Assembly: GCA_949358305.1 (NCBI GenBank)
Contig: OX442314.1
Span: 32,607,608-32,671,607 of the forward strand
Direction of reading: 5' to 3'
DNA length: 64,000 nucleotides
Origin: Strigamia acuminata
Taxonomy: Eukaryota > Arthropoda > Chilopoda > Geophilomorpha > Linotaeniidae
Positions 1 to 64,000 of this stretch are shown piece after piece. The position numbers and the translations under genes were made by a program. Within the stretch, counting starts at the first letter, position 1, and each line of letters starts with the position of its first letter. A model generated the notes under the pieces. It saw only the letters and a list, made by a program, of their open reading frames with translations, was not told the origin of the DNA and did no database searches.

Positions 1-242
1 GCGCGTGGTCGCGCTGCAATACGGAATGCGCTCACGACTCCAATGCACGGTTTTTGGGCGTTTATTAAACATTTTTTGACGTTATTACGTGTGATCGCGC
101 GTATATTTTGTTGACGAGAAAGAAAAAAAAAAAATTCCTCAAAAGCCGGACCAAGGTTTCGATACAGTACGCTAATTTATCTTTTATTTTTGCAATGTGT
201 GCGCGTCCAATACAAGCATAAAACTAGCGCGAGAATACCGCG

Positions 243-437
243 ATGGACGACCGATCGCAACTGCCGTTCCGCATGGCGTTTGTCCATCTCCCGACCTGGA
301 AGGAGAGAAAAATAGAACGCCAATTCGGTCTCAGTCCTGCCAACGGGACCCGACAGTCAGTGGCTAAAAAGCACACCAGACAACAGGTGATACACGAAAT
401 CAACGACAGGTGTCCCAAACTTTTCACACAATCATGA
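243..437 (+). CDS. Short unrecognised ORF (64 aa), doubtful
   Basis: A 64-codon ATG-to-stop frame with a mixed amino-acid composition (MDDRSQLPFRMAFVHLP at the start), rich in basic residues and without a signal peptide or membrane segment. I do not recognise it. The surrounding 1-600 has no repeat, splice pattern or homology that I can name, and an ORF of this length occurs by chance. It could be an exon of a gene lying mostly outside the window. Confidence 0.15.
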   Translation: MDDRSQLPFRMAFVHLPTWKERKIERQFGLSPANGTRQSVAKKHTRQQVIHEINDRCPKLFTQS

Positions 438-596
438 TTGTTCCACAAAGCCGAACCGAACACGACAAATAATTTAACAAACAAACAGTAATAACAACGA
501 TGTTAAACCACTTGTTTGATGATGAAATTGTACGACAACTACTATTTATTTATTTAATTAAAACATAACAACACACGAAAGAAGAAATAAAGAAAA

Positions 597-694
597 AGAA
601 AAAAATAAAATAAAATTAAATAAAATAAAATAAAATAAAATAAAATAAAATAAAATAAAATAAAATAAAATAAAATAAAATAAAATAAAATAAA
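597..694. repeat. (TAAAA)n microsatellite
   Basis: Nearly pure AAAAT/TAAAA pentamers for about 95 bp with one TAAAATTAAA interruption. It starts just past the stop codon of the minus-strand gene ending at 712, so it would lie in that gene's 3' UTR or just beyond it. Confidence 0.95.
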
Positions 695-711
695 AAATTC
701 GAATGATCTGT

Positions 712-1584
712 CTAGTCGACATTGTCATCGTCATCATCTTCACCATCGTCACTATCACCATCGTCACTATCACCATCGTCACTATCAACATCGTCATCGT
801 CACCGTCGTCGTCATCATCAATTACCCTCTGAAAAGAAAGAAAAAATAAGAGAAACAATCAAAAAAGGTGGATGCGCACCAAACATGTTTACCGGTTGGC
901 AGACCCGTTGCTGAAACTTGTACAGCGATTCGACAGACTTGATCGAAGTCAACGCCATCAAATCGACACACTGAAAATTAGCAAACAAAAATGAATGTAC
1001 ATGAAAGGTCGAAAAGTGGTCGCGCGCGTCATCGTGCGTTTTATTCTTACCTTGCCAGACAATTTCTTTAACACGGATTCGACCGTGTCCGCCGCAATAG
1101 ACGATAAAAGAATGCCACCATCGCGCGTTTTCTCGGCGACCGGTTCGACATCATCCCGCTCCCGCTGCTCCCGTTCCCCTGATCTCGCCTCCGCCACCTC
1201 CACTTCACCCATAGCCACTTCAACTTCCGCTTCCACTCCATCCACGTCCACCTCTCTATCCTCCTCAGTTATCTCCACCTCCACTTCCATATCATACACA
1301 TCTGTATCGACCCAGTCCAGGTCGCTTTCCATCCGCTTCAACTTCTTCTCCATTGATCTCAACCGACCTATCATCTCCTTCCTGCCACGCCACCTCCAAC
1401 CCATGTACTCTTCGATCCTCTCAATTCGTTTGGTTGTCCCCGTGAATCTCTTTGCTAGAGTCCACGCGATCTGCCTGGCTTTTTTCACCGCCCCCGCCAC
1501 CGTCTTTTTCTCGCGCTGCGGCGGTGGCAGCAGTGGCGACGCCTCTCCTCGACACGACTTGAAAGAGAGAAAAAAGACAAACGG

Positions 1585-1617
<33 letters not shown>

Positions 1618-2034
1618 GGATGAACAAATAAATAGATTGATGACAAATAAAGCAAACGAACGAATCAGTACCTCGTTAACTTGCGCCGGGTCTTCCATCT
1701 CCCCATCACCCACTAAACAAGCGCGTTTAGATGGAATAGGATCCATTTTTGACGGCGTGTCGGTCAATGGCACAGCGGACGACAAATTCGATGTAGTCGT
1801 CGTTTCCTCTTCCCCATCCCCTCCAATCTCTCTGTTTTTCTCCGTAGCAACCTGTAAAAAAAGAAAAAAAAAAAAAAAAAAAAAAGTGAGGAAGATGGAG
1901 GTTATATAAATGAATAAAACCTGAACAAAGGAAAACGAATGGGACGTAAACTCAGTTTCGATCTCTGTTAACGACGGACGAAACGTCCAATGGACGTTAG
2001 TCACACGCATCACCTCGCTCACTCGCTCACTCAT
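712..2034 (-). CDS. Hypothetical coiled-coil protein with acidic tail, five exons
   Basis: Predicted exons on the minus strand are 2034-1921, 1851-1672, 1557-1051, 970-893 and 828-712 (stop TAG at 714-712), about 331 aa. The four introns (69, 114, 80 and 64 bp) all have GT donors, CAG or AAG acceptors after T-rich tracts, and phase 0, which supports a real gene. The first donor (GTTTTA) is weak, and the start lies in a (CACT)n tract, so exon 1 is the least certain. The product has a Thr/Ser-rich N-terminus, a basic stretch (EKKTVAGAVKKARQ), a charged coiled-coil-like region (KEMIGRLRSMEKKLKRME), Glu/Val repeats, and an Asp/Ser/Gly tail made by a 15-bp minisatellite. I recognise no catalytic domain. 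An acidic nuclear or chromatin protein is possible but unproven. Confidence 0.5.
717..813. repeat. 15-bp coding minisatellite
   Basis: Repeats of about 15 bp (ACCATCGTCACTATC on the plus strand) with flanking TCATCG triplets. On the minus strand they encode a DSDDG-type acidic repeat in the last exon of the 712-2034 gene. The unit length is a multiple of three, so length changes keep the frame. Confidence 0.8.
1587..1616. repeat. poly(A) run, intronic polypyrimidine tract
   Basis: Thirty consecutive A on the plus strand; on the minus strand this is a poly(T) tract inside the second intron of the 712-2034 gene. A second A-rich run at 1856-1885 forms the polypyrimidine tract of its first intron. 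Confidence 0.9.
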
Positions 2035-2061
2035 TCACTCATTCGCTCACTCACTCACTCG
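2014..2061. repeat. (CACT)n / (CATT)n tetranucleotide repeat
   Basis: Degenerate CACT, CGCT and CATT tetramers. The proposed start codon of the minus-strand gene lies inside it, which makes that start doubtful. Confidence 0.85.
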
Positions 2062-2426
2062 GGACTGTACGTTTGACAAAAATTCGTGATAAAAATTACC
2101 CCAATTACATTAAAATCTTCTATCAATTGTGGTACTAAGGCGTCCATGATGTCGGGTGGTTAGTTCTGCATCCAGGAGACATAGACAAGACCAATCACGA
2201 CTCTGCTCATTGTTGGCCAGTCAAATCGCTTCGTACGATGGCGCCAAATTCGATTGTTGGACTGCTTTCTATCGTGTTTTAGAGATTTTTGAGAGAAATC
2301 TTACGACGAGAAAACTCTTCTCTTTTTTTTCATGGAAAGACACACGGGTTAACCACCAAAAATATTTATTTATTTACGTGTGTTTTGTAGACGACGCGTC
2401 TTCTATCGCGTGACACACGCGTGTAA
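2062..2426. other. Intergenic, nothing recognised
   Basis: Mixed-composition sequence upstream of the minus-strand gene. It may hold that gene's promoter, but I see no clear TATA box or splice pattern. The ORF at 2156-2413 starts at a non-ATG codon and has no recognisable content. Confidence 0.5.
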
Positions 2427-3093
2427 AAGCTAAGTTCACATGTGCGCGTTGACGCGCGCGTTTTGCGCGTTCGACATGTGAATGCAAAACGTTGACCATA
2501 CGTCGCCGCGCGCGTCGCCGCGCCGCAAGTGGACGAATTCCCCGAAATCGCGCGAACGCCGAAAGTTGAAAATATTCAACTTTGACGCGCGCGACCACTC
2601 GTTGCCACCTTTGTTTTCCAGTGAAATCATTGATTTTTACATTGAAAACAGTCACATTCTATTGAAATGAATTGTTTTCACGTCAAAACAATACACGAAA
2701 AACAATACAAGAAAAAAAGAGTTCATAAACAAATACAATCGTTTCGACGGTGCGCGTGGAAATTACATGCCGCTCAATGCTCGCCTGCTGCGGCCGGGGA
2801 GATTGCAATTTCCCGTCGAGCAAGCAAACACAAAAACCCACCAAATTTTCAACTTTTCCCATTTTAAAAAACAATTAAATATTCTTTAAATTAATAATCA
2901 ACAATAAAATACCAAAAAAATCAATTCTTAAACAACTTAACAATTTTTGTCTTTGTGCTGCATGGGAACCAAAAAATTGGTTGACGCGAGCTTGTGACAT
3001 GCGCTGCACAGCCTCGCGAATCCTAAGTGCGTCCTCAGCCATACGCGTCGGCCTTGACGCGCGCGTTTAGACGCGCACATGTGAACTTAGCTT
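2427..3093. mobile_element. MITE-like TIR element, copy A
   Basis: The left end AAGCTAAGTTCACATGTGCG reappears inverted at the right end (ACATGTGAACTTAGCTT, 3077-3093), giving TIRs of at least 22 bp around 667 bp of non-coding sequence rich in CGCGCG. No transposase ORF is present. I could not define a target duplication, because copy B directly abuts. The superfamily is unknown. Confidence 0.7.
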
Positions 3094-3094
3094 A

Positions 3095-3681
3095 AAGCTG
3101 CATTCATATGTCTAGGCGACCGCGTCAGGGCCGACGCGTATAGTTGTGGATGCCTCTAGGATTCGTGAGGCTGTGCAGCGCGTGTCATAAGCGCGTCTCA
3201 ATTAATTTTTTTTATTCTCATGCTGCACGTCGTTTTGAATTAACAATACTCGAAAATAGTCGTTTTAACTTTGAAAATAATTGTTTTAATTTCGAAAATA
3301 TTCGCTTTCATATCAAAGTGTCCATTCTCACGCTATATAATGTTTAATACGTAATTTTATTATAAAAAATTTTCAATGTATAAACTTTATTTCTGTTTTC
3401 AGTTTCCTGATATGATTAAAGAAAATCCTAAATATTATTTCCAAACATTTATCAAATTCTTTTCAAAAGCAGTTGTGGAGGCGTCTACTACGAACGTGTC
3501 ATCGTGGGCGTCAAATTTGAATATTTTTAACTTTCTGCGTTTGCACGAATTTGCAGAATTCGTCCACTGGCATCGTGGCGACGCATGGTCGACATTTTGT
3601 ATTCATATGTGACGCGCACTCTATTTACTCACGTAGAACACACGAATCGCGCGCGTCAACGCGCACATGTAAATTTAGTTT
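3095..3681. mobile_element. MITE-like TIR element, copy B, inverted relative to A
   Basis: This is the same family as 2427-3093 in the opposite direction. The block 3130-3200 is the reverse complement of about 3000-3062, and 3480-3610 is the reverse complement of about 2480-2640 with moderate divergence. The right end (ACATGTAAATTTAGTTT) matches the family TIR with substitutions; the left end is weaker. Together A and B form an inverted repeat of about 1.25 kb. Confidence 0.65.
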
Positions 3682-3689
3682 CACTGAAT

Positions 3690-5155
3690 CGCGTACGAGT
3701 TTTTCCCTTTTTCAACGCGAAATCGTATTCGACTCGTTTTCGAGTCGAGTACGAATTTTGCCCTTCTTCAACGCGAAATCGTATTCGACTCGTTTTCGAG
3801 TCGAGTACGAATTTTGCCCTTCTTCAACGCGAAATCGTATTCGACTCGTTTTCGAGTCGAATGCGAATTTTGTCCTTCTTCAACGCGAAATCGTATTCGA
3901 CTCGTTTTCGAGTCGAATGCGAATTCGTATTCGACTCGTTTTCGAGTCGAATGCGAATTTTGCCCTTCTTCAACGCGAAATCGTATTCGACTCGTTTTCG
4001 AGTCGAATGCGAATTCGTATTCGACTCGTTTTCGAGTCGAATGCGAATTTTGCCCTTCTTCAACGCGAAATCGTATTCGACTCGTTTTCGAGTCGAATGC
4101 GAATTTTGCCCTTCTTCAACGCGAAATCGTATTCGACTCGTTTTCGAGTCGAGTACGAGTTTTGCCCTTCTTCAACGCGAAATCGTATTCGACTCGTTTT
4201 CGAGTCGAATGCGAATTTTGCCCTTCTTCAACGCGAAATCGTATTCGACTCGTTTTCGAGTCGAATGCGAATTTTGTCCTTCTTCAACGCGAAATCGTAT
4301 TCGACTCGTTTTCGAGTCGAGTACGAATTTTGCCCTTCTTCAACGCGAAATCGTATTCGACTCGTTTTCGAGTCGAATGCGAATTTTGTCCTTCTTCAAC
4401 GCGAAATCGTATTCGACTCGTTATCGAGTCGAATGCGAATTCGTATTCGACTCGTTTTCGAGTCGAATGCGAATTTTGCCCTTCTTCAACGCGAAATCGT
4501 ATTCGACTCGTTTTCGAGTCGAATGCGAATTCGTATTCGACTCGTTTTCGAGTCGAATGGGAATTTTGCCCTTCTTCAACGCGAAATCGTATTCGACTCG
4601 TTTTCGAGTCGAATGCGAATTCGTATTCGACTCGTTTTCGAGTCGAATGCGAATTTTGCCCTTCTTCAACGCGAAATCGTATTCGACTCGTTTTCGAGTC
4701 GAATGCGAATTTTGCCCTTCTTCAACGCGAAATCGTATTCGACTCGTTTTCGAGTCGAGTACGAGTTTTGCCCTTCTTCAACGCGAAATCGTATTCGACT
4801 CATTTTCGAGTCGAATGCGAATTTTGCCCTTCTTCAACGCGAAATCGTATTCGACTCGTTTTCGAGTCGAGTACGAGTTTTGCCCTTCTTCAACGCGAAA
4901 TCGTATTCGACTCGTTTTCGAGTCGAGTACGAGTTTTGCCCTTCTTCAACGCGAAATCGTATTCGACTCGTTTTCGAGTCGAATGCGAATTTTGCCCTTC
5001 TTCAACGCGAAATCGTATTCGACTCGTTTTCGAGTCGAGTACGAGTTTTGCCCTTCTTCAACGCGAAATCGTATTCGACTCGTTTTCGAGTCGAGTACGA
5101 GTTTTGCCCTTCTTCAACGCGAAATCGTATTCGATTCGCTTTCGAATCGTATACG
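3690..5155. repeat. 56-bp satellite array, forward orientation
   Basis: About 27 tandem copies of a 56-bp unit containing ATTCGACTCG-TTTT-CGAGTCGAAT (a 10-bp stem with a 4-base loop) followed by TTTTGCCCTTCTTCAACGCG. Several copies lack the 22-bp TTGCCC...AAAT part and become 34 bp (for example 3920-3953). Because 56 is not a multiple of 3 and the unit has no stop codon, all three forward frames stay open, which produces very long spurious ORFs. Confidence 0.95.
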
Positions 5156-5218
5156 AGATGGTCGATTTTTGTTTCCCGGACTTTGATTCGTATTCGAGTT
5201 GTTACGAGTTCGTATTTT

Positions 5219-6489
5219 GATCGTATTCGTATTCGAATCGAATTCGAATCGTATTCGAATCGAATACGAATCGAATTCGAGTCGTATTCGAGATGGTCGA
5301 TGATTTCCACTCGCTCGTATACGCGTTGTATACGAGCTCGTATTTTGATCGTAATCGTAAACGAATCGTTTACAAGTCGTATACAAGTTGTATACGACGT
5401 GTATACACCTCGTATACGAACGAAGTTTGTGAAAACACAATTTCCAAATAAGACGTATGTGACTACTATGTGTTTTCATGTCGTAGTAAGTATCCGGTGG
5501 ATTTTCCAAACTTCGTTCGTATACGAGGTGTATACACGTCGTATACAACTTGTATACGACTTGTAAACGATTCGTTTACGATTACGATCAAAATACGAGC
5601 TCGTATACAACGCGTATACGAGCGAGTGGAAATCATCGACCATCTCGAATGCGACTCGAATACGATTCGAATACATCTCGAATACATCTCGAATACGAGT
5701 CGTACGAGTCAAAGTCCGGGAACGGGTCATCGTATTCGAGTTGTTACGAGTTCGTATTTTGATCGTATTCGTATTCGAATCGAATTCGAATCGTATTCGA
5801 ATCGAATACGAATCGAATTCGAGTCGTATTCGAGATGGTCGATGATTTCCACTCGCTCGTATACGCGTTGTATACGAGCTCGTATTTTGATCGTAATCGT
5901 AAACGAATCGTTTACAAGTCGTATACAAGTTGTATACGACGTGTATACACCTCGTATACGAACGAAGTTTGTGAAAACACAATTTCCAAATAAGACGTAT
6001 GTGACTACTATGTGTTTTCATGTCGTAGTAAGTATCCGGTGGATTTTCCAAACTTCGTTCGTATACGAGGTGTATACACGTCGTATACAACTTGTATACG
6101 ACTTGTAAACGATTCGTTTACGATTACGATCAAAATACGAGCTCGTATACAACGCGTATACGAGCGAGTGGAAATCATCGACCATCTCGAATGCGACTCG
6201 AATACGATTCGAATACATCTCGAATACATCTCGAATACGAGTCGTACGAGTCAAAGTCCGGGAACGGGTCATCGTATTCGAGTTGTTACGAGTTCGTATT
6301 TTGATCGTATTCGTATTCGAATCGAATTCGAATCGTATTCGAATCGAATACGAATCGAATTCGAGTCGTATTCGAGATGGTCGATGATTTCCACTCGCTC
6401 GTATACGCGTTGTATACGAGCTCGTATTTTGATCGTAATCGTAAACGAATCGTTTACAAGTCGTATACAAGTTGTATACGACGTGTATA
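5219..6489. repeat. 542-bp palindromic tandem repeats (copies 1, 2 and the left part of 3)
   Basis: The word starting GATCGTATTCGTATTCG occurs at 5219, 5761 and 6303, so the period is exactly 542 bp. Each unit is a near-perfect inverted repeat: arms of about 200 bp built of GTATACGA/TCGTATAC words run outward from a non-palindromic core (AATTTCCAAATAAGACGTAT and onward). The third unit stops at 6489 and continues at 18961. Confidence 0.93.
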
Positions 6490-6529
6490 CCCAGGTAGCA
6501 CAGATGATCGAATCTACATAGAATCTATA

Positions 6530-7095
6530 CAGACCGCTCTGTGTTGAATCTGCATAGACCTGTTGATGTAGATTCGATGTTAAATCTATGTCAATGTTCT
6601 ATCCCAATTTAATTTAACATAGATTTAACATAGACTGCTCTATGTTGAATCAACATAGAGCGATTGATGTTGAATCTGTGTAGACCGCTCTGTGTTGAAT
6701 CTGCATAGACCTGTTGATATAGATTCGATGTTAAATCTATGTCAATGTTCTATCCCAATTTAATTTAACATAGATTTAACATAGACTGCTCTATGTTGAA
6801 TCAACATAGAGCGATTGATGTTGAATTAACATAGAAGGCCCTGTGTTGAATCTATGTAGACCGTTAATGTAGATGTGATGCTAAATCTACGTCACTGTTC
6901 TATCCCAAAATAAATTTAACATAGATTTAACATAGACCGCTCTATGTTGAATCAACATAGACCGATTTATGTTGAATTAACATAGACCGCTCTGTGTTGA
7001 ATCGGTGTAGACCGTTAATGTCGATGCTATGCTAAATCTATGTCATAATTCTATCCCAATTTAATTTTAACATGGATTTAACATTTGTTGAATCA
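6530..7095. repeat. Left subterminal repeats of the 12.5-kb element
   Basis: Period about 151 bp at first (AGACCGCTCT at 6531 and 6682), then degenerate. The array is built from TTTAACATAGA, TGTTGAATC and ATAGA words that are themselves often inverted (CTATGTTGAATCAACATAG). Related words occupy the right end at 18370-18945. Confidence 0.85.
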
Positions 7096-7129
7096 ATAGA
7101 GACCGACGGTGACTTGGAGTTGATGTAAT

Positions 7130-7305
7130 TGTTTATTCAAGAAATGCTCGTTTGAATTTGTATATTTTTACGTCATGATTTCAAATATAATTTTGATAAA
7201 TTTTACAACTGCAGTCATTTACTCATTACATTTGCACATAACAAGTTAAAATAAAAGTACAACTATAACTTAATTTATGGGTTTTATTTAAAATGAAAAG
7301 AAAAT
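7130..7305. other. AT-rich sequence, nothing recognised
   Basis: Lies between the subterminal repeats and the UAP56 fragment; no ORF, repeat or splice pattern that I can support. Confidence 0.4.
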
Positions 7306-7610
7306 TTAATGTTTTACATTTTTACATTTTGCTGTATGACGACAAGTCAATTTCAAAACGCTGATATCAACTTCAAAACAGCTTTGAACACTATTTAAAA
7401 TTTTAGCATTGTCTTCGTCACTGACGAACGAAATCGGCAAACCCTTGGTCCCAAACCGACCCCCACGCGTGTAAATACGTATCCGAATTCTCCGGCATAT
7501 CGTAATTAAAAACATTAACTTTCTCGATATCCATCCCACGTCCGAACAAATTCGTCGCGTTACGAAGACACAAAGAATGCGCTGAAAATGTTAGACAATT
7601 CGAAGTTCTG
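7306..7610 (-). pseudogene. UAP56/DDX39B helicase C-terminal fragment
   Basis: Read on the minus strand, the translation gives [29 protein letters not shown] and, after a frameshift, [16 protein letters not shown] then AKILNSVQ. These match the C-terminal RecA-like domain of the DEAD-box mRNA export/splicing helicase UAP56 (DDX39B; Hel25E in flies), including the R-G-RFGTKG segment of motif VI. One-base disruptions near 'NV-FNYD' and 'YLHAW' break the frame, and the normal end of the protein is lost. It is collinear with the fragment at 8397-8811 on the same strand, with about 0.8 kb of unrelated sequence between them. Known role of the family: ATP-dependent remodelling of spliceosomes and mRNPs. 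This copy is dead. Confidence 0.85.
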
Positions 7611-8046
7611 ATCGCAAATATAAGAATCTAAGATATAATCAGCTTTGAATCAGTATTGTGTGTCCATGTGATTTTTGCAAATCGCTATCCCGAATGCGAC
7701 GTTTCAAAAGTAAACTTTAAAAACCACAAAAATCCCTTTTGCCACCAACAAAACCGATGGGGAATATTATGTATACGCTGATCGGCAGGAACATGGACAA
7801 TTTGAATCAATTTGCACGTTTCGTACGCCAAATCACGTTATCGTCAGAAATGTTGGCGACGATAATAAATAAATAAAAAAGCACGGTGGCTCGATACACG
7901 CATGTCTAAGATATTATCAGTTTTGAATCAGTATTATTTGACCGTCGAATGTCACTTATCGAAGTGGTTGAACAAGGGACAGGGGATCGTACGAAAAAGG
8001 TTATTTGGTCGTTCGATCGTTGAATGTTAGATAATTTATAGTTTGT

Positions 8047-8151
8047 TTGCGTAGATTTAGCTTCTGCCGACGAGCAAAATGAGCAAGACAAAGACAGCGA
8101 CGACGAGGAAGACGAGGTCGAAGATGACAAAAAACTGATTTTTGTTTTTTA
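8047..8151 (+). pseudogene. Acidic C-terminal exon-like fragment, unidentified
   Basis: After a possible acceptor (TTTGTTTGCGTAG) an open frame reads ADEQNEQDKDSDDEEDEVED and ends at TAA, followed by tandem AATAAA-like signals (8157-8170). This looks like the last exon of some host gene with an acidic tail. I cannot name the parent. It lies between the two UAP56 pieces but on the opposite strand, so it is probably a separately captured fragment. Confidence 0.35.
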
Positions 8152-8212
8152 AGAAAAATAAACCAATAAAATTAATTTTAAAAAGTTAAATGGATTTTAA
8201 TTACTTCATTTG

Positions 8213-8369
8213 AGGATTACGGACAACTACGTCAATTTCGACGTGTCGAATATGGAGCGAGAAGACGAAATGATGGCGATGATCGCCGAGTGCGGTCCCG
8301 CGCCGCTTACACCGGTGACGCCGAGCAGCGGGCCGCCGCAGATGCCCGCGTCGTCCAACTGCGTGTAAG
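8213..8369 (+). pseudogene. GC-rich exon-like fragment, unidentified
   Basis: An open frame through GC-rich sequence reads DNYVNFDVSNMEREDEMMAM and later CGPAPLTPVTPSSGPPQMP, ending at TAA (8367-8369). Base composition and codon use differ from the AT-rich surroundings, as expected for a captured host exon. No family recognised. Confidence 0.35.
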
Positions 8370-8396
8370 GGCTGTCGAGCATTTCATCCAAACCAA

Positions 8397-8819
<423 letters not shown>

Positions 8820-8829
8820 TCAAGAAATA

Positions 8830-9240
8830 AATCACTACAAATAAAGTCCTATCGTCAACAATGAATACAAATCTCTAAGCAAGAGTTCGGCGATTGTAGA
8901 GAAGAAATTCGAATGCGCTCGTGCGCGTGCAAAAAGCGAGATCTTATTGAGACGTAAGAAGCGATCAGGATCATTGAATGTATTTCCAGGCGGCCATACG
9001 AACGATGCGGACAAAAAGTGTTGAACATATATGTATACATGGCATACGTGCCAGGAGCCATTGCACTTGATTTGTCAAACTATTCCATTGTTGCTTATCG
9101 ACCAGAGAAAAAAAAATTTGAATTATTTTCGTCTTGGATTTAATGAAATAAAAATACTAACAACAATAAAAAATTCCCATACAAGAGATTTTTATGGGGG
9201 AAAATCACATTTCAAGTGGTCATCAATTAAACCATCATAG
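8830..9240. other. No supported gene
   Basis: Contains short ORFs on both strands (8855-9061, 9031-9240) without recognisable content. It may be further captured sequence belonging to the 12.5-kb element. Confidence 0.3.
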
Positions 9241-9460
9241 GATCAAGGAAGACCAATGTTAACAATTTTTCGATATAAAATTTATAGTTTTCTGTGTTTG
9301 GCGACATGGTTTTGACGTTGGATTTTGGAAAAAATAATTTAAATAAAAAATGCAAATTTTTTGTCTGATTTTTAATGTTTTATTCAGTTTTGTGAACGTA
9401 GGGACAGTGTTGTGCGCGGTACAGCTAACGTGTACCGCGGTCCCGGCGCGCGGTACACGG

Positions 9461-10004
9461 TGTTGGTCAAAAATAGCCCAAAGTGTGTCGATGTGATATA
9501 GGATCACATTTGATCTTTTGTTTATTAATTATCCAAGTGTATTTGTTGTGATAATTCAATTCTCGACTTTATTTATGATTATTTATATATTTACCTCGTT
9601 TTGTGTACTTAAGCATGGAGTACCATGCATTCTCTAGTTTTTTTGTTTATGTAACGCCTAATTCCGACACCAGGTGTCATCCTTGTACTTTTCACCATCC
9701 AAGATGGCCGCGCACACGGTTTGGTGCTTGTCTGTTTCTCTCCACCTGGAAAATGGACATTTATGTAAGATTTCAATTCATTTCAGTAAAGTTTTATGTT
9801 TTTAGTGCATTGCATTTCATTTAGAGCACCTTCTGTGCTGTTGACAATTAGTTTAGGCGCATATGAGTGGCATTAGGCCGCGCGCACTCGTCTCGGCAAT
9901 TTGTAGCATCGTCGCTACGTCCGTGTCCGTGACACGGCGCCCGCGCACGTTTCCACGCTTCGGTTTGCACCGAATTTTGCGCTGCTCTCCTCTGCTGCCC
10001 TTCA
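9461..10004 (+). repeat. Copia-1 5' LTR
   Basis: Starts TGTTGGTCAAAAATAGCCC and ends GCTGCCCTTCA; same as 16167-16710 at a constant offset of 6706. A TTTATATATTTACC stretch near 9577-9590 is a candidate TATA region. Confidence 0.95.
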
Positions 10005-10006
10005 AT

Positions 10007-10025
10007 TGGTAGCAGAGGATGGTTT
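10007..10025 (+). other. Copia-1 primer-binding site, initiator tRNA-Met
   Basis: TGGTAGCAGAGGATGGTTT lies 2 bp inside the LTR and is complementary to the 3' end of animal initiator tRNA-Met including CCA. Confidence 0.85.
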
Positions 10026-10931
10026 AGCTATTCTTTTGCCACTAATTTTCGCCGAAAATTCAGCGAATTTTCGCGAATTTCGCGGCGAATTTTTCGTTTT
10101 AGGTTTACGTCGATTTCCGGCCCGATTTCGGTGAGAAGAACGTCGCCGCTACGTTACCGACGTTCCAGAGCAGTCTGTGCTGTTTTCCACGCGACCCTGC
10201 ATTTAATTTCGACCATAATTCCGCGGTCTCGCGAATTTTGAGTCGAATTTTTTATTTATTTTCAGTTTTTGTCGATTTGCGACACGACAACGCTAAAATA
10301 GCGTCTTTTCATCGAGAAACGAGACGATTCTCGCTGTGTCATACCCCGGCGTATGCACAGTATCGACGATCTGATTTATTACGACGAATTTTTGGCGTAT
10401 TTTCGTGAAGAGCCTCATTTAATGAGAAGAATTTGGATTTTCGAATCCAAATTAGCGCTTTTAACGGGTTTTTCGAGAAAACCCGCTCGTGCCTTTATCA
10501 CGAGCTCGCGTGACGTTACGCGAGAGATTCATCAACTTTTCTCCTTCCCTGTCGTGAAACTTTGTTATTTTAAGATATTATTTAAGGCTTTTGGTTGGTT
10601 CCCTATTAGAATCGGTGCAGCCCTTCGGACAAGTCTGTCCAAGCTGCATTTGTATTCTAGAGTGAGGCTGAGCCCTGCGCCACCTAGTATTCCCGCGATC
10701 CCAGGCGATCTCAAAGGACACTAGGGGGACACTCACTCTAGGTTATCAGCTGATTGTAGCATCGGCTTCCAATTTGTGGTTTTCCGCCTCGAAAGTGCTT
10801 GTGCTTCGGTTAGTGTTTGTGATCGTGACGTCGGATTGTGTAGTGCTACGAGTGTCTTCTACTACGCCCGTACCACTCTCTACGCCTTTGTGTTTTCGCG
10901 GTGTGCAAGGTCGAAGGATTTTCACGCCAGG

Positions 10932-13900
10932 ATGCAGAAATCCGGCTACGCGGAACCAACGGCTGGGAAATGTCCGATGCTAGGAATAAACAATTACGAA
11001 CAATGGCGTCGTTCCATGTGCATGCTCTTAAAGTCAGAAGGCCTTTGGAGACATGTCACCGAAGAAAAGGAGGCCGAATATTTATTGACATTAACCCCGA
11101 AAGAGACTGAGAAATATAAACTGAAGAAAGACAAGGCGTTGGGACACATTTATTGTCACGTGAGCGAAGCAAAACGCTCCACACTGGACAACGCCAATAC
11201 CCCGAAAGAAGCTTGGGACATTTTGTCGAAAATCTTCGCTCCCAGTTCTCTGGCTCGTCAAGCAGCCATGAGATGGCAATTTCTGGGATTACACCTCGAG
11301 CCAAACGAGGATATGGTCGATTTCGTGAGTCGCGTTAACCTGCACGTACGCCAACTACGAGACATGGAAGAAGAAGTGTCGGAGAAGCATCATGCTTACC
11401 AATACTTACATCGTCTACCTCCGGAATATGCGCAAGCCACGTTTGCGATATACAATTGGCCCGTGGCAAATTTTACACCGGACAAAGTATCCGAACAGCT
11501 CATATCCGAATACCTTCGCCTCAAATCCGTAGGACTACATAACGTGTCGGCGTCAGCTCACGCGGCTAATCAAAATCCGCAACAATCCCGCCAAGGTTCT
11601 CGTCCGCGTCGTCCATTATCGCAGGTCAAATGCTTTAACTGTGACGAAATGGGTCACTATGCGAATAAGTGCCCATATCCTAAACGCGACAACCGGAATC
11701 AACAACCGACAGCTTCTTTCCAACGCTCTCGCAGCAAGAGCAAGAAGCGTGGCAAGAACTCGGCTCCCAAACCCGAGGACAATCGCCCGAGAGGAAGTTC
11801 TCATCCGGTTCGCAACGCAGTGTTTTTCGTGAACGCTCCGCCGATGATTGAACGTCCCGTTGCCCATCTGATGCAGTCACATGAATGGATAGTCGACTGC
11901 GGCGCCACTGACCATGTTTCCCACGTACGGTCGTGGTTTTCTGATTTCTCAGACATCGTCCCTTTTGACATCGAGTTGGGACAAGGGAAATCACAAGTGA
12001 CTGGCCGAGGAAATGTCCTATTGCAGACTCGTGTGGACAATTCTCACTGCAATGTGACATTAACGAATGTGCTTTATGCACCCAATTTCGAGGCAAATCT
12101 AATCTCCGTCTCGAGGATCGACAAGACTAGTCACCATATCCACACCTATAACGGGGAGATCAACATTTATAAATCGAACATTGCTGAAACAATTCTCAGA
12201 GCAAAGGAGAAGGGAGGATTGTATTACCTGGATGGGTTGTGTACAAATCCAACGGTTGCCACTACGTCTTCACAGATAATCCAACAACCGCCAGTACAGA
12301 CATTTGTTACGACGGAAGTTGACTTCGTGAATATTCCAAAGGCGAAGAAGCAGAAGGCTATGCAACGAAACATCACGGATTTTAGGATTCAAATGCCGCC
12401 ATTGCCTGCGACTGAGGTGCCAACGTCAATTTCGGTTGCCACTAATCCTTTACCCGTGCCACAATCCTTGCCCATCCACATCAACCCTCCAATCCAATCC
12501 TACGCCAACGCAATCCAGCACATTCCATCTAGTCCTCCACCTGTTACATTTCCTCTTCCTATCCAATCCGCTGGTAACCCTTCTCAATCACAAAAGAAGG
12601 TTATTCCAAATCCTGTTCAAACGCCAAAGAAAACCCTTGCCAATCCTGCCTCCGTAAAAGACGCAACTGGTTTGTGGCATAGTCGCCTAGGACATTTGCA
12701 CACCAATGCGATGCGATTGTTGGCGAACAACGACCAGGTATATGGACTCGAACCCGCGGAAGTATCACAGGAACTGGCGTGCAATGATTGCCGACTTGCA
12801 AAGTCCATAAGGGCTTCTCACAAGCCTGATCTGCATCCTTCAACTTCAAAGCCACTTGATCTCCTGCACATGGATGTCTGGGGGCCAAATCCGGTTCCTT
12901 CATTTGGTGGCGCACGATTCGTTTTTACGGTTATTGATGACGCGACGCGATATACGTGGATCACCCCTTTAGCCCAGAAATCCCAAGTCTTCTCATGTTT
13001 TAAGGACTTCGTCGCCCGAGTCGAGTGTGTTGCAAACACACGCGTGAAAGCCATTCGATCTGATAGGGGCGGCGAATTCATGTCCAACGATTTTCTGCAA
13101 TATCTAAAGGAGAGAGGGATCCAGGGTCAGCGGACTAACCCTTCGAGCCCTCAAATGAACGGCACAGCCGAAAGGATCAACCGAACGATGGCTGACCATC
13201 TCCGGGCTGTTCTTGAAGAAACCAAACTTCCTGCCGGTTTATGGGCCGAAATCGCTGTCAATTTCGCATACATCAAGAACCGCAGTCCACATTCTCGTTT
13301 GAACAATCAAGTCCCATATATCCTTTGGCGCCAGCGTGCTCTTTCGTTACGTCATCTGAGGAAAGTTGGATCCAAGTGCTGGGTGCACTTTACTGCACCG
13401 GGACGCAAAAAGCTTGATCCCCGTGCTTGGGAAGGTTTCCTTGTGGGATACGCCACTGGCACACGTGGTTATCGAGTGTGGAACCCTATAGACAATAGCG
13501 TAACGGAATCAATCCATGTACGCATTGATGAACATCAGTCATATCGGAAGTCGCTTAAAACGCGGAATGGTCATCGCCAAGAGACATTCACAGAACCCGA
13601 AGTTGGTCAACAACAACAACAGAGAGTGTCGTTTGACGACACCGTTTATTTGGATTGGCCGAAAGTCGAATCTGATGATGATTCATCGAGTGACGATGAT
13701 GACGATGATGATAACGGGAATGGATCCGTTTCGAAATCGATATCGATTCCCTGTGTTCACCTTTCCCCGTTGAGAACGCCTGAACGTCAATTAATAGAGG
13801 CGTGTGCGCTGGCATTACCAGATTCAGCGAGTATGGGACGGTCAATATCGTATCCTATCCTTTATCAAGAAGAAGGCCAAGACACTGATGAAGATGTTGA

Positions 13901-15944
13901 ACAGATCGGCGAAGAGGCAATCCAACCGGATATGCTTGAGCAATCTCAATCTCAGCATGTCTCAGCAGAATCACAAGCGAGTTCTCCCGGTCTTTCACCA
14001 CCTGGTTCACCTCTACGTTTTGTAACTACACGTAGGAGAGCCGGCCAGGATATTTTGCACCACACTATGCCTATCTTCGACCAAGGTGCAATGTCTCCAT
14101 TACCCCAAGGTGCAACGTTTGTCGAAGCACCCTCGGTCGGCAGAACATCTTTCTACTGGCGTTATATCGGTGGTGACACCATTTTCCGTCGATGGGTCCG
14201 CGAAGAACATTTACGGAAGGATCAGCGGCCCGGTTGTATCGATACCGATGTTTACTACTTTCCGGAACCGAATCTACGGCTTAGATCCAGAAAGGAGGTC
14301 GAAGAGTTTTGTACCATGAACGACCTTCCATACGATTCGGAACTTTTCTTCTTCGGGAGCATAGAACATACCATCCCTACGATCCCAGCAGTGCGACATG
14401 CTGTTCACCTCTGCCGAACCGAACCGACTTCTTATGCGGAAATTCCAAAATTTCAGGACGCTCCGAAATGGCGTGAAGCCATCAATGAAGAATTGGGGAT
14501 TTTTAAGGAGAGGCAGATTTATCAGGAAGTTCCGAGACCACCCAATACTACAGTTTTAGGCTGTAAATGGATCTTCAAACTGAAGACGGATCTAAGCGGC
14601 GAAATAACTCGTTATCGTGCTCGACTCGTCGCACAAGGCTTTCGCCAAACCATCGGGGTTGATTACGACGAGGTTTTTAGTCCGGTCGTGAACTTCGTTT
14701 TAATCCGACTATTCTTCTGTCTTCTAGTCGTTCTCAGAGGATGGAAGGATGCTCACCTCGACGTCAAAAGTGCATACCTGTATGGGGACCTGAAGCACAA
14801 GGTATACATGCGCATCCCCGCAGGTGCAACTTGTTCGAACCCCGCAAACGTCTGGCTACTTGTTAAATCCCTCTACGGACTTCACCAATCGGGGAGGGAA
14901 TGGTACGAAAAGTTGGATGGAACTCTTCGAGCTCTCGGTTTTCGGAAGATGCCCGCGTGCAATTGTGTGTACATTTACGGCAATTGTGCCGTCATGCTAG
15001 TTTACGTGGACGACATCGTACTGTTCTACGCTTCCGACACCGTGTTAACCCGAATCATCCGGCTTATCTCGTCCAAGTTCGACATAGTTAATCTTGGTCC
15101 CATCACGAGGCTATTGGGCGTCGAGTTCATCCGAGACGCTGGGCGAACCTTCATCACGCAACGCGCCTACATTACCAAGCTCGTTAAGAAGTTCGAGGTC
15201 TCTATCAATCGCCTCGTGAAGGTTCCCGTCACACCCGGGACGACGCTCGTGAAGGGGTCTACCGAAAATCTACCGGACTTTCCTTACCGATCTCTCATCG
15301 GTTCGCTCCTGTTTCTTGCTTCGAGAACTCGCCCCGACATCTTATTTTCGGTCATTTCGCTGAGTCAGTTCAATACGTGTTACGACGAAACCCACATCCG
15401 AGCCCTGCTCCAAGTCCTACAATACGTGGCCAATACCATCGACTATCGTATCGAACTTTCCGGCTGCAATTCTAGCCAATTGTGGGCTTGTACGGATGCT
15501 TCATGGGCAAGCGACTTGGCAACGTCCTTAAGTTTCGGCGGATTCGTAACCTTCATCGGAAATGTGCCAATTGGCTGGTCGTGCCGAAAACAATCAACGG
15601 TCGCATGTTCAACCATGGAAGCTGAATTCATCGCCCTGGTTGAGTGCGTTAAAGAAACATTCTGGCTCGACAACATTTTCACCGAGTTCCCGATCTTGAA
15701 CAGAATATCTCGTCCTATCATCTATTCCGACGCCCTCGCAGCCATCCAGTTTACTTCGAATGACGTGGAGAATTCCAAGACTAAGCATATCCGCGTCAAA
15801 TATCATTGGCTACGAGAGTGGTATACGGCGGGATGTTTCAGTTTACACAAAGTTTCCGGTGAACAGAACATTGCGGACATTTTTACCAAATGGCTCAGTT
15901 CTGAGCGTTTGCGATCGTTAATCTCCAAGATCTTCCGACTTTGA
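10932..15944 (+). CDS. Copia-1 Gag-Pol polyprotein
   Basis: About 1,670 aa in a single uninterrupted frame. I chose the ATG at 10932 because the Gag fold (NYEQWRRSMCMLL) starts just after it; the frame is open upstream to 10776. Order: Gag; a CCHC zinc knuckle CFNCDEMGHYANKC near aa 233; aspartic protease DCGATDH near 320; integrase with an HHCC finger (HSRLGH...CNDC, about 580-630) and catalytic D (MDVWGP, about 646), D (SDRGGEF, about 709) and E (MNGTAERINR, about 742); an acidic linker; reverse transcriptase from about 1200 with YVDDIV near 1357; and RNase H (CTDASWASD) near 1520. Protease-integrase-RT-RNase H is the Copia order. No stop codon or frameshift was found, so it may be functional. 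Confidence 0.95.
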   Translation: MQKSGYAEPTAGKCPMLGINNYEQWRRSMCMLLKSEGLWRHVTEEKEAEYLLTLTPKETEKYKLKKDKALGHIYCHVSEAKRSTLDNANTPKEAWDILSKIFAPSSLARQAAMRWQFLGLHLEPNEDMVDFVSRVNLHVRQLRDMEEEVSEKHHAYQYLHRLPPEYAQATFAIYNWPVANFTPDKVSEQLISEYLRLKSVGLHNVSASAHAANQNPQQSRQGSRPRRPLSQVKCFNCDEMGHYANKCPYPKRDNRNQQPTASFQRSRSKSKKRGKNSAPKPEDNRPRGSSHPVRNAVFFVNAPPMIERPVAHLMQSHEWIVDCGATDHVSHVRSWFSDFSDIVPFDIELGQGKSQVTGRGNVLLQTRVDNSHCNVTLTNVLYAPNFEANLISVSRIDKTSHHIHTYNGEINIYKSNIAETILRAKEKGGLYYLDGLCTNPTVATTSSQIIQQPPVQTFVTTEVDFVNIPKAKKQKAMQRNITDFRIQMPPLPATEVPTSISVATNPLPVPQSLPIHINPPIQSYANAIQHIPSSPPPVTFPLPIQSAGNPSQSQKKVIPNPVQTPKKTLANPASVKDATGLWHSRLGHLHTNAMRLLANNDQVYGLEPAEVSQELACNDCRLAKSIRASHKPDLHPSTSKPLDLLHMDVWGPNPVPSFGGARFVFTVIDDATRYTWITPLAQKSQVFSCFKDFVARVECVANTRVKAIRSDRGGEFMSNDFLQYLKERGIQGQRTNPSSPQMNGTAERINRTMADHLRAVLEETKLPAGLWAEIAVNFAYIKNRSPHSRLNNQVPYILWRQRALSLRHLRKVGSKCWVHFTAPGRKKLDPRAWEGFLVGYATGTRGYRVWNPIDNSVTESIHVRIDEHQSYRKSLKTRNGHRQETFTEPEVGQQQQQRVSFDDTVYLDWPKVESDDDSSSDDDDDDDNGNGSVSKSISIPCVHLSPLRTPERQLIEACALALPDSASMGRSISYPILYQEEGQDTDEDVEQIGEEAIQPDMLEQSQSQHVSAESQASSPGLSPPGSPLRFVTTRRRAGQDILHHTMPIFDQGAMSPLPQGATFVEAPSVGRTSFYWRYIGGDTIFRRWVREEHLRKDQRPGCIDTDVYYFPEPNLRLRSRKEVEEFCTMNDLPYDSELFFFGSIEHTIPTIPAVRHAVHLCRTEPTSYAEIPKFQDAPKWREAINEELGIFKERQIYQEVPRPPNTTVLGCKWIFKLKTDLSGEITRYRARLVAQGFRQTIGVDYDEVFSPVVNFVLIRLFFCLLVVLRGWKDAHLDVKSAYLYGDLKHKVYMRIPAGATCSNPANVWLLVKSLYGLHQSGREWYEKLDGTLRALGFRKMPACNCVYIYGNCAVMLVYVDDIVLFYASDTVLTRIIRLISSKFDIVNLGPITRLLGVEFIRDAGRTFITQRAYITKLVKKFEVSINRLVKVPVTPGTTLVKGSTENLPDFPYRSLIGSLLFLASRTRPDILFSVISLSQFNTCYDETHIRALLQVLQYVANTIDYRIELSGCNSSQLWACTDASWASDLATSLSFGGFVTFIGNVPIGWSCRKQSTVACSTMEAEFIALVECVKETFWLDNIFTEFPILNRISRPIIYSDALAAIQFTSNDVENSKTKHIRVKYHWLREWYTAGCFSLHKVSGEQNIADIFTKWLSSERLRSLISKIFRL

Positions 15945-16153
15945 ACTTTCACCGTGACTTTTTCTCGTGACACTCTTAAGTTATTACCCGACATTGAGGA
16001 TCATCGAGTTCCAGTGGGAATTTTCGGGCTTTCGTAGCGTTCTTCAATAACAGTACCCGGCTCGATGATTCGACTTTATTATTTTCCTTTTTCGATCTCA
16101 TGTACACTGTAATTCCAGTATCCGATTGTTATTTTCCCCGATCCTATTTCCAT

Positions 16154-16165
16154 CGAAAGGGGGAA
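16154..16165 (+). other. Copia-1 polypurine tract
   Basis: CGAAAGGGGGAA directly precedes the 3' LTR, where plus-strand DNA synthesis is primed in LTR elements. Confidence 0.8.
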
Positions 16166-16166
16166 T

Positions 16167-16710
16167 TGTTGGTCAAAAATAGCCCAAAGTGTGTCGATGT
16201 GATATAGGATCACATTTGATCTTTTGTTTATTAATTATCCAAGTGTATTTGTTGTGATAATTCAATTCTCGACTTTATTTATGATTATTTATATATTTAC
16301 CTCGTTTTGTGTACTTAAGCATGGAGTACCATGCATTCTCTAGTTTTTTTGTTTATGTAACGCCTAATTCCGACACCAGGTGTCATCCTTGTACTTTTCA
16401 CCATCCAAGATGGCCGCGCACACGGTTTGGTGCTTGTCTGTTTCTCTCCACCTGGAAAATGGACATTTATGTAAGATTTCAATTCATTTCAGTAAAGTTT
16501 TATGTTTTTAGTGCATTGCATTTCATTTAGAGCACCTTCTGTGCTGTTGACAATTAGTTTAGGCGCATATGAGTGGCATTAGGCCGCGCGCACTCGTCTC
16601 GGCAATTTGTAGCATCGTCGCTACGTCCGTGTCCGTGACACGGCGCCCGCGCACGTTTCCACGCTTCGGTTTGCACCGAATTTTGCGCTGCTCTCCTCTG
16701 CTGCCCTTCA
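16167..16710 (+). repeat. Copia-1 3' LTR
   Basis: Second copy of 9461-10004, ending ...CTTCA and followed by the target duplication CACGG. Confidence 0.95.
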
Positions 16711-16765
16711 CACGGCACTCCCACGTAAAGTACCGCGGTCCTGGTACAGTACTGGGACCGGGATT

Positions 16766-17037
16766 TGCGGTACGTCTCGCGGACCATGAGAAAACGCGAG
16801 AACACTCCAGAATCTCGTGTTTTCTCGCTTTCTCCACTTCCCATTTAAAAAAACCATAAAAAACCATTAAAAAAACCGACTAAAAGTGAAAAATAATATT
16901 AAAAACCATAATAACACTTTTCATCAGTTTTTTTTTTATGATTCTTTACTTTTTTTTAAAATAGGAAGTGGAAAACGCAAGAAAACACGAGATTCTCGTG
17001 TTTTCTCGTGTTTTCTCGGGGACCGCGAGATGTACCG
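16766..17037. repeat. Inverted repeat with 80-bp arms
   Basis: The arm 16766-16845 (GGTACGTCTCGCGGACC, later TCTCGTGTTTTCTCGC) is repeated in reverse complement at about 16957-17037 with some differences, around an A/T-rich loop of about 110 bp. Related GTACCGCGG words also lie just left of Copia-1 (9400-9460). A palindromic non-autonomous element interrupted by Copia-1 would explain both. Confidence 0.7.
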
Positions 17038-17089
17038 CAAGTTCGGTCCGCGGTACACGAATTTTTAAAAGTACCGGCTTCCGGTTTGT

Positions 17090-17836
17090 GTGCTCTAAGC
17101 GACCGCGTGGTTAGGTTAATGGTTTTAATGGTTTTAATCAAACATCTTGTTGCTGGAATTAAACCATACAACCATGTAAGCCATGTGTATGGAAGGTACC
17201 GGTAGGTGTTTTGATTTTTACAGGTAGATCGATCAACGATCGATACATGCCGAAGCGATGACAAAAACGCAGTGTATAAAATTAACCTCGGAAATCGGAA
17301 AATGATAGGAAATAAACGACCCGACTGCCCGAATAACGTAATTCGAATATAAAGTAAATAAATTTCACTTATTACGATCTTTTATGCCGACGTAAAACTA
17401 AACTAAAAATTAATACGAATTTATTTTTAACAGACGAAACGAATCAATACGAACTAGCGGACAGGTCTTTCGCGATAAGGAGCGAACCCGCGAACAGACC
17501 ACAACTCAACAATTAAACAAGGTAGTTTGACTTTACATTTTTCTTAATACTGATTAACCAAACCAAAAACACTAATTTGTAGATGAAAAAACGCGCGTGG
17601 TCTACAGATCCATTTGCGAACCTACCGTAGTCGGATATGTGAGTTACACGTTAAAATTGATTATTTTTAGGGAAAGTTTTAATTTTTTGGGGGTTTTTAT
17701 TGAATTTTTTGGGTTTATATTGAACATTTTGGGTTTACATTGAATTTTTTCATTAAAATTGAATTTCTGAAATTAAATAAAACCTCTTGCTTAAAACGAA
17801 TAAACAAAAATGACAATTTACTCTCATTCCTTTTAG
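17090..17836. other. AT-rich, no supported gene
   Basis: Non-repetitive AT-rich sequence upstream of the RIOK1 fragment. It may include intron or upstream sequence captured with RIOK1, since a T-rich tract and acceptor end at 17836. Confidence 0.4.
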
Positions 17837-18277
17837 TTCAATTCGACGTCCCCGATTTATCCAGTTCCACAACAAACAAACTAACCGAAAACGAGCGCCG
17901 AACCAAAGACAAATTCGACCGTGCAACAGTCTAACAGGTTCTAGACGTGCGCACTAGAATGATCGTCTTCAAAATAGTTAATTCGCAATTTGAAGAAATC
18001 AACGGCTGCGTCGGCACGGGAAAAGAAGCAAACTTTCACCACGCACTCGGCAAAAACGACGAAGAATACGCAATCAAAGTCTACAAAACCTCCATTTTGG
18101 TCTTCAACGACCGAGATCGATACGTGACCGGCGAATTTCGGCTCCGACACGATTACAACCGGAAAAACAACGGGAAAATGGTGCAAACCTGGGCCGAATA
18201 GAGATGAGAAATTTAATGAGAATGCACAACAATGGCCTCAACTCTCAAAACCGTTGTTGCTAAGAAGTCACGCGTGA
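17837..18277 (+). pseudogene. RIOK1 protein kinase fragment
   Basis: After an acceptor (TTCCTTTTAG, ends 17836) the frame reads ENERRTKDKFDRATV, a stop (TAA 17932-17934), QVLDVRTRM, then [25 protein letters not shown] and [10 protein letters not shown]. These are the atypical glycine loop (GTGKEAN) and ATP-binding Lys segment (AIKVYK) of the RIO1 kinase, which acts in late 40S ribosome maturation. A stop at 18199-18201 (after QTWAE) is accompanied by a frame change, after which EMRNLMRMHNNGLN continues the family in another frame; a second change returns to LSKPLLLRSHA and a stop at 18277. The catalytic HVD/DFG-like half is absent. This is an inactivated fragment that keeps an intron border, so it came from genomic DNA and not from a processed cDNA. 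Confidence 0.85.
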
Positions 18278-18369
18278 AAAAACTCGTTCTTTTTGTAAAA
18301 TATTGTTATTTTTTGAAAAATAAAATTTTTTAAAATTTTAATATTTTGTTTTTTTTATACAAAAAAAGT

Positions 18370-18958
18370 ACATAGAACTATAAGTCGATTTTAATATCAA
18401 ATCTACTTCAAATTGATGTAGAATCGATCTACAGCTCTATGTCGATGCTATGTTAAAATCGCGACCGGGCGACGCTAATTCCATGTCAATGCTATGTTGT
18501 TTCGGCATAGTTTCATCCTTATTCTACGTTAAATAGACGTAGAATTTGACGTTGAGTTTGACGTAGAATTCTATGCAGAGTTTGACGTAGAATTCTACAT
18601 AGATTTAACATAAAATAAGGATGAAACTATGCCGAAACAGCGTAGCATTGACATGGAATTAGCGCATTTTGGTCACGATTTTGACATTGAATCTACATAA
18701 AGCGGTAGATCGATTCTATGTTGAATCGACATAGAACTCTACGTAGAATTCGACGTCGATTTGACGTTGTATTGATGTAGCATCGATCTACAGCTCTATG
18801 TAGATGCTATGTCAAAATCGTGACAGAAATGCGCTTATTCCATGTCAATGCTATGTAGTTTCGGCATAGTTTCTACCTTATTCTATGTTAAATCTATGTA
18901 CCAAGATAGACGGTTTGCATAGATTCTATCTAGATTTAACATAGTTTTGTTACTTGGG
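18370..18958. repeat. Right subterminal repeats and palindrome of the 12.5-kb element
   Basis: Built from the same TTTAACATAG and CTATGTTGAATC words as the left end, in inverted sense. It contains a long palindrome: about 18482-18540 (CCATGTCAATGCTATG, then GGCATAGTTTCATCCTTATT) returns as its reverse complement at about 18605-18660. Confidence 0.85.
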
Positions 18959-18960
18959 TA

Positions 18961-19366
18961 CACCTCGTATACGAACGAAGTTTGTGAAAACACAATTTCC
19001 AAATAAGACGTATGTGACTACTATGTGTTTTCATGTCGTAGTAAGTATCCGGTGGATTTTCCAAACTTCGTTCGTATACGAGGTGTATACACGTCGTATA
19101 CAACTTGTATACGACTTGTAAACGATTCGTTTACGATTACGATCAAAATACGAGCTCGTATACAACGCGTATACGAGCGAGTGGAAATCATCGACCATCT
19201 CGAATGCGACTCGAATACGATTCGAATACATCTCGAATACATCTCGAATACGAGTCGTACGAGTCAAAGTCCGGGAACGGGTCATCGTATTCGAGTTGTT
19301 ACGAGTTCGTATTTTGATCGTATTCGTATTCGAATCGAATTCGAATCGTATTCGAATCGAATACGA
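18961..19366. repeat. Rest of the split 542-bp repeat plus flank
   Basis: Continues the unit interrupted at 6489: 18961-19315 supplies the missing 355 bp and a new unit begins at 19316 (GATCGTATTCG). It passes directly into the inverted 56-bp array. Confidence 0.92.
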
Positions 19367-19905
19367 ATCGAACTCGTACTCGACTCGAAAACGAGTCGAA
19401 TACGATTTCGCGTTGAAGAAGGGCAAAACTCGTACTCGACTCGAAAACGAGTCGAATACGATTTCGCGTTGAAGAAGGACAAAATTCGCATTCGACTCGA
19501 AAACGAGTCGAATACGAATTCGCGTTGAAGAAGGGCAAAATTCGCATTCGACTCGAAAACGAGTCGAATACGATTTCGCGTTGAAGAAGGGCAAAACTCG
19601 TACTCGACTCGAAAACGAGTCGAATACGATTTCGCGTTGAAGAAGGGCAAAATTCGCATTCGACTCGAAAACGAGTCGAATACGATTTCGCGTTGAAGAA
19701 GGGCAAAACTCGTACTCGACTAGAAAACGAGTCGAATACGATTTCTCGTTGAAGAAGGGCAAAACTCGTACTCGACTAGAAAACGAGTCGAATACGATTT
19801 CGCGTTGAAGAAGGGCAAAATTCGCATTCGACTCGAAAACGAGTCGAATACGATTTCGCGTTGAAGAAGGGCAAAATTCGTACTCGACTAGAAAGCGAGT
19901 CGAAT
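19367..19905. repeat. 56-bp satellite array, inverted orientation
   Basis: Roughly nine to ten copies of the same unit as 3690-5155 but on the opposite strand (TCGACTCGAAAACGAGTCGA then CGCGTTGAAGAAGGGC). Several copies share a CTAGAAA variant not seen on the left, so this arm has evolved separately. Confidence 0.93.
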
Positions 19906-19947
19906 ACGAGATCATTTTTTGATCTGGGTCGTGAATGCGTCCGTATG

Positions 19948-20398
19948 TCACGCGAACGCGTGTTGGAGTCGATTCCGAGTTCGTATTCCATCTTGAACGC
20001 GCATTGGAGACGTAAACCAGTTTATTTTACCCACTCTCGCTCGATCCCGCTTCATCGCTCCTTGTCGCTCCTGTGAAAAAAAATACATGAGAATGTGCAG
20101 AAATGAACCTTCCAATACTCACATGAAAATTGACAACCTTGACACAAAACAGTCTATTGACACTCCCAACACCACCCCGGACATTTTCCGGAAGAGTTTG
20201 GTCCACCCGGAATCCCCAGAATAGTCGCCCCCGAAATGCGGATTTCGCGGAAGCCAATCCGCGGAAAGGTTATGTTACCTGTGGTTGTTGCTCCGGCTCA
20301 TCCCAATCTTCTTCCTCCGCCTCGATGACCAATCCTTCGCTCTCGTCTCTGGAGGACGAGGCGTCGGGGTCAATTCTCGGGTTGCGTCGATCGGCCAT
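19948..20398 (-). CDS. Possible small two-exon gene, unrecognised
   Basis: Exon 1 (20398-20279, 40 codons) starts MADRRNPRIDPDASSSRDES and is strongly acidic towards EEEDWDEPEQQPQ. It ends at a CAG/GTAAC donor in phase 0. A good acceptor (TTTTTTTTCACAG) lies at 20071, and continuing there gives 40 more codons to a TGA at 19948-19950. A middle exon is also possible. The first exon looks like a real protein start; the second could be chance and runs toward the satellite. No family recognised. Confidence 0.3.
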
Positions 20399-20800
20399 AA
20401 AGAAAAACTCAGATTGCTCAACTTGAAAGAAAGACGTTTTCTCTACTTTCACGGTGAACGAGAGAGAACGCGTGCTTTTGCTTTCAAGAAAACAAACGGA
20501 AGTGGAACCGACCGGCGCAGAGGATTATTAGTCACGGACGCGTCTCGTACGGTACGAGACTTGTCCGTGCGAGCGTAGAGCTACGGGGCCGACGCATGCG
20601 ATCGAGCCGTGCGCATGTTACGCTACGGGGTTTCGACCGATACGTCATGCAATCTCGCTTTTCGATATTGACGGTGATAACTGACGACGAAGTTCGGACT
20701 TAGCCGAATTTTATGTCTCGACATGCGTTGCAGCTCTCGTAAGTGAATTTCTTCAACTTTACGACGCCGCAATCACATATCTTGACCTTTTTATTTCTTT
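20399..20800. other. Spacer with no recognised gene
   Basis: This is where the 3' LTR of the Gypsy element should begin, but nothing here resembles its LTR at 28104-28921. The sequence is GC-richer and could be the promoter region of the small minus-strand gene. Confidence 0.4.
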
Positions 20801-23800
20801 CTAGTTTCTCCCGGTGATTTTTCCGTCTTGGATGAACGGATTCTTCGATTTTCGCGGTCGAAGGTTGCGTTTTTGCTCGCGAGTGGTATCGGCTCCCACT
20901 TGGTCGCTCATCTCCGATGTTGCGGTATTGTTTACTTCTTCTAATTTTGTTTTTTCTCTTTCAGAAGTATTTTCTTCTGCTTCCTCCCTCTCCGAGATTG
21001 TTTGCTCCGTTTGATCGGGAGCGTCGGCGGGTGGGGATTCGGCGTCAAAAAATTCGTCATCTTCGTCTGCTTCTTCGCTAATTTCGTTGTTATTCTGGAA
21101 TGTGTCGACCACTGTGCCACCTTGGCCGCTGTGCGTCTGACCTTCCAGCCATATTTCTTGGCGAAATTCTGGTAGATATGGTTTTAATTCCCGGCCGTTG
21201 ATCGACTGGAAATTTTTATTATCTGTCAATCTGCGCAATTGGTAGGCGTTGCCGCCGTGTTCTGCCACAATTACATAGGGTCCGTCCCTTTTGTCGGCCA
21301 GACCCGCGGCAATGCCCCTCGCAGCATTCGATAATATGTGTGTTTCCTTCCACACCAGGTCGTTGACCTTGAAATTCGTGAATTCCAATTCTCCTTTTTC
21401 TGCGACTCTTTCCCGTAGGTCAAAGACGTGAGTCATTAGGTGCTGATATGTGTCGGAAATCGTCTGTTCCAAACGACATACGTACTCGTGTGGGTTAGCG
21501 GGGTCCAGCACATTCACTGCCTCCGCAACTCGTGGGTCCCACGGCATTCTTAGTTCGCGGGCGAAATTAAGAAACGCCGGTGAGAAGTCGCGTGTTCGTG
21601 ATACGGTGGAGCGAATGCTGAACGCTATCTCACGTAGATACTCATCCCACCGATTGTGTACGTCGGTGAACACCGTCAAAGCGTATTTCACGTCTTTGTT
21701 TAGCCTTTCTACGGGGTTCGTTTGAGGATTATAAGTGGAGGTGTTTGAAATCTCCATCTATCTTGCAGAACTCCTTGTATATTTTGGACCTGAATTGGGG
21801 CCCGTTGTCGGAAATGAGCTTCCGGGGGAACCCCAATCGCAACGCCACGTCGTAAAGACACTCGGCGATATTTTCCGCCGAGGGCTTCGCGAGGGCGTAC
21901 AACTCGGGCCAACGGGTCGCTACGTCCATAATTACAAGTATATACATGTTGCGGTTGCTTGTTGTGGGCTTGGGGCCCATCAAGTCAACACTCCAACAGT
22001 CAAAGGGAGCATAGGGGCCGAGAGACATTGCGTTTCTGGCCACTTTGTCGCGAGGTCGACATGCTTGGCACCGGGAGCAGTGACGAATAAATTTCGTTAT
22101 TTTCTGGCGGGCTCCGGGCCAAAAAAATATCTGCTTCACGCGGTACAATGTTCTTGCTATGCCGGCGTGGCTAGCGAGTGGGTGCCCGTGCATCAGCCAC
22201 AGCAATCGGGTGTGTAGCGAGACAGGCACCACCACTTTTATCGCGTTCCCCGCTCCGCTAAGGTCATCCTGAAACGTCGGGTGGTATTTCAGTAACAACC
22301 CGTCGTCTATCAGGTAGCTGGTGGCTTCCTTGGCAAATTGCTTCCTGCGATGAGGATTCGTCATGTCGACCGAATATTCCCCCTTTTCTAGGAATCGAGT
22401 CATTATCTGACATTTGGCGTCGGTCGCCTGATGTTCGATGAACTCGAGTCTTGTTGGCGGCGCGTATTGCGTTTTCTTTTCTATTGTGGCTGTGAAGGCT
22501 CGCAGCAGAGTTTTTGGGGCCTCTGGGACGACCGGAGGTTTTGTTTCCGTGGTTGTGTCGGTTGTTCCAGCTGGCTGGTACGTCCGAGTCCAGAAACCAC
22601 AAAAAGTTTTGTCAGCGGGCTCCATCACAGGCAATTCGTTCGCTTTACGTAGGCGCCAAATTCGTCTGGGTGTCGGACAATAGAGTAGACGCGAATCGTC
22701 CTCGCCGTCGTCGTCCGGACCATGGGGGTCGGACGCAGGGGCTCGCGATAAAGCGTCGGCTACCTGATTGAATTTTCCAGGGCGATATGTTATTGTTATG
22801 TCGCACGCCATGAGTTCGAGTTGCCATCTGGCGAGTCTGCCGGAAGGTTCCTTTAACTTCATCAACCAACTTAATGCCTGATGATCGGTCTGCACCTCGA
22901 AATTCGTATACTCTAGGTAGTCACGAAATTTCCGAACAGCCCATATTACGGCTAAGCACTCCAGTTCTGTAGCCGTGTAATTTTTCTCGGCTCCTTGTAT
23001 TTTTCAACTTATGAACATACAGGGTACTTCTTGCTCCACTCCGTTGTACGTGTGTTTTTGCAAGAGGGCTGCTCCCAAGCCAACTCGGCTGGCGTCGGTA
23101 TGCAGTACGAACGGTCGGTTTAGATCGGGTAACGGCATTTTGTCGACGTCGGCCAACATTTGCTTTATGGCGCTGAAGGCGGCCTCGCATTCGGCCGTCC
23201 ATGCAAACTCGCGATCGGTTCGCAGGAGGTCCGTTACGGGCGCGGCTACTTCCGCCAAATTGGGGAGCAGTCGTCCGAAAAAGTTAATCATCCCCATGAA
23301 TCTCTGGACTCCCTTTATATCTTCGGGTGCCGGGAATCCACTTATTGCTCGTACTTTTTCGGGATCAATGGCGATCCCTTCCACTCCGATACGATAGCCT
23401 AGGAAGGCAAGTTCCTTTCTACAGAACTTGCTCTTTCCGGGATGGACATGGAGTCCAGCTTTGGCTAAACGAGAGACCACTCTGTCGATGTGTTCTACGT
23501 GCTCCTCGAAAGTATCTGACGCGATAATGATGTCGTCGAGGTACGCCCACACGAAGTCGTGTAGCATATCCCCGAGGACGCTCTCGATTAACTTTTGGAA
23601 CGTGCTTGGTGCGTTCACTAGTCCGAATGGCATCACGTTGAACATCAGTCGCCCTATAGGCGAGTAAAACGCGGTCTTTAGTTTATCTTCGGGTCGGAGT
23701 TCGACCCTTTTGACAGGTCCATGGTGGTCACCCAATTAAATGGAGCCAGCTCTCTGAGAATCGCCTCGATGGAGGGCATCTGTATCGGATCTATCACCGT

Positions 23801-24933
23801 TATCACATTTAGCGGGCGGTAGTCGATACATAAGCGAGGCTCGGAGCCGGGTCGCATCACTAGGACAATTCGCATCGCGTATTCGCCCAATGCTTCTGTC
23901 ACGATGCCTTTGTCGAGCATGTCTTGACACATCTGGGTTACTATATCCCGTTTTTGGGGATTCATCCCTTTGTATGGCACGCGAATTGGTTTGTCCGTTG
24001 TTAGTACGATCTCGTGTACGGCTTCGGTCGTCCTTCCGGGCGTTTTGGTGAGGATCCTCTCGTGTTTGCGGAGTACTCGTCGTAATAACGATGCTTCGTT
24101 GACTTGTAGAGCGGCTTCCTCGACCAACGTGTCCACCATGTTGCTTTTTTGCAATTCCAGAGCGAAGGCTACGAAATCGTAGTCCTGTACGAATTTTCGC
24201 AGTCCTCTCTCGTATTCCTCCTTATCTTGGGCCTCGTCTAGTAATTTTTGGGGTACTACTGGAACGGGCCTTTCACCTTCGGGGCTTATCCAATTCCACG
24301 ATCTCGTTATCGGATTTGGCTGTATTTTTAGTTTAGCCATGATGTCGATTCCGAGGAGGAACACCTTGTCGTGGGATGGCAACACTAAGAAGGGGTGGGA
24401 TAGGTTCCCTCCCCTCCAATCGATGGTGATTTTTATCACGCCCCTTGGCTTTACATAGCCATTAGCCGTGAGTAATTCCACATTCTCATTCACTTTCATC
24501 ATTTTGTCTTCGATGTCTAGGCTCTCGACTAGATCTTCGGATATGAAAGAGCGATCCGCTCCGGAATCCAGTAGTCCCAGTAACTTTTGGTTTTCAATCG
24601 TCACCGGCAACATGCAGAGCGTCTCGCAATGTGACTTCGAGATATTGCAGTGAAATACTCGCAATTTTTGCGGTACGACGTCCAGGTCAAACGGGAGTTC
24701 GGCCCAATCGTCGTCTGTCTTGCTCTCCGTCCTCACTTGCATGCCTCTCAGTGTCACTTTTTCTTCCTTCTCTGGTGCGGACTGGGCTCGGTCCTTGATT
24801 TGGGCATCAAGTATGGCGTGACCGGCGGGTCCAGTATGGAATTTCTTTTTCTTTGTTATTTCCTCGGCTTTCGCAGACGAAGTCGATTCTATTTCTTCGA
24901 CGACGCCTGCGCTTGGCAGTTTTTTGCCAGAGC
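20801..24933 (-). pseudogene. Gypsy Pol: protease, RT, RNase H, integrase; disrupted
   Basis: Read downward: protease (LLDSGADRSFI) near 24570; RT with CIDYRPLNV (about 23820) and AYLDDIIIAS (about 23530); RNase H around TDASRVGLGAALL (about 23080) and TDHQALSWL; integrase with HHCC finger (HASHAGIARTLY...CSRCQAC) and catalytic D (SVDLMGP), D (ISDNGPQF) and E (NPQTNPVERLN). Disablements: a small deletion and frameshift right after MDLSKG in RT (about 23710) removing the aromatic-x-Q segment; an in-frame TGA at 23004-23006 after VPCMFIS; and a frameshift near 21750 between integrase D and E. The tail after 21000 is acidic and low-complexity, ending KSKNPF. Confidence 0.9.
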
Positions 24934-27900
24934 GATATTTAACTCGGCCATCATCTTCATCATAGTCTGTGTTTCACTAGTGATTTTGGCCGTTTTTTCG
25001 CATTTGTCGGAATAATGGCCGTATTCCCCACAGCTGTAGCATTTGATGTTGCTTTTGTCGCCCGTGGGTGTGAAACCCGGTTTTTTCAGGACGAATGCTG
25101 TTGGGAACCGTCTTTTTAGGCCCGGCGCCCCTTTTTCCTTGGTGGCTCGGGCGTGTGCTCTGAATTGGGTGATGGCTAGCGCTCGGTGCGCGTGATGAAG
25201 GTACGGGCCTTGGTCGTCGCACCCCGTCGATAAGTTTTCGAGGTGTTCGTGCAGGTCGTCTTCATCGGTTGATTCTTCTGCCGGCTCGGCGACCGCCGCG
25301 GGAGGTGACGCTTCTTCTGCTTTTGCCGAGGTGGCTAAGTCAGTCGAGGTCACCTGCATCGCCGTAGTCGTCGGAGCTTTCTTTGGGGCAGCAATCGGGT
25401 TGCTTGGGAGCGTTATACCGGTTTTTGGTGTTAACGTCCGTCCCGAAGACGCTTCAGTGAGGCTCATTATGCCGCTGAGGTATTCGCTCGGTCTCATTAA
25501 TTTCTCGGACGCCTTGTGGCGTTCGGCGCTGGTTATTAATCGTTTTTCGTGGGCTTCCGCCTCTTCGGGTGGCAGCGAGGCGTAGTACCTTTGTTCTATC
25601 TCCAGCGTATTGGTCAGGAGATAATTACTGACATCCCGATAGTCGCCTGTGCGGGGAGCGCGCATGTCCAGCAATATTCGTTGTGAATGTGCCGACAATC
25701 CCCCATAGAAAATCATCGTAAACCCGGCAGGGTTAATTTCGTACGGTGCTCGGGCGAAGAGTAGTTTTGCTCGGGCGTCATAATCGGCGAGTGTTTCACC
25801 TGGGGCTTGGCGGAGGCCACGCAATTTATTGCTGATCTCGTCTGGCGTTTCGCCGTATCGAAGGTCGAAACGGACGAGAAAATCGTCCCAGGTCGGATTT
25901 TTTAGTCCTTGGTACCACTCGCGGGCTGATCCGGTGGTTAACTCCACTAGGCCGTGTGTAAGCATATCGGCGACGGTCGCCTTTGTAGCTTTCTTAATTC
26001 TCATGACTTCGTCGAGGAAGCGGTCTCCCGCTTTCCACGAACCGTCGAATCGCGTTTGTACGTAGTGTTGCCAGCGGATGTTGCCCGTGGCTTCGGCCGC
26101 TGGTTCGTTACGCACGCCATATTTGCGTTTGACCCTTTCACCGGCGCGGTTATGTTCATCTCCGGGGTGGCCTAAGTCGATTCCTTCCTTTCGGAAAGAG
26201 TTCAATAAGGCACGTCCCAGTTCAGCCATTGTATATTGTCGGCCGGCAGAGTCCTGGAAATTTCCCTCCTGTATGGAAGGGCGAGAGCTGTGCGAAGATC
26301 GGTTGGAGGCATTCGGTCGGTCCGAATGGTGCTGGTTGCTGCCGCGGCTCTCTCGGTGCGATCCGGATGACGGTCGACTTTGGTCGTCGTTGTCCGATGA
26401 ATCAGAGGGGTCGGAAGGGTCGCCTTGTGGGTGGTCTCTTGGTCCCTTCGGGGGGACTTCTTCGCCATCCCGTGATTTCTTCGAGCCTCCGGAGGGCGGC
26501 GGCTCCTTTTCGTCGCTGCTCCCGTAAAAAGAATGCCATTTATTCTCTTCGCTTTCTGGGCGCTCGCGGTCCTTACTCGCGTTCTTTTTGTTAAGTAACG
26601 CGTCGATTGCGGCGCTTCTTTCGGATCGTTTCGAGGGGTTACGGTTTCTGGATTTTCTATCCGGTTGGTCGTCTCCCTGTGACTTCCTCTTTTTTGTTTC
26701 GGCGTTGGAACCGCTGGTGGGCTCTTTGTCCGCTTTCGGATCCTCCTTCTTATTCCTCTCCGAAACGTCCTGTTCGTACTCTCTTTGGAATTTCTCTGTT
26801 TCCTTTTCCCAATTTTCGGCTTCCCATCGTTTTTGTTCGTCTATTATCGCTTTTTTCTTAGCTTGGTACTCGTCGGTCCATCTGTACCGCTCCCATTCTT
26901 CTTGTTCTTCAAGAAATTGCTCCTTTTCTCTCCTTGCTCTTGCGGCTTTCATCCTTTCGTGGTATTGTTCTTCCCACTTCTGGTGTTGCCGCTGAGCTTC
27001 TTCTCTCAGTTTCTGCAATTTCTCGGCTTTTCGTTGGGCCAGGAGGGCTCGGAATTGTTCTTCGTAGTCTTGGGCTTCTCTGTGCCTTCCTTCTACTGTA
27101 TCATTCCATTCCCTTCGTATTTTTGCTTCCTGCTCTTCCCTTATCTTCTGTACCATTTCTTCCGTTTCCTCCGTGGTCCTTTTTTCACGCTGTAGTCGTT
27201 CCTCTTCCTCGTTCCAAAGTTCTCTCCTCTCAGCGCTTACTCTACGCTGACGATTTATCGTTTCCTGCCTCGATTCTTCTCGGGCTTTCTCCCGAGATTC
27301 GTGAAGGGCTTTGTGAGGATCGGGCACGAAGTTACCTACGTCACTCGGCGTTTCTTGCGATACAGGCGTCTCCGCTGCTGGTCTTGCGACTGGCGTCGGG
27401 GCCTGTGCTGAGCAAATTGCTTTTGTGAGTATAGTAATCGAGTCCCAGACTGACGTTCCCGGCGGAATATCGGTTACTGCCTTCAGTCGGGCTGCTTGTT
27501 GCGATAGATGAATTAAATGGGCGACTTCGGGGGAAACAGGGGCAGGTCTCGCCGAGGCGCTGGAGGCCATCGGGGTCCTACCCGTATTTCTCGCCGGAGT
27601 TTCATTCAGGGGGGCAGATTGGTGACTTTTTGCCGGTGATGGGTTGCTGTCGATTGTAGTCGTCCGCCTCGGAGTTTCTGTTTTCTCCTCGGCTACCAGT
27701 ATCGGCACTCGTCCTGTTGTTGTATCGCGAATTTCTTCTTGATTTTCTAGGACTTCCGTATCGGTATCTTCGACAAAGGGCATATCTGAGGAGAGCGGCT
27801 CTCGCTCGGGCTCGGTTAGGGCCTCGAGCGAAGCAGCTGCTTCCTCTTTCTGCGCCTTTGCTTTCCTCCGATTTGCTCGGGCTTTCGCCTTCGCGGATTG

Positions 27901-28008
27901 TTCGGGAACCGGGCCGCCCGACCTTAAGTTATAGTCGGAGGTCCGTTTTCCCTTTTCGAGCATAGGTCGCTCGTTATCAGACGCGGATTGTTCATCTTGG
28001 TCTGACAT
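24889..28008 (-). CDS. Gypsy Gag protein (1,039 aa)
   Basis: One open frame of 1,039 codons, longer than the usual Gypsy Gag because of a very long charged region. N-terminus MSDQDEQSASDNERPML; a Glu/Lys/Arg-rich, coiled-coil-like region at about aa 245-460 (EEMVQKIREEQEAKIRREW); a Ser/Pro/Asp-rich linker; a retrotransposon Gag domain (WYQGLKNPTWDDFLVRFDLR) near 690; and a CCHC knuckle CYSCGEYGHYSDKC near 987 that would bind RNA. It ends at TAG 24889-24891, overlapping pol by one frame. It is intact while pol is not, so it may only have been luckier; selection would have to be tested. Confidence 0.88.
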   Translation of the reverse strand: MSDQDEQSASDNERPMLEKGKRTSDYNLRSGGPVPEQSAKAKARANRRKAKAQKEEAAASLEALTEPEREPLSSDMPFVEDTDTEVLENQEEIRDTTTGRVPILVAEEKTETPRRTTTIDSNPSPAKSHQSAPLNETPARNTGRTPMASSASARPAPVSPEVAHLIHLSQQAARLKAVTDIPPGTSVWDSITILTKAICSAQAPTPVARPAAETPVSQETPSDVGNFVPDPHKALHESREKAREESRQETINRQRRVSAERRELWNEEEERLQREKRTTEETEEMVQKIREEQEAKIRREWNDTVEGRHREAQDYEEQFRALLAQRKAEKLQKLREEAQRQHQKWEEQYHERMKAARARREKEQFLEEQEEWERYRWTDEYQAKKKAIIDEQKRWEAENWEKETEKFQREYEQDVSERNKKEDPKADKEPTSGSNAETKKRKSQGDDQPDRKSRNRNPSKRSERSAAIDALLNKKNASKDRERPESEENKWHSFYGSSDEKEPPPSGGSKKSRDGEEVPPKGPRDHPQGDPSDPSDSSDNDDQSRPSSGSHRESRGSNQHHSDRPNASNRSSHSSRPSIQEGNFQDSAGRQYTMAELGRALLNSFRKEGIDLGHPGDEHNRAGERVKRKYGVRNEPAAEATGNIRWQHYVQTRFDGSWKAGDRFLDEVMRIKKATKATVADMLTHGLVELTTGSAREWYQGLKNPTWDDFLVRFDLRYGETPDEISNKLRGLRQAPGETLADYDARAKLLFARAPYEINPAGFTMIFYGGLSAHSQRILLDMRAPRTGDYRDVSNYLLTNTLEIEQRYYASLPPEEAEAHEKRLITSAERHKASEKLMRPSEYLSGIMSLTEASSGRTLTPKTGITLPSNPIAAPKKAPTTTAMQVTSTDLATSAKAEEASPPAAVAEPAEESTDEDDLHEHLENLSTGCDDQGPYLHHAHRALAITQFRAHARATKEKGAPGLKRRFPTAFVLKKPGFTPTGDKSNIKCYSCGEYGHYSDKCEKTAKITSETQTMMKMMAELNIALAKNCQAQASSKK
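24918..24924 (-). promoter_or_regulatory. -1 ribosomal frameshift site A AAA AAC
   Basis: In the Gag frame the codons are GCA AAA AAC, so the heptamer A AAA AAC is in the canonical X XXY YYZ register 9 codons before the Gag stop. Slipping back one base enters the frame that continues as LPSAGVVEEIES into protease. The downstream structure was not assessed. Confidence 0.75.
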
Positions 28009-28083
28009 TTCTTTGAGTAATTCTTCGATTTGGGTTATTATATTAAATGAGAGATCACAAGTTCAGTTGAGATTTATTTCTAA

Positions 28084-28101
28084 ATCCCGGACGGGCCCCC
28101 A
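28084..28101 (-). other. Gypsy primer-binding site, tRNA-Pro-like
   Basis: TGGGGGCCCGTCCGGGAT, 2 bp inside the LTR. It differs at one position from the classic tRNA-Pro site TGGGGGCTCGTCCGGGAT known from gammaretroviruses. Confidence 0.7.
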
Positions 28102-28103
28102 CG

Positions 28104-28921
28104 TGTCGCGTCCTACCTGGTGATAGGTTTAAAGAGCTAACGTGTATTACTTTACCTGTGATTCTACTAAATATGTAAATTACCCAAATGAATACTAAGT
28201 ATATGTAAATGAACAAACAGGTTTATTCAATAGGCGTAAGCCTTAAAATACACTCAGTATAAAACTAGAGTCGACTTGGTCAGAGTCGAACAAAGGATTT
28301 CTCAAGATGGCGTCGTCGGTTCCGCGTGGTCGGCGGAACAAAGGCGGCGTCTCGAGTTGTCGTTAATTCGTCACGGATTCGTCGTTCACGGACGCGGTGG
28401 AATGCTCTTTCGAGTCTTCTATCCGTGCCTGTTGTCTAGGGGTTGGTTTTAGCGTCGCAAGGCTCCGTCCAGAAACGTGGAGTTTCTTACAGGGCACTCG
28501 GACACTTCGCAATGGAAATAATCGTGGGTCGATTATTCGGTGTGAATCCACAAGGGTTATTTTCCTGCTTTCGCGAGGAAATAACACACAGTGTAAATTC
28601 GTGAGAGTTACAGTTGCACTGGAATCAGCGGTCCTCGATCAATCCTAACTTTTGGTGGAGTTGGCCTGACGGTGAGGTAGTTGCTGTGTTCTTGGTGTCG
28701 TTTGTGTAAGTTCTGCTTGTAGGGCGCGAAACTCTACCTGATATAGGCCAGGGTGAGGGGCCTGGCTCGGCCAATGGGGGCCGTCCACGCATCACCTCAC
28801 CCCCTCGGGGCACGCGCTTCCCAGGGGGGGAAGGCGGAGCCAACGCGAGGGAACTGACCTTTCCCAGTGATTCATGCGGATGGCGTCCACTGGAGGGACG
28901 ACCACCCGCAGGGTCACCACA
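28104..28921 (-). repeat. Gypsy 5' LTR (818 bp)
   Basis: On the minus strand it begins TGTGGTGACCC and ends ACGCGACA (TG...CA). A CTATATCAGG near 28738-28747 (minus strand) may be the TATA box. The solo LTR at 31057-31859 is a diverged relative in the same orientation. Confidence 0.88.
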
Positions 28922-29751
28922 GCTTTTACAAGGTCAGCCTTTTATTCAGTCCAACACAAATTTATTCAAAGAAGAAAATATCAATACCGGTACCGTATGT
29001 AAATTTTTATGTTGAGAAAATCCCGCCCCCTCAAGTTCTGCTGGCTACTTTAGACCTGGATAGTTACGACATGTTTGTCGGATGTCGACCCAATGCCGGA
29101 TGCCAATATACACATAAACTTTAATCGTGTAAACTGGGCAACAGTTGCCAAAGCAAATCAACAACACAGGAATAATTAACGTTGTGCGGCCGTGTTTTCC
29201 CTCTTGTGAAGGTTGAGAGAACGGGCTAGATGGGGTCCACTTGGCGGATCAACATTTTAAGATTATTTTTCTTTTACTTGTTCTCTGGATGTACCGACGT
29301 ATCAAAAAGTATTTGTTTATTAAATATTTCTAGCAATAGCTAATTAGAATGTCTGTTCATTGATCGTTTCTTTTAGCACGGCAAAACACTTCCTTATCTA
29401 ATTCACCCTTTGCCCATTGCAATAATGAACTCCGTTTTCATTTGTCTAATATTGTACAAATCACCGAGGCAAGAAGCGTACACTTCATTCATTATCAAGA
29501 TGATTATGGTTCGGAAATCCCAAATTTAATTTTGTTATAAGTTCCTAATTTATCGGATGTTCTTATGGTAGTATCAAACTGTTTGTTGAAATTGATGCAT
29601 CTCAATTGGATTGGAAAAATTCAAATGTCAGCACAACGATTCAGTAATACATCACTAGATTTTGATTATACTCCTTTTCAGCTGATTTTCATTTGGATAG
29701 AAAGTTTTGAGCAAGTAAAGGTCTAATTATATCCCAAATTGAGGACGAAGC

Positions 29752-29816
29752 ATTAGGTTGACAAGTCAGGCGTAGGTATTGACTTACCTGCAAACAGTAA
29801 TGCTTGTCAACCTAAT
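29752..29816. repeat. Short palindromic MITE/hairpin in receptor intron
   Basis: ATTAGGTTGACAAG at 29752-29765 is repeated inverted as CTTGTCAACCTAAT at 29803-29816. The matching intron of the paralogue (47908-48205) lacks it, so it is an insertion. Confidence 0.7.
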
Positions 29817-30411
29817 TCTTGTTCCAATAATAGTATTTCTTCCTAGTTCTAAAATTATATAAAGTAGTAATATAACTCATACTTAAAAGTAAATGTTGAT
29901 TTCAGCTTGCTGATTATACTTTGTTTTCAATTGAAAACAAAGTGTTGATATTTGTCATCAAGGAAACACGAGGAACTTCAAATCCCCAGCATGACTTAGA
30001 CTTGCCCGTATTACAGGATCTAATCATATGGAGACGGAATAAAGCTTACTTATTCACATATGCTGAACACAGTAATGTATGAGTCAATAGTTAAAGTATT
30101 ATAATATAAACAAATGCAGAATGTTAATCATCTTGTTATAAATTAAAACCGTTTATTTTACATGGTGTATCCAAATCTGCTCGTTCAAAACAATAAATGG
30201 GTGAATTCAAACTTTGTCACAGGGTTCAATAATAGATCACACCAAACAGTCTAAAACGACTCGTTTCTGTCGTTTCGTGTTGATACGTGTGACGTCATTC
30301 CCATGTTATTCAATGGGAAGCTGATGCACATTTACAGATTAAATATTGGTGCAATCTTTGTCTGCGAAGATTAACATTCAATACATTTGATTTTTAAAAT
30401 ACAGTTGAAAC

Positions 30412-30587
30412 TCTTGTATAACGAATCGTGATATAACGAATTATCGATATAATGAATACCTAAAATTGGCCAGTTTGGTTGGCTGGCCATAGAACACCAC
30501 GTTAAAAATTTTGATATAACGAATTATCGCTACAACGAATCGATTTTTCGGGTCCATTGCGATTCGTTATAAATAGTTACGACTTTA
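30412..30587. mobile_element. Pogo/Tigger-like MITE
   Basis: Starts CAGTTGAAACTCTTGTATAA and has the TATAACGAATTATC words typical of pogo/Tigger ends; the right end is a degenerate inverted copy. TA flanks both sides. The paralogous intron (about 48600-48640) reads straight through (TTTTTAAAATATATTAACTA), giving an empty site. A partial relative lies at about 46345-46465. Confidence 0.75.
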
Positions 30588-31056
30588 TATAAACTATATA
30601 ATAAAAAATAAGAAAGGTTATACTTTTATATACGGTACAAATTTTTTTTGTCTTGTATTACAGAATTTTAGCTTGCAGTTATTGAAACATCAATCTGAGG
30701 GGAACATTTTTTAAACAATCAACTTAGGGATAAATTGTGCGGAGCAACAAAAATGTCAATTTGAAATAATTTCTCATGCAATTTTGTTTTTGAGAAAACA
30801 AAATTTTACTGTAGCCCAGGTAAAGCATGCTGCTGCAATTTAAATAGTAATTACAAATAATATTGCATAATAAGATTTATGGGAACTAATGGGGAGGGGT
30901 ATAGCTAAACGGTGCAAGCGTGTCACGAAAGGCAGTTGCGGATGGGTCTTCTACAATGGAAGACCCATGTTCACTATGGTGACAACTGATGCTTATGGAT
31001 ATGGCTGGACTATTCCTATCTGTGTGATTACGGTAACCCTATTCATTTGGTCAGTT

Positions 31057-31859
31057 TGTCGCGTCCTACTTGGTATAGGTTTAAATGGCGCTAACGTGTA
31101 ATACTTTACCTGTGATCAATTATGCAAATACCCAAATGAATACTAAATGTATGTAAATGAACAAGTAATTTATTTAATAGGCTTGAAGGCCTTAAAATAC
31201 ACTCAGTGTAAAACTAGAGTCGACTTGGTCAGAGTCAAACAAAGGATTTCTCAAGATGGCGTCGTCGATTCCGCGTGGTCGGCGGGACAATGGCGGCGTC
31301 TCGAGTTGTCGTTAATTCGTCACGGATTCGTCGTTCACTCTTTCGAGTCTTCTATCCGTGCCTGTTGTCTAGGGGTTGGTTTAGCGTCGCAGAGGCCTCG
31401 TTTGGGAACTGGGGGTTCCTAACAAAGCACACGGACGCTTACTTTGATGAATAGTCGTAGGAGCGATTATTCTGGGTGATTTCACAAGGGATATTCTCTT
31501 GCTTTCGCCGGAATAGCTCTCAAGTGACTTTGTGAGAGTTACAGTTGCACTTTACTCAGCGATCCTCGATCAATCCTAACTTGTACTTGAAGTTGACCTG
31601 ACGGTGAGGTAGTTGCTGTGTTCTTGGTGTCGTTTGTGTAAGTTCTGTCTTTTAGGTAGGAAACACAGCCTTTTATGCAGTGGGGTGAAGGGCCGGCGAT
31701 CAACCAATGGGGGCTGACCACCAGCCGCTTCCTTCCCCTCGGGGCACACACCTGCTAAGGGGAGGTGGAGCCAACTCGGGGGGAACGACTCTTCAATCAT
31801 AGTGACTCAGAGGGAAAGTATCCGCTATGGGGGGACATTTATCTAACTGGGTCACCACA
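31057..31859 (-). mobile_element. Solo LTR of the Gypsy family
   Basis: TGTCGCGTCC...GGGTCACCACA, 803 bp, colinear with the LTR at 28104-28921. A 4-bp target duplication AGTT (31053-31056, 31860-31863) shows it is a complete solo LTR formed by LTR-LTR recombination. It lies within the receptor exon that encodes CGWVFYNGRPMFTM. Confidence 0.85.
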
Positions 31860-31863
31860 AGTT

Positions 31864-32540
31864 TCTACGGCCTAATAGTCAACACAATAATGGGAAATGC
31901 TTGGGAACACTGAACCCTAGACAACTTGTAATAACGGCCATTAATCATTGAATGCAGCGTCTTGAGTCATTCTCCTTGCTGCGATCCGGGTTTTATTATT
32001 AAATAATAAATACGCGGGTGAATGCCGTTTATAGGACTTATGTCAAACTTGGCTAAAAATGTCTTGGGGTTAAGAAATATGACACAATGTGGTAGTAGTT
32101 TAGAGGTGAGATCAAGAGTGTGCCAAAACTCTTGCTTTAAGCTTGGTACACTTCGGGTCTGCGCAGCGGACCTTTGCAATTAGCTCGTTTTGGTGCAACA
32201 AAAGGATTGCTGCACCGACATGACTTGGTTTGTCGTGTGCCAAACCAAAGTGATTAAAAATGCAGAATACAAATATTTCTAAGTGGTGATATTTCATTAC
32301 GAAATAAAAACAACAATTTGAGATCACCAGATTCACCACATCCTGTTATTCTCCCGTTATGGGTGAGGGAAGCATTGTGGGATTAGATGTAGGGGTGGTT
32401 CTTTGGGGTTGTACAGTGTAGTATATCCGATATCCCATACTGGCCCAAACAGAAAGTAATAACTGAAAAAAGAAAAAAAAAGGAAATATTAAGAACTATA
32501 AAAGAACAAACGTTAACTTAGAAACCATCATGTTTTATAG
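31864..32540. other. Receptor locus interior, no exon firmly assigned
   Basis: Between the solo LTR and the next clear exon. A frame reading LRPNSQHNNGKCLGTLNPR across the LTR junction may be receptor coding sequence, but it is soon interrupted. The rest is AT-rich. Confidence 0.35.
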
Positions 32541-33660
32541 ACTGCAGCAGAAGGAAAAGTGGAATCTGATTTACTATCTGACGAAATTCTAGATCACATA
32601 TTGGAGATGATGAGTAATATTTGGTAAAGTTTTTGTTACTTGGTAAACTACTTTCACAAGGTTGACATAAACGTTTCTACATTCCTAGCTCAATAGTCAA
32701 CATTACATCTAAGATTGACAATAATATATTGACGAATCTGAAAAAGAAAGTAAGTGAATTAATTAAAAAGCTATGGTATTAATCACTTTGCGCAAGGGTA
32801 CTTGCTGTACAGTGTATAACATGCAACATTTTAAGAATACATTTACCATTCAACTTGCCTATTTTTTTTTAAGCAATATGACATCTTCAAAAATATGTTT
32901 GGAATCAGTTCAGAACGGGTGTTGAATTTCGATTTCGTAAATTTTCCTGTCAATAAAGATACATTTGGATTCGTGATACGACAAGGCAATAGTGTCATCA
33001 AAGAATACTTATGGTGGACGTTTTTCCAACCATTTTCCATGGTTGTTTGGTTGTGTATTTTAGCTATTTACTTCTTGATCGCGCTATCTCTTGATTCCAT
33101 CAGCAAATACCATACAAATACAACCTCAACTTCAAGTAAGCACAACGCCATAAAATTACAAATCAATTTACAAGTCTCTTTTACTTTTACTTCTATCAAA
33201 GTTTATGCAATTTCTGGAACGGAAAACTTGTTTCTTCTGCTAATCATTTCAAGCTACAGTGCAGTGTTGTATACATCACTCACTGTCACAACATCACGAC
33301 TGCGATACAACAGTATTCAAGACTTATTGCTGGAAGACAAAGTCAACTTGTACGGCGTTGGAGTTTATTTCCCTTACAAGCACATTAAGGTAATGGAAAA
33401 AAATCTCAACGCACCGCACGACTTGAACTGTTACCAATCCGGTTATTGGTAATAATTTGCAACTATTTGTAGTGGTCTTAGATTCCGTTTGAAATTACCA
33501 ATTGCTATCACTTTGGCGCACTTTTGCTAAAATATCATAAAGTGCATCAATAACAAAAAACATTGTGCTTCAAATTGCAATCTTTTCGTGTATTATGGGC
33601 ATTTTCAAAATGCACATAATCCATGAATAGATTGTTATTTTGATCAATAAAAATTACATT

Positions 33661-34665
33661 TGTCATGAACCGGTTGTTTTGAACTGATAAACCGCGTTTG
33701 AAAGGCGCGCCGGTTACGATACTAAGGAGAGCCTGGTCCCGAATAAGGGCCCGGGCAACGATAAGCAGCCTGGAGGGTGGCGGCAAGCTTATCCCCTTAC
33801 TCGATCATTTACACAAATTAATACCGGGTTTGTTGGAATCGTAAAAATGGAAGAAATGATGCACACGCGCGGACTAAACAACGCTAGCGTGGCTAATGCT
33901 AATCTGGATGGGACTCCTGGAGGCGGAGTGGCCAGACCGAGCAAGCGCGCGCGGATCGCGCACAAAAGATGAAATAACAACTCGTTAGCTAATCGAATCA
34001 GATCTCTAATCCAGAGGCACGTCAGCGGCATAAAACGTCGTGTAAACACAAAAAGATCAACGAAAGGAAAGGAATTCAAAGGTGAGACGCGGGATTAAGC
34101 ACGCGATATGACCATGAATATACTCAAACATGCACAATTACGTGGCATGGAGTTATACTGTGAGTTAACACAGGAGAGACTGCCAAATGCACAACGGCCA
34201 GTTAAAGCACTTACGATAGCTCATGGTCTGATGCCTTCTGATCGGACTTGGCTGAAAACGCTCAGAAGTGAACTTGGGCCAAGTCTATCACAGAAAACAA
34301 GGGGAGAACCATGAGTCAAGCACGCGTGGGCCAATCAGGCGCGCTCGTGAATAATCATCGCGATGAGTCAATCGCGAGTAGATAAGCATTTAAATTAGGC
34401 AGGATAAACTAAACGAAATCAGGAGGGGTAACAGTGGGAAATACACAACTTAGACTAGTCTGATGTGGCAAAATTGAGCCACACCAGACCAAATCAATGG
34501 ATAAACGATGAATAGGAAATGAGACAAGGTAGGAAAACTCAAATTAAGTTTAGGATTTATTAAGGCAAAACAATGAGCATTAAACAATAGGAAACACACG
34601 GAACACGCGCACAAAAACAACAAATTGGGTGGGAAAACGATACGCGTGAATGCCGGGCCGTGACA
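33661..34665. mobile_element. 1-kb solo-LTR-like insertion
   Basis: Starts TGTCATGAACCGG and ends CCGGGCCGTGACA, so the ends are TG...CA with extended imperfect inverted repeats. CATT is duplicated at 33657-33660 and 34666-34669. No ORF of note. A solo LTR of a second Gypsy-like family is the best fit; a short-TIR DNA element is the alternative. It sits between the receptor exons for M3 and S2. Confidence 0.65.
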
Positions 34666-35398
34666 CATTTTTTTACATTTTTTATTTTAATTCAGTTCGG
34701 CGCCAAAACTCATGTTCGCCAGAACGCCGGCACTAAAATTAGATAAAGTTTAATATATTCCGACCAATACATTGAAAGTGTATGAACCGGTACTAGCAAA
34801 TTATGGTCTTATTTTTCTATGGTAGAATGCACAAACAAATCTTACACGGAAAATTTGGCATCGTATGGAAAAAAGTGCCGGAAAGGGAAATATTTCCTTC
34901 ACAGATGCTCCAAAAGTACTTTCGACGAACAACAATGCCATTATCGGTTTCAGCAAAGACTTGAAACAGATGTACGGACGAAACTGTACGTTCAGTTTTA
35001 TAGAAATTCCGATCGTTGTTTCAAGTTATTATATGTTTGATAAAAATTCAAAATATGTGGAATTTTTTAATCAGAAGTGAGTACTGGTAAGAGTAGATTT
35101 GTAAAGATTTTAAAATTAAATTTGCAATATTTATTTCAGTATTTTGAAGTTAAAAGAAAAGGGAATCATCAACAGACTTGAGCATAAGTACCAATCAGAA
35201 GCAATTTGCGAGACAAGAAATTATAACTACAAACCCATCTCTATCTATCACACAATTACAGCATTTCTAATTCTCATTGGAGGAGCTTTATGCTCTGGAA
35301 TTATATTTCTCGTGGAATTTCTTTTTTCGACCAAGTGCCATTCTGGCAGCGTGCACGCAAATCCAAATCGACCTGTCATTCTAGTAACAGCAGCATAA

Positions 35399-35730
35399 AA
35401 GCTGAAACAGACTCGTGTTTTTGCCTCACCAACACAAACTGAAAATCTACTGCTTTTGACACACCAAGAATTTGTATCTGAATCATTCAATTTCATTGTT
35501 CTTGAAATGACAATTGTCACTCTGTTTTAAAACAGAGTAGATTATAAGTGGCTTGGATTTTTCAACAAAAAGAACAATAAAATAAAATATTTATTTTATA
35601 AGATGGAAAAAAAGGAGGGAAAAATGTTAGTTTTAAGTTATGTTTGTATAACGTGATTTGAAAACGCGTAAATTTAATTCGAATATCAGTTTGACTCTGT
35701 ACTTCCTAGAGGAAAGACACATTTGTTACA
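35399..35730. other. Receptor 3' flank
   Basis: AT-rich, with AATAAAATAAAA near 35577-35588 that could be the poly(A) signal of the ionotropic receptor. No other feature seen. Confidence 0.5.
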
Positions 35731-35738
35731 TGTTCAAC

Positions 35739-35967
35739 GGCGAGGAGGAATATTTTCGACCCGGATTCTTTGCGACCGGGATTCTTTTCGACTCGAGGTA
35801 AAGTGCGCTTTTTTTCGACTGGGATTATTTTCGACCAGGAAAATTTTCGACCAGGAAAATTTTCGACTAGGAATTTTTTCGACTCAAACAGGATAATTTT
35901 CGACCAGGAAAATTTTCGACCAGGATTCATCTCGACCAGGATTTTTTTCGACCGGACATTTTTCGAC
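35739..35967. repeat. Left terminal minisatellite of the 6.9-kb element
   Basis: About a dozen units of 14-18 bp built on TTTTCGACC(A/G)GGA, for example ATTTTCGACCAGGAAA repeated around 35830-35920. Confidence 0.9.
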
Positions 35968-36226
35968 TTCACCAATGGTTGGGGGTTTATATACCCCAAA
36001 TAATGTCACGCATTATATAACTGACGATGTCAGTATACAATACGTGACGATGACACGTATTGCATACATGACAGGAGTAATGTGTATTGTTCAATCCAAC
36101 ACTATATTTTTTAATGGAAATTGCTGGAATTGTGTTTCTTGAATAAGCATTTTTTAGAAGCAAATAATCTACTTTTGCAGCCTTCTTTATAGCATTTACT
36201 CACTAAAAGTTTATTTCTAATTGCAG

Positions 36227-36412
36227 ATTGTATTGTGCAATCCGATCTGTTTAATCGGTTACACTATCGCATCATGGAATTTCTTTAACGAGCGGATACA
36301 CGAAGAAGAATTCATTCTTTTAAATTTTTTTGGTCAAGATTACGTGAAATATCAGAAGAACGTGCCTACTGGATTATCTTTTATATCGGGATTCAGGGTA
36401 GAGTACCAATAA
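36227..36412 (+). pseudogene. ICMT (isoprenylcysteine methyltransferase) last exon, orphan
   Basis: After the acceptor TTTCTAATTGCAG (ends 36226) 61 codons read IVLCNPICLIGYTIASWNFF, then ERIHEEEFILLNFFG, YVKYQKNVPTGLSFISGFRV, stop TAA 36410-36412, with AATAAA signals around 36453. This matches the C-terminus of isoprenylcysteine O-methyltransferase, the ER-membrane enzyme that methylates prenylated CAAX proteins; the RI-EE-LL-FFG-Y-Y and TGLPFI-like blocks include cofactor- and substrate-site residues. No upstream exon is present in the element, so this is a captured terminal exon. The exon itself is undamaged. Confidence 0.8.
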
Positions 36413-36424
36413 GCGGACAAAAAT

Positions 36425-37810
36425 CTTTATTTTCAATTCAATTTTTTTTTTTAATAAACAAACAAATAAATAAAAACTGTGTAAATTAATTTCAAACTTT
36501 AATTTCATCATTGGAGTCGCAAACAAGCAGAATCAAACCTATTTTTCTACTTTTTCTTTCGACAAATGAAAAAACATCGGATTCGATTAAATTCGTGTGA
36601 AAATGCTTTTATTTCTCATTATTATAAAATTAAACTACTGTAAAATATTCTAAAAACAGTGCTGCCACAAGGCAGATGTAATTTACAAAATAATGTACAA
36701 AAATATTTTTTTTCCATTGACATTTACATTTTTCTAAATAAATAAAGAGCACCACTAATAATAAAATTAAAAATGTTCTATAGCTGCTAAATAAACTAAG
36801 TTTGTTTAGATCGACAATATCAAAAATATAATGTGTTGTTTTTTCTTTTTGATATTGCTAATAAACGTTGTGATACGATGCTGTGAATATTACAGGATAA
36901 TACTTGTTTTTTTTTTTTTTATACGGATGGGATTCGTAGGATTCGGATAGATTCTGGGGATTCGGATGGGATTCGGAGGGGATTCGATGGGACTTGGAAA
37001 GATGCATATTATCATCACATCATTATCTTTAAAACTGAATAATAAATATGAAATTTACCGGCAGTTTTGATCAAGTTATGTAATAAAACACTCCAAAATT
37101 CAGAAATTAACACGAAAGCAAAACCTAATTCCAGCCAATAGTAAACAATATTAAAAATACAAAAAATAAACCAAAGATATTGCTAAATTTTAATAACTGT
37201 TATGCTGGGGCATCACGTTGAAATAAAGGAGAGGTTTTTAAAGTGGAAAACAAAACACACGTCTTTACTCGTGGGTAAAATACAAGCAAGTGAGGAGTAA
37301 TACAAAATTGTCATGGTAACGCTTTTACAACAATGTAACAGTATGATATAGCAATAACACGTTCTTCAACAATGAACTCAACATTACATTAACATAACTT
37401 AACAATAACCAAAGTTAAAAAATTAAATTAAAAGCGAGGGGCGCAGGTGGGTGCAGGTCAAGCGCGCACGTGAGCGCGCAGGTCAAGGCGAGTGAAAAAT
37501 TCGACGGAAAATTTGAGGGAAAATTCAATTACCGAGTCATTTAGACTTGTCAATTATTCCAGTTTTGGAAAACAAAATTATTATATTGTCTCTTGAATTA
37601 GTGACTTTTTTGATTTCTATTCAAAATTCAAATTTTAAAAGAAAAAAATATTTCCAGAAAATTAAAATTAAATTAAATTAAAATTAAATTAAATTTAATT
37701 AATTTAAATCCCACGAAATGCATGTTTGAAACAGAAACTTGATAAAGTTTACCACCAAAAACTTTTTCAACAACTTCCATAAAATGAAAATAAAACAACA
37801 AATGAAACAG
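36425..37810. other. AT-rich spacer with a short minisatellite
   Basis: A GGATTCGGATGGGATTCG-type repeat occupies about 36920-37000. The rest is AT-rich with AAATTAAATT runs near 37660-37700. No gene is supported. Confidence 0.5.
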
Positions 37811-37954
37811 GTGTAAATCAGCTGAATGAAGACCTCTTTATCAGGTCACATCAAGGCCTGGGTTATTATGAGGAAGTGAGAAGCCTTGGAATCAAACATC
37901 ATGACATATTCATGGCAGTGCATTTAACCAAAAAATCATTTATCAAACATACCG
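37811..37954 (+). pseudogene. Isolated exon-like ORF, unidentified
   Basis: Between an AAACAG acceptor and a G/GTAATG donor the frame reads NQLNEDLFIRSHQGLGYYEE and then GIKHHDIFMAVHLTKKSFI. The composition is protein-like and both splice borders are plausible, but I cannot name a family. It could be another captured host exon of the 6.9-kb element. Confidence 0.35.
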
Positions 37955-38268
37955 GTAATGTGGAATTAAACTTTTAAGAAAAAAAAAATCTTTTTATAAT
38001 TTGTCTCATCACCTTTATGCCACAGGAAAAAAGCTAATTTCATGGTTATGTGCCCCAAGTAAAGCGAGGAACGTCGTATCTTTCTTTCTTTCTCTCTTTC
38101 TTTTATATTTTCCATTTATTTTTCTTGCATTTCCCTTCAAACACCTGTCGGGTTGACTTTGCCTAAAGGAGACTGGTGTCTCTTTACTGAATATTGGAGG
38201 AGGAACACCTGCTGCCATTTATATCACACCTCTCAAGGGTAAAGACACTTCCGGCCCCTCTTCACACA

Positions 38269-38284
38269 GGTCACACACACACAC

Positions 38285-38336
<52 letters not shown>
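38269..38336. repeat. (CA)n microsatellite
   Basis: CA dinucleotides for about 68 bp with two CCC interruptions. Confidence 0.97.
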
Positions 38337-38338
<2 letters not shown>

Positions 38339-38817
38339 TAAACTCTCCGACTTGCGCCACAAATTGAATTGTCAAAGTTTCATGTTTCATATTAATTTTT
38401 TTGAAGAATATTCGTCCTAGGAGTCATAAATTTCTGTGATTTTATTAGATTCACACAGGTGCAAACATTTCCCCCACCATTCCGCATAATTTCCTATAAT
38501 AGAATTTCCAAATTGGTTTCTAACAAAAAAAAAACTTCTAAACGTCATTTTTATTTGATTTATATTTATGTATTGGAGCATTTTACGCTAATCTGTTTGG
38601 CATTAAAAATTAAAAACGAATTAAAACACCGATAGTTTATTTGCTTCCATTTTGACCACCAAAGTGAATCTCATTTCATGCTCAATAAATTATGCATGGT
38701 TTCTTTTTTTAAACCAATATAAAATAGAATGGTAAAATACTGTTAAAATTTAGCGAAGAATTATCCATCGCTCCGTTGCTTAGCGACCACGTGTTTCGCA
38801 GCGAAGTCGCCCATCGG

Positions 38818-38907
38818 AATAATTTGACGCGCTATCTTTGAAATTGTTGGAAAACATGCGAAAAAACATTGTTTTCCAACAATTTCAAAGACAGCGCGTC
38901 AAATTAT
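38818..38907. repeat. Near-perfect 90-bp hairpin
   Basis: AATAATTTGACGCGCTATCT... returns as its reverse complement (...AGACAGCGCGTCAAATTATT) with about 40-bp arms, one mismatch and a loop of about 10 bases. It could be a tiny palindromic MITE or a small-RNA hairpin precursor. Confidence 0.8.
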
Positions 38908-38909
38908 TG

Positions 38910-39771
38910 TTTTCAAAACAATATCACCTTCGTTAAAATCTGATTATTTGATGAAATAAGACTTATTTTACTTGCAAAAACTTATACATTAATTTATTGC
39001 CGTTTGTATTTGCCGTTATACAGAAGAAAATAACTGCACCAGAGCGAATAAATATTACATGTTTTTTTTAAGTACGGATCGACTTCCATTTAGCCACAAA
39101 ATGCATTAAAGTTTTCGATCCAAAGTGCTCCGACTTACTAATTCTTGCAATTCCTCGCAAAAAACTTTATTTTATTTTAATTAAACTAGAATTAGCTATT
39201 TCACCGTGTCGCCATCTATCGCCAGAATAAAAAGCTCAAAAACGAGCTCGAAATTCAAATTTAGTAAACTATAATTTACTACAAACGGTTATAAAACAAC
39301 GAGGAAAAATATTATGCTCTCTCCTGAGACTAAATTGGGCTAAATATTGCATGGTTTTATTCATTTGATTTAATTTAATTGTCGTCTGCACCGACGATTT
39401 TTCAATTTGCCCCTGACCTCTCCATTTTGCACTTGCATTTTTGCTAATTTCAAACATTTTTTTCCTCTGATTGAGCCACAAAAGTAAATGTCATTCCTTG
39501 TAAGAACACACAACTTGAGTTTGATGTGTTTTTTGAGTTGTGCAATGCACCCAAGCCTTTCTGTGCCCCCTAAGTTTTGTGTTTTCTTCACTGAAAAACA
39601 AAGGGGTGAAAAATGGGTCAAAGTCACTGGCTAAATGTAGGGTGAGTGACCGAGTGACGCGATAAGAATTGGAGAGGAGTGCCAATCACGTGCCAAACCT
39701 TGGACCAAGGCCAAACATCATAAGTGAGAGAGCGACATTGCTAAAACCCGTGTACCTGTGTAAAATTGACA
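38910..39771. other. Spacer and AAR2 upstream sequence
   Basis: AT-rich with no supported ORF. The last few hundred bases may be the promoter that was captured along with AAR2. Confidence 0.4.
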
Positions 39772-41084
39772 ATGGCTTCACAAGATATGGATCCTGATGT
39801 TGCAAAGACTTTATTTCGCGAAGGTGTGACATTAATATTTTTAGATGTACCACCAAAAACTGAATTTGGAATAGATCACAATACTTAGAATGTGGAAACC
39901 GATATCAAAGGTGTCAAGATGATTCCTCTGGGCATTCATTTTGTATATTACAGGTAATTTCGAGGTTAAAAATTTGGATTTGGATTTTGCAATGACTAAT
40001 GACCACAATTTATTTTCTTTATTTCAGTGCAGTTAGTCGGGACAACCAAATGGCACCCAGAACTGGATTTTTTCATTAATTCAATAAAGGAGAAATAGTT
40101 GTTACAAAATGGGATAAATATCTCGAAGGTTATTTTAATTAACGTTTAAATTGGTCTGTAACCTGAATTGTGTATCGTTCAATATAGATATCAAAGATGA
40201 AGTCACTTCAGATGAAGAAATAGACAGGCTTAAAGAGAATTTAAGGGAGCTTGACAAACATTTAGGCGCTTATCCATACGACAACTGGAAAAAATGGATT
40301 TTCCAGACCTACTACATGACTGGTAAGGAAAAAAATTTCGTATTTTGTAAAATATTTTATACAAAACTTATTCTCTTAGACACAGTTTTAGAACGGGTGC
40401 AGCCATTAAACAAAAAAATTTCGTCAGTTTCCCATTTAATAACTGATGAGAGTGAATCGTCAACAAGAACAAATAAGAGACCAAAACTAGATGATTTTCT
40501 TCCGAAAATGTGTCAAAAACCCGGAACGGAAATTCGTTTTTCCAAATTTCCTGAAAAAAGTAAGAAGAAAAAAAAGACAATTTTGATTTTAAAAAAGTAA
40601 CTTAAATGTTTTGTGAAATCACAAAACAGTTTAGATTTGACCTATACTTTAGATCAAATGCTCAAATCGTATACAGATCCTGAAGACATTCTCGGAGAAC
40701 TTCAAATGGCTTTTATTTGTTTTATTTTAGGACAGGTGTACGACGCATTTGAAGAATGGAAACATTTAATCCACTTGCTGTGCTCGTGCGACAATGCTCT
40801 TACGAAATACGCAGATTTATATTCAAAATTCATTTTTGTACTTCATCACCAACTTCAGGAAATTCCTCGCGATTTCTTTGTAGATATTGTCAGTCGTGAA
40901 AACTTCCTCGTCAACACATTGCATTCTTTCTTCTCCAATTTGAACGGGAACCAACAAGTACCGCACGAAATTGTAGAAAAGGGTAGAAGGTTTAAAAAAA
41001 TATTTAACGAAAACATTCAAGTGGGATTTTGATAGGGAAGATGATGATGAAGCGCCTGTTGTTGTTGAAACTGAAGAAATGTGA
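39772..41084 (+). pseudogene. AAR2 splicing factor gene copy, multiply broken
   Basis: Exons: 39772-39953, 40028-40138, 40188-40322, 40380-40559 and about 40615-41084, with introns of 74, 49 and 57 bp and consistent phases. Translated segments MDPDVAKTLF, FLDVPPKTEFGIDHN, GVKMIPLGIHFVYY, LRELDKHLGAYPYDNWKKWI, KPGTEIRFSKFPEK, DPEDILGELQMAFICFILGQ, EIPRDFFVDIVSRENFL and the end APVVVETEEM follow AAR2 from end to end (384 aa in man). AAR2 is the U5 snRNP assembly factor that holds Prp8 before Brr2 joins. Damage: TAG in place of a conserved Trp (near 39888), TAA after GFFH (near 40079), a frame change near 40620 (EITK / SLDLTY) and another near 41015 before WDFDRE. AATAAA follows at about 41093. 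Introns are retained, so it is not a processed copy. Confidence 0.85.
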
Positions 41085-41334
41085 TTCGTGTGAATAAATA
41101 AAAATATTTGGTCAAAGTAATTTTTTTTGGAATTTTTTATTTATTAATAAAAATGATGACATTGCAATTCGATTGACGAGTTTCAAAATTATCAACATCC
41201 GAAGTTAAACTCTAAACCTTCAAAGAAATTTCATTAAAAATCATGCTAATTAGACATTTTCTTTAATTATTTCACTTTATTTACAACATCGTCTGCAATT
41301 TAACCCGTAGTTTTTCTACTTTTGTCTGCTGCAA

Positions 41335-42310
41335 TCAATGAATTCGATGGATCCTAATTAATCCTGAATTTTCACCCGAAGCCACTAATAAATGCGATCC
41401 GAAGTTTGGACTCCAAGCCACCTGAAATTAGGATTAAAATTAGATTAAAATTAGATTAAAATAATATTAATTTTTAATCTCCACTCACTTTATTAATGGA
41501 TGCAATTTCAAACGAACGAAGATCAGATGAGGTCATTGTATTTGCGTGAGTTAATCGCGTAATTTCGTCCTGGGGTATTAAATTATTTGATATCTAATAA
41601 AAAATACAATTAAAATGCATGAAATCGCTAAGAAGTAATAGAATACTCGAGAGGTAACAGAAGTAAATAAACTAAAGTACCATAAAATATTCATTTACTT
41701 CCACCAATTCAATAAAACGAGTCTCTAGATTTTTACCGGTACGTTATCCATAAAAACTATTCCGTAATCCGTGACCGCGTCTCTTTATAAGACTCAGATG
41801 TCTTCTCTGGCGTTCGTTTGGCTGGATCGCAAGAATCGGCCGTCGATTGATCACTTCGAACATCTTGAGCTGAATTATCTGCTGAATTTTTCGACGAATT
41901 TGTCTCTATTTTGTCACCCAGATCGGACTCTAGCGTCTTTAGATTGCAAACATTTGTTCTATAAATTGGCTGCAATTAAAAAAAATATACATTTTAATTT
42001 CAATCAATATTAACTAGAAATATATTCCTTACGAATCGTTTTCTCGATATCCTTTTCTAATTACCAACGCCGTGCAGAAGTTGGGTCAAAACTGTGCCCA
42101 CTACTTCACCATTCGAATCGCAAGTAGCCGTACAATTTAGCCAATCATTAACGGACACTTGCTACAAAGAAAAAATGTAAACATAAATTTCAATAATAAT
42201 TTAACAAGTAAGGATAAAATTACCCAAATGGAGCAGTTATGTGCTGCTATACATCACGAGCCATTACCGAAATAGCCCTTCTCCACAAACCTTAGATTCG
42301 TTCGCCATAA
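41335..42310 (-). pseudogene. TFIIIC (GTF3C2-like) WD-repeat gene fragment
   Basis: Last exons on the minus strand: 41593-41489 (ISNNLIPQDEITRLTHANTM) and 41421-41335 (VAWSPNFGSHLLVASGENSG, stop TGA), joined by GTGAGT...CAG in phase 0. Upstream pieces: near 42000-41700, DYGIVFMDN and NLETRFIELVEVNEY in two different frames; near 42160, VNDWLNCTATCDSNGEVVG; near 42300, more in other frames. The W-SPN...LVASG-N-GLIR ending is a WD-repeat, and the run of motifs recalls the 110-kDa subunit of TFIIIC (GTF3C2), needed for RNA polymerase III genes. The identification is tentative. Frame changes show it is inactive. It is tail-to-tail with AAR2 only 250 bp apart. Confidence 0.5.
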
Positions 42311-42414
42311 ACTAAAAACAAAATTTTGGTTCAAATATGTACCGATGAAAGAAAATATAAAAATGAATAAATTTGACACGTTACAAGTCCATTTATAAAA
42401 GTAAACTACCTAAA

Positions 42415-42666
42415 TTTCGACCAAGTCGAAAGGAATCCTGGTCGAAGTGAATCCCGGTCGAGATAAATCCTGGTCGCAAAGAATCCTAGTCGATAAAATT
42501 CCAGGTCGCAATCCAACCGGTCGAAAAGAATCCTGGTCGCAAACAATCCTGATCGGAAACAATCCTGGTCGCAAACAATCCGGTCGAGAAAAATCCGGTC
42601 GCAAAAAATCCGGTCGAAAAAAAACGCGGTCGAAAGGAATCCGAGTCGAAAATATTCTACCCTGCC
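42415..42666. repeat. Right terminal minisatellite of the 6.9-kb element
   Basis: Units such as GGTCGAAAAGAATCCT and GGTCGCAAACAATCCT, the reverse complement of the left-end unit, ending in the inverted terminus CTACCCTGCC. Confidence 0.9.
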
Positions 42667-43361
42667 TGTTCAACCTTTCAACTCGAGTTTCATCGTTCAT
42701 TTATCGATACGAATAGTTTCTGCCAAAATCGATCAAAATATGTTGAGTTATTAAATCAGAAGTGAGTAGTGGGTGCATGCAAAAACTCTAAAATGCCTCT
42801 AAAACTCGTTTTGTGTTTATCAACGGTTATTATCAAAAATTTGTGTGTACAAAAAGCTAGTGTTTTCCCGGGTTTATTTAAACCAAAAGAACCGTAAAGA
42901 AAAAGGGAGTGTTCAGAATTGTTTTATTTCTTCTGCAGATATCAAGAAATTAACTACAAAATATCCGATTTTGGAGCGTTTTTATTAGAGTTTAACAATT
43001 TCTTCGCCAGATGGCAACAGTGGGCTGCATAAAAGCATGGCGGCGGCGACATCGGCGTGAGCAACTGGCGAAAACGGTAAATATTGTATCAAAGCAGCTT
43101 AAAATGGATCGAACATTTTGTTAAATAGTGATATGAGTTATTATTTCGATAGACCTTAGCTGCATATCGTACATTTCGTGTCTCTGGTTTATACAACTAG
43201 TTAAAATGCTCCAGTTTGAACGTGTGCTGAAGCTGATTACTCGGGTAAGTACAAAATTGACCCGAACATCTAGAATTTTCGTATTCTGTGATGTTCGTGT
43301 AAAACCGTTTTTTTTAGCAGTGCCGTGGTTATTTCAACTTAAGTACTGACTTGAAAAATAC

Positions 43362-43404
43362 TCGTGGGTTATTTTCACCTAATTTAGGTGAAAATAGCCC
43401 ACGA
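43362..43404. repeat. 21-bp-arm palindrome
   Basis: TCGTGGGTTATTTTCACCTA faces its reverse complement with one mismatch (GGGTTA/TAGCCC). The same palindrome lies in the other copy at 60698-60740. Confidence 0.85.
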
Positions 43405-43721
43405 TAACGGAGTAGCTGTTTTCATAATTTAAGGCCATTAATTGGATTGGTTTTGGTTTGTTATTTCAAATTATTTTAAGTTAAGTAATTCCTTCGCAAT
43501 GGCATACATCCCGCAGTCACCTGTGTGGTGACTGATTAATTTAAAAAATAATTGAAGTAATTTTATCGGAGTTATTAAAAGAGAAAATTGTTAATCACGT
43601 TATACAATTATACAATATGAACACATCTTTTTACGTTTTCGTGGACATTGGGCATTTTTAAGATATTACATCACAAGTCATTTAAAACATTATTTAAACT
43701 TTATTAAAAAAAATCGTTATA

Positions 43722-44540
43722 TTAAAATTGTAGCCACTGATGGCCGAGTGACTTCTTTGCTGAGGAGCGGTCGTTCGGATCAAATTGCTGCGCTTCATCA
43801 ACATTCCATCTAAATTTCCTCGTCAACAGCTGTACTAGTCCGTCACTTTGGATTTCAGGGTATTTTTTTAGTTTCCCTTCATCGGTGAATAAATCCTTTC
43901 TATTCTTCGCCCTAAAAACCATCTTGAGCGGGATATCTCCGAGCAACTTGACAATCTGGGCCAAATGCTCCTCGTCTTCCTCGAGACTTTCGTTGACATG
44001 AGACCCAAATAGATACGACCCAGTTGCCAAATCGAACGCCTTGCAAGCGGCGCTCCAAATGTCGGCACTGGACCCATACCCGACTCCCAGCAACACTTCG
44101 GGACTCCGATAGCAACACGTTTGGATGAGATCTTCAAAGTGGTGGTTTACGTAACACGCACTTCCAAGATCAGCGATCTTAACTGTTACATCACTCGCTA
44201 ACTTCCCCGTGTCGTTTTCGCCCACGCAAATATTCTCCGGTTTTATGTCCGTGTGGATCGTCTTACATTTCGTGTGCAGGAAGTCCAAGCCTTCGAGCAC
44301 CTGTCTCATCATGTTCTTTACGATGGCTATTGGGAAGCCCCTGGGTGCCGACGTAGCGATCAATGTCGACAAACTGTCCCCCAACACCTCGAACACCATG
44401 CAAATGTGGTCGCCATTAATGCCGGAAATGATAAAATTATCCAGCAATTGAACGATTTTCGTTTTACCTTCATCGTCACAATTTTGAACGCATTCGAGAA
44501 GTCGTATTTCCTCATTGATGAGTTCGGTCATTCCGAACCC
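43722..44540 (-). pseudogene. SRPK-like kinase copy 1, N-lobe deleted
   Basis: An intronless frame of 269 codons from MTELINEEIRLLE. It keeps the C-lobe motifs: catalytic loop TIHTDIKPENI, metal-binding DLGSA (DFG variant typical of SRPKs), TCCYRSPEVLLGVGYGSSADI and the HLAQIVKLLGDIPLK helix. Compared with copy 2 it lacks the whole start (the sequence jumps at 44540 from the AGCCAGG/CACCTGG codons to unrelated sequence), losing the glycine-rich loop and ATP lysine. It has also lost about 14 residues near the end (ADFLLPMLAINPNE) and a short segment before VTVKI. SR-protein kinases phosphorylate Ser/Arg-rich splicing factors. Without an N-lobe this copy cannot be a working kinase. Confidence 0.85.
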
Positions 44541-46977
44541 GCACCTGGCTATCGAGTGTGGTGATTGTTGGCTCTGATAGTCAGAATATGAGTTCTAGTT
44601 TCCAGCTCATTGGGTTATATATGCCTTGATTTCGGGTACGTCGGTCAAATGTAGCGGTCGGGTTATTGACACGTTGGCTTGACGTTCGACATTTACTCAT
44701 GTTTTTTAGTTGGTGACGGCGCATTGCAGCACGTACTAACAACGTTACTTAATAGATTCGTTTTACACAAAACGTGCAGAAGGAAAAAAATCGGGATGCC
44801 TGGCTTCTCTGCGGGATTCCTCGTGACCTTAACTTCACAGTTCGAACATTTCTCCGAATGTTTCTGTTATGTTAAGACATTTTGGTTTATGGTTCTGGAG
44901 GATTCTCGTATAACTGAGCTGTAGTTAAGGTATATGCGTGGAATTAAAAAAAGAAAGATTCCCAAGGTGTGGTTTTCCCTCTGCATTTATTTGTTTGGGG
45001 TGGAAAAATGAGTAGAAAACCAATTAAGAGCCAATTACAAGGGCGACAAGCGATAGCAGTCTTTTTATTTTCTTTTTTTTCCTGGCACTTTGCGCCCGCT
45101 GAGAAATAATATGATCGCCAGGGATCATCAGGCACCCTAGAGTTGAGTTCACTTTTCAGTTTTTCAAGGGACCATGGATTTAAAACAATTTATAATAGAT
45201 TTGCACTCTTTTGTTGAAAAATTACTTTTGCAAGCTCGTTGCAATCCGTGACCCCCTTATTATTCTGTCAACTTGTTATCAAGCACAAATTATTGATTTT
45301 CTGGGGCTCGTGATGTTTATTTAACGTTTTCAGGGGTTGTTGAAGAAGCTGTGACCTTGAACTGAAAAGTATTTTAGAATGAACTACAAATCTGGAGCGT
45401 TTTTGCCTGAGTTTTACTATTTCTTCGCCAGATGGCAATAGTGTGCTGCTTCACAACAACATGGACGCAGCGAAAACAATTGGCTGAAATGGTAAGAATT
45501 GTATAACTGGATTAAACATTTCTTGAAATGATAAAATATTCTATTGTTTAGATGGACTGAGCTGCTTAGAACACATTTCAAGTTTCACGAGGTGTTAACC
45601 AAAGAGGTCATCATAAGACGAGTTAAAATGCGCCACGTTGAACGTGCGCTGATTTGCTCGGGTAAGTAACAAAATTGACACAAACTCAAACATTAATCAT
45701 CGCAAATATCAGTCGGAATGAGATGAACTTTGGCTGTTTTTAATGACCGATGTAAATCAGAGCTGGATTTAAGTATTGCCAGACCGTAAGCTTTTGATTT
45801 AAAATCAATTCCATCTAACATCATCATGTATTCTATGCAGGGTTGAGTACTCGTGTGACGTTGACGGCTCGAGATAGGAATTATTAACAATTACTGGTGC
45901 TAAAGCGTGAACTGTGTGTGAGATAAAGTGAAATAATACGGTTGAGTCCGCTAAAATTAGATGTCCGGCTTCTCTGCGCAACTCTTTACGCGATGTCGTT
46001 TAGTGTCGTTTGCAGTGCAGTCAAAACTATAGTTACTCACGTAACTTAAATAAATAAATTACTTCGCAAAACTTATCTTGAAGAACGGATGGAGTTGGAT
46101 TTAAGTTCGAAAGTTGTAGACACAAGGAAAACACGTTTGATGGTTACATTTACAAAAGTATAACTGGATTTTTTATTCGTTGTGTTGAATTACAAAAGAA
46201 AGGGGATTAAAACCCCTTATTTCTTGGAAAAGATTAAATGTGGTCACATGGTGAATTTTAAGCACGCGCCACGGTGAATAAATGTACAACTATTCTGGTT
46301 CACTTTGGAAACCGCCAGTTTCCACAGAATCGCAAGGAATCCGAAGAATCGATTAACGTTATATCAAAATTTTTTAACGTGGGGTTCTATGGCCAGCCAA
46401 CCAAACCAGACATTTTTATGTATTCGTTATATTGCGATTCGTTATAAAGAGTTTTGACTGTGGTATTAAAAAGTGTGCTTTTCTTTTTTATTTGGTTTGG
46501 TTGGAAAAATGAGTAGAAGCGACGGCAGTCTTTACTTTTATTTTTGAAGATTCGTAAAGTCGATTTGCATTAATTTCTATCGAAAACTGTGTATATTTAC
46601 TGATTTTTTACTGATTTCTAGATGAGTGAAATAAAACATGTCTTTTTTGAAGAAGGAACAAGTTTATTGTAACTTTTTGGGGTTTACATATCAATATTCA
46701 AGGGAACAAAGGAGAATTTAGCATAATTTATGACACTTTTCGCCGACTTCCTGTTGCACGTCATTTGTTATCGTTCAAAACTCCTGCTGAAAGGTGGCTT
46801 TTCCGCACGTCAACATCTCATTCTGCTCGAAATCGTATGTCTCCGCTTATAACTAAAATGCCAGTTTTTACATTATTTATTACAGGAAAAATATTTACAA
46901 AAACAATCTTGTTTTATTTGTCATAGTGTGCCTGCAAGTAAAACTTTGCACAGTAAATCAATACAAATAACTTTTGA
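44541..46977. other. Kinase 5' flank and duplicated non-coding sequence
   Basis: Up to 45939 this is shared with the second duplication copy, including a TATATA box-like stretch (about 44614-44621) upstream of the kinase. From 45940 it is single-copy AT-rich sequence with a partial pogo/Tigger-like remnant (about 46345-46465, TATCAAAATTTTTTAACGTG). No gene supported. Confidence 0.5.
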
Positions 46978-47934
46978 ATGATTAATATTTTAAGTTGTGA
47001 ATATGGAGCCGTGTCTATCTTCTGCTGTACAACTATACTGGAATTAGGATCTTTTCACGTATCAACGTCATATTCTACGTCATTTCTGCTACCAAGAAAA
47101 TCGTTGCAGCTGTGTTGTTTTCCTTTTCCAGCGCAGAGAAAAAGGTCAAAAGAAGAACATTTTGTTATTGGACCCGCCCTCAGGCTCGCCTCCAGGCCTC
47201 TGATCAAGGCCTTGGACAGTCACGACATGTTTGTGGATGTAGATTGAAGACACCGCATGCCAATTACTTCATAACTTATTAATTTAAATCGAGTTAACTG
47301 GGCAACAGTTGCCAAAGCAAATCTCCAGCAAAAGAATAATTAACATAGTGTGGTCGTGTATTTTGAATCGTGCATGTTGTGATTAACGACCAGACGTGGA
47401 CAACTTGGAGAATGAACGTTTTAAGAGTTTGCTTCGTTTGCTTCTTTTCTGGATTTATCGGCATTTCAAACAGTAATCTTTTAAGAATTGTATAAGTTGA
47501 AAAATAATCAGGAATTTTATAGAAATTCTGGCAACTAATCAGGGTATGTGCACATTTATCTTTAATTTTAGCACGGGAAAACACTTCTTTAGCTAACTCA
47601 CACTTTGCTGACTATAATGAACTCGATTTTCAATTATCTAAAATTGTACAAATCACAAACACGAGAAGAATACACATTATTTATTATCAGGATGATTATG
47701 GTTAGTAAAAATCCCAAATTTTATTTAGGTTCATGTATTTATTTATCTTCTGTTCCTATTCTAGTTTCAAACTGTTTGACGAAATTAATCGGTTTCAATT
47801 GGATTGGAAAAATTCAAATGTCAGCACAACGATTCAGTAATGCGTCATTAGATTTCGATTACACTCCTTTCCAGCTGATTCTCATTTGGATAGAAAGTTT
47901 TGAGCAGGTAAAGATCTAATGATCATTCTAGTTA

Positions 47935-48160
47935 TATTTGTCGACCGACTGCCATGAATGTATGGCTGGTATGGTCTTCTCCATGGCAGCCTGGGTACTG
48001 GTTACCGTGGGATGGGGGAGCATACTCACGTAAATAAGACAAGTAACTCCAGATTGTTGGTTGTTGGCCTTTATTAGTCTTGTTGTTTAGGGGTTGGAGA
48101 CTCCCATCTACCAACATGTTGGCGGTGTTGCGAAAGCTTTTTTTTCTAGTTCTAATTCTA
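47935..48160. mobile_element. Insertion of about 220 bp in receptor intron 3, unclassified
   Basis: Absent from the paralogous intron of copy 1. It begins near TGTCGACCGACTGCC and ends near GAAAGCTTTTTTTT. No clear TIR, TSD or RNA polymerase III box. It may be a truncated LTR or SINE. Confidence 0.35.
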
Positions 48161-48972
48161 ACAGTACACACTTGTTTTACATTTTAAAATAAATTATTAT
48201 TTCAGCTTGCCCAGTATACTTTTTCATCAATTGAAAACAAAGTGTTGATATTTGTCATCAAGAAAACACGTGGAACTCAAAATCCAAAGCATGATCTAGA
48301 TTTGTCTTTATTACAGGATCTCATCATATGGCGAGAGAATAAAGATTACTTATTCACATATGCTGAACACAGTAATGTATGAGTCAATAGTTAAAGTATT
48401 ATTAACAGTATGTTTGCAGAATGTTCATTTTGTTCTTAATTAACACCGTTTATTTCAACTTCTAAAAGTACATGGTGTATCTAAATCTATGCTCGTTAAA
48501 AACGTTACAGCTTCATTAATTGATGACACCAAAATGAAAACCACTGTTACAGATTAAAGATTGGTGCAATTTTTGTCTACAAAGATTAACATTCAATATA
48601 TTTGATTTTTAAAATATATTAACTATATAATTTAAAATAAGGAAGTTTATTTATATTGTACATATTTTTTTATCGTATATTACAGAATTTTAGCTTGCAG
48701 TTAGTGAAACATCAATCTGAGGGAAACATTTTCCAAACAACCAACTTAGAGATAAATTGTGCGGGGCAACAAAAATGTCAATTTGAAAAGATTTCTCAAA
48801 CACCAGTGTTTCTGAAAAAACAAAATTTTACTGTAGCGGAGGTAAAGCATGCTACTACAATTTAAATCGTAATTATAAAAAAAAATTACATGGCAGATTT
48901 ATGGGGACAACTAATAGGGAGGAGGTAAAGCTGAATAGTGCAAGTGTGTCACGAAAGGTCCAGTGTAAATCT

Positions 48973-49450
48973 TGTGGGGTTATTCCCGGCAATTCTGCAA
49001 ACGAAATCAAAAGAAACATCAGTTGAAACGGTGCGCGAAACCGACATGCGTGCGCCATCTTTAATTCGTGAGAATATCAGGTGATACACGGTTAGAGGCT
49101 ATTTGCACTCTCTAACAACATAGGATAAATCATTGTCAAGTTTCCAATGATTTGTCCTTTACAATCGCAAGTAAAAAACACCGACATTAATAATCGATAA
49201 ACCAAGGAAAAAGGATAAAACACAAATCGCTTTTTCAAGCAGACGACATCAGGGACGTGTGCTGTAAAGGAGAGAATATTCAACCGCGGTACATAACAAG
49301 CATTGATAAAAATCATTATCGGTTGAACACTGGATCGGGACATTAATTTACAACACACTTGTTACACATACTCGGAAATTGTGTAACCAATAAATCACGT
49401 AACACAGGAACAAATATTTAAGCACTTCAAAATGGGTTTGCAACCCAACA
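48973..49450 (-). repeat. Copia-2 3' LTR
   Basis: On the minus strand TGTTGGGTTGC...ATAACCCCACA. Same as 55485-55962. Confidence 0.95.
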
Positions 49451-49462
49451 AATCCCCCTTTG
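49451..49462 (-). other. Copia-2 polypurine tract
   Basis: Minus-strand AAAGGGGGATT directly before the 3' LTR. Confidence 0.75.
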
Positions 49463-49468
49463 CTTAAA

Positions 49469-52400
49469 CTATTTGTCCATAACAAAAATGTGTTCGCAAA
49501 GAGTGTTTAACCTTGGTTTCGCTAACCATTTGGTTAAAATATCTGCCACGTTCAGAACCCCGGCAATGTGTCTAATAGAAAACGTTCCTTTTTCGAACCA
49601 GTCACGGACGAAATGCAGTTTGACATCTATATGTTTATTAGCGCGGTTTTCTATTCTATTTTTCGTATACTGAATCACCGGCATACTGTCGGCATATACG
49701 CACGGGGTTGCGCGTTCGACACAAAACATAATGTCTGCGTCGTACAGTCGGTGAAGCCATATAATATCCTTCACCCCATCGACCACGGCCAGAAATTCAC
49801 TCTCCATGATCGACAGGGAGGTCATTGTCTGCTTATGGCAGTTCCATGAGATTGGAACCCCCCCTAGGTACACTATATGGCCCCCAAAGCTTCTTCTCTT
49901 GTCTTGGTCTAGGGCGAAAGACTCGTCAGTGTAGACAGTAAGGGAATCATTCCTACAATTCGATAAATCGATGGCATAGTTTGGTGTGTTCCCTAAATAT
50001 CGCAATACCTGCATCAGCATTCCAACATGACGCGCCGAATGTTTTTCATTGTATTGCGAGAGTACTATAACCGAAAAGAGGATATCAGGCCTAGTCCTGC
50101 TCGCAATAAAAAGGAGACTCCCGACCAAGTTCCTGTACGGAAATACCGTGTTCACCCGTTCACCCTCTTTAACTTGCTGGATCATTGTGCCAGGGGTCAC
50201 TGGCACTCGCACACGGTGACACGGATCCACTCCATACATCTTACACAGCTTTTCTATGTACTTTCTCTGGTGAATACGGATTCGCCCCCCGGATCTGTCG
50301 AATTCGATGCCCAACAATAGGGTCACCGGACCCAAATCAACAATGTCGAAGAAACCGCGAATCCATTTCAGGACGCATTTTTCGACGTAATCGTCTCTTG
50401 AAAAGAGTACGATATCGTCGACGTAGAAAATGATTACTGCTTCGTTGTCCAGAGAATAGACACAGTTCAGTCCTAGCATTGGCTCAAATCCCAATTGGAG
50501 CAGACAATCGTGGAGCGCTTGGTACCACATTCGTCCGCTCTGATGAAGGCCATATAAGGCCTTCAGCAGCATCCAACACTTATGTCGGTTTTTCGCTGTC
50601 CTGTAACCCTTGGGGACTTCACAATATTGCACTGTATCGAGGTCGCCATAGAGGTAGGCGGCCTTAATATCGATGTGCACGTCACGCCAGCCCTTAAGCA
50701 CTACCAGAGTGCAGAAGAACACGATAACGAGGACGAAATTGACAACGGGGGAAAATACCTCCGTAAAGTCAATTCCAGGCCTCTGTTTAAACCCTTGGGC
50801 CACCAATCGGGCCCGGTAGCGTTGAATTGCTCCGGTGTGATCGCGTTTCATCTTATATATCCATTTTGTCCCCAAAAGCTGTACGTCTTTAGGCTTGTCA
50901 ATTTCACGATAGACTTCTCGTTCATCAAAAATGTCAATCTCGTCCTTCATCGCCCCTTCCCAGTAGGGTTTGTTAATGCCCTCGATCGCCTCCTCGTAGG
51001 TGTCGGGCTCAATTGCACAAAACCCCGCAAAAGGTAAGGGTTCCTCCCCTTCTAACGTTTTGAAGTCGAAAAGGTTCGGATCGTATGCGTAACCTTCTCC
51101 ATCGCACCACCGTGCAACATCAGTTCGACTTCTAAGTTTGTCATCATTGGGCGAGAAATAAACAACGTCAACTTTTCCAGCCGTTGCCCCGGCTTTCCGG
51201 ACAGACTGGATTCTCCTCCATTTCGTCATATCCAGCGGCAATAACATTGGGTCTGGGGTTTCTTTCTCTTTCACCTTTCCCTTTTTACCCGAACCACGAC
51301 GAGTTTGTACCCCAGGAGGGGGTGCCAGATCTGGATCCTCATCGTCGTCAGGATAAACGTTTAAGAAATTTTCATCATCCCCTTTCGCCCCACCAATTTC
51401 TTCAACTGGATTATCTCCATCAATACCCTGCGCCCCACCAATTTCCTCATCATCCCCAATAGGATCAACTCCAATTGCAGGCAACTCAATTGTCCGCTGC
51501 ACATTTGGTCTCAAAGCAGGTCCTGGGGTTCTAGGTGGAATAGGGGGCGGAATGGGCGGTGGGATAGGAGGTGGCATAAAGGGTGGTGGCTGTCCAACAG
51601 GGACAACGGAATCATCGTCATCTTCCTCGGTGTCGGAGGAAGAGTAGCCAAAACTCTTAAATTCTTCGGATCCCCCTTGAGGTTGTCGAACTGGAGTCTG
51701 TAATCTCTTCCCAATCTCGTACCAATACGAGTCCTCGAAGATCCGCACGTGTTTTGACGCAAAAACTTGATTTGTTTTAGGGTCCCAGATCCTATAGCCC
51801 CTAGTGGAGATGGCATAGCCAACCAATGCTCCTGCCCATGCCCTACCCTCCAATTTGCTTTTGCGAGTCTGGGATGGAACATGAACAAAAGTCTTCGACC
51901 CAATGCATTTAATGTGTCGTAAAGATAGTTTCTTATTGAAAAATATCGAGTAAGGTGTTTTGCCTTCAATCCCCTGGTGAGGAAACCTATTCTTTAAGTA
52001 GACGATGGAAGTCGCCAATTCAGCCCAAAGGGGATAGGGGAAACTGTTCTCGAGCATCAAAGCCCTCACCCCGCTAATAATTGTACGGTTGGCCCTTTCA
52101 GCCACGGAATTCATTTCCGGAGAATATGCATTTGTTCGAATGCATTTTAATCCTATCTTGGAAGCGTAAGTGTCCCAATCCCGAGAAATAAATTCCCCGC
52201 CATTATCAGTCTTAATACATTTGACTTTCTTAGAAGTCGTTCTTTCCACTTCAGTTAGCCATCGTTTGAAATGACCCAAAACCTCCCCTTTGGTTTTCAT
52301 CATAATTATCCACATATACCGTGAATAGTCGTCCACGAGAATAAAATAGTAATTAGCCCCACCTAAGGAAGGACCCTGTGATTTCCCCCAGACATCCATG

Positions 52401-54295
52401 TGTACAATGTCTAAAATCCCTTTGGTTGAAATCGCAACTATAGGGGGAAAGCTTGCTCTCGTGCTTTTGGCGGTTGCACATGCGTCACAGGTAGACAATT
52501 CCTTAGTGGACAGGTTAATTCCAAATACGTCATCAGACTTTTCTAATTTTGAAATGCCTTTAGCATTGAGATGGCCCATCCTCGAATGCCATGTGTCCAT
52601 GGTTTGGGGCCGCTCCTGGTTTCTAACTTTCACATCATTGGCGTTTCCGCCGTTAGCTTTCGCTGTCGCATTAGCTTGGGGAATATTCACAGGAGGTGTC
52701 TGAACCTCATTCCCCGCTTTCGGCAAATTAATCGCCGCAGGCGCTGACGTTTTCTTGCTCACTTGCGCACTCAAATTAGCTGCGGACGTCCCTTTATCCG
52801 ACTTACTCAAACTTTTTAGTAATGCGTTCTTATAGTCTAAAATGGTTAGTAACGGTTGCACAAATCTTTCATCCTTTACAGATGATTTGATCAAGTCGCG
52901 GACAGCAGCCGCATTCTGTTGCGCAGTTAATGCAGCTGTGTTTACATTCCCAACCTCGATACGACAGTTAACTTTATACAATCTATTCGAAGTTCGAACT
53001 GCCGTAATCGATGGTTCCTCGATCTTATCTTTATAAATAAACATTTCCCCATTTTTGACAAATGTGCACATCCCAGCCTCATCGGTGCGTCCAAGTGAGA
53101 TGAGATTCTTCCGAAAATTGGGTGCGAAGAAAACATTCTTCAAAGTAATGTCCCTATGTCGGGTTCCATAAAGCGTGGTGATGACAACATTGCCGACTCC
53201 TTCGATTTTCGATTTGCCTTCACCTTGTTGTACGCTGAAGTTAGACAGCGGTCTAAAGTCCGAGAACCAACTCCGGTTGAAAGAGAAATGGTCGGTCGCC
53301 CCTGTGTCCACGTACCATTGAGAATCACAATTGCCGTGCGACACAAGGGATAATGGCTGTGCAGGTTTTTCCTCCAATACTGCCGAGTATAAAGTGTGGG
53401 GCTCATCCGCATACGGGTCCAGCTGTGTGAGATTTGCTCTCTGTTGCCCTTTTCCACGGCCCCTGCCACGTCCACTTCCTCGATTTAATTGGGCCGGCGA
53501 ACCAGCAGCGGCAGGAAAAGTCCCAAAAGCTCCTTGCTGTTTTGGAGGCGACGGGCACTCTCTAGCGAAGTGACCCGTCCCTCCACAATTAAAACAAGTG
53601 CCCCGTGAGGGCCCAGTAGCTGTTGAAGGTTTCCCACGTGGTTTCCATTTTTGCTTGGCAAATAATGCAGTATTGTCCATTTGTTGAGTTAGGACACCGA
53701 ATTCGTTGCTTGATTCGTAAAGGCGATTGTATTCGCCAAGCAACCTCTCTTTCACGTTTTTAGCCGTGAAGTCAGCATCTTCCCAATGATACGCTGTCTG
53801 TTTAATGTTCTCATATTGTGGGGGTAAGTGGTCCAAATACTGGAAAGCGTGGAACTCGTCGGAGACGTCGATTTTCACGTCTTTTAATTCCGTGACCTTC
53901 CGATCGACTCGCCCCGTGAAAACGAGCATTTCCTCGCCTTCTAACATTTTCATGTTCAAAAAGTCACGGCGCAGTCGAGCGCGGCGTGCCCTCGTCGTCG
54001 GTTGATAAGCGTCTTTTAACGCTTCCCAGACTTTTTTTGCAGCAGTGGGACAAGAGACGGCAATAACTTGCTGAGGTTCCGCGCAGCTCATGCAAAGGGT
54101 TGACATGGCTTTGTCCTCCCGGACTTTGAAGTCTCTTTTCTCCTTGGCTGTGGCGGTGTCAGGCGGTTGTTTCTCCGTGCCATCCACGTGACCCCAAACA
54201 CCGTTGTATTTGAGGAGCAGCTGAACCTGCACCGACCACGTAGCATAGTTCGTACCGTCGAGTTTCTTAATATCCTTATAGTCGTCGTGTTTTGA
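49469..54295 (-). CDS. Copia-2 Gag-Pol polyprotein
   Basis: About 1,608 aa in one frame. I chose MSKHDDYKDIKKLDGTNY at 54295 as the start because it leads into the Gag fold (NYATWSVQVQLLL); an ATG 7 codons upstream at 54316 is also in frame. Order with residue numbers from 54316: CCHC knuckle CFNCGGTGHFAREC (about 240); protease VDTGATDHF (about 337); integrase finger HSRMGH...CDAC (about 575-615) and catalytic D (MDVWGKS, 640), D (TDNGGEF, 702), E (NSVAERANR, 738); a Pro-rich and Asp/Glu-rich linker; RT from about 1147 (KWIYKMK) with YVDDIVLF near 1297; RNase H (TDESFALD) near 1462. No disablement was found. It is clearly distinct in sequence from Copia-1. Confidence 0.95.
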   Translation of the reverse strand, partial: SKHDDYKDIKKLDGTNYATWSVQVQLLLKYNGVWGHVDGTEKQPPDTATAKEKRDFKVREDKAMSTLCMSCAEPQQVIAVSCPTAAKKVWEALKDAYQPTTRARRARLRRDFLNMKMLEGEEMLVFTGRVDRKVTELKDVKIDVSDEFHAFQYLDHLPPQYENIKQTAYHWEDADFTAKNVKERLLGEYNRLYESSNEFGVLTQQMDNTALFAKQKWKPRGKPSTATGPSRGTCFNCGGTGHFARECPSPPKQQGAFGTFPAAAGSPAQLNRGSGRGRGRGKGQQRANLTQLDPYADEPHTLYSAVLEEKPAQPLSLVSHGNCDSQWYVDTGATDHFSFNRSWFSDFRPLSNFSVQQGEGKSKIEGVGNVVITTLYGTRHRDITLKNVFFAPNFRKNLISLGRTDEAGMCTFVKNGEMFIYKDKIEEPSITAVRTSNRLYKVNCRIEVGNVNTAALTAQQNAAAVRDLIKSSVKDERFVQPLLTILDYKNALLKSLSKSDKGTSAANLSAQVSKKTSAPAAINLPKAGNEVQTPPVNIPQANATAKANGGNANDVKVRNQERPQTMDTWHSRMGHLNAKGISKLEKSDDVFGINLSTKELSTCDACATAKSTRASFPPIVAISTKGILDIVHMDVWGKSQGPSLGGANYYFILVDDYSRYMWIIMMKTKGEVLGHFKRWLTEVERTTSKKVKCIKTDNGGEFISRDWDTYASKIGLKCIRTNAYSPEMNSVAERANRTIISGVRALMLENSFPYPLWAELATSIVYLKNRFPHQGIEGKTPYSIFFNKKLSLRHIKCIGSKTFVHVPSQTRKSKLEGRAWAGALVGYAISTRGYRIWDPKTNQVFASKHVRIFEDSYWYEIGKRLQTPVRQPQGGSEEFKSFGYSSSDTEEDDDDSVVPVGQPPPFMPPPIPPPIPPPIPPRTPGPALRPNVQRTIELPAIGVDPIGDDEEIGGAQGIDGDNPVEEIGGAKGDDENFLNVYPDDDEDPDLAPPPGVQTRRGSGKKGKVKEKETPDPMLLPLDMTKWRRIQSVRKAGATAGKVDVVYFSPNDDKLRSRTDVARWCDGEGYAYDPNLFDFKTLEGEEPLPFAGFCAIEPDTYEEAIEGINKPYWEGAMKDEIDIFDEREVYREIDKPKDVQLLGTKWIYKMKRDHTGAIQRYRARLVAQGFKQRPGIDFTEVFSPVVNFVLVIVFFCTLVVLKGWRDVHIDIKAAYLYGDLDTVQYCEVPKGYRTAKNRHKCWMLLKALYGLHQSGRMWYQALHDCLLQLGFEPMLGLNCVYSLDNEAVIIFYVDDIVLFSRDDYVEKCVLKWIRGFFDIVDLGPVTLLLGIEFDRSGGRIRIHQRKYIEKLCKMYGVDPCHRVRVPVTPGTMIQQVKEGERVNTVFPYRNLVGSLLFIASRTRPDILFSVIVLSQYNEKHSARHVGMLMQVLRYLGNTPNYAIDLSNCRNDSLTVYTDESFALDQDKRRSFGGHIVYLGGVPISWNCHKQTMTSLSIMESEFLAVVDGVKDIIWLHRLYDADIMFCVERATPCVYADSMPVIQYTKNRIENRANKHIDVKLHFVRDWFEKGTFSIRHIAGVLNVADILTKWLAKPRLNTLCEHIFVMDK

Positions 54296-54316
54296 CATCA
54301 CGACGACACAATGCAC

Positions 54317-55470
54317 AATAATAATGAAGGATGCACGAAAAAATCACTAAATTCGGAAATTATTCCGCACAAAACACTTCACTAGAATCAAATCACACAG
54401 TGCACACTTGTCACCCACCAAAAATGAAGGCGAAAAAACAATTCCACCCGTGGGCAAACCGCTATAAGAGCGGCGATCAAACCTTGACTGGTCGTTCCCC
54501 AACTCTTCCGTCTGACCTCCTAGGGTCGCGGGATCGGTTGGGTGGCCGTGAACAAGCCCAGACAAGAATACAGTGCCACGTGCCCGACTGGACGTAGGGT
54601 GGCACCGATACTAAGAGGGGACCAAAAACAAAAACTTAAAATTAACAAAGTTTCACGACAAAATGGTAAATACACTTTTGCGTTGTTAAGATGGGCGGAT
54701 TGCGGGATCCGATCGTCGCAATCGCTTCCGTCCAGCGTAGAACGTTGTTTAGACGTTATCGGTGCGCGGAAATGGGGCTGACGCGCTACCGCTCGCACAC
54801 GTCCGTGCAAAGCGGGGAAAAACGATCCAAAATCGTCGTCGCGCCCGTCCGCGCCTTCGTGTAGCACTCCGGGGTGCAAAACACGGCTTTTCCGGTCAAA
54901 TATTGTCGTGTACGCAGACTTATGCGTACAGAGACACTCGAAATTGGTTTCCACCGTCGACGGCGATGAAAATCCAAACAAAAATGGCCGCTGGTGAGGA
55001 TTTGTTCTCCACCGGCGATCCACTGCTGATTTCCGATCGTTTTCGGTAATTTTCGCCTGATTCGGGGCGAAAATGCGTCGTATCGACGTTGATTCTCGTT
55101 GTTTCGGCGAGAATAATCGTCGTCTCGGCAAAAAGCTGGCGTCTAGGCGTGTATCGGCCCGAAAACACGTCGTTGCTACGTCGGCTGCACTGCCGAATCC
55201 AAAATGGCCGCCGAAGAAAATTTGCTTCGTAACGGCGTGGAAAAGTGCTTATTTCGCACTGAAAATAAATATTTCGACACTGCTTACTGTCGTAATAGTC
55301 CGTTGTACTGTCCGCACACACAATCCCGACGATTTGAAAAAGTTGGCGAAGTTATTTCGCACGTCGCCGGCGATTCGTGTCTGCAACGACCTCGGCCGAC
55401 GTCCTGCACTCGTTTCGTCTCGAAATGTTCCGGAAAACTCCCAAAAACTGCTGGCCTTATCGTCGCACAG
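54317..55470 (-). other. Copia-2 untranslated leader
   Basis: 1.15 kb between the primer-binding site and the start codon, unusually long and GC-rich. A 203-codon minus-strand ORF (54520-55131) has no recognised content and overlaps repeats of TCGTCG/CGGCG words; I do not call it a gene. Confidence 0.5.
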
Positions 55471-55482
55471 CCTCTGCTACCA
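55471..55482 (-). other. Copia-2 primer-binding site
   Basis: Minus-strand TGGTAGCAGAGG, 2 bp inside the LTR. The first 12 bases match the complement of the initiator tRNA-Met 3' end, as in Copia-1, but the match stops earlier. Confidence 0.7.
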
Positions 55483-55484
55483 CT

Positions 55485-55962
55485 TGTGGGGTTATTCCCG
55501 GCAATTCTGCAAACGAAATCAAAAGAAACATCAGTTGAAACGGTGCGCGAAACCGACATGCGTGCGCCATCTTTAATTCGTGAGAATATCAGGTGATACA
55601 CGGTTAGAGGCTATTTGCACTCTCTAACAACATAGGATAAATCATTGTCAAGTTTCCAATGATTTGTCCTTTACAATCGCAAGTAAAAAACACCGACATT
55701 AATAATCGATAAACCAAGGAAAAAGGATAAAACACAAATCGCTTTTTCAAGCAGACGACATCAGGGACGTGTGCTGTAAAGGAGAGAATATTCAACCGCG
55801 GTACATAACAAGCATTGATAAAAATCATTATCGGTTGAACACTGGATCGGGACATTAATTTACAACACACTTGTTACACATACTCGGAAATTGTGTAACC
55901 AATAAATCACGTAACACAGGAACAAATATTTAAGCACTTCAAAATGGGTTTGCAACCCAACA
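55485..55962 (-). repeat. Copia-2 5' LTR
   Basis: Second LTR copy, TG...CA ends, followed by target duplication AATCT at 55963-55967. Confidence 0.95.
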
Positions 55963-56020
55963 AATCTAACCAGCATACAAATCAGTTGTAGATGGGTTTT
56001 CCACAGACGAAGACCAATGT

Positions 56021-58318
56021 TCACTTGCCCGTCTGGATCTTCAGGTCGGTTAGGTACTCGCGAGACCAACGCGTCCAAAATGACAGTAGCACACGTTGTT
56101 GGTAACGCCACTGTCGAACAAACTCTTTCCGCGTTGGCTCGTGATCTTCCGTCGCTCCAGAATCAGGCAGGTGGGTCAGCATTACGCCAGTTAGAAAATG
56201 TGCGGGTGTGAGCGGTTCGATTTCTTCTGGATTATCGTAGACGTAGGTAATCGGCCTACGATTTATTACGGCTTCGGTTTGCGCCAGAAATGTTCCCAAT
56301 TGATAAAAATTCAGGTGCGCGGATCCGATGGCCTTTCGCAAGCACCTTTTCACAGTTTGTACCATCCTCTCCCAAAAGCCGCCCCACCAAGGTCCATTCT
56401 CGACGATAAACCTCCATTCGATTCCTTTTTGGGCCAAATATATCTGGAAGGTTTCGTCTTTCGTATGATTCAATAGTGAGTCCAGCTCCAGGTGTGCGCG
56501 GTGGAAAGTGGTTCCGTTGTCACTGTACATGATTTTCGGAAGCCCTCTGCGACTAATGAATCGTTCGAACGCTCCCAAAAAGTCTGTTGTTGCCAGTGAG
56601 GGTACCAACTCCAAATGAACGGCTCGGATGGTCGCGCATGTGAAAACTGCAATGTAAGATTTAGTTTTTCGTCCTTTTACTATCACCGGTCCTGCGAAGT
56701 CGACTCCGGTGACGGCGAACGGTTGGCATCTGGTTGTCCTGTCGGCTGGGAGGGCGCCTGGCACTTCTCGCATCAGTCGACCATTGATTTTTTTGCAAAT
56801 GGTGCATCAATCCAACATCGATTTCAAGGTCCTCCTTGCGGATGGCGTCCAGTAAACCTCTCGAAATTTAGACAGCTTGGCTGTCAACCCGCAATGGAGG
56901 ACCTGTAAATGTGAATGTCGCAAAATTAGATTTGTAAGTTCGTGTTTAGGAGGCAAAATTAAAAGCTGTGTAGCAGTGGGCACAACTCGTGACTCATGCA
57001 GTCGATTTTGCAATTCGATTAACCCCATTTTGTTCAGGCGTGGATTCAAGTCTCGTAGTTTGGAGTCTCTCTGAACTTGTTTGCCGTCCTTTAGTCTGTC
57101 CATCTCACAGCCATAAATTTCTGCCTGTGCAACTCGAATTAAGTTGAGTCTCGCACGTTTCAGCTCGGCTGCCGTCAATGGGCCTCGACCTCGGTGGCTG
57201 GCGTCCTCTTGTCGTCTCCCTGCGTTATCAGCGAACCTGAAAATCCATGCCAGCGTTCGGATTGCCTTTGAAAGCGATCCAAACCTGGCAAACGGAAAAA
57301 CATTAATTATTGCTGTTTGCACAGCCTCGATGTGGATTTCAGTCGTTTTGTCATCTTCTTTGACTGGCTCTGTCGGCAGGTTTGGCCAATCACGACGACT
57401 TTCACGTAGCCAGTCTGGTCCTTGCCACCAAAGTTGTTCGATTATCAACGCTTCCGCATCCATTCCTCTCGTCAGGCGATCAGCAGGATTTTCCACACCC
57501 GGCACGTGTCTCCACTCTTCAATTTTTGACTTCTCCCTTATCTCCAGCACTCGATTATGCACAAAGGTTGGCGGTTGTTTGGATGTGTTTTTTATCCAAT
57601 GTAGACAAATCTGCGAGTCTGTCCAAAAAAATATTTCGCCTGGCGTCGCTAATTCTTTGATTTGATCGGCAAGACGAACAGCAATCAGGGCTCCCATGAG
57701 TTCGAGACGTGGCAGAGTAAGCGGCTTAACAGGAGCTACACGACACTTTGATAAAATGAAATTAGTTTCAATCAATTCCCCATTAGAGTTCTGGATGTAT
57801 GCCACGGCCCCGTATGCCTTCGGACTCGCGTCGCAGAATATGTGCACTTCGCACTGGTCCAATTCGTCTAATCCCAACCATCGTGGAATTCGAATTTTTC
57901 TCAGGCTGGGAATTTGGTCGGTTTATTTTTTCCAATCAGTGCGCAACTCGATTTCCAATCCGTCGTCCCATGGCAAATTTCTGAGCCACAGGGACTGGAA
58001 AAACATGCGCGCTGTCACGGTGAATGGTGTGGCAAATCCTAAGGGGTCGAAAATTTGAGCCGTTATTTTTATTACCTCCCTTTTCGTCGTTTTTTTGCAA
58101 GGTGGACAAGTTTCGTCGACCGTTAGTCCCAATTCGTCTGAGTTTGGGTTCCACTTGATTCCCAACACCTTTGTGTCTTCATCTGACGCCAGCAGTGTGT
58201 CGGAGGGGCATTCCTCGCGAAATTTGGCTCTAAGTTCCGGTGAGTTGGTTTGCCACTTGGCTAGTTCCTGTCGCATCTCGCATCCATTGAATTTTGTGTA
58301 TTTTTCTGTAAAATCCAA
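56021..58318 (-). pseudogene. BEL/Pao Pol fragment (RT end, RNase H, integrase)
   Basis: Minus-strand segments run in order: RT thumb region ([33 protein letters not shown]) about 58318-57926; RNase H (HIFCDASPKAYGAVAYI, LPRLELMGALIAVRLAD, FWTDSQICLHWI) about 57877-57400; the zinc-binding region (LRHSHLQVLHCG, SMLD/CTICKK) about 56810; and integrase (GVDFAGPV, CATIRAVHLELV, YSDNGTTF, WWGGFWERMVQTVK) to 56021. These are hallmarks of BEL/Pao elements. In-frame stops occur at 57923-57925 (TAA) and near 56808 (TGA). Gag, protease, most of RT, the C-terminal end and LTRs are absent. Confidence 0.9.
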
Positions 58319-58330
58319 TTAAGCCAATTA

Positions 58331-58574
58331 GCAAAATGTACGCGCGAACAATAATGTATCACTGCAGTTTGTTTAAAAAAAAAACAATGATTCTCAGCAC
58401 GATGAAAACATATCATTATAAGAAAAAGAATTGATATAACGAACGAAATTAAACGAACGAAACATGTACTAAATTTGTGTCTGAAAAGATACTAGTGAAA
58501 TGAAAGTCAAATGCAAATAAATGGTGTTTATTCCATGCATCGAAATCGATTGTAATCGCTTCACGAACACGACA
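58331..58574 (+). repeat. Probable partial 5' LTR of a Gypsy-like element
   Basis: AT-rich sequence ending ...CACGAACACGACA, followed 2 bp later by TTGGCGACGAGCA (58577), a primer-binding-site-like string of the TGGCGAC type common in Gypsy elements. The left limit is unknown and no second LTR is present. Confidence 0.5.
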
Positions 58575-58576
58575 CG

Positions 58577-60052
58577 TTGGCGACGAGCAAAAGGCAATAC
58601 GAATTGGATCGAGGATTCGAACTCATGGGCCGTCAAAATGGGCCACGTCGGTTAAGATATGTATCATTGGTGTTGACATTCAGTTTAATATTCAGAGCTT
58701 ATACTGTGTTTTGTGTTGCAGCGATCGGAATGACAGACCCGACAAAAACAACGTCGGCGACGACACTAACGCAATCGTCATCTGTATCCACGGCCGACTT
58801 GATAGCGGCGATTTCGTCCTTGGTCAAGGCTCAAACGGACCGACCGCCGCTTCAACTCGGCACGATCCTTCCCTTTACCGGAAAATCCGAGGAAGCATGG
58901 ACGCAGTATGTCCATCAATTCAAAGACTTCTGTGTACTCAATCACGTGAAGGACAAAGAGCAAAAACAGCTACTCACGTCCGTAGCAGGGACGGAAATGT
59001 ATGGTTTAATAAGAGATCTCATCTACCCAGAAACCATAGAGAAAGCAACACTAGACGATATCATCGTGAAATTAACCGAGCACTACCAGGCGATCACCAG
59101 GCCCCACGTGCAAAAATTCAAGCTGGCAGCAATCAAGTGCCAGCCAGGCGAGACCATAGCCAAATTTGTGGCTGATCTACGAGCCCAGGCACGATTGTGT
59201 AAATTCTCGTCGAAAGAGATAAACGACGAGGCCATATTAACTCAATTTATAACTGGCGTGAATAACGATAAATTGCGCCTGCGCCTTCTAGAGGAGGAGA
59301 CATTAGATTTGGCTAAGGCTATCAAGCTGGCCTTGGCTGCCGAGGCGGCAGTCCAGGGGCAACTTGTGTACAAGAAGCAGAAAGAGCCGGCATTGAATGT
59401 GACCCCGCTAGAGTCGGACAAAATACAGCCGTTAGGTTTGGCGGATGTTTACCGAGTGGAAGCTCCTGATCAGCCCTTTAAACCTGGCGGTGCTGCAAGT
59501 CGGCAAGCTACAAATTTTGGACGCGGAAGATCGCGTGCGCAACCATTTACACAGGGCATTGCTCCGTTGCCAATCAAGGTGTTGGCTATAACGGCAGCAC
59601 CAAATCCAACAAACGTGCATGAACTCAGGGCTTTCTTGGGCCTCATCACATTTTACGCGATGTTCCTGCTTAACATGGCGACTACCCTGACACCGTTGTA
59701 TAACTTATTGCAAAAGGAGGTGGCGTGGTCGTGGAGCAACGCGCACGACAAGGCGTTTGCGTCGATCAAAAATGAACTTGTTTCGCCCAAGTTATTAATG
59801 CTTTTCAACCCAAAACACCAAATCACGTTGGCAACGGATGCGTCCTCAGTGGGGGTCGGGGCGGTTTTGGCACACCGAATCGACAGCCGAGAACGACCAG
59901 TGGCCTACGCGTCCCGGACCATGACCCAAACAGAGCGGAACTACTCCCAGTTAGACAGGGAAGCACTGTCGGTGATCTTTGGCGTAAAAAGATTCATTAT
60001 GTACTTGATGGGCTTCTCATTCGTAATTATAACGGACCACGGATACGAATAG
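58577..60052 (+). pseudogene. Internally deleted Gypsy element: Gag fused to RNase H
   Basis: A 491-codon open frame. The likely start is the ATG at 58730 (MTDPTKTTSATTL). Residues about 90-300 are a Gag domain (ILPFTGKSEEAWTQYVHQFK, ETIAKFVADLRAQARLC); at about 330 the frame jumps directly to the RT thumb/connection and RNase H (VHELRAFLGLITFYAMFLL, LATDASSVGVGAVLAH, NYSQLDREALSVIFGVKRF). The knuckle, protease and the RT palm with its YxDD box are deleted, yet the frame survives. It stops right after IITDHG, where the segmental duplication (60042) cuts in. A defective element is the simplest reading. Confidence 0.8.
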
Positions 60053-61035
60053 TTTCTGCCAAAATCGATCAAAATATGTTGAGTTATTAAATCAGAAGTG
60101 AGTAGTGGGTGCATGCAAAAACTCTAAAATGCCTCTAAAACTCGTTTTGTGTTTATCAACGGTTATTATCAAAAATTTGTGTGTACAAAAAGCTAGTGTT
60201 TTCCCGGGTTTATTTAAACCAAAAGAACCGTAAAGAAAAAGGGAGTGTTCAGAATTGTTTTATTTCTTCTGCAGATATCAAGAAATTAACTACAAAATAT
60301 CCGATTTTGGAGCGTTTTTATTAGAGTTTAACAATTTCTTCGCCAGATGGCAACAGTGGGCTGCATAAAAGCATGGCGGCGGCGACATCGGCGTGAGCAA
60401 CTGGCGAAAACGGTAAATATTGTATCAAAGCAGCTTAAAATGGATCGAACATTTTGTTAAATAGTGATATGAGTTATTATTTCGATAGACCTTAGCTGCA
60501 TATCGTACATTTCGTGTCTCTGGTTTATACAACTAGTTAAAATGCTCCAGTTTGAACGTGTGCTGAAGCTGATTACTCGGGTAAGTACAAAATTGACCCG
60601 AACATCTAGAATTTTCGTATTCTGTGATGTTCGTGTAAAACCGTTTTTTTTAGCAGTGCCGTGGTTATTTCAACTTAAGTACTGACTTGAAAAATACTCG
60701 TGGGTTATTTTCACCTAATTTAGGTGAAAATAGCCCACGATAACGGAGTAGCTGTTTTCATAATTTAAGGCCATTAATTGGATTGGTTTTGGTTTGTTAT
60801 TTCAAATTATTTTAAGTTAAGTAATTCCTTCGCAATGGCATGCATCCCGCAGTCACCTGTGTGGTGACTGATTAATTTAAAAAATAATTGAAGTAATTTT
60901 ATCGGAGTTATTAAAAGAGAAAATTGTTAATCACGTTATACAATTATACAATATGAACACATCTTTTTACGTTTTCGTGGACATTGGGCATTTTTAAGAT
61001 ATTACATCACAAGTGATTTAAAACATTATTTAAAC

Positions 61036-61041
61036 TTTATT
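61036..61041 (-). terminator. Poly(A) signal AATAAA of SRPK-like copy 2
   Basis: Minus-strand AATAAA 18 bases downstream of the kinase stop codon. Confidence 0.6.
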
Positions 61042-61058
61042 AAAAAAAAATCGTTACA

Positions 61059-62093
61059 CTAAAATTGTAGCCACTGATGGCTGAGTGACTTTTTTGCTGA
61101 GGAGCGCTCGTTCGGATTAATCGCCAACATTGGCAGTAAAAAATCCGCAAATTGCTGCGCTTCATCAACATTCCATCCAAATTTCCTCGTCAACAGCTGT
61201 ACTAGGTCGTCACTTTGGATTTTAGGGGATTTTTTTAGTTTTTCTTCATCGGTGAATAAATCCTTTCTATTCTTCGCCCTTAAAACCATCTTGAGCGGGA
61301 TATCTCCGAGCAACTTGGCAATCTGGGCCAAATGCTACTCATCCTCTTCGAGGCTTTCGTTGACATGAGACCCAAATAGATACGACCCAGTCGCCAAATC
61401 GAACGCCTTGCAAGCGGCGCTCCAAATGTCGGCACTGGACTCATACCCGACTCCCAGCAACACTTCGGGACTCCGATAGCAACACGTTTGGATGAGATCT
61501 TCAAAGTGGTGGTTTACGTAACACGCACTTCCAAGATCGGCGATCTTAACAGTTACTTCACTCGGCGGTTTAACTCTCCATCTCGCTAACTTCCGCGTGT
61601 CGTTTTCGCCCACGCAAATATTCTCCGGTGTTATGTCCGTGTGGATCATCTTACATTTCGTGTGCAGGAAGTCCAAGCCTTCGAGCACCTGTCTCATCAT
61701 GTTCTTTACGATGGCTATTGGGAAGCCCCTGGGTGCCGACGTAGCGATCAATGTCGACAAACTGTCCCCCAACACCTCGAACACCATGCAAATGTGGTCG
61801 CCATTAATGCCGGAAATGATAAAATTATCCAGCAATTGAACGATTTTCGTTTTACCTTCATCGTCACAATTTTGAACGCATTCGAGAAGTCGTATTTCCT
61901 CATTGATGAGTTCGGTCATTCCGAACCCGCACCTGGCTATTTTCAACGCTTTCGAGCGAGTGTCCCGTTTGTCCGAGCACAGCCAGACGGTGGAATATGA
62001 TCCCAAACCGAGTTTCCGAATGACGGTGTACCTGGCATGAAATAAGTCGCCGATTTTCACCAGAAGGTAACCACCAATTCCGAAGTCTTCCAT
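61059..62093 (-). pseudogene. SRPK-like kinase copy 2, nonsense and catalytic-Lys change
   Basis: An intronless kinase from MEDFGIGGYLLVKIGDLFHA through the stop at 61059, about 344 codons. The N-lobe has the glycine-rich loop LGLGSYSTVWLCSDK and ALKIA (ATP lysine); the C-lobe has MIHTDITPENI, IADLGSACYV, TCCYRSPEVLLGVGYESSAD and the conserved tail NPNERSSAKKSL. GGY-VKIGD-F--RY-VI-KLG-G--STVWL is the SRPK signature. An in-frame TAG at 61335-61337 (after SLEEDE) truncates it, and the catalytic-loop lysine (HxDxKxxN) is Thr here but Lys in copy 1. SRPKs have a spacer in the kinase domain; this gene has almost none. The lack of introns suggests an ancient retrocopy. Confidence 0.85.
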
Positions 62094-62184
62094 TGCTATT
62101 GCTACTTACTGTGTTATTAAGTTATCGAGTTTGCTGATTTGGCTCTGATAGTCAGAATATGAGTTCTAGTTTCTAGCTGCTTGG

Positions 62185-62192
62185 TTTATATA
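62185..62192 (-). promoter_or_regulatory. TATA box of SRPK-like copy 2
   Basis: Minus-strand TATATAAA about 92 bp upstream of the ATG. A retained core promoter is unusual for a simple processed pseudogene; copy 1 has a similar TATATAA-like stretch. Confidence 0.5.
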
Positions 62193-62199
62193 TGCCTTG

Positions 62200-64000
62200 A
62201 TTTCGGGTACGTCGGTCAAACGTATCGTGTGGGCTGTCGACACGTTGGCTTGACGTTCGACATTTACTCACGTTTTTGAGTTGGTGACGGAGCATTGCAG
62301 AACGTACTAACAACGTTACTTAATAGATTCGTTCTACACAAAACGTGCAGAACGAAAAAAATCGGGATGCCTGGCTTCTCTGCGGGGGTCCTCGTGACCT
62401 TAACTTCACAGTTCGCACATTTCTCCGTATGTTTCTGTTATGTTAAGACATTTTGGTTTATGGTTCTGGAGGATTCTCGTATAACTGAGCTGTAGTTAAG
62501 GTATATGCGTGGAATTAAAAAAAAACAGAAAGATTCCTAAGGTGTGGTTTTCCCTCTGCATTTGTTTGGTTGGGGTGGAAAAATGAGTAGTAAACCAATT
62601 AAGAGCCAATTACAAGGGCGACAAGCGATAGCAGTCTTTTTATTTTCTTTTTTTCCTGGCACTTTGCGCCAGCTGAGAAATAATATGATCGCCGGGGATC
62701 ATTAGGCACCCTAGAGTTGAGTTCACTTTTCAGTTTTTCAAGGGACCATGGATTTAAAACAATTTATAATAGACTTGCACTCTTTTGTTGAAAAATTACT
62801 TTTGCAAGCTCGTTGCAATCCGTGACCCCCTTATTATTCTGTCAACTTGTTTTCAAACACAAATTAGTGATTTTCTGGGGCTCGTGATGTTTATTAAACG
62901 TTTTCAGGGGTTGTTGAAGAAGCTGTGACCTCGAACTGAAAAGTATTTTAGAATGTAGAACTACAAATCTGGAGCGTTTTTGCCAGAGTTTTTCTATTTC
63001 TTCGCCAGATGGCAATAGTGTGCTGCTTCACAACAACATGGACGCAGCGAAAACAATTGGCTGAAATGGTAAGAATTGTATAACTGGATTAAACATTTCT
63101 TGAAATGATAAAATATTCTATTGTTTAGATGGACTGAGCTGCGTAGAACACATTTTAAGTTTCACGAGGTGTCAACCAAAGGGGTCATCATAAGACGAGT
63201 TAAAATGCGCCATGTTGAACGTGCGCTGATTTGCTCGGGTAAGTAACAAAATTGACACAAACTCAAACATTAATCATCGCAAATATCAGTCGGAATGAGA
63301 TGAACTTTGGCCGTTTTTAATGAACGATGTAAATCAGAGCTGGATTTAAGTATTGCCAGACCGTACGCTTTTGAGTCAAACTCAATTCCATCTAACATCA
63401 TCATGTGTTCTTTGCAGGGTTGAGTACCCGTGTGACGATGACGGAATTATTAACAATTACTGGTGCTAAAGTGTGAACTGTGTGTGAGATAAAGTGAAAT
63501 AATACCAAATAATGTTTTTCAAAACATGAACAATTTAACACGAATAATTATACAAAACTAAGACCGACAAATGGTCATTAAAACGAGTGAGATTAAACTA
63601 TACAATAAAGTGACTGAATAGCCCTAAAATAATATCAAGTTGGTCCGGTATTTTCTCCTTTGAAATAAGAGATTTGACTTTCTTATTTCGGGCGTAATTA
63701 CAGGTGTCGTCTCCAATCGGTCTGATTATCGTCTCGCTCAAATTCCCGTGGTTCTATTTGATGTAATGGAATTAATTAACAAATATTATCTGAGATATGC
63801 GGTTGTCTTTTATTGCATCGTCACAACTTTGGGAGATCATTGGTTTAAATACCTGCTAAGCTTAGCAGATATTTACCAATTGATCAGTTTATAATTAGCG
63901 AAATAATTATAAAGTAAGTTGGAAAGTGGAAAATGTCACATTTATAAATAATCAACTCATAGCTTGTACTCAAGTATGGTTGAAATTATTTATCTTGGGG
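62200..64000. other. Duplicated flank, then single-copy AT-rich sequence
   Basis: To 63505 this matches 44630-45939. From 63506 to the window end I see AT-rich sequence with no supported gene; a short palindrome-like TACCTGCTAAGCTTAGCAGATA lies near 63851. Confidence 0.5.

Follow-up and report, generated by a model that had tools for sequence, protein, structure and literature searches.

How did pieces of three host genes come to lie together, with their introns, inside a single 6.9-kb unit of a centipede genome? The unit lies in the window, the whole stretch of 64,000 nucleotides that was analysed (C1:32607608-32671607), and it was compared with an assembly of 237.5 Mb. The initial annotation had read it as a non-autonomous Mutator/foldback-like transposon with three captured genes; this reading is supported by the donors, by the target-site duplications and by a relative with a MULE transposase. 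The crustacean host that had been supposed is not supported. The host is most probably a geophilomorph centipede, since the full-length protein of the donor AAR2 gene shares 91% identity with its counterpart in Strigamia maritima, a member of that group; its next match stands at 63% and the next named one at 55%.

Table 1. Coordinates (window positions) of the element, its ends and its cargo.
Feature	Position	Strand	Remarks
8-bp target-site duplication, left	35731..35738	.	TGTTCAAC
Whole non-autonomous element, 6,928 bp	35739..42666	+	Outer 12 bases of both ends constant across 14 copies, apart from a single terminal base of L011; flanking sequences not the same
5' terminal inverted repeat (16-bp minisatellite units)	35739..35967	+	TRF arrays, end alignment
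Captured ICMT segment (790 bp)	36135..36924	+	94.9% identity with gaps, 96.7% without; donor C1:11046258-11047052
ICMT last coding exon	36227..36412	+	Open to its own stop; acceptor CAG retained
Stretch of ~207 bp that aligns with both ends of a ~4.9-kb LTR retrotransposon	37198..37407	.
Captured AAR2, five exons and four introns	39750..41167	+	92.6% identity with gaps, 95.6% without; donor C3:28565782-28567243; pseudogene
Captured GTF3C2 fragment with introns	41163..42324	-	93.0% identity with gaps, 95.9% without; donor C4:12109749-12110917
3' terminal inverted repeat (16-bp minisatellite units)	42425..42666	-	TRF array, end alignment
8-bp target-site duplication, right	42667..42674	.	TGTTCAAC

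The borders are as they had been described: the 8-bp duplication is exact, and on re-alignment the outer 40 bases of one end again matched the inverted other end at 33 positions. TRF recovered the terminal 16-bp minisatellite arrays, at 35753-35792 and 35812-35967 on the one side and, in the opposite sense, at 42425-42652 on the other. Long inverted ends of short tandem repeats are the hallmark of foldback-like elements, and the 6,928-bp element has them. The window holds a second foldback-like structure (3686-5157 and 19318-19909), with 56-bp minisatellite arrays in inverted orientation, whose arms of 537 nt are 96% complementary, lie 14.2 kb apart and enclose a copia-like frame of 1,722 amino acids.

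The unit has transposed repeatedly. We examined 14 copies of it, spread over six contigs, of which 12 are uninterrupted, 6,928 or 6,932 bp long and at most three changes away from the reference copy L017. Five other copies are identical to this reference, four carry a single base difference, and two base changes plus a 4-bp deletion are common to L013 and the window copy; the remaining two copies (L015+L016 and L022) are interrupted by other sequence. A perfect 8-bp duplication flanks 10 of the 14, no two of the ten being alike, and in L022 seven of the eight positions match. At the borders of three near-identical copies among the 14 (L010, L011 and L014) no target-site duplication was found, which counts against the transposon reading. 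As a reason for this we considered exchange between copies and compared the flanking 8-mers by eye; no pair matched. Searches of the genome with the termini yielded at least 22 places with 96% identity or more to the outer 5' end, and the 3' end likewise recurs, the counts being lower bounds. A 22-base end pattern gave 103 genomic matches with at most two mismatches (49 forward and 54 reverse, some of them internal minisatellite units and not ends) and its reversed control none, so this recurrence is not due to chance. Termini and 8-bp duplications thus do recur around other insertions, and they do so around longer relatives of the element as well. The near identity of the copies points to a very recent amplification of the 6.9-kb element. 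Pfam scans of the reading frames that cross the joined insertion sites of L012, L017 and L018 detected no family.

The three captured segments occupy positions 397-1186 (ICMT), 4012-5429 (AAR2) and 5425-6586, reversed (GTF3C2), of the element, a second alignment of the last extending it to window position 42336. Their gap-free identity to the donors is 95.6-96.7%, and the donors lie on three different contigs (C1, C3 and C4), so that the captured genes are unlinked, as had been claimed. The gene identities also held: the spliced donor readings match the solved structures of ICMT (8.1e-74), AAR2 (2e-109) and General transcription factor 3C polypeptide 2 (4.2e-39), and AAR2 is indeed nearly whole, with five exons and four introns. 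For ICMT, said to be represented by its last exon, the gene and the exon were right, and the exon is only part of a 790-bp segment with non-coding flanks. The retained introns and the nearly whole AAR2 are also what would be seen if a region holding all three genes had undergone segmental duplication. However, the three genes are not neighbours elsewhere, their donors being on three contigs, and the copies have exact common ends and, in 10 of 14, different 8-bp duplications; we therefore regard a segmental duplication as having almost no chance of being correct.

Introns are collinear between the captured copies and their donors, which argues that the capture took place at the DNA level; retroposition as the capture route was ruled out by the same retained introns. 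AAR2 and GTF3C2 are joined directly, and the alignment places at the join a TG that is common to both donors. The interval between ICMT and AAR2 is made up of the LTR-like stretch plus further sequence. This stretch has paired genomic matches about 4.66 kb apart and is covered by the full-length alignment of every one of the 14 copies; it is probably a solo LTR that was nested in the unit before the amplification. In the donor stretches that we fetched, reaching 0.9 to 4.3 kb to each side, the element ends were sought and none was found. The unit thus has the make-up of a Pack-MULE: fragments of host genes lie between MULE ends, the unit has no transposase of its own, and its donors, in the stretches fetched, adjoin no such ends and are not retrocopies.

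The captured AAR2 is a pseudogene: it has two stops and frame-breaking indels, and it has lost codons and a splice acceptor. Most of the cargo is probably devoid of protein function. The cargo could nonetheless be put to use, with the last exon of ICMT serving as a 3' exon trap or with antisense or small RNAs from the cargo acting on the donor genes. That the ICMT exon is open to its stop and retains its acceptor, and that many near-identical copies of donor-like sequence exist, would suit such a use; the two stops, the indels and the lost acceptor of AAR2 speak against it, as do its codon changes relative to the donor (18 silent and 20 replacement), and we hold such a use to be unlikely.

Ten longer or older relatives of the element were fetched, and ends were sought in nine of them. 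Exact 8-bp duplications flank four: C4 (16,649 bp), C11 (11,621 bp), C12b (13,720 bp) and C12a (17,011 bp). The duplications of C5 and C1big can be read as 8 to 10 bp. No duplication was found in three of the nine, C3b (sequence incomplete), C8big and L044 (end positions uncertain), nor at a second, shorter pairing of ends within C12b; the three relatives without a duplication are a further point against the transposon reading. The C4 relative, flanked by CATTGCAC, is the longer relative with a Mutator transposase that had been predicted: in Pfam scans it was found to encode a FLYWCH domain (7.9e-6), a MULE transposase domain (PF10551, 1.5e-10) and a RING domain (5.4e-7, L026:6896-7522), and a second RING-like frame was recognised by eye. 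In the transposase reading D198, D260, C281-H284 and E378 (query numbering), which we take to be the catalytic positions, are invariant with respect to two database homologues, one of which (P0001) also has a RING. The FLYWCH exon of the C4 relative has a single full-length match, which is itself, among 4 matches, and this too weighs against the main reading. Of 169 genomic candidates for the MULE domain 150 were scored, giving at least 118 matches to PF10551, none of which falls inside the 6,928-bp element. Separately, MULE-domain frames of 1,083 amino acids occur at nine genomic places with nearly equal scores, which suggests another recently active MULE family.

The right end of the C4 relative is identical to the 5' end of the element at 131 of 132 positions, while its left end matches this 5' end at only 74 of 132 (ungapped) and the 3' end of the element at about 78% over 241 columns. 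The poor match at the second end counts against mobilisation of the element by this relative, and the shared end does not prove that a C4-type protein acted in trans.

Target-site duplications in the Mutator (MULE) superfamily measure about 8-11 bp, and the hAT and KDZ types also make 8-bp duplications. Could the element then belong to another superfamily of this kind, with foldback ends that merely resemble those of Mutator elements and with the MULE gene of the 16.6-kb relative a nested foreign insertion? Its duplications are of 8 bp, whereas many Mutator elements typically make 9-11 bp, and the transposase sits in a segment that is absent from the C11, C5 and C3b relatives. However, the break points of the missing segments are not the same in C11 and C5 (C4 4251/14337 and 5218/14221), and short shared sequence lies at the breaks, which reads as separate internal deletions of the transposase and not as one insertion. 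Furthermore, a long inverted repeat enclosing the transposase was sought in the C4 relative and none was found, and, judging from search coordinates, a locus on C13 repeats the arrangement of C4, with an end, a WD-gene fragment and a transposase fragment that agree in order and relative orientation. No hAT domain was detected in 27 Pfam scans of frames or joined frames. The MULE literature likewise describes 8-10 bp duplications, with FLYWCH in some members, for the Phantom clade, 8-bp duplications for the Spectre clade, and a RING in the most complete member of the Ghost clade (PMC6446971). A FLYWCH, an 8-bp duplication and a RING are all present in the C4 relative, which might by these features belong with either Phantom or Ghost; no captured host genes figure in what that source describes of the three clades. 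Another superfamily is consequently, in our judgement, quite improbable. A member of the family with a MULE-type DDE transposase, and duplications within the range of about 8-11 bp, place the element in the Mutator superfamily. We are highly confident that it is a non-autonomous transposon of the Mutator superfamily whose ends are of the foldback (minisatellite) type, in other words an animal Pack-MULE, with a cargo captured at the DNA level and presumably mobilised in trans by a FLYWCH/RING MULE.

The relatives also bear on the order of the captures. A long ICMT match is present in 8 of the 10 and an AAR2 match in 8 of the 10 (E 1e-15), and L044 retains a short AAR2 remnant. Most relatives align to the AAR2 of the element at 78-86%, which might be taken for two independent AAR2 captures; this was set aside, given that gap-free columns differ far less and that a TAA in the captured AAR2, absent from the donor, is common to the element and the C12c relative. 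Across 967 compared AAR2 columns these two agree against the donor at 20, while the element alone differs at 17, C12c alone at 24, and at one column all three differ. The shared TAA points to a single AAR2 capture that predates the split of the element and C12c. Within the family, GTF3C2 was found in the 6.9-kb copies and in an older, interrupted copy on C8; by search coordinates a few partial GTF3C2-like matches occur elsewhere on C3, C4 and C1.

Further host sequence is carried by the relatives. The transposase-bearing C4 unit includes a WD-repeat-like fragment (L027:4620-5830; Pfam support weak, 0.0021), whose likely donor is C3:23426459-23427561; over the first 264 bases the fragment matches C1:11048590-11048850, just past the ICMT donor. 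A frame of 172 amino acids (L026:3554-4069), identical over its first 60 residues in the C4, C11, C5 and C3b relatives, matches a tandem gene family at C8:8.29-8.90 Mb. There the matching pieces are hundreds of bases apart and in the C4 relative they are joined, which suggests that this stretch came from a spliced source. In C4, C11, C12b, C3b and C5, another 65 bp of the ICMT donor locus (L042:2561-2625) adjoin the inner border of the other terminal repeat. More of this locus may therefore have been captured at first, with decay then taking a different course at the two ends. In L044 and C12a (L031, L032) inverted ICMT fragments lie at both ends, as if the captured gene had joined the terminal repeat. 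With ICMT, AAR2, GTF3C2, the WD-repeat-like gene and the exon-joined copy from the C8 tandem family, we see about even chances that this MULE family is a continuing gene-gathering system like plant Pack-MULEs, whose members, with and without transposase, take up pieces of at least five host loci, rearrange these pieces and multiply certain combinations.

We propose that the three unlinked genes would have been copied into a MULE as DNA with their introns retained, probably through template switches made while the element was being repaired or replicated, the route that Tan et al. proposed for multicopy Pack-TIRs (PMC8277862). ICMT and AAR2 would have entered an ancestor common to the element and the transposase-bearing relatives, and GTF3C2, seen within the family only in the 6.9-kb subfamily, would have been placed immediately next to AAR2. 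Once complete, the 6.93-kb unit would have been mobilised in trans by a FLYWCH/RING-type MULE transposase recognising the common outer end, producing insertions with 8-bp duplications in a very recent amplification.

The initial annotation knew of no described crustacean case; precedents from other animals are in print. A 2021 survey of 100 animal genomes reports 370 Pack-TIRs of other superfamilies and, in its reference genomes, no Pack-MULE, and it presents Ssk-FB4 of Drosophila melanogaster as a Pack-MULE in flies (PMC8277862); a further precedent is Turmoil-1 of Caenorhabditis elegans (PMC2572040). Beyond these cited precedents, no animal Pack-MULE was found among the literature matches listed. 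As described in that survey, Ssk-FB4 is also foldback/MULE-like, multicopy, with distinct duplications, and carries a host gene; it differs in having a single donor gene, in occupying three polymorphic loci with one more copy in tandem, in its duplications of 9-10 bp and in having no known transposase, whereas here there are three donors, 14 copies of one unit and a MULE transposase in a relative. What sets the present case apart from the fly precedent is the larger number of copies, the three donors, and a transposase-bearing relative that itself has captured genes. Turmoil-1 is a DNA transposon whose inverted repeats contain fragments of host genes, two in number, but it is of the Harbinger superfamily, to which 3-bp duplications are ascribed, and is described from one full-length copy and eight fragments (PMC2572040). 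Tm1 of Meloidogyne resembles our element in foldback-like ends of ~14-bp tandem repeats, a Phantom-like transposase in the family and a gene, Cg-1, within one member; by its description it differs in duplications of 8-10 bp, mostly 9, and in predicted genes whose translations are not similar to known proteins (PMC3169594). Plant Pack-MULEs are likewise non-autonomous Mutator elements with unlinked host gene fragments, and in rice a third are reported as multicopy with distinct duplications (PMC8277862, PMC6446971); unlike them, the present family has an animal host, minisatellite foldback ends and transposase-bearing relatives that also hold captured genes.

In plants, Mutator elements often capture genes and are known to give rise to new gene structures in this way; in animals such capture has very rarely been documented. 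In this centipede a single genome contains the donors, the amplified product and relatives that carry two of the three genes. Such a young, multicopy, three-donor case, accompanied by a candidate transposase in the same genome, opens the mechanism of capture to study in an animal.
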